From NCBI GenBank assembly GCA_017626595.1, contig JAGAIJ010000097.1:1-49598 (forward strand): a stretch of 49,598 nt of DNA, given 5' to 3'. The notes under the pieces were generated by a model. The model had not been told where the DNA came from, searched no databases, and saw nothing but the letters and a program-made list of their open reading frames with translations. Position 1 is the first letter of the stretch. Each line of letters starts with the position of its first letter. The position numbers were made by a program, and so were the translations under genes. This DNA comes from Clostridia bacterium. Its GTDB lineage: Bacteria; Bacillota; Clostridia; Monoglobales; Monoglobaceae. Shown piece by piece: positions 1 through 49,598 of the stretch.

Positions 1-374
1 AGAAGCTTTACCTCAATCTTAGGATTATGATAATACTTCTTTTCAAAGTACTTATCCAGAATATGATATCTTATTTTTGCAAGGTTATTGAAAATTCTTG
101 TACCGAATACAATTACAGATGCAAAGCTCATATCTATACCTAAAATATTTCCTACAAAAGTGAGAGCAACAGCCAAAATCGCGTTAGTACTAAGACCTGT
201 TAAGAAAATTACAAGGTTAAATCTCTTTTCGTAATTTGCAAGAACCGCCCCGAAAACAGAGTCTAAAACCGCAATAATTGCAACTGCGATATACTGGAGA
301 GTCTGTGCATCTAAGTTATAGGGAACTAAAAGCCCCATAACAATACCGATTATTATAGCTATAATAATTATCAT
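1..374 (-). CDS. sbp: Small basic protein Sbp (DUF1290), 3' end beyond window
   Basis: Sbp is a small integral membrane protein found next to ftsA/ftsZ in Bacillota; its role is poorly defined. I read an open frame from an ATG at 374 to the left edge without a stop, 124 codons. It begins MIIIIAIIIGIVMGLLVPYN, has three hydrophobic segments (about residues 1-18, 25-42 and 54-76) and ends in the basic KIRYHILDKYFEKKYYH region typical of the family. The start overlaps the stop of the upstream DUF881 gene (ATGA), so translation is probably coupled. The usual length is near 120 residues, so only the last few residues should be missing. ftsA and ftsZ would be expected just outside the window (inference). 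Confidence 0.85.
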   Translation of the reverse strand, partial: MIIIIAIIIGIVMGLLVPYNLDAQTLQYIAVAIIAVLDSVFGAVLANYEKRFNLVIFLTGLSTNAILAVALTFVGNILGIDMSFASVIVFGTRIFNNLAKIRYHILDKYFEKKYYHNPKIEVKL

Positions 375-1102
375 TCTGTTTCTCCCTCCGGTTCAATCAT
401 TTTCGCATACTTAAAGGTCTGTGTTCCGTCAAATGCCTTTATTTCAATTGTACTTGCTTTCTTTATGGAAATATTTATTCCGTAAAAAGCACTCTGGTCA
501 ACAGCTCCGCCGTGCATCTTCATTGCAGAATCCAGAGTTTCGCTGTTACCGATTGCCTTTATAACAAAAGGTGACGAAAGCTTTATCCCGTTTATAGAAA
601 CAGTATTTCCCACGCATCTTACTTCAGATGTGGCAATTATTCTCTGGTCATTTACAGAGATAGCCTCTGCACCTGCGCCTCTTAATTCATTTATAAATGT
701 TAAGATATTGCTGTCGTGGACAATACCGTAGTTTGCATCATAATACTGTGCATTTGCAGTCGCATCAAGGATTCCGTCCTTTAATGTAATTATAATCCCA
801 GGGCCCTCAACAGCTGCAATTCCCGCAATCATTTCTGTTCTCATAAGGTCATCCTTCAAAAGCTCTGCATAACCGTCGTTGGAGGCAGCCTGCTCCCTGT
901 ACTTATTAAGCTGGGTCTGGAGTTCCTCATTCTTCTGAGACAGGGCTATATAATCGCTCTGGAGCTCTGCAACTCTTGAAGAGAGCTGTACCTTATATGC
1001 ATTATTCTTTCTTACCCCTTTAATCTGCCATGTTGTTCCGAACACCATGACAAAAACAAGTGTAGCTATCGCAATCTGAAATTTTACTTTTTTACTCATC
1101 AT
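371..1102 (-). CDS. DUF881 division-cluster membrane protein (YlxW/YlxX type)
   Basis: DUF881 proteins are membrane-anchored and sit between divIB/ftsQ and sbp in Bacillota division clusters; their biochemical role is not established. The 243-residue product has an N-terminal membrane segment (about 7-24), a coiled coil (about 38-75) and the family's conserved extracytoplasmic domain. That domain contains GPGIIITLKDG, the pattern of alternating strands and NGIKLSSPFVIKAIG. Two adjacent ATGs are possible starts, 1102 or 1099; the second is better spaced from the GGGGG purine run. It follows ftsQ by about 10 bases and overlaps sbp by four, so it belongs to the dcw operon. Confidence 0.85.
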   Translation of the reverse strand: MMSKKVKFQIAIATLVFVMVFGTTWQIKGVRKNNAYKVQLSSRVAELQSDYIALSQKNEELQTQLNKYREQAASNDGYAELLKDDLMRTEMIAGIAAVEGPGIIITLKDGILDATANAQYYDANYGIVHDSNILTFINELRGAGAEAISVNDQRIIATSEVRCVGNTVSINGIKLSSPFVIKAIGNSETLDSAMKMHGGAVDQSAFYGINISIKKASTIEIKAFDGTQTFKYAKMIEPEGETE

Positions 1103-1112
1103 ACATCCCCCG

Positions 1113-1892
1113 TCACTGATTTATGGCAGATACGTAGGTTTTCTCCCCACGCATATCTATTCTGACTTTTTCAGTTGTTCCAATATTTTCCGAAATTATC
1201 TTATGCAAAAAAACAACCTTATGTTCAATATCCTCATTTACGCCAAAGTCAATAAAAATCCTGTTTTCGATATCAATTTTAATGTTTGTAACATCTTCCA
1301 AATCAAGCTTTGTAACACCGCTCAGCATTTCCTTTTTCTCTAAAATGCTTACCAGTTCCAGAAGGTCATCAGCCTTCCCCTCTGACTTTGCAACAATATT
1401 ATCGCCAAGCTTAAGCTTGTCCACAGGCACTCCCACAACCTGTATCAGATTCTGTTTGTCCTCAGGTCTTTTGATTTCAAGGAGCTTCCCCTCAATATCC
1501 AGAACATAGAGCTTACTGTTTTCCTCAATTGCGAAAACAGGCACTGATTCAATGATACTTATCTCAAGCTTATTAGGGAATATTCTCTTTATCTTTGCTT
1601 CAGAAATATATGGAATCGTCTTTATTCTGTCCACAGCGTTGGACATATTTGTACTGAAAATATTTTTGCCGATATTAAGCTCTGCTTTTTTAAGAATATC
1701 AGCCTCTTTAACAATATTCTCTCCCACGCAGGAGATTGAAACAATATTAAACATCGGCGCTTTTAATATAACAAGAATACTTCCTATACAGAAAACCAAA
1801 AACAAAAGTACGCTCAGGCGTCTTTTTACTCTGTTTTTTCTTCTTCGCTTTTTAAGTTCAGCCTTGGAAATCACATTCTCTGTATGCTCCAT
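1113..1892 (-). CDS. ftsQ: Cell division protein FtsQ/DivIB
   Basis: FtsQ/DivIB is a bitopic divisome protein that works with FtsL and DivIC to activate septal peptidoglycan synthesis. The 259-residue product has a basic cytoplasmic N-terminus (KKRRRKNRVKRR), one membrane segment (about 27-45), then a POTRA domain (about 48-118, from FNIVSISCVGENIV to the IKRIFPNKLEISIIES motif) and a beta domain. The ATG follows AAGGTGGTGAG. It lies between murA and the DUF881 gene, the usual divIB position. Confidence 0.9.
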   Translation of the reverse strand: MEHTENVISKAELKKRRRKNRVKRRLSVLLFLVFCIGSILVILKAPMFNIVSISCVGENIVKEADILKKAELNIGKNIFSTNMSNAVDRIKTIPYISEAKIKRIFPNKLEISIIESVPVFAIEENSKLYVLDIEGKLLEIKRPEDKQNLIQVVGVPVDKLKLGDNIVAKSEGKADDLLELVSILEKKEMLSGVTKLDLEDVTNIKIDIENRIFIDFGVNEDIEHKVVFLHKIISENIGTTEKVRIDMRGEKTYVSAINQ

Positions 1893-1922
1893 ATTCTCAC
1901 CACCTTGTCCTATTCAGGCTGA

Positions 1923-3176
1923 TTAACTCAGCCTTTTTATATCTGCACCGATTTTTCGTAAAACCTTTTCAATATTTTCGTATCCTCGGTCAATAAATTC
2001 TGTTCCGTAAACCTTTGTTCTTCCCTCAGCAGAAAGTCCCGCAGCAATCAGCGCTGCTCCGCACCTTAAATCCGAAGCGTAAACCTCTGCGCCTTTAAGG
2101 CGTTTAACGCCTTTCACAACAGCATTTCCATCTCGGAAGTCGATGTCTGCACCCATTTTCTTAAGTTCATCACAATGGGAAAATCTGCTTGAAAACACGT
2201 TTTCACAGATTTCAGTTTCCCCCTCTGACGTGCTCATAAGAGCTGAAAAACAAGCCTGAGCATCTGTGGGAAAATCAGGGTAGGGCCCTGTTTCAATTTT
2301 CCCCAGAGCTTTTATTCCTCTATGAGAAATAAGTCTTATTCCGTAGCTGTCCCTGATTTCCGCCCCTGCTTTTTCAAGCAATTTAATGGGCTTTCTTATG
2401 TGCTCAGGCACAGCATTATCTATAATTACATCTCCGCCGCACATTGCCACTGATGTAAGATATGTAAGTGTGGCTATTCTGTCCGGCATTATATTATACT
2501 CCGTATTGTGAAGTTTTTCAACAGGTTTTATAATAATTTCTTCATTTCCTGCACCTTTTATTTTTGCACCTGCTGAATTTAAAAAATTCTGCAAATCCAA
2601 AATCTCCGGTTCCCTTGCAGGATTTTTAATTCTTATTTCATCTCCCTGACCAACCGCTAAAAATGTCATAATGTTTTCTGTCACTCCAACACTTGGGTAT
2701 TCAAGGGTAATCTCCCTCGGCGGAGCAGAAAAATTCTTAAAGAAAATTGAATTTTCCTCCTCGTAGGTTTCAGCTCCCAGAGCACGGAATGCATCAATAT
2801 GATAATTTATAGGTCTTGGGCCTAATTTACATCCTCCCGGATAGTAAATTCTTACACATTTATTTCTTGAAAGCAAAGGTCCCAAAAACATAATTGAGGA
2901 CCTCATTTTTGACATCAGTTCTTCAGGAATTGTATTTTCCAGATTCACGTCCGAATTTATATAAATATCATTCCCCTGTCTTTCGGTGTAACAGCCAAGG
3001 CTATTAAGGATTGAAACTGCAACCTCTGTATCCTTTAAATCGGGGCAGTTATGTAAAACTGTTTCGCCCTGAACAAGCATTGTTGCGGCTATAATAGGCA
3101 AACAGGAATTTTTTGCACCCTGAACAGAAAATCTCCCCTCAAGCTTATGACCGCCGATTATCTCAAATCTGTCCAC
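1923..3176 (-). CDS. murA: UDP-N-acetylglucosamine 1-carboxyvinyltransferase MurA
   Basis: MurA transfers enolpyruvate from phosphoenolpyruvate to UDP-GlcNAc, the first committed step of peptidoglycan precursor synthesis, in the cytoplasm. The 417-residue length is normal. The N-terminal VQGAKNSCLPI holds the conserved Lys22-Asn23 pair. The catalytic-loop cysteine, which is the fosfomycin target, is present as C116 in YYPGGCKLGPRP. The start is a GTG at 3176 preceded by GGAGGTGTG; no ATG start fits. Many Bacillota have murB at this place in the cluster, so murA after murG is a lineage-specific arrangement. Whether a second murA (murA2/murZ) exists elsewhere cannot be seen. Confidence 0.95.
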   Translation of the reverse strand: MDRFEIIGGHKLEGRFSVQGAKNSCLPIIAATMLVQGETVLHNCPDLKDTEVAVSILNSLGCYTERQGNDIYINSDVNLENTIPEELMSKMRSSIMFLGPLLSRNKCVRIYYPGGCKLGPRPINYHIDAFRALGAETYEEENSIFFKNFSAPPREITLEYPSVGVTENIMTFLAVGQGDEIRIKNPAREPEILDLQNFLNSAGAKIKGAGNEEIIIKPVEKLHNTEYNIMPDRIATLTYLTSVAMCGGDVIIDNAVPEHIRKPIKLLEKAGAEIRDSYGIRLISHRGIKALGKIETGPYPDFPTDAQACFSALMSTSEGETEICENVFSSRFSHCDELKKMGADIDFRDGNAVVKGVKRLKGAEVYASDLRCGAALIAAGLSAEGRTKVYGTEFIDRGYENIEKVLRKIGADIKRLS

Positions 3177-3237
3177 CTTATCACACCTCCGAAAATCAAT
3201 TGCATTTTATATTATGCAAAAGTTTCCGACTGTGTGA

Positions 3238-4344
3238 TTATTTTATAATCTCCATAATCAACTTACGCATTTTCTCTGTGGCGTCCGTTATTCCAAGGGA
3301 TAATGCTCCCTTTTTCATTGTTTCAAGTTTTTCCTTATCAGATAAAATTTCATCAACTGTTTTTGTAAGCAATTCTCCTGTGAGAACATCTTCAGTTATA
3401 ACCACTGCACCGCCTGACTTTTCCACAGCTCTTGCGTTATGCTCCTGATGATTTCCCGCAACGTTTGGTGACGGAATTAAAATTGCAGGCTTACCCAGAG
3501 CTGTCATTTCACTTACAGAGCTGCCCGACCTTGCAATAATCAAATCACAGGCGTTAAGCGCCTTATCCATATCGTAGATATATTCTGAAACTGAAAGTTC
3601 TTTGTAATCCTCAGTTTCAATACCGTGTTCATGGAAATGCTCCATAACTGTATGGTACTGATTATTTCTGCCTGTGGACATTAAAATAGTATATTTCTTT
3701 TCCTTTGCAACCTCTGAAATCCAATGCACAATACACTGATTAAAATAGGTTGCACCAAGACTTCCGCCAAATACTAAAATAACCGGTTTGTCTCCAACGC
3801 CAAGCTTTTCTCTTGCAGATTCATAGCTTTCCTTAAAGATTTCAGGTCTTATAGGGTTTCCCACTACCTCTACACGCTTTGGATTTTTAAGAAATTTTTC
3901 AGCCTCTTTCATTCCAAGGGCAACAATATCCACCTTATCAGAAAGCATACGGACAGTAACTCCCGGGAAGGCGTTGGATTCGTGTACCATTGTAGGAATT
4001 TTAAGAAGATATGCAGCCAAAAGCACAGGGCCTGTCACATAGCCCCCTGTTCCAACAACCACATCAGGTCTGAATTTCTTTATTATTTTAATTGATTTTA
4101 AAATTGCACCGCCAAGGTCAAAAACATTCTTTACATTCTTAAGAGAAAGCTTTCTCTTAAAGCCACGGACATTTACAAACTCAATATTGTATCCGCTTTT
4201 AGTCACAAGGGTAGTTTCCATACCGTTTTTTGTTCCTACAAAAAGAACCTGTGTGCCCTTTTCTTTTTCCCTTATGTGATTTGCGATTGCTAAAGCAGGG
4301 TTAATATGTCCCGCCGTACCCCCTGCTGCAAACAGAATTTTCAT
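3238..4344 (-). CDS. murG: Undecaprenyldiphospho-muramoylpentapeptide GlcNAc transferase MurG
   Basis: MurG converts lipid I to lipid II by adding GlcNAc from UDP-GlcNAc on the inner membrane face. From the ATG at 4344 the protein has 368 residues. It starts MKILFAAGGTAGHINPALA, the glycine-rich acceptor loop of GT28, and carries the C-terminal donor-binding features FGGSLGA and the AGNHQEHNA segment. The frame is open 14 codons further upstream, but 4344 is preferred: GGGGAG sits at the right distance and family members begin at MKIL. The start lies 4 bases after the ftsW stop. Confidence 0.95.
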   Translation of the reverse strand: MKILFAAGGTAGHINPALAIANHIREKEKGTQVLFVGTKNGMETTLVTKSGYNIEFVNVRGFKRKLSLKNVKNVFDLGGAILKSIKIIKKFRPDVVVGTGGYVTGPVLLAAYLLKIPTMVHESNAFPGVTVRMLSDKVDIVALGMKEAEKFLKNPKRVEVVGNPIRPEIFKESYESAREKLGVGDKPVILVFGGSLGATYFNQCIVHWISEVAKEKKYTILMSTGRNNQYHTVMEHFHEHGIETEDYKELSVSEYIYDMDKALNACDLIIARSGSSVSEMTALGKPAILIPSPNVAGNHQEHNARAVEKSGGAVVITEDVLTGELLTKTVDEILSDKEKLETMKKGALSLGITDATEKMRKLIMEIIK

Positions 4345-4348
4345 AAAA

Positions 4349-5488
4349 TCACTCCCCGGATTTATTCCGTGATTGCCGTGCCACATTAAGCACTATGCCC
4401 ATCGTTCCCATTGTAATAGCTAAAGATGTTCCGCCGTAGCTAAAGAACGGAAGTGGCATTCCCGTACAAGGCATTGAGGCTGTTACAACTGCTATATTTA
4501 TTATTACCTGAACGGCAATAAGTGCCATAATTCCTACAACAAGAAGACTGCCGAACATATCAGGGGCATTAAATGCAATTTTAATTCCTCTTATAATTAA
4601 AAGTGAAAATAAAACCATTACAAGAAGTCCCCCGAAAAGTCCAAGCTCTTCGGCTATGATTGAAAAAATAAAATCGTTCTGAGGTTCAGGAATATTAAGA
4701 TATTTCTGTCGGCTTTTTCCCGGGCCAACTCCTAAAATTCCCCCTGAACCTATTGCATAAAGGGACTGTACAACCTGCCAGCCGTCGCCCTGTATATCCT
4801 TAAATGGGTCAAGGAATGAGAAAACTCTTTCACGGCTGTATTCAGACGACATTACAACAATAAACAGAACTCCAGCAATCACAAGTCCCGCAGGCAAAAT
4901 CTTCTTTATATCTGCACCGCCCACAAAAAGCATAATTGCAGCAACCATTACAATTACAATCGCACAACTTTTATGCGGCTCAAGTATTACAATTCCCGCC
5001 ACAACACAGGCACAGATAAAATAAGTTGCAACATACTTCATCTTCTTAATCCTGTCAGGGTGTGCAGAGATTGCATTCGCAAGGAAAATTATAATCATAA
5101 TCTTTGCAAATTCATCTGCCTGAAAGGAAATAGGCCCGATTTTTATCCATCTTCTTGCACCGTTAAATACCTGCCCAATCCCCGGGATAAGTACAATAAT
5201 TATAAGCGCCATAGCACCAATTACAATTTTCATAATGTGCTTTTTGTATAACCTGTAGTCAATCATGGACACGGCAAACATAAGGGCTGAACCAATTATA
5301 GCCCACAAAAGCTGACGGTTAAAGAAGTAGAAGCTGTTGTTATGATATGTAAATGCAGATGGACTGCTTGCGCTTAAAACCATAATAAGTCCGAAAGTTA
5401 AAAGTGTATATACAAGGGCCAGAAACTGCAAATCTGTCTCTTTAATTTTCCCCACTATTCTCTTTGTATTCAGTTTTCTCTTTGACAT
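4349..5488 (-). CDS. ftsW: SEDS peptidoglycan polymerase FtsW (SpoVE-like)
   Basis: FtsW is the septal glycan-strand polymerase of the SEDS family and works with the class B PBP encoded upstream. The 379-residue product has about ten membrane segments. It carries the SEDS signatures PEPQNDFIFSIIAEE, containing the catalytic aspartate region, and PLPFFSYGG near the C-terminus. The ATG follows a GGGGGGAG ribosome site. Its place between mraY and murG is the spoVE/ftsW place. A dedicated sporulation paralogue cannot be told apart from the vegetative one by sequence reading. It follows mraY by 24 bases with no room for murD. Confidence 0.93.
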   Translation of the reverse strand: MSKRKLNTKRIVGKIKETDLQFLALVYTLLTFGLIMVLSASSPSAFTYHNNSFYFFNRQLLWAIIGSALMFAVSMIDYRLYKKHIMKIVIGAMALIIIVLIPGIGQVFNGARRWIKIGPISFQADEFAKIMIIIFLANAISAHPDRIKKMKYVATYFICACVVAGIVILEPHKSCAIVIVMVAAIMLFVGGADIKKILPAGLVIAGVLFIVVMSSEYSRERVFSFLDPFKDIQGDGWQVVQSLYAIGSGGILGVGPGKSRQKYLNIPEPQNDFIFSIIAEELGLFGGLLVMVLFSLLIIRGIKIAFNAPDMFGSLLVVGIMALIAVQVIINIAVVTASMPCTGMPLPFFSYGGTSLAITMGTMGIVLNVARQSRNKSGE

Positions 5489-5512
5489 AAATACTCCCCC
5501 CTAAAGAATATT

Positions 5513-6490
5513 TTATGAAAGATATCCAAGTAAGCAAACTATGGCTGTTGCAAGTGAAAATACTGCAACAATTCTTCTCTCTCCCCATCCGCACATTTCA
5601 AAATGATGATGAATAGGGCTCATTTTAAATACTCTTTTTCCTGTAAGCTTAAAGGAGCCTACCTGAATTATAACTGATAAGGATTCGCATACATAAACAA
5701 ATCCGATTATTAAAAGTGTAATGGGCATTCTCATATAGATTGCCATAACTGACACAGCTCCCCCTAAAAACAAGGAGCCTGTGTCCCCCATAAATACTTT
5801 CGCAGGGTGGGCATTATAAAGGAGAAATCCTAAAAGTCCGCCTGCTAAAAGGGATGCAAAAACAGCTACAACCCCTGAATCAACACGTCTTGCAATTAAC
5901 ATGTAACAGATTGAAACAATAACAGTTATACTTGTTGCAAGTCCGTCAAGGCCGTCAGTTAAATTCACGCTGTTTACTGTGGCAAGCATTACAATAATTA
6001 TAAATGGAATATAAAACCATCCAATATTTACAGAAAGTCCCTTTGCAAAAGGAACAATTATGCTTGTATCAACAAATCCGCCTGCTACAAGCCACACAGA
6101 AATTAAAAGTGAAACTATAATCTGCAGTGAAAATTTTTGTGCCGCTTTAAGACCTAAATTTCTTTTAAGAATTACCTTAATATAATCATCTAAAAAGCCG
6201 ACTGCACCAAAGCCTAAAGCTCCAACAAGCAAAATAAATATGTCAGCTTTAATTACAATTCCCATAAGAGGCAGAACAAAATATGCAAAAAGTACACCTA
6301 AAACCATTGCAATTATAAAGATAAATCCACCCATTGTAGGTGTGCCTGATTTACTTTTATGCCATGCAGGTCCTTCCTCGCGGATTTCCTGACCGAACTT
6401 TAACTGATGCAGGAACGGAATTACAAAAATTCCCGCCACAGTTGCAATTACAAACGTCAAAGACATCATTCCAAGTGAAAGCACTATCAT
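5513..6490 (-). CDS. mraY: Phospho-MurNAc-pentapeptide translocase MraY
   Basis: MraY transfers phospho-MurNAc-pentapeptide to undecaprenyl phosphate to form lipid I. The 325-residue integral membrane protein shows the family's invariant features: KSGTPTMGG, the Asp pair D101-D102 in GFLDDYIKV, NLTDGLDGLA, FMGDTGS and the histidine motif SPIHHHFE. It overlaps the murF stop by one base (TAATG). In most relatives murD follows; here ftsW follows directly. Confidence 0.96.
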   Translation of the reverse strand: MIVLSLGMMSLTFVIATVAGIFVIPFLHQLKFGQEIREEGPAWHKSKSGTPTMGGFIFIIAMVLGVLFAYFVLPLMGIVIKADIFILLVGALGFGAVGFLDDYIKVILKRNLGLKAAQKFSLQIIVSLLISVWLVAGGFVDTSIIVPFAKGLSVNIGWFYIPFIIIVMLATVNSVNLTDGLDGLATSITVIVSICYMLIARRVDSGVVAVFASLLAGGLLGFLLYNAHPAKVFMGDTGSLFLGGAVSVMAIYMRMPITLLIIGFVYVCESLSVIIQVGSFKLTGKRVFKMSPIHHHFEMCGWGERRIVAVFSLATAIVCLLGYLS

Positions 6491-7884
6491 TATTCTTCCT
6501 CCCCATTTTCTCCTGTAATAAAATCTGCAATTTCCTCTAAATGCATTCCATGAGATGCCTTTAAAAGAATTATATCGTCTGTTTTAAGAAGTAACAAAAT
6601 TTCCTTTTTAGCTTCTTCATTATTCTTAAAGCTTATAGTTTTAACTCCGCCCTGTCTTGCTTCTTCTGCAATTAAAAGAGCATTTTCTCCAATTGTGATA
6701 AGACAGTCAACGCCGTATTCACACACCAGCCTTCCTACGGAGCGATGGGCTTCAGGAGAAAATTCTCCAAGCTCAAGCATATCACCGAGGATTGCAACTC
6801 TTCTGTGCTGAATTTTATCGTCAGAGCGTGTAGCCGAAAGCACGTCAAGTCCCGATTTCATTGATGTAGGACTTGCGTTATAGCAATCCTTAATAACTGT
6901 ATAGCCGTTTTTATCAATAATTTTCTGTCTTAACCCGAGAGGTATAAACTGCTCAACACCTTTACGGATTTTCTCTATGCTCATACCGTAGCGGTAGCCT
7001 GTTAAAATTCCTGCAAGGGCATTATAAACATGGTGGATACCTGCAACAGATATTGAGAATTTATATTCTGTGCCGTCAATTTCAGCTGTAAAGTCTGTGC
7101 CGTCGGAATATTTCTTTATATTTTTTGCTATAATATCGCACTTTTCGTTTTCAATTCCAAAATAAAGAGTTTCAAAAGGCAATTCGCCCTTTAATCCCCA
7201 AAGCATTTCGTCGTCGCCGTTTAAGATAACTGCTCCGCCCTCAACCATACTCTCAAGAATTTCAAGCTTTGCTCTCATAATGTTTTCCATTGAGCCAAGA
7301 TTTTCAATATGACAACAGCTTATATTTGTAATTATAGCTGTTTCAGGCTTTGCAATTTTAGAAAGTCGGGAAATTTCACCTTTATGGTTCATTCCCATTT
7401 CCAAAACTGCAATATCATGCTCCTTTGAAAGACCGAAAACTGTAAGAGGGAGACCGATTTCGTTATTGAAATTCTGCTGTGTTTTAAGAGCATTAAACTC
7501 CTGTGCCAGAACAGAATAAATCATATCCTTTGTGCTTGTTTTTCCAACACTTCCTGTTATCGCAACCACAGGAATATCAAATTTTCCGCGGTATAATTCT
7601 GCCACATCACGAAGCGCTTTAAAGGTATCTTCAACTTCAATGCGGGGAACATTTATACCCTTTTCCCCTTTATTTACAATACAGCAAACTGCGCCGTTTT
7701 CCATGGCTGAATAAACATAGTTATGACCGTCATTCTTCTCACCCTTTAATGCAACGAAAACAAAGCCCTCCTTAACCTCACGGTTATCGCGGACTATGTC
7801 AACCACTTTTATTTCAGGGTCAGCGTCAATTATTTCTCCTGAAATGAAATCTGCAATCTCTTTTAGAGTAAGAATTTTTTCCAT
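6490..7884 (-). CDS. murF: UDP-MurNAc-tripeptide:D-Ala-D-Ala ligase MurF
   Basis: MurF adds D-Ala-D-Ala to the UDP-MurNAc-tripeptide using ATP. The 464-residue product has the Mur ligase layout. The N-terminal uridine-binding domain has the DNREVKEGFVFVALKGEK region. The ATP loop is ITGSVGKTSTKD (residues 109-120), where the Ser-Val in place of Thr-Asn and the following TSTKD are MurF-like. The central ALAG segment and the C-terminal GDMLELGEFSPEAHR motif are typical of MurF. It lies 11 bases after murE. Confidence 0.94.
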   Translation of the reverse strand: MEKILTLKEIADFISGEIIDADPEIKVVDIVRDNREVKEGFVFVALKGEKNDGHNYVYSAMENGAVCCIVNKGEKGINVPRIEVEDTFKALRDVAELYRGKFDIPVVAITGSVGKTSTKDMIYSVLAQEFNALKTQQNFNNEIGLPLTVFGLSKEHDIAVLEMGMNHKGEISRLSKIAKPETAIITNISCCHIENLGSMENIMRAKLEILESMVEGGAVILNGDDEMLWGLKGELPFETLYFGIENEKCDIIAKNIKKYSDGTDFTAEIDGTEYKFSISVAGIHHVYNALAGILTGYRYGMSIEKIRKGVEQFIPLGLRQKIIDKNGYTVIKDCYNASPTSMKSGLDVLSATRSDDKIQHRRVAILGDMLELGEFSPEAHRSVGRLVCEYGVDCLITIGENALLIAEEARQGGVKTISFKNNEEAKKEILLLLKTDDIILLKASHGMHLEEIADFITGENGEEE

Positions 7885-7895
7885 AACTTATGTCC

Positions 7896-9344
7896 TCACT
7901 TTTCAGAAAAATCAATAAGCTTTGAAACTATTTCCCTTTCGTCAAAGGTTATAGTTCTGTCTTTTAAAATCTGGTAGGTTTCATGGCCCTTACCTGCGAG
8001 AAGAACAATATCGTCCTTTTCTGCCATATCAAGCGCATAGCTGATAGCCTCGAACCTGTTTTCAATTACAACATATTCACAGCCTGTTTCGTCTATTCCG
8101 GGGAGAATATCCTTTATAATTTCCCCCGGTTCTTCAGTTCTCGGATTATCAGAGGTTACAATACAGAAATCTGAAAGTTCCCCTGCAACCTTACCCATAA
8201 GAGGTCTCTTTGTCCTGTCTCTGTCTCCGCCACAGCCGAAAAGGGTAATAATTCTTCCCTTTGCAAAGCCACGGATTGCATTTATAATATTTAAAATTCC
8301 GTCAGGAGTATGTGCATAGTCGATAATTACAGTATAGTCTGTGTCTGTTGGCACAACCTCAATTCTGCCCTTTACGCCCTTTGCCTCGGATAAACCCTTT
8401 GCAATATCAGAAAGGCTTAAACCTAAAGATAAACAGATTCCGATGGCTGTCAGGGCGTTATAAACTGAAAATTCACCAGGGATAGGGAGAGTAATTTTCT
8501 CTGTTTCTCCCTTGAAGTTTGCGTCAAATTCAATACCCTTTGATGTATAAACTATATTTTCAGCCTTAAGGTCAGCCTCATTTTCTTTACCATAGGTTAT
8601 ATATCCGCAGTCTGCATTTTTCTTAAGATAATCTGCAGACTCAATATCGTTATTTATTACACCCTTTTCGCAAATCTTAAAGAGCTTTGACTTTGCCTCA
8701 AGATAATTTTCCATTGTCTTATGGAAATCAAGGTGGTCCTGTGTAATATTTGTGAAGGCTCCAACCTCATATTCACAGGCTGTAACTCTGTCAAGAGCAA
8801 GGGAATGGGAGGAAACCTCCATTACAACAAAGTCTGCCCCTTCTTCTGCAAATTGGTTAAAAAGCTGCATAAGCTCAATAAAATCAGGGGTGGTTCTCTC
8901 CGCAGGGATAACCTTATTTCCGATTAAGTTCTGGTTTGTGCCGATTAAACCTACCTTATAACCCTTATCTTCAAGAATTGACTTTACAAGATAAGTAGTT
9001 GTAGTTTTTCCGTTTGTACCTGTTACGCCGATAAGACGGAACTTCCTGAAAGGATAGTCATAAAACTTTGCAGTCATCATACCTGCTGCCGCTCTTGTAT
9101 CCTTAACCACAACTGTTGAGGCGTCAATCCCCTCAATAAAGTGCTCAGCTAAAATTGCCACAGCCCCTGCATCAATTGCGTTACGGGCAAAGCTATGCCC
9201 GTCAGTTGTAAATCCCTTTATACAAACAAAAAGGTAGCCGGGTTTAACCTCCTTTGAGTTAAAGGTTATTCCCGAAATGTTCATATCAGTCACGCCTTTT
9301 ATGTCAAGGACATCTATATTTTCAAGTAATTCGGATAACTTCAT
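7896..9344 (-). CDS. murE: UDP-MurNAc-L-Ala-D-Glu:meso-DAP ligase MurE
   Basis: MurE adds the third residue of the stem peptide. From the ATG at 9344, preceded by AAGGAAGGG, the protein has 482 residues. It contains GVTGTNGKTTTTYL (106-119) for ATP, the HLDFHKTMENYLEAKSKLF region with the carbamylated lysine, and DNPR at 399-402. The DNPR motif marks enzymes that add meso-diaminopimelate rather than lysine (family knowledge). The open frame extends 21 codons further upstream through an intercistronic hairpin; that extension is unlikely to be translated. Confidence 0.95.
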   Translation of the reverse strand: MKLSELLENIDVLDIKGVTDMNISGITFNSKEVKPGYLFVCIKGFTTDGHSFARNAIDAGAVAILAEHFIEGIDASTVVVKDTRAAAGMMTAKFYDYPFRKFRLIGVTGTNGKTTTTYLVKSILEDKGYKVGLIGTNQNLIGNKVIPAERTTPDFIELMQLFNQFAEEGADFVVMEVSSHSLALDRVTACEYEVGAFTNITQDHLDFHKTMENYLEAKSKLFKICEKGVINNDIESADYLKKNADCGYITYGKENEADLKAENIVYTSKGIEFDANFKGETEKITLPIPGEFSVYNALTAIGICLSLGLSLSDIAKGLSEAKGVKGRIEVVPTDTDYTVIIDYAHTPDGILNIINAIRGFAKGRIITLFGCGGDRDRTKRPLMGKVAGELSDFCIVTSDNPRTEEPGEIIKDILPGIDETGCEYVVIENRFEAISYALDMAEKDDIVLLAGKGHETYQILKDRTITFDEREIVSKLIDFSEK

Positions 9345-9381
9345 TTTTATTCCCTTCCTTTTAACTTTATATACGGAAATC

Positions 9382-9406
9382 TGCACCGGCATAAAATGCC
9401 GATGCA
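9382..9406 (-). other. Intercistronic hairpin between the class B PBP gene and murE
   Basis: An 11-bp fully paired stem (arms 9382-9392 and 9396-9406, one G-U in RNA) with a 3-base loop starts a few bases after the PBP gene stop codon. No run of U follows, so a simple intrinsic terminator is unlikely. An RNA processing or stability element is a reasonable inference. Confidence 0.6.
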
Positions 9407-9412
9407 AATTGT

Positions 9413-11635
9413 TTAATCTCGGAGTTCAGCGTAGGAGAAGTCAAGAGTCACAATAGAGCCAGGCTCTAAAGCTGTTCCCTCTTTCGGGGACATTCCCGTA
9501 CAAATTGCAATACCGCCCGATGTGGAAAGTCCTCTTATCTTAACGTTAAGTCCCGCATCAGTTAAAGCTTTATTAGCCTGTGACGCAGTCATATTAAGCA
9601 CATTCGGAACTGTAACGCTCTGCTCAGCCTTACTTTCCCCTGTGTATGTGTAAATCACAGAGTTCTTTGCAACCTTGGAGTATGCCTTTGGCATCTGGTC
9701 AGTAATCTTCTCTCCGTTTCCTACAGTTTTGATTGTAAGTCCCGCTGTAACAAGAGCTTTCTTTGCCTCTTCAGGAGTCTTACCCATTACATTCGGAACA
9801 GTTATATCTATCATTGCCATTTCTTCCTGTGTATATTTTGGCTCAACTCCTAAATACTGGAGAGTTTCGTCCATAATATTTTTAACCACAGGAGCTGCAA
9901 TCAAACCGCCGTAGTATGTATTCCCAACCTTTGGCTGGTCGAGAATCACAAGGCACACAACTCTCGGCTCGTCAGCAGGAGCAATTCCCAAAAACGATGC
10001 AACATAATGCCCGTTTCCTCGAGGCTGTTTTTCGGAGGTACCTGTTTTGCCTGCAATTCTGTAGCCTGCAAGGTAGGCGTTTTTACCACCGCCCACAGAT
10101 ACAACCGACTCAAGAGTAGTCATCATTTTCTCACTTGTTTCCTTTGAAACAATCTGTCTTACAAAGGTAGGTTCTATGTCCTGAATTACGTTTAAGTCCT
10201 TATCCACAACCTGTTTTACAAGGTGAGGCTTCATCATTCTTCCGCCGTTGGCAATTCCCGCAGCCATCTGCACCATCTGGAGCGGAGTTACGTTAAAGCT
10301 CTGTCCGAAAGAAGATGTTGCAAGGTCAATTTCCTTGAAATTGTCAGCGGAATGGAAAATACCTGAGGTTTCCCCGGGAAGTTCAATTCCTGTCGGAGCT
10401 AAAAATCCAAAGCCCTTAAGATACTTTAAGAACTTTGTAGTTCCTATCTTTTGTCCAATGGTAATAAAGGCAGGGTTACAGGAATTCTGTACTGCCTGTG
10501 AGAAGGTCTGGGAGCCGTGGCCCTTTGTGTTGGCACAGCGGATTGACCTGTCGGCAACCTTAATTGAGCCTCCGCAGTAATAGGATTCTCCCTTATCCAC
10601 AAGGTTTTCCTCCAGTGCCATTGAGGCTACTGCAACCTTAAAGGTTGAACCCGGTTCATAGGAGTCAACAACAGCCTTATTTCTCTTTAGGAACTGTGTT
10701 GCCTGAGTAATCTTGGCGTTATATTCGTCACCCTCAAGGTCTTCAAGTTCCTCTTCTATTTCAGGATATTTATCAATTACAGCCTGATTTATAGCAAAAG
10801 GCTGGTTTAAGTCATAGTCAGGAGCAGTTGCCATAGCAAGAATTTCACCTGTTTTTATATCCATTACTATACAGGCTGCGCCCTCTTCAAGCTCATTTTC
10901 AATTCTTGCGTTTTCAAGATGCTTTTCAACATAATGCTGGATTGTTTCGTCGATTGTGAGAACAATACTTCTTCCCTCTTCAGGAGCAACATAGTTTTCG
11001 TAGCTGTCAGGAAGCTCAAGTCCCATAACTCCGCCGTTTGATACAAGGCGTCCTGATGTTCCGCTTAAAACATCGTTATAAACCATTTCAATGCCCTCAA
11101 GGCCCTGATTGTCGCCGCCTGTGAAGCCTATAACCTGTGAGGCAAAGGCACCGTATGGGTAATATCTCTTTGTATCTTCTGTAAAGTTAAAGCCCTTGAC
11201 CTTATTTTTAGCTATAAAATTGCGGACTTCATCAGCCTTATCCTTTGGCACCTTTTTCTTGATGTACTCAAAATAGGACTCTCTTTCCATTTTGGCAAGA
11301 ATATCCTCTGCCTCAAGTTCAAGAATATCCGCAATACCCTTTGCCACATAGTACATATCCTCATTATCCCTTGTGATTGACGGGGTAATGCTTATGGTTT
11401 CAACTGTCATATTATTTGCAAGAACAGTGTAGTTTCTGTCGTATATTAGTCCTCGGTCGGGAGTTATAACACTGTCTGTGGTTTGCTGTTCATGGGCTGC
11501 GAGAGATAAGTCCTCTCCTCTTATAACCTGCCAATAGAAAAGTCTTATAAATAACGCAAAAAAGCATAGTAAAACTATGCATAATAAAGTCAATATTCTT
11601 TTTTTCTGGGCTGTGGAACACTTGAAATTACGCAC
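9413..11635 (-). CDS. ftsI: Class B penicillin-binding protein with two PASTA domains (FtsI/PBP2B)
   Basis: This is the septal transpeptidase that cross-links glycan made by FtsW. The 740-residue product has an N-terminal membrane anchor (about 12-32) and a dimerisation/pedestal domain from about 55. The transpeptidase domain has SxxK at S330-K333 (STFK), SxN at S385-N387 and KTG at 530-532. Two C-terminal PASTA repeats begin at VTVPNVMGKTPEEA and VTVPNVLNMTASQA. Two PASTA repeats favour the vegetative PBP2B type, since B. subtilis SpoVD has one, but the vegetative versus sporulation role is not decided by this. The start is a GTG at 11635 with GAGAGG upstream. The GAPADE-like segment after KTG (IAPADEPRVV) is intact. 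Confidence 0.92.
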   Translation of the reverse strand: MRNFKCSTAQKKRILTLLCIVLLCFFALFIRLFYWQVIRGEDLSLAAHEQQTTDSVITPDRGLIYDRNYTVLANNMTVETISITPSITRDNEDMYYVAKGIADILELEAEDILAKMERESYFEYIKKKVPKDKADEVRNFIAKNKVKGFNFTEDTKRYYPYGAFASQVIGFTGGDNQGLEGIEMVYNDVLSGTSGRLVSNGGVMGLELPDSYENYVAPEEGRSIVLTIDETIQHYVEKHLENARIENELEEGAACIVMDIKTGEILAMATAPDYDLNQPFAINQAVIDKYPEIEEELEDLEGDEYNAKITQATQFLKRNKAVVDSYEPGSTFKVAVASMALEENLVDKGESYYCGGSIKVADRSIRCANTKGHGSQTFSQAVQNSCNPAFITIGQKIGTTKFLKYLKGFGFLAPTGIELPGETSGIFHSADNFKEIDLATSSFGQSFNVTPLQMVQMAAGIANGGRMMKPHLVKQVVDKDLNVIQDIEPTFVRQIVSKETSEKMMTTLESVVSVGGGKNAYLAGYRIAGKTGTSEKQPRGNGHYVASFLGIAPADEPRVVCLVILDQPKVGNTYYGGLIAAPVVKNIMDETLQYLGVEPKYTQEEMAMIDITVPNVMGKTPEEAKKALVTAGLTIKTVGNGEKITDQMPKAYSKVAKNSVIYTYTGESKAEQSVTVPNVLNMTASQANKALTDAGLNVKIRGLSTSGGIAICTGMSPKEGTALEPGSIVTLDFSYAELRD

Positions 11636-11738
11636 CGTTTTATACCTCTCTGAACTTGATACCGGCGCCCGTTACCCACATAGCATAAGCCACCGGTTCG
11701 TTATTTAATTATATTTGCTCACACTCCATTTATGCCCG

Positions 11739-12215
11739 TTAGTGGAGTATATGTATAGAATTTATAAGGGTACCTGTTACGCCGTGGAGCTTTATCTTAC
11801 CTGTGGGCTCGTCCTTACCCTTTCTTTCGGAATAATCCTCTCTTGTGATGTCAACATAGATTGTCTGTGAGCGTTCAGGCTTAACCATTCCGTACTCTTC
11901 CACAGCCTTTTTCTGTAAAAGACTTAAGTCAACTGCGCTGTCAATTTTCTGCTGGAGAAGCTGGTTGTCGGCGGTGATGCTTTTAAGCTCTTTCTGTAGC
12001 ATCAGGGCGTTATTTTTCGCCTCGTCAAGCTTAACATATCCGCTTATAATGGAAAATACAACTGCGAAAAGGGATGCTGTTAAAATGAATTTTTTAAATC
12101 CTGTAAGAGCTTTTTTCTTCTGTTTTCTTACAGTCTTAAGCTGGGCTGTCTTTTCAGTATTTACTTCATAATTAAACTTATGTGCATTACTCGAAAGATA
12201 GTCAAGTCTGTTCAT
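11739..12215 (-). CDS. ftsL: FtsL-like cell division protein
   Basis: FtsL is a short bitopic divisome protein that pairs with DivIC/FtsB through a coiled coil. The 158-residue product has a basic cytoplasmic part, one membrane segment (about 43-61, FILTASLFAVVFSIISGYV) and a coiled coil (about 64-95), followed by the conserved AVEEYGMVKPE box seen in FtsL/septum-initiation proteins. FtsL sequences diverge strongly, so the name rests on topology and position between rsmH and the class B PBP gene. AGGAGG precedes the ATG. A 103-base gap to the PBP gene contains only a weak inverted repeat across the ftsL stop. Confidence 0.82.
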   Translation of the reverse strand: MNRLDYLSSNAHKFNYEVNTEKTAQLKTVRKQKKKALTGFKKFILTASLFAVVFSIISGYVKLDEAKNNALMLQKELKSITADNQLLQQKIDSAVDLSLLQKKAVEEYGMVKPERSQTIYVDITREDYSERKGKDEPTGKIKLHGVTGTLINSIHILH

Positions 12216-12231
12216 TTTTCAGCCTCCTTTT

Positions 12232-13167
12232 CTATAATTTTCTAAATCCTCGTAGCTTTGCGCTGTGGGACCTGTTATTCTCCTTAAGTTCTGTATCAGT
12301 TGCCACCACAGGCTTTCTGTTTACAAGCTCGCCCGTAGGCTTATGTCCGCAGACACAAACAGGAAATTCCTTCGGGCAGATACACCCTTTGGTTAAATCC
12401 GCAAATGTATTTTTAACAATTCTGTCTTCTAATGAATGGAATGTAATTATTCCTATGACTCCCTGAGGCTTTAAAACCTCTACGAAATCACGGATTGCAT
12501 CCTCAAGAGGTTCAAGCTCGCGGTTTACTTCAATTCTTATCGCCTGGAATGTTCGTTTTGCAGGGTGTTTATCCGCAAATCTCGCTTTAACAGGCATTGA
12601 ATTTTTGATAATCTCCGAAAGCTCAAAGGTAGTTTCAATTGGCTTTTCAGCTCTGTGCTTTACGATTTCCCTTGCAATCTGCGGGGCAAATTTTTCTTCG
12701 CCGTAAGCAAAAATTATTCTCTTAAGTTCATCCTCGGAGTAGCCGTTTACAACATCATAGGCGGAAAAATCGCTACTTCGGTCCATTCTCATATCAAGAG
12801 GAGCATCCATATTATAGCTGAATCCTCTTTCGGCTGTGTCAAGCTGTGGAGAAGAAACTCCAAGGTCTAAAATCGCTCCGTCTATTTTATCAATTCCCAA
12901 TTCCTTAAGAATGTTTTTGATATTCATAAAATTGTCGTGGACAATTATCTTTTTATTATTATAGGAAGAAAGTCTTTCTGTTGCAGCCTCAATGGCTGTT
13001 GTGTCCCTGTCTATGCCGATAAGAGTTCCCTTTTCCGAAAGCCTCTGGCAGATAAGAGAAGAGTGTCCTCCTCCGCCAAGAGTTCCGTCAACATAAACTC
13101 CCTCAGGGTTAATATCAAGCATTTCAATACTTTCATCAAGCAAAACTGAAAAATGGTTAAACATCAT
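12232..13167 (-). CDS. rsmH: 16S rRNA (cytosine-1402-N4)-methyltransferase RsmH
   Basis: RsmH (MraW) methylates C1402 of 16S rRNA using S-adenosylmethionine. The 311-residue product carries the SAM motif [11 protein letters not shown] (27-37), [15 protein letters not shown], the [15 protein letters not shown] stretch and the C-terminal [12 protein letters not shown] and [12 protein letters not shown] motifs. It starts MMF; the first ATG overlaps the mraZ stop by four bases and the second abuts it. The [17 protein letters not shown] cysteine cluster near the C-terminus is normal for the family in Bacillota. Confidence 0.96.
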
Positions 13168-13595
13168 AACATCATACCAAGTTCATTCATATATTCGCCG
13201 ATATTTTCTGTGCTTAAATCGTTGTCAGCCTTAAAGTTGTTCCAATCTTCTCTGTTCCAGATTTCAGCTCTCGTGGATACGCCGATAATTGTAACCTCTT
13301 TTGTAAGGTTTGCATAAGCCTTAAAGCTCTGTGGAATTAAAGCTCTGCCCTGTGAGTCAATCTCACATTCACAGGCGTTACTCATAAAAAATCTCTTTAT
13401 TTTAAGGGCGTTTGTGCCTTTTCCTGCGTTAATTTCGTCAGCAAACTTTGTCCATTCTTCCATAGAATAAACGTAAAGGCAATGGTCAAGACCGTAGGAA
13501 ATTACAAAGGTAGAACCCAAATCATCTCTGAACTTTGCAGGGATAGAAACTCTGCCTTTTGCATCCATATTATGTTCATATGTTCCCAACAGCAT
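13164..13595 (-). CDS. mraZ: Transcriptional regulator MraZ
   Basis: MraZ is a double AbrB-fold, ring-forming DNA-binding protein that represses the dcw promoter it stands behind. From the ATG at 13595 (AGGAGG seven bases upstream) the protein has 143 residues. It has two copies of the family repeat: [21 protein letters not shown] near the N-terminus and [21 protein letters not shown] in the middle, each with the D-x-K/Q-G-R core. The frame is open 18 codons further upstream, but that stretch runs through the operator repeats and is not a plausible N-terminus. Confidence 0.94.
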
Positions 13596-13621
13596 GAAAA
13601 TCGCCTCCTTTTTGCTCGAAT

Positions 13622-13661
13622 TTTGCCACATCGTAACACTTTTTGCCACTTCATACCACTT
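13622..13661 (-). promoter_or_regulatory. Four tandem MraZ boxes (operator of the dcw operon)
   Basis: Four consecutive 10-bp units lie between the promoter -10 and the mraZ ribosome site. On the minus strand they begin AAGTGGTATG, AAGTGGCAAA, AAGTGTTACG and ATGTGGCAAA. GTGG- or AAGTG-type direct repeats with 10-bp period are the known MraZ target in several bacteria. The first unit coincides with the expected transcription start, so bound MraZ should block initiation. Assignment to MraZ is family knowledge plus position. Confidence 0.85.
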
Positions 13662-13667
13662 TTCTAC

Positions 13668-13696
13668 ATTGTAACATTAAAAATATTCAATTGCAA
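13668..13696 (-). promoter_or_regulatory. Promoter of the dcw operon (mraZ)
   Basis: The minus strand has -35 TTGCAA (13691-13696), a 17-base spacer and -10 TACAAT (13668-13673). The expected start is near 13661, at the edge of the MraZ boxes. The upstream stretch is rich in A and T tracts, compatible with an UP-type element. Confidence 0.8.
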
Positions 13697-13750
13697 TACT
13701 TTTTTAGTAATTTTTTAAAAATTTTTTAAAAAATCTTTACAATTGTGTTA

Positions 13751-13785
13751 CAAAAAAAGAAACACCACAAAATGTAGTGTTTCTT
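13751..13785 (-). terminator. Intrinsic terminator after lgt
   Basis: A 12-bp stem (arms 13757-13768 and 13774-13785, one G-U) with a 5-base loop is followed on the minus strand by a run of seven T. It ends the M16-M16-lgt unit before the mraZ promoter. Confidence 0.9.
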
Positions 13786-13804
13786 ATCCTATTTTTTATT
13801 AAAT

Positions 13805-14614
13805 TTATATCTTTTTACGGTTTTTATAGATGATTATTATTCCAACGAGAGCTGTAACCAGAGCTACAAGCTGTGAAACTCTGAACGGGCCTAGGTACAG
13901 AGAGTCGGTACGAAGTCCCTCGATTAAAAATCTGCCGATTCCGTAGCTTATCAGGTAAAGGCAAAAGACCTCGCCCTCAAACTTTTTATGTTTCTTGTAA
14001 ATCCACAAAAATATTCCTATAAGTAAATTCCAAAGGCTTTCATAAAGGAATGTAGGGTGCACGTTTTCTGCCACAACAAAGGCAACCTCTGCAAGAGGAT
14101 AAATTTCCCTCTCAATAGTCATAGCCCATGGGAGATTTGTTTGTCCGCCAAAAGCCTCTCCGTTTACAAAGTTCCCCCATCTGCCGATTGCCTGACAGAA
14201 TGGAACTATTCCCCCAAGAATATCAAAAGGCACTCCAAGGCGGATTTTCTTAACCCTTGAATAGATAATAATCATAAGGAATATGCCTATAAGTGCACCG
14301 TAAATTGCAATCCCACCGCCACGAAGATTAAAAATCTCCCAGAGATTATCCTTATACATATCCCAGCTGAAGATAACATAGTAAAGTCTTGCACATACAA
14401 TCGCCACAGGCACACCGATTAAAAACATATTGAGGAAATCGTCCATACTCAGCTCTGTTTTTTTAATTTCCGCAAGAGCAAGGCACACGCCCACAAGGAT
14501 TGCAAGTCCGATTATGAGTCCGTACCAGTAAACCTCAATATTCCCGATAGAAAAGGCAACCCTGTTTATATGAAACACAGGGCCTCCCTTTCCGAATGAA
14601 ATTACAGCATCCAT
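13805..14614 (-). CDS. lgt: Prolipoprotein diacylglyceryl transferase Lgt
   Basis: Lgt attaches diacylglycerol from phosphatidylglycerol to the lipobox cysteine of prelipoproteins at the membrane. The 269-residue protein has about seven membrane segments. It carries the family signature GRWGNFVNGEAFG at 144-156, the HPTFLYESLWN segment and the C-terminal GIGRFLIEGLRTDSL motif. It starts three bases after the upstream M16 peptidase gene stop, so the three genes form one unit. Confidence 0.95.
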   Translation of the reverse strand: MDAVISFGKGGPVFHINRVAFSIGNIEVYWYGLIIGLAILVGVCLALAEIKKTELSMDDFLNMFLIGVPVAIVCARLYYVIFSWDMYKDNLWEIFNLRGGGIAIYGALIGIFLMIIIYSRVKKIRLGVPFDILGGIVPFCQAIGRWGNFVNGEAFGGQTNLPWAMTIEREIYPLAEVAFVVAENVHPTFLYESLWNLLIGIFLWIYKKHKKFEGEVFCLYLISYGIGRFLIEGLRTDSLYLGPFRVSQLVALVTALVGIIIIYKNRKKI

Positions 14615-14616
14615 AA

Positions 14617-15912
14617 TTATTCTTCCTCTAAAGGCTTTACAACTGAAAGCACAGCGTTTTCTGTATCAAAATGAGTATTAAGTCTGTTCATTATATCTTC
14701 CATAGTGATTTTTTCAACTGTTTCTGTATAATCAAGGTAGTTTATATTTTTCATAAAGTCCTTGATAAATTCTACACCCACAGCCTCAACATTATTAAAC
14801 TTTCTCAAGTTGTCGCCGATTAAAAGCTTCTTTGCTCTCTTTACAGCCTTTTCGTCAATACCCTTTTCTTTTGCATCTTTTATTACAGAAAGCACCTTTT
14901 CGTAAACTTCCTTTGGAACTTTTGACTCTCCGCCTATGAGAGTAAAGCCGTATTCCTTTTCAAATTCGCAATCCACCTCAAAGCTGCCGTCGATAATTCC
15001 CTTTTCGTACATTTCAGAGTAGGCACTGCTGCTGTTGCCGAAAAGCACCTCTAAGAGAATATCAGTTTCAATTTCTCTCTTTAAAAGTTCCTCTCCGCAA
15101 ACTCCCGTTTCAGTTTCCTTAAAGGCAATATTAAAAATCGGGCTTGAAACAGAAAGTTTCTGCTCAATATATTCCTGAACCCTTTCCTTTGGTTCAGCAA
15201 CCTCAAATTTCACAACCTCGCCAGACACTCTGTCCTTTGGAATGTGCTTATCCACGAACTCTGCAACCTTTTCAGGTTCAACATCGCCCACGCACACAAG
15301 TCGCATATTTGAAGGATTATAGAATGTGTCTGTGCATTTATATAAAAGCTCAGGAGTAATCTTTGCAATAGATTCTACCGACCCTGCAATATCAATTTTA
15401 ACAGGATTGTTGTGGTACATAGCTGTGAGAGCATTAAAATAAACTCTCCAGTTCGGGTCATCCTCGTACATTTTAATTTCCTGTCCGATTATGCCCTGTT
15501 CCTTTGCAATATTTTTCTCTGTAAAGTATGGCTTATTTACAAAGTCCAAAAGAATATCTAAATTATCATAAAATCTGTCGGTACAGGTAAAAAGATAGGC
15601 TGTTATATTAAAGCTTGTGAAAGCATTGGCAGAGGCACCTGTTTCCGCAAATCTGTTAAAGGCGTCTGTGCCGTCCTCCTCTTCAAAAAGCTTATGCTCT
15701 AAAAAGTGGGCAACACCGTCAGGTAAAACTACCTTTTCAGTATCTCCAAGGGGAATGAACTCTCTGTGGAGTGAGCCATATTCTGTTCCGTAAATTGCAT
15801 AGCTCTTACTGAATTCTTTTTTGGGGATTACATAAATTTTAAGACCGCTTTCGTGAGTGCCGAAAAATATTCTTTCATCAACTCTCGTATTTTCAACGCA
15901 TCTGAATTTCAT
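14617..15912 (-). CDS. M16 family zinc peptidase, catalytically complete (YmfH-like)
   Basis: M16 peptidases are clamshell zinc proteases related to mitochondrial processing peptidase. The 431-residue product keeps the inverted zinc motif HFLEH at H69-H73 within LPDGVAHFLEHKLFE and glutamates 70-77 residues downstream (IIGQEIKMYEDDP, E145/E150) that can serve as further ligands. It has the two-domain length of a half clamshell and overlaps the neighbouring M16 gene by one base (TAATG). The pair matches the YmfF/YmfH arrangement of Bacillota: one active and one inactive subunit. Substrate unknown. Confidence 0.88.
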   Translation of the reverse strand: MKFRCVENTRVDERIFFGTHESGLKIYVIPKKEFSKSYAIYGTEYGSLHREFIPLGDTEKVVLPDGVAHFLEHKLFEEEDGTDAFNRFAETGASANAFTSFNITAYLFTCTDRFYDNLDILLDFVNKPYFTEKNIAKEQGIIGQEIKMYEDDPNWRVYFNALTAMYHNNPVKIDIAGSVESIAKITPELLYKCTDTFYNPSNMRLVCVGDVEPEKVAEFVDKHIPKDRVSGEVVKFEVAEPKERVQEYIEQKLSVSSPIFNIAFKETETGVCGEELLKREIETDILLEVLFGNSSSAYSEMYEKGIIDGSFEVDCEFEKEYGFTLIGGESKVPKEVYEKVLSVIKDAKEKGIDEKAVKRAKKLLIGDNLRKFNNVEAVGVEFIKDFMKNINYLDYTETVEKITMEDIMNRLNTHFDTENAVLSVVKPLEEE

Positions 15913-17180
15913 TATTTCCCCTCCCCTTTAAGAAAGTAGATTGTGTCAAGCTTCACCTTATGAGCAACAGCGCACACATCTTCCTTTCTAACCTTATTTA
16001 TATTATCAAGAAATTCTTCAATTTCTTCTTCCTTTCCGCAGACAAGCTGACGGAGATAATTTCTCTCAAGAGCCACAAGGCTGTCCTTTGAGGCATTAAA
16101 AGATGTAGCAATATATCTCTTGGATGCCTCAAGGTCTTCTTCTGTGAAGTTGCCTTTTTTCACCTCTTCAAGCTGACCGAAAATCCCCTCAAGTGCCTTT
16201 TCGTAATTTTCCGCCTCAATGCCTGAACTAATCTGCATAATGCTTTTCATTCTGTCAAGAGAGCTGTAAACATAATATGCAAGGCTCATCTTTTCACGGA
16301 CATTCATAAAAAGCTTGGAGAAAGGACTGCCACCGAAAAGACAGTTAAACACTGTAAGATCATAAATCTCCTCTCCGATTGGGTCAACACCGATTCTGAA
16401 GCCCATTGCAAGCTTGCTCTGAGTTACCTGCATTTCTTCTGTTACTCGTTTTTCTGTCTTTATATCTTCAGGTCTGGCTAAAGCTGTCTGAATATCCTCA
16501 GCCTTTCTCGGTTTCATAAAACCGAATTCTTTTTTTACAAGCTCAATATCTTCCTTTGAGTATGAACCCGAAATAAAAATGTCAGCCGGACATTCGCTGA
16601 TTATTCTCTGGTATTCTTCATAAAGATTTTCAGGAGTAATTCCGTCAATATCCTCGATATATCCGTAAGCAGAAATCCCGAATGGGTCACCCTCAAACAT
16701 AATCTGATTGCATCTTAAATTGGCATAGGACTTTTTATCGTTGATTATGCCGTTTATATATGTTCTTAAATTTTCTTTTTCCTGCTTTACGTATTCCTTT
16801 TTAAACACGCCATTTTCAAGGTATGGGAAAAATACAACCTGTTTAAGCATATCAATAGCCTCAGGCAGAATTCTCTCGCTTAAAAATCTGTCAGCAACCA
16901 TGCTTTCAGAAATCCCCACCATTATTCTGTCGCCCATTCTTGAGGTGCCTGCGCCTACACTTGCACCGTACAGGTCGTCGCATTTTTCGGATATTTCTTT
17001 CATGTCCTTATATTTTTCAGTTCCTCTTTTCAGAACCTGTGTAAGAAGAGAAATTTTTGTAATATTTTCCCTTTCTGCAGGCAGGTGAAAACGGATACTT
17101 ATTCTGTTTGTTTTGAAGTGGTCTGCAGGGATATAATAAAGGTTTACTCCCTCACAGATTTTATCTTTAATCAAAGCCAT
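15912..17180 (-). CDS. M16 family peptidase-like subunit lacking the zinc motif (YmfF-like)
   Basis: The 422-residue product has the M16 fold pattern, from NRISIRFHLPAERENITKIS to the arginine-rich C-terminal domain with LAYYVYSS and RNYLRQLV. At the position of HxxEH the sequence reads LLTQVLKRGTEKY, with no histidine pair, so it should not bind catalytic zinc. In known heterodimeric M16 enzymes one partner is inactive and shapes the substrate chamber; that is the inferred role here. It is the first gene of the unit with the active M16 gene and lgt. Confidence 0.85.
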   Translation of the reverse strand: MALIKDKICEGVNLYYIPADHFKTNRISIRFHLPAERENITKISLLTQVLKRGTEKYKDMKEISEKCDDLYGASVGAGTSRMGDRIMVGISESMVADRFLSERILPEAIDMLKQVVFFPYLENGVFKKEYVKQEKENLRTYINGIINDKKSYANLRCNQIMFEGDPFGISAYGYIEDIDGITPENLYEEYQRIISECPADIFISGSYSKEDIELVKKEFGFMKPRKAEDIQTALARPEDIKTEKRVTEEMQVTQSKLAMGFRIGVDPIGEEIYDLTVFNCLFGGSPFSKLFMNVREKMSLAYYVYSSLDRMKSIMQISSGIEAENYEKALEGIFGQLEEVKKGNFTEEDLEASKRYIATSFNASKDSLVALERNYLRQLVCGKEEEIEEFLDNINKVRKEDVCAVAHKVKLDTIYFLKGEGK

Positions 17181-17201
17181 TTTACATCACGCTCCAAATA
17201 A

Positions 17202-17230
17202 ATTTTACCATAAAAATTTTTAAAAATCAA
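17202..17230 (-). promoter_or_regulatory. Promoter of the M16-M16-lgt unit
   Basis: The minus strand has -35 TTGATT (17225-17230), a 17-base spacer and -10 TAAAAT (17202-17207), 21 bases or more upstream of the start codon at 17180. Confidence 0.7.
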
Positions 17231-17350
17231 TTACATATATATTTATTATGAGAATAAGCCCTTAAATTACTATGGAAAAATTTATATGATTTATTTTATA
17301 AAAAATGTGTAAAATAAGTGTGAACAATAGTTCAAAAAGGAGAAATCGGT

Positions 17351-17557
17351 ATGAACATTATTGCGCTTATTTTAGTTATAGTCGGCGCTTTGAACTGGGG
17401 AAGTATCGGTATATTCGGTTATGACCTTGTAGGAGCAATCTTCGGCGGTCAGTTATCAGTATGGAGCAGGGTTATTTTCACTATCGTAGGCCTTGCAGGA
17501 CTCTGGTCAATATACTTCTTCTTCAGAGAAGACCCGATTGTAGAGCACAGAGATTAA
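17351..17557 (+). CDS. DUF378 small membrane protein
   Basis: The 68-residue product has two membrane segments (about 3-25 and 37-58) and the family hallmark ALNWGSIGIFGYDLV. DUF378 proteins (YuzA-like) are widespread in Bacillota; their function is not known. AAGGAG precedes the ATG. It is alone on the plus strand between two minus-strand units and is closed by a shared terminator. I find no convincing -35/-10 pair; TAAAAT at 17310-17315 is the best -10. Confidence 0.85.
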   Translation: MNIIALILVIVGALNWGSIGIFGYDLVGAIFGGQLSVWSRVIFTIVGLAGLWSIYFFFREDPIVEHRD

Positions 17558-17560
17558 AAT

Positions 17561-17600
17561 AAAAAATAGGGCATCAAAGGATGCCCATTTTTTATTTTGT
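17561..17600. terminator. Bidirectional intrinsic terminator
   Basis: GGGCATC (17569-17575), loop AAAG, GATGCCC (17580-17586), with A-rich sequence on the left and T-rich sequence on the right. It can end the DUF378 transcript on the plus strand and the gene ending at 17592 on the minus strand. Confidence 0.88.
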
Positions 17601-18221
17601 TATTTTTTCAAAAATAAGATTTGCATTTTCATACATCTTTGCTTTCTGAGGCTTTTTCTCTTCTTCCCTGTATATCTTCTTTACAAAGTAGTAATAATCC
17701 TCGTCCTCAGGAACGCCTAATGAAGTCTTAACCTCTTCATCGGTAATCACAGCATATTTTTCAATACATTCCTCTCCGAATCTGTCTATAATTACATTTT
17801 TCATTCCCTCGTCAGCAATAAGTCCCTTTGCCTCCCCTGAAACCATAACCATTTCAAGCTTCTGAATTGACACAGCTGTTACATCATCCACAGGCTCGTT
17901 GCTGTCCATAATCATTGTGGCCGAGTAATCGTTTACTGAAACCACCAGACTTTCGTCCCCGTCAGCGTCCTCAATCATTCCTGACAGGTATTCTTCGAGG
18001 CTTGCCTCTGTATTGTCCTCAAGGACATTTGAGGCAAACATATAGATTGTCATATCGTCGCTGACCTGATGAGTCCAATAATAAATTCCCACAGCCATAA
18101 CAAAAACAATTAAAAGGCCTGCAAGACATTTCTCCCAGTTATATATGAAAAAATGCTCAACCTTTTTCATAAAAGGCATCTGTTTATAATATTCTTTTCC
18201 AGCCAAAGTATCCTTATCCAT
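17592..18221 (-). CDS. Membrane-anchored protein of unknown function
   Basis: I do not recognise a named family. The 209-residue product has a cytoplasmic N-terminus of about 33 residues, one membrane segment (about 34-52, CLAGLLIVFVMAVGIYYW) and an acidic extracytoplasmic domain. That domain contains EDADGDESLVVSVNDYS followed by a predicted helix-strand pattern ending GEAKGLIADEG. It begins 15 bases after the D-2-hydroxyacid dehydrogenase gene and probably shares its transcript; the reason for that pairing is not evident. The full-length frame, the ribosome site (GGAGGGGAT) and the terminator behind it support a real gene. Confidence 0.75.
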   Translation of the reverse strand: MDKDTLAGKEYYKQMPFMKKVEHFFIYNWEKCLAGLLIVFVMAVGIYYWTHQVSDDMTIYMFASNVLEDNTEASLEEYLSGMIEDADGDESLVVSVNDYSATMIMDSNEPVDDVTAVSIQKLEMVMVSGEAKGLIADEGMKNVIIDRFGEECIEKYAVITDEEVKTSLGVPEDEDYYYFVKKIYREEEKKPQKAKMYENANLIFEKITK

Positions 18222-18236
18222 AATCCCCTCCGAAAT

Positions 18237-19217
18237 TTACGCCTTTACCTCGTTAACAAGCTCCTCACCCTTAAGATATGCGTCAAGGTTTCCAAGTGTT
18301 GTTTCAGCTATATTGTAAAGGGCCTCGTAGGTGAGGTAGCCCTGATGGGCTGTTAAAACAACATTCGGTAAAGATATAAGAAGTCTTATATTGTCGTCAA
18401 TATCAACTCTATGGGAGTTATCCTCGAAGAATAAATCTGATTCTTCTTCGTAAACGTCAAGACCTGCCCCACGGATTTTTCCGTTTTCAAGTCCCTCTAA
18501 AAGCGCCTTGGAATCAATAAGTCCGCCACGGGATGTGTTTATAATCACAACTCTGTCCTGCATCTTCTCAATGTTTTCTTTATTTATAATGTGGTATGTT
18601 CCCTCTGTAAGCGGGCAGTGAAGAGAAATAATTTTACTTTCACTTATAAGACGGTCAAGGGATACATATTCATAGCCCAAATCAAAGTTTGGAAATGGGT
18701 CATAGGCTAAAATCTTCATACCAAAACCCTTACAGATTTCAGCAAAGCACTGACCGATTTTACCTGTACCGATAATACCTACGGTCTGGTTATGCAGACA
18801 ATGGCCTGTAAGACCTGACAGTTCAAAATTGAATTCTCTTGTACGGAGATATGCCTTGTGAATTTTTCTCTCCAATGTGAGAAGCAACGCAAAGGCGTGC
18901 TCTGCAACAGCAAAAGGCGAGTATGCAGGAACTCTTAAAATTTTAAGTTTGTCCTTTGCGTATTCAATATCTACGTTGTTGTAGCCTGCACATCTTAAAA
19001 GAAGAACGCCGATGCCGTATTCTACCAGCTTGTCTATAACTTCCTTATTTATATTATCATTTACAAAACAGCACACAGCGTCCTTGTCTTTAGCAAGGGA
19101 CACAGAGTCCATTGTAAGCTTTGTATCGTAATAGGTAATCTTATACCTTCCGTTATTCAGTTTTTCAAAAGAGTCAATATCATAATTTTTAGCATCAAAC
19201 AAAGCAAGTGTTTTCAT
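18237..19217 (-). CDS. D-isomer-specific 2-hydroxyacid dehydrogenase (D-lactate dehydrogenase type)
   Basis: This is an NAD-dependent reductase, most like fermentative D-lactate dehydrogenases that regenerate NAD by reducing pyruvate. The 326-residue length fits. The Rossmann loop is GIIGTGKIG (147-155), with the acidic NAD-selective D173 in AYDPFP. The catalytic set is R230 (INTSRGG), the glutamate group at 257-259 (GLDVYEEE) and H291 (TAHQGY). The substrate loop LLRCAGYNNVD is D-lactate-dehydrogenase-like. Other 2-ketoacid substrates cannot be excluded. The ATG follows CGGAGGAAGAT and a good promoter lies upstream. Confidence 0.88.
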   Translation of the reverse strand: MKTLALFDAKNYDIDSFEKLNNGRYKITYYDTKLTMDSVSLAKDKDAVCCFVNDNINKEVIDKLVEYGIGVLLLRCAGYNNVDIEYAKDKLKILRVPAYSPFAVAEHAFALLLTLERKIHKAYLRTREFNFELSGLTGHCLHNQTVGIIGTGKIGQCFAEICKGFGMKILAYDPFPNFDLGYEYVSLDRLISESKIISLHCPLTEGTYHIINKENIEKMQDRVVIINTSRGGLIDSKALLEGLENGKIRGAGLDVYEEESDLFFEDNSHRVDIDDNIRLLISLPNVVLTAHQGYLTYEALYNIAETTLGNLDAYLKGEELVNEVKA

Positions 19218-19250
19218 ATCTTCCTCCGATTGTCAATTTTAGATATAATT

Positions 19251-19279
19251 ATTATACATCATTTTAAAAATAATATCAA
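19251..19279 (-). promoter_or_regulatory. Promoter of the D-2-hydroxyacid dehydrogenase unit
   Basis: The minus strand has -35 TTGATA (19274-19279), 17-base spacer, -10 TATAAT (19251-19256). The sequence TTGACA also occurs downstream, near the ribosome site, without a matching -10. Confidence 0.85.
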
Positions 19280-19283
19280 CCAT

Positions 19284-19318
19284 AAAAAAAGTATTACTGC
19301 TTTCGCAGTAATACTTTT
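19284..19318 (-). terminator. Intrinsic terminator, probably the original lysS terminator
   Basis: A 14-bp stem (19287-19300 and 19305-19318) with loop TTTC on the plus strand (GAAA on the minus) is followed on the minus strand by a run of seven T. It lies seven bases past the duplicated lysS stop codon at 19325-19327. This suggests it terminated lysS before the insertion and now ends the M56-LCP transcript. Confidence 0.88.
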
Positions 19319-19324
19319 AATTTC

Positions 19325-19352
19325 TTATTTGTCCAACGGCTTCATTGTGGGG
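19325..19352 (-). repeat. Duplicated 3' end of lysS (distal attachment-site-like copy)
   Basis: This 28-base segment matches 21779-21806 at 26 positions, with a 17-base identical core (19332-19348). On the minus strand it reads PTMKPLDK-stop, the last eight codons of lysS plus its stop, but it is not attached to the rest of the gene. It marks the far boundary of the insertion. Confidence 0.85.
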
Positions 19353-19361
19353 TCGTAAGTT
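19351..19361 (+). repeat. GGTCGTAAGTT repeat at the distal end of the insertion
   Basis: An 11-base copy identical to 21730-21740, immediately inside the duplicated lysS end and overlapping the stop codon of the M56-LCP gene. Its place suggests a recombinase or accessory-factor binding site. Confidence 0.6.
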
Positions 19362-21183
19362 AGTTTATACCAGATTGAATGACTTTTTGATTGTTAAAGT
19401 ATTCGTCAAAGTTTATCATTTCGGAACGCTTCAAATCTTTTGTTGCTTCGGCATATAGTTCATACACGGGCATTTCATTAAGTAATGTTACTCTACCTGA
19501 AATAGTTTCAAAAATAATATTATTGCTGTTGATAGCACTTATTATTTTCATATCTTGTTTCAGGTTGCTTATAGGATAATTTGTCTTTATGTTACCAGAA
19601 ATAACCTTAAATATTTCAGGTGCTTTATCAATATTATCTTTGTTTAGTTTCTGCTTTATAAAATCTTTGATAAATTGTTGGTGCAGTTGTATTCTGGACA
19701 AATCTCCCTCTGGATAACCCCTTCTGAACTGTAACAACTGACAAACACCATCACCATTCAAGGTATGAACACCTTTTTTCAAGTTAATATGCAAGTCTTG
19801 ATAAGGGTCATCATAAACCATATCCATAGGCACTTCAAAATCTATTCCACCTACATTATCAACTATTTCTTTTACTGCTGTTAAATCCATTTTTGCATAG
19901 TAATGTATAGGAACAGATAGGGTGGTCTTTATAGTATCAATTAGTTCTTGATCACCATTTTCTGTTGTCAAAATATCAGAAATCCTTTTATCTTCTACAA
20001 GGGTGTTTCTGGGAATTGAAAGACCTTTAATTCCATTTTCCTTAACTGTTAATAACATTATTGTGTCTGCTCTGTCATTATTATCAAGACCAACAAACAA
20101 CAAATTAAAATCATTTCCTGTTACTTGGTCTGTATTCAGTTCCATTATTGAATTATTATCTGCTTTAAGAAAAGCACCATTTAATATACCACTTGCCAAA
20201 AGTGTTATAGTCAAAATCAGAACTGCTATAATACCAGATATAATTGCAACTTTTTTGTTAGGTTTTAATTTTTTCTTAATCATAGCAAACCTCCTTTTAA
20301 GAGTTTTCTTATTTCCTGTCATTCCTGTTGTTAGGGGTATAGCCTTTGAATTATTATGTGTTAAAAGTGATAATATAGTTTCCACATATCCCTTTTTTGC
20401 TTGTTCATCCATTTCCTTTACTACTGCCAAATCACAAGATATTTCACAATCTATGTTTATCTGCTTACTGATAAGATAAATTGCAGGATTAAACCAATGA
20501 ACACATTTGACTATGCTGACAAACCATTTATACAAAATATCATTTCTTTTCAGGTGTGTCATTTCATGAGCCAACACATTATGTAATTGTTCTGGTGTAA
20601 TATTTGTTTTAGGCAGTAATAGTGTAGGTCTGATTATACCAATCATAAGGGGTGAGCAAATTGTATCACTTACCCTTGTTCTGATTTTCCTGTTTGTATA
20701 TGCTTTTGCTTCTGGACAAGAAATAATTTCTGAATGTTTATGTATTTTAATCAGGAACATCAGATAACTTACTATCTTTATCAGGAATAGCAAAGCTGCA
20801 CCCATTAACCAAATAAAAGAGAACAGAATAACTTTACCACTCAAAAAGTCCTTTATGCCCTGAACTGTTGATACCTTTTCAGGCTGTGTAGGCTGTGCTT
20901 GTATAATCTGCTCCGGCTGTGTTTCAATTATAGGTGTTTCAGTATTTTCAAACTGATTATCTGTAATTGTTACTGTTTCAGAAATGGGTGGTGTAGTTGC
21001 AGGTTTTTCAGGTAGATTTAATCTTATAGGCAACACCATTACCAGAAGTACAACCAACCACATATAATAATGCCAACCACCAGAAAAGATCTTCCTTGTT
21101 ATAGGCTTTAACAAAGTAAGTATTAAGGCAAGAGCTGTGCCTATCCCAGAAGTAAGGAGAAGTGTTGTAAATATTTGAGCCAT
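19360..21183 (-). CDS. BlaR1-like M56 metalloprotease fused to an LCP (LytR-CpsA-Psr) domain
   Basis: The 607-residue protein joins two families. Residues 1-300 form a BlaR1/MecR1-type M56 membrane protease: membrane helices at about 2-25, 38-54 and 118-146, zinc motif HEMTH at 206-210 and a likely third ligand E247 in DCEISCD. A cytoplasmic basic stretch (KRR at 296-298) is close to where BlaR1 is known to cut itself. After a fourth helix (311-333), residues about 358-550 form an LCP domain: LLFVGLD, RADTIML (R371, D373), SIPRNT (389-394), FRRGYPEGDLSR (R487, R488, D494, R497). Canonical BlaR1 has a penicillin-binding sensor here. LCP enzymes transfer lipid-linked polymers to peptidoglycan. 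The family aspartate in SIPRDT is asparagine here. It follows the blaI-like gene by 3 bases. A role as an envelope sensor is inferred. Confidence 0.85.
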   Translation of the reverse strand: MAQIFTTLLLTSGIGTALALILTLLKPITRKIFSGGWHYYMWLVVLLVMVLPIRLNLPEKPATTPPISETVTITDNQFENTETPIIETQPEQIIQAQPTQPEKVSTVQGIKDFLSGKVILFSFIWLMGAALLFLIKIVSYLMFLIKIHKHSEIISCPEAKAYTNRKIRTRVSDTICSPLMIGIIRPTLLLPKTNITPEQLHNVLAHEMTHLKRNDILYKWFVSIVKCVHWFNPAIYLISKQINIDCEISCDLAVVKEMDEQAKKGYVETILSLLTHNNSKAIPLTTGMTGNKKTLKRRFAMIKKKLKPNKKVAIISGIIAVLILTITLLASGILNGAFLKADNNSIMELNTDQVTGNDFNLLFVGLDNNDRADTIMLLTVKENGIKGLSIPRNTLVEDKRISDILTTENGDQELIDTIKTTLSVPIHYYAKMDLTAVKEIVDNVGGIDFEVPMDMVYDDPYQDLHINLKKGVHTLNGDGVCQLLQFRRGYPEGDLSRIQLHQQFIKDFIKQKLNKDNIDKAPEIFKVISGNIKTNYPISNLKQDMKIISAINSNNIIFETISGRVTLLNEMPVYELYAEATKDLKRSEMINFDEYFNNQKVIQSGIN

Positions 21184-21186
21184 AGA

Positions 21187-21558
21187 TTATTCCCCCTTAT
21201 CTTCAAAGATTGCCTTGAGTTCCTGAATATCCTTGTCTGATAATTTCTGTTCTTCAAAGAATGATACTGCAAAATCTCTGACAGAACCATTATATAAGGT
21301 CTTAATAAGATTTTTGGTCTGTGATTTTCTGTATTCCTTTTCTGTAATTAAAGGTGTGTAATAATATAATTTACCTTGTTTGTCTGCTGACAAAGCACCC
21401 TTTTCTACAAGCCTTGTAAGAAAGGTTGCAATAGTTGTCTTTTTCCACCCCTTATCCTCAACTTCTTTTCCGATATCAAGAGAAGTTACAGGCTCCTTTG
21501 CTTTCCAGATAACTTTCATAATCTCTAATTCTGCATCCCCAATGGATATATTGTTCAT
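21187..21558 (-). CDS. BlaI/MecI/CopY-family transcriptional repressor
   Basis: The 123-residue winged-helix repressor starts ISIGDAELEIMKVIWK. It has the recognition region WKKTTIATFLTRLVEKGAL and the dimerisation tail with FAVSFFEEQKLSDKDIQELK. That tail aligns with the BlaI segment cut by activated BlaR1 (Asn-Phe in S. aureus, Ser-Phe here). The ATG is preceded by GGGAGG. Its own promoter contains two palindromes of the BlaI/CopY type, so autorepression is expected. No beta-lactamase or PBP gene is beside it. Any outside target must be elsewhere. Confidence 0.92.
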   Translation of the reverse strand: MNNISIGDAELEIMKVIWKAKEPVTSLDIGKEVEDKGWKKTTIATFLTRLVEKGALSADKQGKLYYYTPLITEKEYRKSQTKNLIKTLYNGSVRDFAVSFFEEQKLSDKDIQELKAIFEDKGE

Positions 21559-21584
21559 ATCAGTACCTCCCGAAAATATATATT

Positions 21585-21596
21585 CTACACTTGTAG
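21585..21596. promoter_or_regulatory. Operator palindrome with TACA-N2-TGTA core
   Basis: CTACACTTGTAG is a palindrome with core TACA-CT-TGTA, the core shape of BlaI/MecI/CopY operators. It lies just downstream of the expected transcription start of the blaI-like gene. Confidence 0.8.
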
Positions 21597-21599
21597 TTT

Positions 21600-21627
21600 A
21601 TTTCATTCTACCACAGTAGAATGAAAT
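21600..21627. promoter_or_regulatory. Long perfect operator palindrome over the -10 element
   Basis: A 28-bp perfect inverted repeat with 12-base arms and central CACA. It includes the whole -10 box and reaches to the base before the -35 box, so a bound repressor would exclude RNA polymerase. Confidence 0.85.
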
Positions 21628-21633
21628 TGTCAA
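21605..21633 (-). promoter_or_regulatory. Promoter of the blaI-like / M56-LCP operon
   Basis: The minus strand has -35 TTGACA (21628-21633), 17-base spacer, -10 TAGAAT (21605-21610): near-consensus and therefore strong when not repressed. Confidence 0.9.
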
Positions 21634-21646
21634 TAGGTTTTTGAAA

Positions 21647-21689
21647 ATAAAAAACTGCAACATTAGTTTCAAACTAACATTGCAGTTTT
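21647..21689. terminator. Long hairpin upstream of the blaI-like promoter
   Basis: Arms AAAACTGCAA (21651-21660) and TTGCAGTTTT (21680-21689), plus an inner TTAGTTT/AAACTAA stem, enclose a one-base loop. On the minus strand TTTTTTATTTT follows. It can terminate transcripts arriving from lysS and so insulates the element's promoter. Confidence 0.8.
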
Positions 21690-21718
21690 AATTGTTTTTG
21701 AATATGCTCTCCTTATTT

Positions 21719-21740
21719 GGTCGTAAATTGGTCGTAAGTT
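21719..21740 (+). repeat. Tandem GGTCGTAA repeats at the lysS-proximal end of the insertion
   Basis: Two abutting 11-base units, GGTCGTAAATT (21719-21729) and GGTCGTAAGTT (21730-21740). A third copy lies at the other end (19351-19361). Short direct repeats inside both ends are usual for tyrosine recombinase arm sites; this assignment is inference. Confidence 0.6.
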
Positions 21741-21778
21741 TTGTCTTTCAATCTTCGAAAACCTTGATTTTACGCCAT

Positions 21779-21806
21779 TTATTTATCCAACGGCTTCATT
21801 GTTGGG
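21779..21806 (-). repeat. lysS-proximal copy of the boundary repeat
   Basis: The last codons and stop of intact lysS; 26 of 28 bases match 19325-19352. The core 21786-21802 is identical. Confidence 0.85.
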
Positions 21807-23272
21807 AACAAGAGTACGTCACGGATTGCAGCCGAATCTGTGAGTAACATTGTCATTCTGTCGATACCAAAGCCGATACCGCCTGTTGGTGGCATACCAA
21901 TTTCCAGAGCCTTCATAAAGTCTTCATCAGTTGTATTAGCCTCGGCATCACCTAAAGCTAAAAGTTCTTCCTGTGCCTTGAAGCGTTCTCTCTGGTCAAT
22001 CGGGTCATTAAGTTCTGAATAAGCATTAGCCATTTCCCAGCCGTTCATAAAGAATTCAAATCTCTCAACATAGTCAGGGTTGCCTGGCTTCTTCTTTGTA
22101 AGAGGAGAAATTTCAATTGGGTGGTCCATAATAAATGTAGGCTGAATAAGGTGTTCTTCAACATAATCTTCAAAGAACTTATTTAAAATATCGCCCTTCT
22201 TATAATGGTCTTCATATTCAACATGATGCTCCTTGGCAACCTTCTTTGCTTCTTCAGTATCCTTGATTTCGTTAAAGTCAACGCCTGCATACTTCTTAAC
22301 AGCATCAACCATTGTAATCTTTTCAAATGGCTTTCCTAAATCCATTTCAATTCCGTTATATGAAATCTTTGTAGTTCCAAGAACTTCCATTGCGAGATGA
22401 CGGTATAAGTTTTCTGTAAGCTCCATCATACCGTGGTAGTCTGTATATGCCTGGTAAAGCTCCATAAGAGTAAATTCAGGGTTATGTCTTGTGTCAAGAC
22501 CTTCGTTTCTGAATACTCGTCCGATTTCATAAACCTTTTCAAGTCCGCCTACAATAAGTCTCTTTAAGTAAAGTTCAAGTGAAATACGGAGCTTAAAATC
22601 TTCGTCTAAAGCGTTAAAATGTGTTTCAAACGGTCTTGCAGCAGCACCGCCTGCGTTAGATACAAGCATAGGTGTTTCAACCTCAATAAAGCCCTGTGCA
22701 TCAAGATACTTACGGATAGCAGCAATAATCTTTGAACGCTTAATGAATGTATCCTTAACGTCCTCATTCATAATAAGGTCAATATAACGCTGTCTGTATC
22801 TTAAGTCAGTATTTGTCATTCCGTGGAACTTTTCAGGCAGTGGCTGAAGTGACTTAGTAAGAAGCTTATAAGTTTTAACCTTAATTGAAACTTCTCCCAT
22901 ATGAGTCTTAAACACTTCACCTGTAAGTCCGATAATATCGCCTATATCAAGTCTTTTGAACTTCTTGTATTCATCTTCCCCAAGGTCGTCGCGGGTAACG
23001 TAGAGCTGGATTCTGCCTTCTCTGTCCTTAAGGTCAAAGAAAGATGCCTTACCCATAACTCTTTTTGACATAAGACGGCCTGCAACAGACACAGTCTTTC
23101 CGTCCATTTCTTCAAAGTTTTCCTTTATATCAGTTGTATGAACTTCCTGATTATAAACAGTTTCTTCAAATGGGTTTTCACCTGCATCCTGAAGATCCTG
23201 AAGCTTTTCACGTCTGACCTTTAAAATCTGATTTAAGTCAACAACCTTTTCCTGTGTATTATTTTCGCTCAT
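21779..23272 (-). CDS. lysS: Lysyl-tRNA synthetase, class II
   Basis: LysRS charges tRNA-Lys. The 497-residue product has an OB-fold anticodon-binding domain (about 55-165, [23 protein letters not shown]) and the class II core. Motif 2 is [23 protein letters not shown] and motif 3 is [16 protein letters not shown]. It follows greA by 11 bases. The final eight codons and stop are the boundary repeat of the adjacent insertion; the gene is intact. No T-box leader is present because it is internal to an operon. Confidence 0.97.
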
Positions 23273-23283
23273 CTTTAATGCTC

Positions 23284-23763
23284 CTACTTCTTTACAATTT
23301 TCTTAATCTTAATCTTGCTGAGACCGCCCGGAGTTTCAACTTCTACTGTCTTTCCAACAGCCTTACCAACAAGAGCCTTACCGATTGGAGATTCATCAGA
23401 AATCTTATTCTTTGATGGGTCAGCTTCAGTTGAACCTACGATTGTATATTCAGCCTCTTCTTCGCCGTATTCGTCCTCAATAACAACCTTTACAGTTGCT
23501 CCAAGTCCTACAGTTTTACTATCTGTACCTGATTCAATAATTTCAATATTTTTAAGCTTCTTTTCAAGTTCCTGAATCTCAGCTTCCATACGGGCCTGTG
23601 CGTTCTTTGCTTCATCATATTCAGCATTTTCGGAAAGGTCGCCCTGTGCACGAGCCTCAGCGATTTCCTTTGCCATTTCTTCACGGCCTGTTGTTTTTAA
23701 GTATTCAAGTCTGTCCTCAAGCTGTTTTAATCCTTCTTTAGTAACTTTAACTTTCTTTTCCAT
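23284..23763 (-). CDS. greA: Transcription elongation factor GreA
   Basis: GreA stimulates transcript cleavage in backtracked RNA polymerase. From the ATG at 23763 (GGAGG nine bases upstream) it has 159 residues. The N-terminal coiled coil carries the acidic tip segment [15 protein letters not shown], and the C-terminal FKBP-like domain ends [23 protein letters not shown]. The frame can be read from a TTG at 23778, but that codon is part of the ribosome site. greA-lysS pairing is common in Bacillota. Confidence 0.95.
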
Positions 23764-23812
23764 AAGTGTTACCTCCAACTTTCCATAATCAGTTTATTAT
23801 AAAACAATTTCC

Positions 23813-24439
23813 TCATATTGTCAATGTATTTTTGCCACAAAGATACTCTTTCGGCGGTTTTTCTTCCCCTACAAGTTCTCCGTAGGCTGAGGGTGAAATT
23901 CCGTAAGGGTTTTCCTTTACCACAGCATCAGTTATCTTAAAATCCCTGCCTGTGCGGACAAGTCTTTCTCCCATATAAAAAATCACATCGCCTTTTGGTT
24001 TTCCCTCATCTCTTTTGGGATACAGCCCTGTTTCTTCGTAAACCTCATCAAACAGCTCCTCTGTATCCTCACGGGTGTAAACCGTCATTGTTTTTGAAAC
24101 ATCTGCCATTTCTATCATAAGAGTAGCCGTTGGCTTTCCTGAAAATGCAGTCCTTACAAGTTCTTTTCCTGAAATCTCAAGAAACCTTTTTACAGCCTTT
24201 GGCACATATTTATAAAACAGTTCCCTGCCGTCTGCAACCTTTACTTCGGCAAGAACCTCAATTCCCTCCTGGGTTGCCACAACTCCTATATTTCGTCTTT
24301 TCAGCAAAGATATAAGGTGTCTGTCACTGTAACCCTTTGCAACTTCAATTACAAAATGGTTATTTACATCATCAAACTTTACAAAAATTTTTCTTAAAAA
24401 GCTTTTTCTTTTGCGCCATATAATTACGGCTTTATTCAG
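23813..24439 (-). CDS. Protein of unknown function, probable CTG start
   Basis: I do not recognise this protein. The frame is open from just after a TAA near 24460 to 23813. It has no ATG or GTG start; the first standard alternative is TTG at 24307. The 44 codons before that TTG look coding (KIFVKFDDVNNHFVIEVAKG). A GGGGAGG ribosome site inside the end of the S41 gene is spaced six bases from a CTG at 24439, so I take CTG as start, giving 208 residues. No signal peptide or membrane segment is evident. The middle has VTLMIEM-like strands and an acidic EDTEELFDEVYEETGLYPKRDEG stretch. It overlaps the S41 stop by eight bases. A frameshift at the 5' end is the alternative. Confidence 0.65.
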   Translation of the reverse strand: MNKAVIIWRKRKSFLRKIFVKFDDVNNHFVIEVAKGYSDRHLISLLKRRNIGVVATQEGIEVLAEVKVADGRELFYKYVPKAVKRFLEISGKELVRTAFSGKPTATLMIEMADVSKTMTVYTREDTEELFDEVYEETGLYPKRDEGKPKGDVIFYMGERLVRTGRDFKITDAVVKENPYGISPSAYGELVGEEKPPKEYLCGKNTLTI

Positions 24440-25634
24440 AGAGAACCTCCCCTTTTTTTATAAGTTCAATTGCTTTTTTAAGCTGCAATTCCTCTTCCTC
24501 CACAACAAAATCTGCGTCAATTCCTATGCCGTGAATTTTTGTACCCTTTGGTGTAAGATACATGGAATCTGTAAACTTCAATATACTTCCGTCACGGAAG
24601 GTAATCGGAGTCTGTGTTACGCCTTTTCCGTAGGTTGTAATTCCCACTGTTTCTGCTAAATCATAATCCTTAAGTGCGCCGATTAAAATTTCGCTGGCAC
24701 TTGCAGTTCCCTTATTCTGCAAAATCACCATAGGCACCTTTGTTTTGCCCTCTGTGGCGTCATAATACCTTTCTCTTCCGCCTCTGCCCTGTGTATAAAC
24801 TATTGTTCCGTTATCTATAAACATATCAGCAATAGCAATAGCCTCGCTCATATACCCACCTGCATTGTCGCGAAGGTCAAGAATAAGACTTTCCATACCC
24901 TTATGAGCTAAATCATTAAAGAATGTCACAAACTCTCTGGCTGTATTTTCGCCAAACTGTGTAATCTGGATATACCCTATATTATCCTCCAGCATTTCGC
25001 CTTTCACAGTTTCAATAGTTATACTTCTTCTTTCGATTGTAACATCCTCTTCTTTTCCGGAATCTGCCTTTCTCACAGTTAGAGTTACCTTTGTACCTGC
25101 CACGCCACGCATATTGTCCGCAGCTTCAGAATACTTGTCTCCCGTATAGGCTACTCCGTCAACCTTAAGGATTTTATCCCCTGTTCGAAGACCTGCCTCG
25201 TAAGCAGGCGAATCCACAGTTGCCGCCACAATTTCTATTGTGTTATCAGTCATATTATTTGTAATTGTAAGGCCTACTCCCTCATAGTCCCCTGCATTTA
25301 TCCCAAGCATAAAGTCCTCTGCATATTCTGCAGGTATATACTCTGTAAATGGGTCAAGAGGAGTCATAGCAACACCTGTGATTGCAAAATCTGCAAAAGA
25401 ATCCTCGTCAATTTCCTGATAATAGTTATTCTTCAGGATATTTATAGCAGTTCTGAATTTAAGGAAATCCCCAAAGTTCTTAATACCGAATGGATTTATT
25501 ATAACAATCCCGAAAATTACGCCCACTAAAAAAACAGAAATATATTTTAAGATTCTGTAAAACCTGCCCTCTTTCTTTTCAGGCTTTTCATTTTCAGGCA
25601 TATTGTTTTCAGGAATAACATTAAAATCTTCCAT
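24432..25634 (-). CDS. S41 C-terminal processing protease with PDZ domain (CtpA/CtpB type)
   Basis: This is a membrane-anchored serine protease acting outside the membrane. The 400-residue product has a membrane segment (about 29-47), an N-terminal cap, a PDZ domain (about 115-190, GVGLTITNN to VRKADSGKE) and the S41 core. The Ser-Lys dyad region is KGTASASEI (S312/S314) and TYGKG (K337). It lies between an M23 hydrolase gene and an unknown gene, in the FtsEX-linked operon, a position often held by Ctp proteases that process envelope hydrolases or signalling proteins. Substrate unknown. Confidence 0.92.
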   Translation of the reverse strand: MEDFNVIPENNMPENEKPEKKEGRFYRILKYISVFLVGVIFGIVIINPFGIKNFGDFLKFRTAINILKNNYYQEIDEDSFADFAITGVAMTPLDPFTEYIPAEYAEDFMLGINAGDYEGVGLTITNNMTDNTIEIVAATVDSPAYEAGLRTGDKILKVDGVAYTGDKYSEAADNMRGVAGTKVTLTVRKADSGKEEDVTIERRSITIETVKGEMLEDNIGYIQITQFGENTAREFVTFFNDLAHKGMESLILDLRDNAGGYMSEAIAIADMFIDNGTIVYTQGRGGRERYYDATEGKTKVPMVILQNKGTASASEILIGALKDYDLAETVGITTYGKGVTQTPITFRDGSILKFTDSMYLTPKGTKIHGIGIDADFVVEEEELQLKKAIELIKKGEVLSE

Positions 25635-25653
25635 AAAACTCTCCTTATAAGTT

Positions 25654-25677
25654 TTGCGGACGGAAACCCGCCCGCAA
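25654..25677 (-). other. Intercistronic GC-rich hairpin between the M23 and S41 genes
   Basis: TTGCGGACGG (25654-25663) pairs with 25668-25677 over ten positions, one as G-U in RNA, with a 4-base loop. No U run follows on the minus strand, so it looks like a processing or stability element rather than a terminator. Confidence 0.6.
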
Positions 25678-25709
25678 TATTATTCTATTATTCTTATGTA
25701 CTTTTATTC

Positions 25710-26855
25710 TTAGAAATAGGTCATTGGGTCAACTGCCACACCGTTTATCATAATCTCAAAATGGAGATGAGGTCCTGTGGAGTTACCTGTTGAGCCAACC
25801 TTACCGATAATCTGTCCCTTGGTAACACTTTGTCCGTTGGAACAGCCGATTGTACTCATATGAGCATAAAGGGTGGACTTACCGCCGCCGTGGTCAATAA
25901 TTACACAGTTTCCGTAACCTGAATACCAGCCTGCAAGGGTAACAGTTCCCGAATTTGCAGCATAAATATTTGTGCCGAAAGATGCACCGATATCAACCCC
26001 TGTATGCTTCTTCCATACACCTGTAACAGGGTTCTTTCTGTTAGGCGAGAAGTGGGAGGTTATGTATGTAGTTGTAGCAGGCCACAAAAATTCACCGCCT
26101 ACATAACTACTTGAATCAGACTTACTTAAAGACCCCGAAATCATAGCCTTGAGTCTGTCCATATTTGCCTGTTCTTCGTCAATTACTCTCTGGTATGCTT
26201 TTGCATCCTTTTCAAGCTCAGCAACAAGTCTTTGCTGTTCCTTAAGCTTTTCATCAAGTCCCGATTTCTTCACATCAAGTTCTTTTTTATCAGCAAGCTG
26301 TTGTTCTTTCATTTCCTCAATCTCGTCGTAGGACTTCTGAATCTGCTCCTTAACAGCTTCCATTTCGTCAAAAATTTTTTTATCGTAGCTTGAAACTTCC
26401 TGTGCAATATTCAGTTTATCTACAAAATCCGAAAAGCTTTCTGCAGAGAACAAAAGCTCTAAATATGATGTGGGCCCCTCCTCGCACATAATGCGAAAAC
26501 GCTCCTTAAACACATCATATTTCCTTTGTGCCTCTTTCTTTGCTTCTTCAAGCTTAACCTCTTCCTCTTTAAGTTTCTTATCAGTTTCTTCAATTTTGGC
26601 GTTTACGCCGTCAATTTCAGCCTGCAAAGCTCCTGCCTCTTTTTCGATAGACTCCATATCGCTTAAAGTTTCAACCTTTTTCTTCGCAGTCTTATTTAAA
26701 TTTTTCTGTGCCTCTTCTTTTTTCTGCTGTGCCTCAATATATTCCTGGTCAGCTGTGGCACCATAAATAAGAGAAGTTGAAATGGACACACAAAATACAA
26801 CTATAAAAACTATGGCAATAAATAATGCAGTAATCTTTACCCATTTTCTGTCCAT
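25710..26855 (-). CDS. M23 peptidoglycan hydrolase with coiled coil (EnvC/PcsB-like)
   Basis: This is a secreted or anchored endopeptidase whose activity is expected to be gated by FtsEX. The 381-residue product has an N-terminal signal/anchor (about 8-32), a long coiled coil (about 36-240) and a LytM domain (about 255-381). All zinc and catalytic residues are present: H284 and D288 in HTGVDIG, H332 in YAHM, and H363/H365 in HLHFE. Coiled-coil plus LytM architecture beside ftsEX is the EnvC arrangement, so it is the likely effector of FtsX. It is separated from ftsX by about a dozen bases. Confidence 0.93.
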   Translation of the reverse strand: MDRKWVKITALFIAIVFIVVFCVSISTSLIYGATADQEYIEAQQKKEEAQKNLNKTAKKKVETLSDMESIEKEAGALQAEIDGVNAKIEETDKKLKEEEVKLEEAKKEAQRKYDVFKERFRIMCEEGPTSYLELLFSAESFSDFVDKLNIAQEVSSYDKKIFDEMEAVKEQIQKSYDEIEEMKEQQLADKKELDVKKSGLDEKLKEQQRLVAELEKDAKAYQRVIDEEQANMDRLKAMISGSLSKSDSSSYVGGEFLWPATTTYITSHFSPNRKNPVTGVWKKHTGVDIGASFGTNIYAANSGTVTLAGWYSGYGNCVIIDHGGGKSTLYAHMSTIGCSNGQSVTKGQIIGKVGSTGNSTGPHLHFEIMINGVAVDPMTYF

Positions 26856-26867
26856 TTTTATTTCCTC

Positions 26868-27752
26868 CTATGCTTCAAGATATTTTCTTATGGAAGTTAT
26901 ACTTCCCACTACGCCGATAACAGTTCCAACCAAAAGGAAACCGATACTTATTGTTTTAAGCATTTCAGGAACACCTAAAATCACAATAGGGTCCATAAAT
27001 TCACGGATTGACGGAACAAAAGCTCCGTAGCCCAAAAGCACAATCACAGCCGCAACAAAGGAGCCCATAAAGCCTAAAATCATACCCTCTACGATAAATG
27101 GCCAGCGTATGAACCAGTTTGTAGCGCCCACATATCTCATAATCTGTATTTCCTTCTGTCTTGAAACCATTCCAAGCTTGATTGTGTTTGAGATTATGAA
27201 AATTGAAATAAGCATAAGTCCAAGTATAAACCACAGTGTAACATGGCGGACTGTGTTTGTGATTGCAACAACTTTATTTATAAGGTCAAGGCTGTTTTTA
27301 ACCTCTTCAACACCTTTAACCTTTGACGCCGCCTCAATTGTTTCGGCTGCCTTGTTTATATCCTCTAAAACAAGGATACAGGAATCTCTTAAAGGGTTAT
27401 CGGAGGCCAGTGTGTCAACAACATCAGCCTCATCCTGATAATAATTTTCTTTATAGGTCTTAAAGCGTTCTTCCTTTGTATAAGGAATAACTTCTTTTAC
27501 ATTGTCAAGCTCCTCAAGTCCGCTTCTTACAGAACGGAAGTCGTCAACATCAGCCCCATGAGGAAGATAAACATTTATCTGACACTGCTCCTGAATCTGC
27601 TCAGTTACGCCGTTTAAGTTTGCACCGATAATTATAAAAATTCCAAGGAGCATCATACTTGCAGTTACAATACAAATTGAAAGGAGTGACATAAGGCTGT
27701 TGGAAATAACGCCCTTAAAGCCCTGAGTTACAAAATACTTGATTTTACTCAT
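26868..27752 (-). CDS. ftsX: Cell division ABC transporter permease-like protein FtsX
   Basis: FtsX is the membrane partner of FtsE and transmits ATP-driven movement to a peptidoglycan hydrolase outside. From ATG 27752 the protein has 294 residues and starts [18 protein letters not shown]. It has four membrane segments, with a large extracellular loop (about 48-160) after the first and the conserved FIISNTIKLGMVSRQKEIQIMRYVGAT cytoplasmic region. An upstream ATG at 27782 is open, but the chosen start fits family N-termini; it overlaps the ftsE end by eight bases. Confidence 0.94.
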   Translation of the reverse strand: MSKIKYFVTQGFKGVISNSLMSLLSICIVTASMMLLGIFIIIGANLNGVTEQIQEQCQINVYLPHGADVDDFRSVRSGLEELDNVKEVIPYTKEERFKTYKENYYQDEADVVDTLASDNPLRDSCILVLEDINKAAETIEAASKVKGVEEVKNSLDLINKVVAITNTVRHVTLWFILGLMLISIFIISNTIKLGMVSRQKEIQIMRYVGATNWFIRWPFIVEGMILGFMGSFVAAVIVLLGYGAFVPSIREFMDPIVILGVPEMLKTISIGFLLVGTVIGVVGSITSIRKYLEA

Positions 27753-28434
27753 CGTAACCGTACGCCCCCTTCTCTTCATCACGGACCAGAACGCCGTCTT
27801 CTATTGCAAGAACTCTCTTTTTCATTCCATCAACGAAATCCTTTGCGTGAGTTGCAACAATCATAGTTGTTCCGTGCTGGTTAATTTCTTCCAGAAGTGC
27901 CATGATTTCCTTTGCAGTATCAGGGTCAAGGTTACCTGTAGGCTCGTCTGCAATTATAACAGGCGGGTTATTGGCAAGAGCACGGGCTAAAGCCACTCTC
28001 TGCTTCTCGCCACCTGAAAGCTGGTCAGGTCTGTCCTTTGCCTTATTGGAAAGTCCAACCATAGCAAGAACCACAGGCACTCTCTTTCTTATTGCTCTTT
28101 TGCTTGCGCCGATTACCTGCATTGCAAAAGCAACATTTTCATATACAGTTTTATTTGGAAGAAGTCTGAAATCCTGGAAAACCATACCGATTGAGCGTCT
28201 TAAATACGGAATATCCTTCTTTTTCATATTGCAGACATCAAAGCCGTTTACAATAATTTTACCGCTGTCTGCAATCTCCTCACGGATAATAAGCTCAGTT
28301 ATAGTAGATTTACCTGCACCCGACGGGCCAACAAGGAACACAAATTCCCCTTTGTCAATAAAAAAGGAAACATCCTTTGTAGCCTTAACGTGGTTTTCAG
28401 CATAAATTTTGGATACATTCTTGAATTCAATCAT
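27745..28434 (-). CDS. ftsE: Cell division ATP-binding protein FtsE
   Basis: FtsE is the ATPase of the FtsEX complex. The 229-residue product has Walker [10 protein letters not shown] (36-44), a Q-loop at VFQDFRLL, the ABC signature [15 protein letters not shown] and Walker [13 protein letters not shown] with the H-loop in [10 protein letters not shown]. It lies 18 bases after the PucR/CdaR-type regulator gene. Confidence 0.96.
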
Positions 28435-28452
28435 AAGAATTAGCCTTTCAGA

Positions 28453-29532
28453 TTACATTTTTGTAGGTGAATTGGTTAAATATTTGCTTACCATCATGGC
28501 AAACTTAAATATGATTGCATCGTCAAATTCTCTTAAGTCAAGTCCCGTAATCTTCTTGATTTTATCGAGTCTGTAAACAAGAGTGTTACGGTGAACAAAG
28601 AGTTTTCTTGAAGTTTCTGAAACGTTTAAGTTATTTTCAAAGAACTTCTGCACAGTATAAATTGTTTCGCTGTCTAAAACGTCAATTGATTCCTTTTTAA
28701 GAACTTCGTTTAAGAAGAGCTCGCAAAGTGTTGTAGGGAGCTGGTAAATAAGTCTGCCGATACCTAAGTTGTCGTAGCTCACAATTGTCTTTTCAGTATC
28801 AAATACCTTGCCTACTTCAAGGGCAATTCTTGATTCCCTGTAAGCACGGGCAAGCTCCTGAATTGTATTTGCAACTGTGGAAATACCCACAGAACACTTA
28901 ACCATAGCTTCAGCAGAAATTGCGTCATCAATATTTCTTGCATAAGTGTATACATCATCATTTTCAGAACGGAGTTCCTTTATAATTGCTACGTCATTAT
29001 CGTCAATTCTAACAACAAAATCGTGTTCTTTATCAGGGAAAATGCCTTTAAGAATATCAACAATAGAAACCTCGGACTGCTTATAAGTTCTCACTAAAAG
29101 CACAACTCTCGGGCATTCAATTGAGAGGTGAAGCTCCTTTGTTCTGTAAATTACATCGCTTGGGAGAACGTTGTCTAAGATTACATTTTTAACAAAACTG
29201 TTTCTGTCAAATTTTTCGTCATAATACTGCTTAACGGTAACAAAATGAGTTCCTAAAATTGCACAGTAGCCCTTTGCAGTATCGTCTGTACCCTCACAGA
29301 ATACAACATACTCTGTCTTGTTATAGGACTTGATTTTTCTCACGCAGTAGCCGTCAATCATTTTCTCATCTGCAGTAGATTCAAAAATCCGCATTATATT
29401 TTCCTTGTATATACCCACCTTGGATTCATCAGAGCAGGCAATAACAAATCCAGCCTCATCAATGATACCGATAATACGGTTTATATCATTTTTGAACTGG
29501 TTACATGTATTCTGAAACATTCTGTTTTGCAT
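28453..29532 (-). CDS. PucR/CdaR-type transcriptional regulator
   Basis: The 359-residue product has an N-terminal ligand-sensing region that looks like the diacid-recognition domain (NDINRIIGIIDEAGFVIACSDESKVG). A central GGDEF-like or intermediate region follows. The C-terminal helix-turn-helix of the PucR/CdaR family is NVSETSRKLFVHRNTLVYRLDKIKKITGLDLREF (in two runs about 306-342). The family name is secure; the ligand and targets are not. It is the first gene before ftsE and shares its transcript. No sugar-diacid genes are nearby, so a catabolic role is unlikely here. Confidence 0.85.
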   Translation of the reverse strand: MQNRMFQNTCNQFKNDINRIIGIIDEAGFVIACSDESKVGIYKENIMRIFESTADEKMIDGYCVRKIKSYNKTEYVVFCEGTDDTAKGYCAILGTHFVTVKQYYDEKFDRNSFVKNVILDNVLPSDVIYRTKELHLSIECPRVVLLVRTYKQSEVSIVDILKGIFPDKEHDFVVRIDDNDVAIIKELRSENDDVYTYARNIDDAISAEAMVKCSVGISTVANTIQELARAYRESRIALEVGKVFDTEKTIVSYDNLGIGRLIYQLPTTLCELFLNEVLKKESIDVLDSETIYTVQKFFENNLNVSETSRKLFVHRNTLVYRLDKIKKITGLDLREFDDAIIFKFAMMVSKYLTNSPTKM

Positions 29533-29571
29533 AAGGTCATCCCCCTACATTTATCTTACATAGTTACATAT

Positions 29572-29600
29572 ATTATAACCTTTTTTTCCTGTAAAAGCAA
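29572..29600 (-). promoter_or_regulatory. Promoter of the regulator-ftsEX unit
   Basis: The minus strand has -35 TTGCTT (29595-29600), 17-base spacer, -10 TATAAT (29572-29577). It is divergent from the apgM promoter about 70 bases away. Confidence 0.8.
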
Positions 29601-29669
29601 GAATTTTTATACAAATTCACCAAAAAACCATAAATTCCCTATTAAATTTTCCTATATATGCCTTAATAA

Positions 29670-29699
29670 ATTGACAAATCTGTCAATTTCTTATATACT
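29670..29699 (+). promoter_or_regulatory. apgM promoter with a palindrome over the -35 box
   Basis: -35 TTGACA (29671-29676), 17-base spacer, -10 TATACT (29694-29699). A perfect inverted repeat, ATTGACA-AATC-TGTCAAT (29670-29687), covers the -35 box and part of the spacer, suggesting an operator. The regulator is unknown. Confidence 0.85.
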
Positions 29700-29747
29700 A
29701 ACAGGGAAAAGTAGCAGAGAATATCGTATCAGCAAAGGAGAATTACT

Positions 29748-30950
29748 ATGAAATATATTGTTGTTTTATGCGACGGTGCAGCAGACGTACCTGTTGAGGA
29801 ATTAGGCGGAAAAACTCCCCTTGAGTATGCAAACAAACCAAATATTGATAAGCTCGCATCCTTAGGAGAAATGGGAATGGTCAGAACTGTTCCGGGCAAT
29901 CTCCCACCGGGTTCAGACGTTGCAAACCTTGCAGTATTCGGTTATGACCCTATGAAATATTACACAGGCCGTTCACCACTTGAGGCTATGAGTATGGGAG
30001 TTGAGCTTCTTCTCACAGACACAACCTTCAGAGCAAACGTTGTTACCCTCTCCGACGAGGAAAACTACGCTGACAAAACCATGGTGGACTACAGCTCCGA
30101 CGAAATTTCCACAGAGGAAGCAAGAGAGCTTATTAAGGCTGTGAATGACGCTTTAAGGACTGAGGAATACGAATTTTTCGGCGGAATCAGTTACAGACAT
30201 CTTCTTGTATGGCACAACAGGGAAAATGACTTCCCATTCCTTACACCGCCTCACGATATTTCAGGCAAGGTTGTTGAAGAATATCTCCCTGAAAACCCAA
30301 TTCTTCGCACTCTTATGGAAAAGAGCTACGAAATTTTAAAGGACCACCCGATAAACAAGAACAGAATTGCCCGCGGACTTCACCCTGCCAACTCAATCTG
30401 GATTTGGGGCAACGGCACAAGACCTGACCTTGACACTTATGAAAAGAAATTCGGCATAAAGGGTGCAGTTATCTCCGCAGTTGACCTTATCAAAGGTATC
30501 GGCGTCTGTGCAGGCCTTGACGTTCTTGATATTGAGGGTGCTACAGGCACAGTTCACACAAACTTTGACGGCAAGGCAAATGCCGCAATTGACGCTTTAA
30601 GAAATGGTGCTGACTTTGTCTATATTCATTTAGAGGGCGCAGATGAAGCAGGCCACCGTCACGAAATCGACAACAAGGTTAAGGCAATCGAGCTTATTGA
30701 CGAAAAAATTGTGGGGCCTGTGCTTAAGGCTATGGAGGATGACGGCGAAGACTATGCAGTTTTAGTTATGCCTGACCATCCTACACCACTTTCACTTATG
30801 ACGCATACTTCTTCTCCAATTCCGTATATTATATATAAGAACAATAATTGCGGTGAGAAGAAAGACGTAAGATACACAGAAAAGGAAGCTGAAAAGACAG
30901 GAATATTCGTGGAAGACGGATACACACTTATCACAAAGCTTTTTGCATAA
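29748..30950 (+). CDS. apgM: ApgM-type cofactor-independent phosphoglycerate mutase family protein
   Basis: This belongs to the alkaline phosphatase superfamily, archaeal-type iPGAM branch. The 400-residue product begins MKYIVVLCDGAADVP, with metal ligand D9, and has the catalytic serine region LPPGSDVANLAVFGYDP (S56). Other ligands are in HLEGADEAGHRHE and MPDHPTP. The annotated reaction is 3-phosphoglycerate to 2-phosphoglycerate, but some bacterial members of this family act as homoserine kinases, so the substrate is open. The window also has a canonical gpmI, making a non-glycolytic role plausible. AAAGGAG precedes the ATG. Confidence 0.88.
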   Translation: MKYIVVLCDGAADVPVEELGGKTPLEYANKPNIDKLASLGEMGMVRTVPGNLPPGSDVANLAVFGYDPMKYYTGRSPLEAMSMGVELLLTDTTFRANVVTLSDEENYADKTMVDYSSDEISTEEARELIKAVNDALRTEEYEFFGGISYRHLLVWHNRENDFPFLTPPHDISGKVVEEYLPENPILRTLMEKSYEILKDHPINKNRIARGLHPANSIWIWGNGTRPDLDTYEKKFGIKGAVISAVDLIKGIGVCAGLDVLDIEGATGTVHTNFDGKANAAIDALRNGADFVYIHLEGADEAGHRHEIDNKVKAIELIDEKIVGPVLKAMEDDGEDYAVLVMPDHPTPLSLMTHTSSPIPYIIYKNNNCGEKKDVRYTEKEAEKTGIFVEDGYTLITKLFA

Positions 30951-30974
30951 TTCTCTCCGCAGAAGGAGAAAATT
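30949..30974 (+). promoter_or_regulatory. Hairpin masking the ribosome site of the AI-2E family gene
   Basis: AATTCTCTCC (30949-30958) pairs with GGAGAAAATT (30965-30974) except for one mismatch, enclosing GCAGAA. The GGAG ribosome site is inside the stem, which fills the gap between the apgM stop and the next ATG at 30975. Translation of the second gene may depend on ribosomes finishing apgM. Confidence 0.55.
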
Positions 30975-31982
30975 ATGAGCCTTGAAAAATATATAAAGTA
31001 CGCAATCATAATAGCAGGAACGGTTTTAACGCTGTTCCTGCTTCCTTATGCCCTGAATTTATTTTTGCCCTTTATTCTTGCCTTTGTAGTAGCAGTTATG
31101 TGCCAGAAACCTCTTAAATTTCTGTCGGGAAAAGGTATGAGCCGTGGAATAGGCTCTGCGCTTTTAGTCACCGCCCTTGTTTCAGTTTTAATTTTCGTGT
31201 TTTTCTTTTTAGGCTACCAGCTCACCCTCAGAGTAAAGAGCTTTTTATCCTCTCTGCCTGACATCATTGCACAGGCAAAAAGCTCCTTTTCATTTCTTTG
31301 CGAAAAGCTTCCCATTCTCAAAAACTACTCTCTAACCGACATAACAAAAAACCTCTTTCCAAACGTATCAACCAAAGTATTTTCCTTTATGTCAGTTCTC
31401 CCCTCGGCACTTATGTTCTCAATTATGTTTATCCTGTCCCTGTTCTTTTTTATAAAGGACTACAAAAAAGTTACAACCTTTATAAAAGAAGCTCTGCCAC
31501 CAAAGGTAATAAAAAAAATACTGTATATTAAAAATACAGTATTTGACACATTCTTCAGTTATATCAGGGTACAGCTTATAATTATGTCCATGACCTTTCT
31601 TGTGGTTTCTCTCGCTCTTTGGATTTTAAAGGTTGACTACCCTGTGGTAATCGGCTTTATAACAGGGCTTGTTGATGCCCTGCCAATTTTCGGCACAGGC
31701 ATAATTTTAATCCCCTGGGCTGTTTTCTCTTTCCTGAAAAGAGATATATTCCTTGGAATCGGGCTTGTAATTTTACAGGTTATAGTTTTCCTCGTCCGTG
31801 AACTTGCAGAGCCAAAGCTTATGTCCACTCACCTTGGGCTTCACCCGATTTTATCCCTTATAAGCCTTTATATCGGTCTTAAATATTTCGGAGTGCTTGG
31901 GGCAATCATTACCCCTGTTTTAATGATTATTCCTGTAAGGCTAATAGGGGAAAATTTAGAGAAAAAGAAAAAAGCTGGTTAA
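30975..31982 (+). CDS. AI-2E/YtvI-like integral membrane protein
   Basis: The 335-residue product is a polytopic membrane protein of the AI-2E transporter family (formerly UPF0118). It has two helices at the N-terminus (about 10-42), one near 60-80, and a C-terminal group with GLVDALPIFGTGIILIPWA and the VRELAEPKLMSTHLGLHPILSLISLYIGLKYFG signature split over about 270-310. Members include the sporulation protein YtvI and Na+/H+ antiporters, so transport activity and substrate are uncertain. Second gene of the apgM unit, closed by a terminator. Confidence 0.85.
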   Translation: MSLEKYIKYAIIIAGTVLTLFLLPYALNLFLPFILAFVVAVMCQKPLKFLSGKGMSRGIGSALLVTALVSVLIFVFFFLGYQLTLRVKSFLSSLPDIIAQAKSSFSFLCEKLPILKNYSLTDITKNLFPNVSTKVFSFMSVLPSALMFSIMFILSLFFFIKDYKKVTTFIKEALPPKVIKKILYIKNTVFDTFFSYIRVQLIIMSMTFLVVSLALWILKVDYPVVIGFITGLVDALPIFGTGIILIPWAVFSFLKRDIFLGIGLVILQVIVFLVRELAEPKLMSTHLGLHPILSLISLYIGLKYFGVLGAIITPVLMIIPVRLIGENLEKKKKAG

Positions 31983-32000
31983 AACCAGCTTTTATTTTTT
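31967..32000. terminator. Bidirectional intrinsic terminator
   Basis: AAAGCTGGTT (31971-31980) pairs with AACCAGCTTT (31983-31992), loop AA, with A-rich left and T-rich right flanks. It ends the AI-2E gene on the plus strand and the facing membrane protein gene on the minus strand. Confidence 0.9.
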
Positions 32001-32504
32001 ATCAATGAGTGCAAGTTTGATAATGTAGTAAACAAATGCCACAATAAGATAAATTCCAATACCCCAGACTACAATGTCAAATCTCCAGTTTGTGTTAAGA
32101 GCATTTATAAATCCGTAAACTGACGGAACAGCCTTAAACATATTCATAACAGCCATTCTTACTGCACCGTAAACGTCAATGTTAAGCCATATACAAACCA
32201 AAGCAACAACAGTAAACATAATTGTATGACCCTTTGCCATTGGTGTACTGATTTTATTCATCATACCAAGGATGACTGTTGCCAGAGCAAAAACCGCAGA
32301 AAGAATTCCGAATCCTAAAAATACTTTCTGGGCAAGGGCAAAGTTTTCAAAACCTCTGCCGATTTCAAGACGCTTAAACCATATAGTAAGCATAATAGCA
32401 ATAAATCCATAGGTCAAGACAAGCATAAACCAGGATGTAAGCTTCTGGGATTTTTCTTCTCTTTCCTTTCTGGAAATAGCCTTTTCTTCTTTTGTCTTTG
32501 CCAT
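31992..32504 (-). CDS. Four-helix membrane protein of unknown function
   Basis: I do not recognise a family. The 170-residue product has a basic N-terminus (KEEKAISRKEREEKSQKL) and four membrane segments (about 24-42, 60-80, 92-112 and 143-164). The start at ATG 32504 is chosen over the GTG two codons upstream because AGGAGG is eight bases from the ATG and only two from the GTG. It follows rsmE by 12 bases and is probably cotranscribed with it. Confidence 0.78.
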   Translation of the reverse strand: MAKTKEEKAISRKEREEKSQKLTSWFMLVLTYGFIAIMLTIWFKRLEIGRGFENFALAQKVFLGFGILSAVFALATVILGMMNKISTPMAKGHTIMFTVVALVCIWLNIDVYGAVRMAVMNMFKAVPSVYGFINALNTNWRFDIVVWGIGIYLIVAFVYYIIKLALIDKK

Positions 32505-32516
32505 ATTCACAGCCTC

Positions 32517-33257
32517 CTAAATTTCGTCAAGTTCATACATAATTATTGAAATTACGGTGCTTCCCGCAGTTTCAGTTCTCAATATACGGCTTCCAAGTCC
32601 GATAGTTGAAATTTTATTTTCCTTTGCCAGCGTTACCTCGGCGTCCGAAAAGCCCCCCTCAGGGCCTACAATAAAGCCGACGTCTTTGCCGTTAAAGTCT
32701 TTTAAAAGCTCCTTAAGACCTCTTTGTCCCGAATGTCCCATTTCTTCATAGGGCATAAAGGCAAGGTCAAGTTCTTTAAGCATCTTAACAGCCTCGCTGA
32801 ATTTAACAGGTGTATGCACCTTTGGGACAAGTCCTCTTCCGCACTGCTTCACAGCCTCCACGGCAACTTTTTGCCACCGCTTCGTCTTGTCAGTTTTAGC
32901 CTTTTCGTCAAGCTTTAACACACATCTGTCCATTATAACAGGGACAACCTCATACACGCCAAGCTCCACAGCTTTCTGTATAATAGTTTCCATTTTCCCC
33001 GACTTGGGAAGTCCCTGAAAGAGATAAACCTTGGTTTCAGGCTCGGAGGTTGATTCCTCTTTGCCGATTATTTTTGCACGGCAGACCTTATTTTCAATCT
33101 CAACAAGCTCACATTCATACTGAAAACCGCTTCCGTCGAAAACAATAATTCTGTCGCCGATTTCCATACGCAAAACCTTTTTAATATGTCCCGCGTCCTC
33201 TATGAGCTCCGCAATATCATTTTTAATATTTTCAGGTTCCGTAAAAAATCTTCGCAT
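32517..33257 (-). CDS. rsmE: 16S rRNA (uracil-1498-N3)-methyltransferase RsmE
   Basis: RsmE is a SPOUT methyltransferase for U1498 of 16S rRNA. The 246-residue product begins MRRFFTEPENI. It has the PUA-like N-terminal domain and the knotted SAM site with IVGPEGGFSDAEV and LGSRILRTETA. It follows prmA, the standard order, but has its own promoter and a ribosome-site hairpin. Confidence 0.95.
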   Translation of the reverse strand: MRRFFTEPENIKNDIAELIEDAGHIKKVLRMEIGDRIIVFDGSGFQYECELVEIENKVCRAKIIGKEESTSEPETKVYLFQGLPKSGKMETIIQKAVELGVYEVVPVIMDRCVLKLDEKAKTDKTKRWQKVAVEAVKQCGRGLVPKVHTPVKFSEAVKMLKELDLAFMPYEEMGHSGQRGLKELLKDFNGKDVGFIVGPEGGFSDAEVTLAKENKISTIGLGSRILRTETAGSTVISIIMYELDEI

Positions 33258-33276
33258 AATCTACCTCATATAGATT
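33258..33276 (-). promoter_or_regulatory. Hairpin presenting the rsmE ribosome site in its loop
   Basis: On the minus strand AATCTA - TATGAGG - TAGATT abuts the rsmE start codon. The GAGG ribosome site lies in the 7-base loop of a 6-bp stem. The eno leader has the same design and nearly the same stem sequence. Confidence 0.5.
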
Positions 33277-33277
33277 C

Positions 33278-33306
33278 ATTATAGCATCAATATTTAATAT
33301 TTGCAA
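33278..33306 (-). promoter_or_regulatory. Promoter of rsmE
   Basis: The minus strand has -35 TTGCAA (33301-33306), 17-base spacer, -10 TATAAT (33278-33283), in the 57-base gap after prmA. Confidence 0.8.
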
Positions 33307-33314
33307 GTATTTTT

Positions 33315-34271
33315 TTACACTCTGCAAACTATGGCTGACCATTCACCGCGCTGACGAACTTCCTTTATGATAAGGCCTGCATTCTCAAGTGCCTCACGGA
33401 CCTCATCACAGCGTTCATTTATAATTCCTGAACAGATAAAAGTTGAGTCTTCTTTCATAAAGAGCGGAACAGTTTTTGAAAGTGCAATTATTACATCTGC
33501 AACAATATTTGCAAGAACTATATCGTACTTGCCCTCAATCTGTGAATACAGCTTTTTATCCGAGGTTACGTCCCCTGCAAAGCCGTGATAAATTCCCTTT
33601 GGAAGATTGTTTAATTCAAGGTTTTTATATGCAGTTTCAACTGCCATAGGGTCAATATCCACAGCAACAGCCTCCCCTGCTCCAAGAAGCAGACCGATAA
33701 CTGATAAAATACCGCTACCACAGCCTAAATCAAGGATTTTATCTCCCTTTTCAAGATGTTTTTCAAGCTCCTCAATGCACATCTGTGTGCTTTCGTGGGA
33801 GCCTGTCCCAAAGCTCATACCAGGGTTTACTTTAAAAACAGTTCTATTTTCCCTGTTTTCATACTCCTCCCACTCAGGAACAATAACTACCTTTTCTCCG
33901 ATTTCAATAGGCTTGAAGTACTTTTTCCAGTTCTCCGACCAGTCCTCATCACGCATTTCGGAAACTAAAATCTCAAGAGTTCCATAGTCGTCCTGAGAAC
34001 TTAAAACTTCCATCGCATCTCCGATTTCAGTCAAAGTTTTCTTTCCCTCCGCTGAATTTTCAAGATAGACTGTAATTGTTGTGTCTGCAGTCTTAAGCTC
34101 CTCTAAAGTTTCGTCCACATAGTCCCAGTATTTTCTGTTATTCTCTAAAAACTCCTTAAAATCCTCCTTGTCGGAGATTTCAATTCCGCTTATCCCGAGA
34201 TTCATAAGGGATGCCGAAACAGGCTCAATCCCCTGATTATTTGTTATAATTTTTACCTGTAACCACTCCAT
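33315..34271 (-). CDS. prmA: Ribosomal protein L11 methyltransferase PrmA
   Basis: PrmA trimethylates lysines of ribosomal protein L11. The 318-residue product begins MEWLQVKIITN. It has the SAM-binding motif ILDLGCGSGILSV with the acidic VDIDP, the FKVNPGMSFGTGSHESTQMC segment and the NIVADVI motif. It follows dnaJ after a hairpin, the usual order in Bacillota. Confidence 0.95.
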   Translation of the reverse strand: MEWLQVKIITNNQGIEPVSASLMNLGISGIEISDKEDFKEFLENNRKYWDYVDETLEELKTADTTITVYLENSAEGKKTLTEIGDAMEVLSSQDDYGTLEILVSEMRDEDWSENWKKYFKPIEIGEKVVIVPEWEEYENRENRTVFKVNPGMSFGTGSHESTQMCIEELEKHLEKGDKILDLGCGSGILSVIGLLLGAGEAVAVDIDPMAVETAYKNLELNNLPKGIYHGFAGDVTSDKKLYSQIEGKYDIVLANIVADVIIALSKTVPLFMKEDSTFICSGIINERCDEVREALENAGLIIKEVRQRGEWSAIVCRV

Positions 34272-34293
34272 AATTTTATCCTTTCGCCAAAAT

Positions 34294-34315
34294 AGGGACT
34301 ATAAAAATAGTCCCT
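34294..34315 (-). terminator. Hairpin between dnaJ and prmA, weak terminator or attenuator
   Basis: AGGGACTAT (34294-34302) pairs with ATAGTCCCT (34307-34315), loop of four. On the minus strand ATTTT follows, a short U run. It overlaps the dnaJ stop codon and may reduce expression of prmA relative to the chaperones. Confidence 0.6.
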
Positions 34316-35466
34316 TATTTCATCCATTCTTTTATTTTATCAATAAACTTCTTCTTTTTCGCATAGTTGGCAGGGGTAACGCTGTCTGCAAACTGTTTAA
34401 GAAGAGCCTTTTGTTTGTCATTCAAATTCTTTGGAATTTCAATGTTTACCTTTACATACTGGTCCCCTCTTGCACCGTTGCCGTGGAGCTTTGTTATACC
34501 CTGACCGCGAAGGCGAAATACAGTTCCCGCCTGAGTTCCCTCAGGAATTTCGTAGGACACAGTTCCGTCCACAGTTGGTACTTCCACTTCCGCACCGAGA
34601 GTTGCCTCCTCAAAGGTAATCGGCAAGTCGCAAACCACATCAAAGCCCTGACGGGTAAAGAAATCGTGAGGCTTGATTCTCACAGCAACCAAAAGGTCGC
34701 CGTTTGGTCCGCCATTCTTGCCTGCATTACCCTGTCCGCTTACAGATACCATCTGTCCGTCATCAATTCCCGCAGGAATCTTAACTGTAATCTTCTTTGT
34801 CTTTCTCATTTCCCCTGAGCCGTGACACTTTGAACAAGGAGTAGTTATCCTTGTACCCTTTCCGCCACAGGCGTTACAAGGTCTTGAGCTCTGGAAAGCA
34901 CCGAATGGTGTGTTCTGCACAGATGTAACCTGACCTGTACCGCCACAGGTAGCACATCTTACAGGCGAAGTGCCTTTTGCAGCACCCGAGCCTGAACATT
35001 CGTCACAGCGTTCAGTTCTGTTTACAGAAACCTCAACCTCCTTGCCAAAGCATGCCTCTTTAAAATCAAGATTTACAATAACCTTGATATCAGAGCCCTT
35101 TCTTGGAGCGTTGGAATTTCTTCTTGAAGAACCGCCAAAGCCTCCGCCGAAGAATGAGTCAAAAATGTCCTCAAAGCCTCCGCCAAAGCCTCCACCGAAG
35201 CCACCGCCGTAACCGCCTGCACCAAAATTCGGGTCAACTCCCGCATGGCCGAACTGGTCATACTTGGATTTCTTATCAGCATCACTTAAAACCTCATAAG
35301 CCTCGGAGGCTTCCTTAAACTTTTCTTCAGCCTCTTTCGCCTTATCTCCCGGGTTTAAGTCAGGATGATACTTTTTCGCAAGTTTTCTGTATGCTTTTTT
35401 AATTTCATCCTGGGACGCAGATTTATCTACGCCCAGGACTTCATAATAATCTCTTTTATCAGCCAA
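34315..35466 (-). CDS. dnaJ: Chaperone DnaJ (type I Hsp40)
   Basis: DnaJ delivers unfolded clients to DnaK and stimulates its ATPase. The 383-residue product has a J domain (about 4-70) with HPD in [11 protein letters not shown] glycine-phenylalanine-rich linker (about 78-115) follows, then four CxxCxGxG zinc repeats ([32 protein letters not shown]) and the C-terminal client-binding domains. Confidence 0.97.
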
Positions 35467-35484
35467 AACAATTCACCCTAAAAA

Positions 35485-37326
<1,842 letters not shown>

Positions 37327-37340
37327 TCAAAATATTTAAA

Positions 37341-37850
37341 TTAGTTTGCGACCTTAACCATTGACGGTCTGATTACTTTTTCTTTATATTTGTAGCCCTT
37401 CATGAGCTCTTCAACAATTTCATTTTCCCCTGCATCTTCTAATTCAATGTGCATAACTGCATTGTGAAGTTCAGGATTGAATTCATTTCCAACAGCCTCG
37501 ATTGCCGTAACGCCTATTCCCGCAAAAACATCCTCAAGCTGTTTATCAATCATTTTTATTCCCTCTTTAAGCTGGGAGTCCTCTCCCTCAGCCATAAGGG
37601 CTCTTTCCATATTGTCCTTAACAGGAAGAAGTTTTTCCATTGTGTCAGCCACAGCCATATTGTAAAGCTCTTCCTTTTCCTTGGCTGTACGCTTTTTGAA
37701 GTTGTCAAACTCAGCTGTATGTCTTAAAAGCTTATCTTTAAGCTGGTCAATCTCCTCCTGAAGTATTTCAACTTCAGTTTTTTCAGGAGCTTCAACTGTT
37801 TCTGTTTCAACTTCCTCTGTTACTTCCTGATTCATCTTTTCTTCAGCCAT
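37341..37850 (-). CDS. grpE: Nucleotide exchange factor GrpE
   Basis: GrpE releases ADP from DnaK. The 169-residue product has a glutamate-rich N-terminus, a long coiled coil (about 28-85) with the RHTAEFDNFKKRTAKEKEE motif and the C-terminal beta domain with FNPELHNAV and VIRPSMVKVAN. Its start overlaps the hrcA stop by eight bases. Confidence 0.96.
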   Translation of the reverse strand: MAEEKMNQEVTEEVETETVEAPEKTEVEILQEEIDQLKDKLLRHTAEFDNFKKRTAKEKEELYNMAVADTMEKLLPVKDNMERALMAEGEDSQLKEGIKMIDKQLEDVFAGIGVTAIEAVGNEFNPELHNAVMHIELEDAGENEIVEELMKGYKYKEKVIRPSMVKVAN

Positions 37851-38916
37851 TATTTTCCTCCCCCTCTGTAATCAGAAGTTCTTTTCCAAAGTTATGTGCA
37901 AGCTCTGTGGACATCTGTCCCGAGAAGTATTCAAGGATAGATATTACCTTTGAATAATCCATTCTTGCAGGTCCGATAATTCCGATTATACCGGTTAAGG
38001 TACTTGAAACTCTGTAAGGCGCAAGAATAACGCTGTTTTCCTTAAGCTCCTCTACGGGAATTTCATCCCCGATTAAAACCTTAACAGAATTTAAATTCTG
38101 CATTGTCCCCACAATTTTTCCAAGGTTCTCCTTGTTTTCAAGGGCATTGAAAATCACTTTAATCTTATCAACATCACTGTATTCCGGAAACCTGAATATA
38201 TTCGAAAGTCCCTCAACAAAAATCTGCTTTGTGTCAATCTCCGATACAGCGCTGTGAACAAGCTCAAGCACGGAATGGAAAACATCTCCGTTACCGCCTA
38301 AAGCGTTCTGTACCTCCATTATGTTTCCAAAACCAATCTCATTTTTGGTAAGACCTGTAAGGTTTTCGTTTAAGATATTGTTAAGTCTTAAAAGCTCCTC
38401 ATCGGAAATGCTGTAATCAAGTCTTAAAACCTTGTTTTTAATAATCCCCGACCTGTCGGAAATTATTACCATAATGGTCATTTCATCGCACTTTACAAGC
38501 TTTATGTTGCTTACAACCCCCGATTCAGCAGTAGGCAACGCCCCGATAACAGGCAAGTTTGTAAGCTTTGCAAAGGCAGAAGCAATATCACAGATGATTT
38601 TATCAAGCTCGTTGATTTTGTTCTGCATGGCAAGTCGCATGGACTCCATTTCATTTGCAGTAATCTCATATTTCATCATCATGTCATTAACATAAAGTCT
38701 GTAACCCTGTGCCGACGGAACACGACCTGCCGAGGTATGAGGCTGGACAAGAAGTCCCATTTCCTCAAGGTCTCCCATCTCATTTCGAATGGTAGCAGCA
38801 CTTAAATTAAGTTCAGACCTTTTGGATATACTCCTTGAACCAACAGGCTCTGCAGTATTTATATAATCCTCAATAACCGCCTGAAGTATCTTCTTTTTTC
38901 TGTCATCTAACGCCAT
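37843..38916 (-). CDS. hrcA: Heat-inducible transcription repressor HrcA
   Basis: HrcA binds CIRCE and represses chaperone operons; GroEL keeps it active. From ATG 38916 the protein has 357 residues. It begins MALDDRKKKILQAVIEDYI, with the winged helix TAEPVGSRSISKR...SAATIRNEM and the GLLVQPHTSAGRVPS segment. An open ATG at 38949 lies inside the CIRCE element and is rejected. First gene of the hrcA-grpE-dnaK-dnaJ unit. Confidence 0.95.
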   Translation of the reverse strand: MALDDRKKKILQAVIEDYINTAEPVGSRSISKRSELNLSAATIRNEMGDLEEMGLLVQPHTSAGRVPSAQGYRLYVNDMMMKYEITANEMESMRLAMQNKINELDKIICDIASAFAKLTNLPVIGALPTAESGVVSNIKLVKCDEMTIMVIISDRSGIIKNKVLRLDYSISDEELLRLNNILNENLTGLTKNEIGFGNIMEVQNALGGNGDVFHSVLELVHSAVSEIDTKQIFVEGLSNIFRFPEYSDVDKIKVIFNALENKENLGKIVGTMQNLNSVKVLIGDEIPVEELKENSVILAPYRVSSTLTGIIGIIGPARMDYSKVISILEYFSGQMSTELAHNFGKELLITEGEENNG

Positions 38917-38942
38917 ATTTTCACCGACCTCAGATTTATTTG

Positions 38943-38969
38943 TTAGCACTCACTCGTGTTGAGTGCTAA
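38943..38969. promoter_or_regulatory. CIRCE operator for HrcA
   Basis: Perfect TTAGCACTC (38943-38951), nine-base spacer, GAGTGCTAA (38961-38969), exactly the consensus. It lies between the promoter -10 and the hrcA start. Confidence 0.98.
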
Positions 38970-38981
38970 TCCTTGTATATA

Positions 38982-39010
38982 AATATAGCACCCTCCCCAA
39001 ATAAAGTCAA
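38982..39010 (-). promoter_or_regulatory. Promoter of the hrcA-grpE-dnaK-dnaJ operon
   Basis: The minus strand has -35 TTGACT (39005-39010), 17-base spacer, -10 TATATT (38982-38987). CIRCE begins about 12 bases downstream, so HrcA would block initiation or early elongation. Confidence 0.85.
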
Positions 39011-39060
39011 TAGTTTTTGCAAATTTTTCCTGACTTTTTCTTAAAAAGAGTGCATTATTT

Positions 39061-40143
39061 TCAGACAAAATCCGACAATATCATATTTGACACATAAAGG
39101 AACTCATCAGGCACAAAAATTCTGTCTCCATTCCTTATTAAAGTGCCTCTTTTTATGTGTTTTTCCATAGCCTCTCCGAACACATCATAGAAGCTGTACC
39201 CAAACCGCGTTTCAAATTCAGAAATAGAAATTCCCTTTGCGCATCGCAGTCCTAAAAATACAAATTCGCTCATCTCGTCAAACTTTGTAAGCTCGTCGCA
39301 ATATTCAATTTCAGCCTTTTCTATATAGCCCCTTATATCCTTTATATATGCATATCTTTTTTCGTCAATGCAGGAATACGCCCCTGCACCAACTCCGATA
39401 AAGCTTTTCGTCTCCCAGTATCTCAAATTGTGCCTTGACTCGTAGCCTTTTCTTGCAAAGTTTGAAATCTCATAACGGTTAAAGCCATTCTCTCCAAGAA
39501 TTTTAACTGCCATATCATACATTTCCCTGTTTAAATCTTCGTCAGGGAGATTAAGCTCCATATTATAAAAAGGAGTACCCTCCTCTATTTTAAGGGAGTA
39601 TGCAGAAATATGTGTAACCCCTGAGCTAACCGCAAACCTTAAGGTTTCCTCCCACTCCTCTATATTTTGGTCAGGAAGTCCGAACATTAAATCAAGGGAA
39701 ATGTTTTCAAAGCCTGCCATTTTCGCATTTTTAAGACAGTCCTGAAAATCCTTAAGGTTGTGAATTCTTCCTAAGGCTTTAAGATGCTTTTCATGGGTAG
39801 ATTGCAGGCCTATACTTAATCTGTTCGCCCCTGCCCTTTTAATATTTTCAAGGTCAGCCCTGCTTACAGTTCCAGGGTTACATTCCACAGTAACCTCACA
39901 CCCCTCCGCAGTTTTCGGCATAATAGTTTCAAGCAAACTGCAAAGGTTTTCGTTTTTTACTGCAGTAGGCGTACCTCCGCCGATATAGACTGTTTCAAAG
40001 TTATAATCAAGGGCTAAAATCTCATTTTTCAGTTTTTCAAAATAGGCGTCCTGCAGATTAAAAATTCCTGAATAGGAATTAAAATCGCAGTAGTTACATT
40101 TCTTTATACAAAAAGGAATGTGAACATATAGTCCTGTATTCAT
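39061..40143 (-). CDS. hemW: HemW-like radical SAM protein (heme chaperone family)
   Basis: HemW proteins are related to coproporphyrinogen dehydrogenase HemN but are generally regarded as heme-binding or heme-delivery factors. The 360-residue product begins MNTGLYVHIPFCIKKCNYCDF, where CxxxCxxC binds the 4Fe-4S cluster. It has the SAM-binding GGGTP motif and the SIGLQS segment. The length is that of HemW, shorter than HemN. It lies between lepA and hrcA, the conserved order. Confidence 0.9.
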   Translation of the reverse strand: MNTGLYVHIPFCIKKCNYCDFNSYSGIFNLQDAYFEKLKNEILALDYNFETVYIGGGTPTAVKNENLCSLLETIMPKTAEGCEVTVECNPGTVSRADLENIKRAGANRLSIGLQSTHEKHLKALGRIHNLKDFQDCLKNAKMAGFENISLDLMFGLPDQNIEEWEETLRFAVSSGVTHISAYSLKIEEGTPFYNMELNLPDEDLNREMYDMAVKILGENGFNRYEISNFARKGYESRHNLRYWETKSFIGVGAGAYSCIDEKRYAYIKDIRGYIEKAEIEYCDELTKFDEMSEFVFLGLRCAKGISISEFETRFGYSFYDVFGEAMEKHIKRGTLIRNGDRIFVPDEFLYVSNMILSDFV

Positions 40144-40156
40144 AAAGTTTTACCTC

Positions 40157-40188
40157 AAAAAATTGGCAAGTGCGAGTACGCACCTGCC
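40157..40188 (-). terminator. Intrinsic terminator after lepA
   Basis: GGCAAGTGCG (40165-40174) pairs with CGCACCTGCC (40179-40188) with one G-U, loop of four; on the minus strand AATTTTTT follows. It falls between lepA and hemW within an otherwise continuous gene row, so hemW may depend on readthrough. Confidence 0.8.
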
Positions 40189-40194
40189 GTTATT

Positions 40195-42003
40195 TTATTC
40201 ATCAAGCTTAAGCACAGACATAAAGGCTTCCTGTGGCAGTTCAACAGAACCAACCTGTCTCATACGCTTTTTGCCCTCTTTCTGTTTTTCAAGAAGCTTT
40301 TTCTTTCTTGTAATGTCACCGCCGTAGCATTTTGCGAGAACGTCCTTTCGCATAGCCTTAACGGTCTCTCTGGCAATAATCTTTCCGCCGATTGCCGCCT
40401 GAATAGGAATTTCAAAAAGCTGTCTTGGGATAACTTCCTTAAGCTTTTCTGCAATCTTTCTGCCTCGTGAATATGCGCTTTCCTTATGCACAATAAAGGA
40501 AAGGGCGTCCACCATATCTCCGTTTAAGAGAATGTCAAGCTTTACAAGTTCGGAGCGTCTGTAACACTTGAACTCATAGTCAAAGGAAGCATAGCCCCTT
40601 GTTCTTGACTTTAATGCATCAAAGAAGTCATAGATTATTTCGTTAAGAGGAAGTTCATAATGGAGTGAAACTCTGTTGGCATCAATATACTGCATATCAA
40701 TGTATGTGCCTCGCCTTTCCTGACAAAGCTCCATAATACTTCCCACATATTCCTTCGGGGACATAATATCAGCCTTAACAATAGGTTCTTCCATATAGTC
40801 AATTTCAGAAATATCAGGCATATTTGTAGGGTTTGAAATCGGGAACAGGCTCTTGTCCGTTTTTATAATGTGATATTCAACGGATGGAGCTGTTGTAACA
40901 AGGTCAAGATTATATTCTCTCTCAAGTCGTTCCTGAATAATTTCCATATGAAGAAGTCCTAAAAATCCACAACGGAAACCAAATCCCAAAGCTACTGAAG
41001 TTTCTGCATCAAAACTAAGTGACGCATCGTTAAGCTGTAACTTTTCAAGGGCATCTCGAAGGTCATTGTATCTTGCACCGTCTGCAGGATATATACCGCA
41101 GTAAACCATAGGCTTAACTTCTTTATAACCAGGGAGAGGCTCACTTGCAGGCCGTGAAACAGCCGTAACTGTATCACCCACCATAACATCACGGACAGTC
41201 TTTATACTTGCCGCAATATATCCAACCTCGCCTGCCTTGATTTCATCTGCAGGAAGCATACCAAGTGGGTTTAAATAGCCTACTTCAACAACGTCAAAGG
41301 TGCTGTTTTTAGCCATCATACGGATTTTGTCCCCTGTTCTTAAAACGCCGTCTTTTACTCTTACATAAACAATAACGCCCTTATAGGAATCATAGTAAGA
41401 GTCAAAAATAAGAGCCTTAAGAGGAGCACTTTCGTCGCCCTGTGGCGGAGGCACAATCTCTGCAATCTTTTCTAAAACGTCCTCAATATTAAGTCCGTTT
41501 TTAGCAGAAATAAGAGGTGCACCCTCACAGTCAATACCGATTACATCTTCAATTTCCTTTTTAACCACATCAGGCTGAGCTGATGGTAAATCTATTTTGT
41601 TTACAACAGGTAAAATTTCAAGGTCATGTTCTAAAGCAAGGTATGTGTTCGCCAGAGTCTGTGCCTCAATTCCCTGAGCCGCATCAACGACAAGAATTGC
41701 ACCCTCACAGGCTGCAAGGCTACGGGATACCTCGTAGTTAAAGTCAACGTGTCCCGGAGTATCAATCAGGTTATAGACATACTGCTTTCCGTCCTTTGCC
41801 TTATATAAAAGACGAACAGCACGGGATTTTATAGTAATGCCTCTTTCCCTTTCAAGCTCCATATTATCAAGAATCTGCTCCTGCATTTCTCTCTGGGTAA
41901 GGGCACCTGTGTTCTCCAGAAGTCTGTCAGCAAGGGTTGACTTACCGTGATCAATATGAGCAATTATTGAAAAATTTCTGATTGATGACTGATATTCGTT
42001 CAT
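40195..42003 (-). CDS. lepA: Elongation factor 4 (LepA)
   Basis: LepA is a ribosome-dependent GTPase that acts in translation under stress or in ribosome assembly. From ATG 42003 (AAGGAT upstream) it has 602 residues. It has the P-loop [33 protein letters not shown] and NKIDLPSA, and the LepA-specific C-terminal domain ending [26 protein letters not shown]. The open frame extends 20 codons upstream without a better start. Confidence 0.97.
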
Positions 42004-42059
42004 AGGTTTTATCCTTTCAAATCTGTATGAGGATATTTTATCACATAGTAGAAAAAAAA

Positions 42060-43166
42060 TCAAATAGAATTAAAAAATTTTCCTATACTTTTTCCTAAAA
42101 GCTCTGCGCTGTACTTCGCTTCCTCAATAGTATTCCCCGAAGTGCCCATTTCAAGAATAATACTTGCCTTTGTAGTGTGCCCGTTAAAACGCTCTGTACG
42201 GAGGTTTATATTTCGCATAAGTCCCGGATAATCTCCGTTTACAGCATTCTGCATTTTTACCGAAAATTTAAGATTTTCACGCCAGTTCGGGTGTTCAAGT
42301 CCGCCCTCATTCGTGCCACAAACAATCATAACCTGCGCCGCATCCTTCCCCTCAATCTCCGTAATAAGCTTTGCCTTTGTGCCGTCATCATACACAATGG
42401 CGTCCCTGTGGACGTCAAGCACAACCTGAATTGAAGGGTATTTTTCAAGATAAGAATTTATAGCCTTTAAAGCGTGGGCGTAGGAGCCGTTGTATGAGGG
42501 ATAATCGTGGAGCTCTGTGTCGTGGATAACCTCAATTCCTGCCTTTTCAAGCTCATTTTTCATCACCCTGCCCACAGCTATCATATTTTCAGCGTCACTT
42601 AATGACCTGTCAGTCGAAGAATCATTATATGTATCCGCTCCCTCGGGGGTGTAGCTCTCAGTTGTATGGGTATGAATTATCAAAACCTTTGGCCCGTCGC
42701 CCTTAAGGTTAAGGCTGAGGCTTTCCCCCAGCATAGCCTCAGGGCTTACAGAAAATCCCGTCTGGTTATTTATCATAACAGGAGTAGCACCTGAAGAAAT
42801 AGCCTTAATAGGCTTTTCCTCCCCTTTGGGCACAGTCTCTTCCCCCGCCTCAACTGTATTATTCATAAGGTAGCCCTGTGCAACAGCATAAGCCACAGGC
42901 ATTTCCTTAAAAAGCGCAGTTTTCATATCTGCCTTGTCAAAGCTTAGGAAAAATCCAAAAACCTTGTTAAAAGCCTCTCCGATTTTATTTTCACTGCTCA
43001 TAACAGGAATTTCACTGTTTAAAATTTTTTCAGGAGCTTTTATTTTAAGCCCCTGCCCGTTTTTCAGCATCAGGCTCAAAAACATAAAAGAAATTCCCAA
43101 GGCAAAAATCAAAACAACCCTTTTAATAATCTTTCGTCCGTCAATAACAACAGCTCTGTAACTCAT
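42060..43166 (-). CDS. spoIIP: Stage II sporulation protein P (SpoIIP)
   Basis: SpoIIP is an amidase and endopeptidase that, with SpoIID and SpoIIM, thins septal peptidoglycan during engulfment. The 368-residue product has an N-terminal membrane anchor (about 15-34), a variable linker and the SpoIIP domain with [23 protein letters not shown] and the [14 protein letters not shown] segment. In Bacillus gpr stands upstream; here eno diverges instead. It lies 56 bases from lepA. Presence of spoIIP is good evidence for a spore former or recent descendant. Confidence 0.94.
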
Positions 43167-43196
43167 TTTATCCCTCGTTTCTTTGCTTGTCTTTTA

Positions 43197-43225
43197 AGTA
43201 TATTCTTAACTTTAAGCAATTATGA
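43197..43225 (-). promoter_or_regulatory. Possible sigma-E-like promoter of spoIIP
   Basis: The minus strand has TCATAAT (43219-43225), a 14-base spacer and AATATACT (43197-43204). This resembles the sporulation sigma-E pattern, with five of eight matches in the -10. spoIIP genes are normally under mother-cell control. Weak on sequence alone. Confidence 0.3.
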
Positions 43226-43234
43226 AAGTATAGA
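43206..43234 (+). promoter_or_regulatory. Possible promoter of eno
   Basis: -35 TTAACT (43206-43211), 17-base spacer, -10 TATAGA (43229-43234). Both boxes match four of six. It overlaps the suggested spoIIP promoter on the other strand. Confidence 0.45.
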
Positions 43235-43251
43235 AAGAGAATAAACTGTTA

Positions 43252-44587
<1,336 letters not shown>

Positions 44588-44594
44588 AAACAAA

Positions 44595-44827
44595 AGGCTT
44601 CTTTCCATAGGGAGAAGTCAATCTGGACTTCAACATTATAAAAGCCTTACAGCACAAAGTGTTGTAAGGCTTTATTTTTTATCCGAACTTTGCTTGAAAC
44701 ACGGCATTTTGGATGACGGACAAGATAAAAAACGCAGTTAATCCTTTGTGGATTGACGAGGCTTTTTTCGCAGTACGACGCCGAAATGCAAAGTTTCAAG
44801 TTGGCTTATCCCTATGGAGAGATGCCT
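44595..44827. repeat. Inverted-repeat-bounded, foldable intergenic element between eno and gpmI
   Basis: The ends 44595-44613 and 44809-44827 are inverted repeats of 19 bases with 17 matches. Inside, CTTGAAAC (44693-44700) and GCATTT (44704-44709) pair in nested order with AAATGC (44784-44789) and GTTTCAAG (44793-44800). TTAATCC/GGATTGA (44738-44744, 44750-44756) forms the core. The eno terminator hairpin sits in the left half. The element fills the 240-base gap and ends at the base before the gpmI stop. It looks like a MITE-type repeat or structured RNA; there is no second copy in this window. Confidence 0.5.
44641..44680 (+). terminator. Intrinsic terminator of eno
   Basis: A 15-bp stem (44641-44655 and 44659-44673, one G-U) with loop AAA is followed by ATTTTTTATCC. 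The reverse strand has TTTTATAATG after the stem, so it may also work weakly for gpmI. Confidence 0.88.
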
Positions 44828-46357
44828 CTATGAAAGAAGGCTTTCGCCTGACATTTCAGCAGGTTTTTCAAGTCCCATAAGGTCAAGCATTGTAGGAGCA
44901 AGGTCAGCAAGTCTGCCCGCTTTAAGGGTCTTATCGTTGTCGCCGATTAAAATAAGAGGAACAACGTTTGTTGTATGAGCTGTGAAAGCGTCGCCGTTTT
45001 CATAGTCAACCATCTGGTCAGCGTTACCGTGGTCAGCTGTTACAAGGGCAACACCGCCCATCTTAAGTATCGCATCAATTGTTCTTCCAAGGCACTCATC
45101 AACTGTTTCAACAGCCTTTACAGCCGCATCAAAAATACCTGTGTGGCCTACCATATCACAGTTTGCGAAGTTTAAGATAATTACGTCATATTCTCCTGAC
45201 TCAATTCTCTTTACAACCTCATCTGTTACGAGATATGCGCTCATTTCAGGCTGCATATCGTAGGTTGCAACCTTTGGCGAGTCGATAAGTGCTCTGTCTT
45301 CGCCCTCGTAAACCTTTTCAACGCCACCGTTGAAGAAAAATGTAACGTGAGCATACTTTTCTGTTTCAGCAATTCGGAGCTGTTTTAAGCCCTTATTGCT
45401 TATATATTCGCCGAAAGTATTCTTTAAAGTCTGTGGTTTAAATGCAACATTTACGTTTGGCATTGTTGCATCATACTGTGTCATACATACAAAGTATGTA
45501 TTAAAGAATTTTCTTTCAAAGCCAACGAATTCTTCGTCAACAATTGTTCTTGAAATTTCTCTTGCACGGTCAGGTCTGAAGTTAAAGAAGATTACGCTGT
45601 CATTTTCAGAAATTGTACCCTTTGGATTTCCAGCCTCGTCTGTAATAACAGTTGGCACAACAAATTCGTCTGTAACCTTTTCGTTATATGACTTCTGCAC
45701 AGCAGACACGGCTGATGTATCCTTATTGCCTTCGCCAAGAACCATTGCGTTATAAGCAAGCACAACTCTTTCCCAACGGTTATCTCTGTCCATAGCGTAG
45801 TATCTTCCCATTACAGAAGCAATTTCACCTACGCCGATTTTTCTTATTTCCTCAACAAGCTCACGGACAAATTCTTCACCTGATGACGGAGGAACGTCAC
45901 GGCCGTCTAAGAAACAGTGCACATAAACCTTTTCAAGGCCGTTCTTCTTCGCAAGATTCAAAAGTCCGTAAAGGTGCTTATTGTGGCTGTGAACACCACC
46001 GCTTGACAAAAGTCCCATAAGGTGAAGTGCAGTTCCGTTCTTCTTACAGTTTTCAACTGCGCCCATAAGAGCTTCATTTTCATAGAAATCGCCGTCTTCG
46101 ATAGACTTTGTAATTCTTGTAAGCTCCTGATAAACAATTCTTCCTGCACCGATATTTGTATGTCCTACTTCAGAGTTACCCATCTGTCCGTCAGGGAGAC
46201 CAACGTCCATACCTGATGCATGAACAATAGTATTAGGGCAAGTCGCAAAGTACTTGTCTATATTTGGAGTATTAGCCGCTTTAATTGCATTACCCTCAGT
46301 TCTTTCGTTAACACCGAAACCGTCCATAATGATTAAAGCGTATGGTTTTTTAGCCAT
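44828..46357 (-). CDS. gpmI: 2,3-bisphosphoglycerate-independent phosphoglycerate mutase GpmI
   Basis: GpmI interconverts 3- and 2-phosphoglycerate through a phosphoserine using Mn2+. The 509-residue product begins with metal-binding [17 protein letters not shown] and has the catalytic serine S62 in [21 protein letters not shown], the RPDRAREI segment and the C-terminal [11 protein letters not shown]. It follows tpiA after a hairpin. It is unrelated in subfamily to the apgM-type gene at 29748. Confidence 0.97.
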
Positions 46358-46379
46358 AAAATTTCCGCCTTTCTGTATA

Positions 46380-46411
46380 ATACGCCATATCCCAAAAGAG
46401 AAATGGCGTAT
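46380..46411 (-). other. Intercistronic hairpin between tpiA and gpmI
   Basis: ATACGCCAT (46380-46388) pairs perfectly with ATGGCGTAT (46403-46411), and the inner four-base pairs ATCCC/GAGAA-side extend it. No U run on the minus strand. A likely mRNA processing or stability structure. Confidence 0.6.
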
Positions 46412-46423
46412 AAAAACTCAAAA

Positions 46424-47176
46424 TTATTCAGCTGCAGCAACTATCTGCGCAAACTTTTCAGCTACTAAAGAAGCACCGCCGATAAGACCGCCGTCGATAT
46501 CAGGCTTTGAAAGAAGTTCCTTAGCGTTTCCTTCGTTCATACTTCCGCCGTACTGAATTCTGATTTTTTCAGCTGTATCAGCGCCGTATAAGCCCTTGAT
46601 TGTATCACGGATAATAGCACAAACTTCCTGTGCCTGGTCAGCAGTAGCAGTCTTACCTGTACCGATAGCCCAAACAGGTTCGTAAGCGATTACTGTGTTT
46701 GCAGCATCATTTGCTTCGATTCCCATATAAGCAATCTTTGTCTGAAGACGAACAGTTTCTTCCATAATTCCCTGTTCTCTCTGAGTAAGAGTTTCACCTA
46801 CACAAACGATTGGTGTAAGGCCTGCATTGATTGCAGCAATTGTTCTCTTATTTACAGTTTCATCAGTTTCACCGAAGTACTGTCTTCTTTCGGAGTGACC
46901 GATAATAACGTACTTAACGCCAACTTCCTTAAGCATATTTCCTGCAAGTTCGCCCGTGAAAGCGCCCTTTTCTTCAAAGTGTACATTCTGTGCACCAACA
47001 GATACGTTTGTTCCCTCTAATGCATTTACAACGCCAGGAAGACAAACAGCTGTAGGACAAACAACAACATCACACTTTGCATCCTTAACAAGGTCCTTAA
47101 GCTCATTTACAAGAGCAACACCTTCGCTTGGAGTTTTATTCATTTTCCAGTTACCTGCAATAATCTTTGTTCTCAT
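46424..47176 (-). CDS. tpiA: Triosephosphate isomerase
   Basis: TpiA interconverts dihydroxyacetone phosphate and glyceraldehyde 3-phosphate. The 250-residue length is normal. Active-site residues are K11 (AGNWKMNK), H94 (IIGHSERRQ) and E166 ([13 protein letters not shown]), with the phosphate-binding loops QYGGSM and GGLIGGAS. It lies between pgk and gpmI in the glycolytic operon. Confidence 0.98.
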
Positions 47177-47202
47177 ATCGAAAAATCCTTTCTATACATC
47201 AG

Positions 47203-47227
47203 TATAGGCGAACAATGTTCGCCTATA
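47203..47227 (-). other. Intercistronic hairpin between pgk and tpiA
   Basis: TATAGGCGAAC (47203-47213), loop AAT, GTTCGCCTATA (47217-47227): a perfect 11-bp stem. No U run follows on the minus strand. Similar in design to the tpiA/gpmI hairpin. Confidence 0.65.
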
Positions 47228-47231
47228 AAAA

Positions 47232-48419
47232 TTATTTATCGTTAAGTGCAACAATACCTGGGAGGTCCTTGCCCTCTAAGAATTCGAGAGAAGCACCGCC
47301 ACCTGTTGAGATGTGGCTCATCTTGTCGCCGAGGCCTGCCTGGTTAACAGCAGCAACGCTGTCGCCGCCGCCGATGATTGTTGTAGCATCAAGATCAGCT
47401 AAAGCATAAGCGATTGCGTTTGTACCCTTTGCAAAGTTAGGCATTTCAAATACGCCCATAGGTCCGTTCCAAACAACAGTCTTAGCATCCTTTAAAGCAT
47501 CCTTGAAGATTTCAGTTGTCTTAGGACCGATATCAAGGCCTTCCCAACCGTCTTCGATACCGTTTTCAAATACCTTTGTTTCAGCATCGTTGTTGAATTC
47601 CTGTGCAGCAACTGTATCAACAGGAACATAGAGCTTAACGCCCTTTTCTTCAGCCTTAGCCATCATTTCTTTTGCGTAGTCAATATAATCTTCTTCAAGA
47701 AGTGAGTTGCCAACGCTTAAGCCGTTAGCCTTCATAAATGTGTAAGCCATACCACCGCCGATGATAAGCTTGTCAACCTTTTCGAGAAGGTTGTTGATAA
47801 CAGAAATCTTAGATGAAACCTTTGAACCACCGAGGATAGCCACGAGAGGTCTTACAGGGTTATTAACAGCATTGCCGAGGTATTCGATTTCCTTATTGAT
47901 AAGGTAACCGCCAACAGCATCCTTAATATACTTTGTAACGCCTACGTTTGAACAGTGAGCACGGTGTGCTGTACCGAAAGCGTCGTTTACAAAAATTTCA
48001 GCAAGTGAAGCAAGTTCTTCGCTGAATGTATCAACGTTCTTTGTTTCTTCTGCTCTGTATCTTGTGTTTTCAAGGAGAACAACATCTCCCTCGTTCATAG
48101 CTGCAACAGCAGCCTTAGCGTTTTCGCCAACAACATTTGCATCAGCAGCAAAAACAACTTCCTTACCTAAATGCTCAGAAAGCTTTTTAGCAACAGGAGC
48201 AAGTGAAAGTGAAGGAACAGCTTCACCCTTTGGCTTACCCATATGTGAGCAAAGAATAACCTTTGCGCCTTCGTCAACTAACTTCTTGATTGTAGGAAGA
48301 GCTCCCACAATTCTTGTTTCGTCTGTGATAACGCCGTCCTGAATTGGAACGTTAAAGTCACAACGAACTAAAACCTTTTTACCTTTTACCTGGATATCAT
48401 CAACTGTTTTCTTGTTCAT
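47232..48419 (-). CDS. pgk: Phosphoglycerate kinase
   Basis: Pgk transfers phosphate from 1,3-bisphosphoglycerate to ADP. The 395-residue product has the N-terminal substrate site [30 protein letters not shown], the hinge and the nucleotide site with WNGPMGVFE and the glycine-rich GGGDSVAAV. The ATG follows GGAGGG. First gene of pgk-tpiA-gpmI; gap is not beside it. Confidence 0.98.
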
Positions 48420-48434
48420 GAATAAATCCCTCCA

Positions 48435-48464
48435 TTTATATAATTATAATTATTTACCAACCAA
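48435..48464 (-). promoter_or_regulatory. Possible promoter of pgk-tpiA-gpmI
   Basis: The minus strand has TTGGTT (48459-48464), 18-base spacer, TATAAA (48435-48440), in the 49-base gap after the deacetylase gene. The region is AT-rich and other -10 choices exist. Confidence 0.4.
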
Positions 48465-48468
48465 TATT

Positions 48469-49347
48469 TTACTCTATTTCCGATAAATTATCAAGTGTTT
48501 TTGTTATTTTTTTCTCAATCTTTTTATTTTTTGTATTTTCCTCTGCCTGACGGATAAATTCTATAAGCTCTTCCGAGTCTAAATCGTTGCTTATTGTAAG
48601 TCTTGTAAGGTTCTCTAAACCGTCCTTTGTGGAGTTTGCAAGGTAGTCCTCGTCGGAATCAGTATCATACACCTTAAGCTGTACCTCATAGCCTGCAAGA
48701 TAACCTAAATTATAGGTTTCCTGGTCATAGCTTCCGTAAGGGTATGCAAAAATCTTACATTCTTTTCCGAGATTTTTCTCAATCAGATATTTTGAAAGAC
48801 GGAATTCAAGATTTCTCATTCCACGACTTAAAAGTCCCATATTCTTATGACTGTGTGTGTGGCTCTGGATATCAATAATTCCGCTTGCATCCATTTCCTT
48901 TGCCTGTTTCCAGGTAAAATGCTCATAATACTGTCCGTTTGCTTTCATTCCCACAGACTCTGTAACCACAAAAATTGTAGCAGGAAAATCAAACTCCCTC
49001 AAAAACGGATATGCTATCCAGTAGTTTGAAGCGTAGCCGTCATCGAAAGTTACAACAATAGGTTTCTCAGGGAGAGGCCTATCGTTTTTAACTGCATCGC
49101 AGTAATCCGACAGCTTAACAGGGGTATATCCTGCACGGAGAATTGCCCTGATATGAGATTTAAAATTTTCTTTTTCAATATTAGCGCTTGGGTCGTGGCC
49201 TGCTATATCGTCAACAATATTGTGATACATTAAAATCGGCACAATCTTTTCCTCTGCCTCAGTCTTTGCCATCGCCACAAATATTCCGCTGTTTAAGTAA
49301 AGGAGTGCCACTATCAAAAGGCACAGTAGTTTACGGTATGGTTTCAT
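48469..49347 (-). CDS. Polysaccharide deacetylase (NodB domain), membrane-anchored or secreted
   Basis: This family removes acetyl groups from N-acetylated glycans such as peptidoglycan. The 292-residue product has a signal/anchor (about 8-27) and a NodB domain: PILMYHNIVDD, metal motif TFDDGYASN and SHTHSH, and the later FAYPYG strand. The C-terminus is an extended lysine-rich tail. Substrate unknown; peptidoglycan or a spore or matrix glycan are candidates. It starts three bases after the rho stop, with its ribosome site inside rho, so the two are coupled. Confidence 0.9.
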   Translation of the reverse strand: MKPYRKLLCLLIVALLYLNSGIFVAMAKTEAEEKIVPILMYHNIVDDIAGHDPSANIEKENFKSHIRAILRAGYTPVKLSDYCDAVKNDRPLPEKPIVVTFDDGYASNYWIAYPFLREFDFPATIFVVTESVGMKANGQYYEHFTWKQAKEMDASGIIDIQSHTHSHKNMGLLSRGMRNLEFRLSKYLIEKNLGKECKIFAYPYGSYDQETYNLGYLAGYEVQLKVYDTDSDEDYLANSTKDGLENLTRLTISNDLDSEELIEFIRQAEENTKNKKIEKKITKTLDNLSEIE

Positions 49348-49350
49348 TTT

Positions 49351-49598
49351 TTACCACCTGTCAATAAGATTTATAAGTTCCTTGTTTGAGTCAGTTTTAA
49401 CTAAAATTCCTATAAGCTTTTCAGTAAGCTCTGCATTTGTCATATTCTTTCTTCTTATCTTCCACACAGCCTCAAGCTCGTCTTTATCCATAAGAAGTTC
49501 TTCTTTTCTTGTTCCCGATTTAGATATGTCCACAGCAGGAAAAATTCTCTTTTCCTGAAGCTTGCGGTCTAAGTGAACCTCCATATTTCCTGTTCCCT
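49351..49598 (-). CDS. rho: Transcription termination factor Rho, C-terminal part (runs off window)
   Basis: Only the last 82 codons are in the window, with no start. The reading GTGNMEVHLDRKLQEKRIFP then DISKSGTRKEELL is the conserved C-terminal region of the Rho hexameric RNA helicase, including the R-loop neighbourhood. The frame stays open to the right edge. Rho ends RNA synthesis at unstructured C-rich sites. Confidence 0.93.
   Translation of the reverse strand, partial: GTGNMEVHLDRKLQEKRIFPAVDISKSGTRKEELLMDKDELEAVWKIRRKNMTNAELTEKLIGILVKTDSNKELINLIDRW

Follow-up and report, generated by a model that had tools for sequence, protein, structure and literature searches.

The locus raises the question of whether a receptor of the BlaR1 type can carry a domain of the LCP transferases as its sensor and, if so, what such a receptor would read. 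The window, as we call the whole analysed stretch of 49,598 nucleotides, holds on its minus strand a single frame of 607 codons without an internal stop (21183..19360), starting three bases after the 123-codon gene of a BlaI-type repressor (Table 1).

The protease-LCP fusion and its relatives

A preliminary description had read this frame as an M56 metalloprotease continuing into an LCP domain, next to a BlaI-type repressor, and the profile searches bore out both the frame and the pairing, with every motif it named found at the residues given. The Pfam domains Peptidase_M56 (residues 11-302) and LytR_cpsA_psr (371-511) both scored far above their curated cut-offs, the latter with 97.2 bits against 24.6, and the LCP domain model of NCBIfam (TIGR00350) reached 88.8 bits against 62.3. 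The NCBIfam model of the BlaR1 beta-lactam sensor (NF000326) gave 137.5 bits, below its cut-off of 400, its match stopping at residue 367, and the Pfam and NCBIfam searches found no penicillin-binding domain in the frame. Sequence matches in the PDB were to BlaR1 (8exp) over the first part and to TagU/TagV over residues 358-585, and an AlphaFold model of the fusion had a pLDDT of 41, too low to interpret.

The same architecture, PF05569 followed by PF03816, is present in five further genes of other genomes, coding for 977 (L003), 599 (L004), 598 (L066), 591 (L067) and 757 (L068) amino acids. A chimeric assembly of the M56 and LCP parts is thereby ruled out, and the fusion is a correct observation and no artefact. 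The concern about a chimera or frameshift, voiced in the preliminary description, thus fell away for this join. A second joint lies between the LCP domain and an integrase tail of about 31 residues. The loci L003 (80%) and L004 (71%) come from other uncultured gut Clostridia, the other three fusions were obtained by genome search (G009, G040 and G240 for L067, L066 and L068, respectively), and a family search placed the L003 gene also in G024. No further fusions were found in 51 genomes of the order or in samples of 391 genomes of the class and 398 of the phylum; therefore, the combination is rare and, as far as these genomes show, confined to this class of Clostridia, with none outside the class among the 398 phylum genomes, for which at most two candidates were scored per genome. 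Plasmids and viral contigs likewise yielded no BlaR1 relatives with an LCP domain.

Table 1. Features of the receptor locus and of related M56 proteins; positions are those of the window unless a locus is named.
Feature	Position	Strand	Basis
attR core, copy of lysS 3' end	19325..19350	-	sequence
Fused 3' end of Tn916-type integrase gene (residues ~577-607, stop, TTACGACC)	19351..19455	-	97% DNA, L005; 91% aa, L070 integrase (PF00589/PF02920)
Candidate internal product, Met301-607, 307 residues, one membrane helix and LCP	19360..20283	-	suggested by conservation counts
LCP-derived ectodomain, residues ~345-577 (Pfam core 371-511 = 20073-19651)	19453..20151	-	PF03816 1.3e-27; TagU 9.7e-20; residue table
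M56 (BlaR1-type) metalloprotease domain, residues 11-302	20278..21153	-	PF05569 1.4e-54; BlaR1 8exp alignment
Internal Shine-Dalgarno AGGAGG (20295-20290), 6 nt, ATG (20283-20281 = Met301)	20281..20295	-	conserved beyond synonymous shuffles; replicated
Autocleavage-loop equivalent, residues 284-300 (LTTGMTGNKKTLKRRFA)	20284..20334	-	aligned to BlaR1 L280-S283|F284...R293-R294
BlaI-type repressor, 123 aa	21187..21558	-	PF03965 (Penicillinase_R) 9.7e-34; 96-98% identical to BlaI of L003, L004, L070
BlaI-type operator 2, CTACAAGTGTAG (contains TACAAGTGTA)	21585..21596	-	sequence and comparison across loci
blaI operon promoter TTGACA-17-TAGAAT	21605..21633	-	sequence; other loci with same layout
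BlaI-type operator 1, TTCTACTGTGGTAGAA, overlaps -10 box	21606..21621	-	sequence and comparison across loci
Element left end, two TTACGACC repeats (candidate integrase arm sites)	21719..21778	-	identical arrangement in L005/L070
attL core = lysS 3' end	21779..21805	-	copy at 19325-19350; same junction after lysS in L005
M56 proteins with IEGxYIIY-like end and SLH-domain gene downstream	L003:4499-5203, L068:277-1527, L108:2749-3987, L126:6183-6836, L127:2113-2802

Conserved receptor machinery and a proposed degenerate, exchangeable sensor

According to the cryo-EM study of BlaR1, the essential elements of this receptor are HEXXH, EXXXD, D210, Y261 and R294, the last contributed by a swapped helix; the protein cleaves itself at S283|F284, with a bulky P1' residue, and its loop EL1 occupies the active site of the sensor (PMC9834060). 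Alignment to BlaR1 places the window counterparts at H206/E207/H210, E247/D251, D215, Y266 and R298, and L284 and M288 at the P4 Leu and the bulky P1' position, so that the predicted autocleavage site LTTG|M aligns to LSHS|F, before the last helix. The essential residues are kept in the window as well as in each of the five fused relatives, the exception being Met at P1'. On the side of the repressor, CTACTGTGGTAG covers the -10 box of the operon promoter and CTACAAGTGTAG lies downstream of it, and most of about 30 related loci likewise have this operator pair with a -10 box. Searching the own genome (81% complete) for further operators gave nine loose matches against ten in a reversed control, and thus no excess.

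For the sensor half, seven M56-linked LCP domains (the six fused ones and that of L069, which sits on a polypeptide of its own) were aligned with TagU and compared with 13 stand-alone LCPs from the same genomes, with residue numbers and roles taken from a review and transferred to the window by alignment (PMC7831098). The equivalents of Cps2A D234, D246, R267, R364, D371 and R374 are kept in all seven, and the window residues D367, D373, R392 and R497 correspond to the Mg/pyrophosphate residues D234, D246, R267 and R374. Acceptor-side residues have been lost: the Asn of the KIN segment is replaced by Ser or Thr in 7/7, R362 by Gln in six (L067 retains it), and Q378 is missing in six (L066 retains it), the window having Q485, H501 and the Ser of RIS at R362, Q378 and the KIN Asn, respectively. 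R362 corresponds to TagT R219, for which a role has been proposed when the peptidoglycan acceptor attacks; K135/N137 of Staphylococcus aureus LcpA adjoin proposed peptidoglycan sites (PMC7831098). All listed residues are present in 12 of the 13 stand-alone LCPs, the exception being a degenerate protein unlinked to M56. Because donor-pyrophosphate and Mg residues are kept and acceptor-side residues lost, the alignment suggests that the ectodomain is a ligand-binding pseudo-transferase; loss of transfer is our inference, since L067 keeps R362 and L066 Q378, and pyrophosphatase activity may remain. Separately, L103 (G240, contig C53) is a stand-alone LCP-like protein unlinked to M56 from which most catalytic residues are gone, possibly another non-enzymatic LCP.

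The M56-linked LCPs form one clade (support 97/99), and yet on a tree of M56 cores the LCP label requires three changes and its bearers stand on separate parts of the tree. The nearest neighbour of the window on that tree is L070, whose M56 core is 91% identical and whose ectodomain, Cu_amine_oxidN1, is unrelated to LCP; homology at the DNA level ends at residue ~304, just past the LKRRF motif. From the single LCP clade, the three changes and this break in homology we read the LCP sensor as a swappable module that has been exchanged between receptors. The same M56 core is found elsewhere with Cu_amine_oxidN1, M23 and other ectodomains. The M23 (LytM-type) peptidase domain lies outside the membrane in two M56 receptors (L069:8937-10904 and L108:3984-6545).

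At the far end of the domain, the window LCP is probably whole, because L004 and L067 end directly after theirs. The L003 protein has about 400 more residues than that of the window and a gene for an SLH protein behind it. An SLH-domain gene stands immediately downstream of 5/5 M56 proteins ending in a domain of about 120 residues with an IEGxYIIY-like motif (two by Pfam, three by motif), which has no Pfam match itself; two of these proteins are M56-LCP. As the SLH gene tracks this domain and not LCP, an SLH partner as general target of the LCP receptors is ruled out.

Receptors of this kind also occur in split form. Three loci (L069:3011-8792, L129:2127-5619 and L132:6280-10739) encode a short M56 protein without an ectodomain and, behind it, one or more separate proteins with a single helix, which start with TTKMSADKKxLQxRFxKIRS, the BlaR1 autocleavage loop with its Arg, and carry DUF4825, Cu_amine_oxidN1, LCP or other ectodomains. 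A separate polypeptide could supply the last helix to the short M56 protein, which is conceivable because in BlaR1 this helix is swapped between protomers.

A mobile-element remnant and a candidate internal translation start

Four features had been missed in the preliminary description, namely the tail derived from an integrase, the mobile element, the exchange of sensor modules and a candidate internal translation start. Residues ~577-607 of the receptor (YAEATKDLKRSEMINFDEYFNNQKVIQSGIN) match the C-terminal end of the Tn916-type integrase of L005/L070 at 91% identity over 33 aa, and the underlying DNA matches at 97% over 105 nt (L005:16201-16305); by this comparison the last ~31 residues are integrase tail and not LCP, and the LCP domain appears complete to its last strand before the joint. 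Beyond the joint follow attR and a terminator-like hairpin, and TTACGACC repeats are present at both element ends in the window. In the sister genome G001, homology to the window runs to the stop codon of lysS and stops there, and no copy of the receptor was found in that genome.

A full relative is seen in L070 (6753-15680), where an integrative element at lysS carries a BlaI-M56 cassette. In L005 and L070 the order is lysS, the same junction of about 60 nt, BlaI, the M56 protein, a viral-type Rep (in L070 related to the Rep of small DNA viruses, PF02407 + PF00910), an FtsK-like protein, a Tn916-type Xis and the integrase; attR of the L070 element was not found within the stretch read. Between the window and the L070 genome LysS is 54% identical, against 96% for BlaI and 91% for the M56 core, from which we conclude that the cassette moved, as judged by these identities, by horizontal transfer. 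Complete int, xis, rep and coupling genes are absent between the attachment sites of the window, where only the int 3' end and the att cores are found, and the operon lies in what a deletion has left, about 2.4 kb, of an integrative element inserted at the 3' end of lysS. Because it sits in such a remnant, the operon may control only itself and host genes.

The receptor gene further contains an internal Shine-Dalgarno sequence and ATG after the autocleavage loop, and 30 other M56 genes have them at the equivalent position. Of the 24 M56 genes that have a Met directly ahead of the last helix, 19 have AGGAG or GGAGG at start distance, compared with 3.2 expected from synonymous codon shuffles (sd 1.6, maximum 10 in 2000); as controls, 7/480 other in-frame ATGs and 0/6 genes without the Met have the motif. 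In a second, independent set of 30 M56 genes drawn from the phylum, the motif is present in 12/14 genes with the Met, in 0/16 without it and at 6/340 other ATGs. Pooled over both sets, and with counts that are not independent as the genes are related, the motif is present in 31/33 genes with RR and Met and in 0/3 with RR and no Met, a split that speaks against an effect of codons or pausing alone. Inheritance alone is unlikely to explain the motif, since many families are covered and synonymous sites are saturated. The mRNA structure at the start showed nothing unusual, and none of the papers listed by a literature search concerned an internal start in BlaR1. Three fused genes (L003, L067 and L068) lack the motif, and the internal start is thus unnecessary for an LCP sensor as such. 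These counts suggest that the gene may also make a sensor-only product consisting of helix 4 and the ectodomain. Slightly short of an even chance, in our estimate, is the wider reading that many genes of the BlaR1 family in Bacillota encode two products, of which the sensor-only one would act as a decoy or partner tuning the receptor, the window having an anchored LCP-like second product and LCP being a swappable pseudo-enzyme that senses wall-polymer precursors.

Proposed mechanism, alternatives and known systems

The preliminary description had suggested that the receptor senses polyprenyl-linked polymers or their blocked attachment and thereby relieves BlaI repression. This is partly supported by the kept BlaR1-essential residues, the two operators and the loss of acceptor-side with retention of donor-side residues. 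We consider the chances evenly balanced that the protein is a BlaR1-type receptor protease with a degenerate LCP sensor, whose pocket would probably bind polyprenyl-pyrophosphate-linked wall glycopolymer with no transfer to peptidoglycan. At rest, BlaI would keep its own operon shut at both operators, and the extracellular loop that connects helices 2 and 3 (residues ~57-118) would fill or cover the pocket of the LCP domain in the manner of EL1 in BlaR1. Lipid-linked polymer that accumulates, for example when ligation is blocked, would enter the pocket and displace the loop, the last helix would move, the protease would let go of its autocleaved loop (G287|M288 equivalent) and cut BlaI, and the operon would be derepressed. 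In this scheme we infer ligand, loop competition, BlaI cleavage and output alike.

Several other explanations were weighed against this sensor reading. The LCP domain might read peptidoglycan, free glycan or envelope spacing as one among several interchangeable envelope-binding ectodomains (Cu_amine_oxidN1, M23, DUF4825), without binding lipid-linked polymer, which would suit the occurrence of the same M56 core with Cu_amine_oxidN1, M23 and other ectodomains and the SLH-protein gene adjoining M56 proteins with the shared C-terminal domain, two being M56-LCP; we regard this as rather unlikely, though, as the donor-pyrophosphate residues are kept and the acceptor side lost, the reverse of what a peptidoglycan reader would be expected to have. 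A further reading, in part already considered in the preliminary description, takes the protein for an active LCP enzyme that controls its own amount through its protease half, so that signalling would serve dosage only and the internal start would yield free enzyme. Most catalytic residues do remain, and the internal product would have the build of a stand-alone LCP (short tail, one helix, LCP domain), but the acceptor-side losses extend to all M56-linked LCPs and the internal start is conserved equally in genes with other ectodomains, which makes this distinctly unlikely. A sensor is favoured over such a protease-dosed enzyme because the BlaR1 residues are kept, the operators conserved, and the LCP acceptor side lost with the donor side kept.

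The two remaining alternatives concern this particular copy. In the first, the mobile element has left the operon behind to decay or lie idle, and the receptor works only in intact homologues. The gene does run into the last int codons, rep, coupling and xis genes are absent, and the closest M56-LCP relative has about 400 extra residues and an adjoining SLH gene, both missing from the window. We nevertheless regard this as unlikely: neither the frame, the promoter, the operators and the repressor nor any key residue shows damage, and the end of the LCP domain is about that seen in L004 and L067, which carry nothing further. Very unlikely, finally, is an assembly error at the LCP-integrase joint, with a different native C-terminus. 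The sequence does come from one draft genome of 137 contigs, but a proper attR and a terminator-like hairpin follow the joint, which is short and has no long repeat to mislead an assembler.

If the sensor reading is true, a gut bacterium could sense the state of wall building instead of an antibiotic, and the system would offer a direct route to studying how Gram-positive bacteria sense lipid-linked wall polymers, which is poorly understood. The penicillin-resistance receptor would then be one case of a plug-in design with retired wall enzymes as sensors, and the conserved internal start, if real, would add a second product to a well-studied family of drug-resistance regulators. Already known are the BlaR1-BlaI logic, the LCP enzymes and M56 proteins for other signals (PetP, copper); our literature search found nothing on an M56-LCP receptor, and new as far as that search goes are the LCP sensor, the acceptor-side loss, the module shuffling and the internal start.

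With BlaR1/MecR1 and BlaI/MecI the window system shares the M56 gluzincin signature HEXXH...EXXXD, the conserved Asp, Tyr and Arg-Arg, the autocleavage loop, the BlaI-type repressor, the dual palindromic operator and a sensor placed after the fourth helix. It differs from them in that the sensor is an LCP relative and not a penicillin-binding or class D beta-lactamase domain, that no beta-lactamase or PBP gene is attached, that P1' is Met and not Phe, and that there is a candidate internal translation start. The beta-lactamase-like sensor of BlaR1 is acylated with very slow turnover (PMC7593790); in parallel to it, the sensor of the window would be a retired transferase that still binds lipid-linked polymer. 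The PetP-PetR copper switch of cyanobacteria likewise combines a BlaR1-like protease and a BlaI-like repressor for a signal other than beta-lactams; its signal is copper, and no LCP ectodomain is described there (PMC7896320). TagT/TagU/TagV, LcpA and Cps2A share with the window the fold family by profile, the donor-side residues and the membrane anchor before the domain, whereas the window domain is fused to a protease, has lost acceptor-side residues and the KIN segment, and belongs to a clade of its own. As to Tn916-type elements, the full relative L070 carries a Tn916-type Int, Xis and FtsK-like protein, but the element resides at the lysS 3' end and has a viral-type Rep, and in the window it is reduced to about 2.4 kb without these genes.
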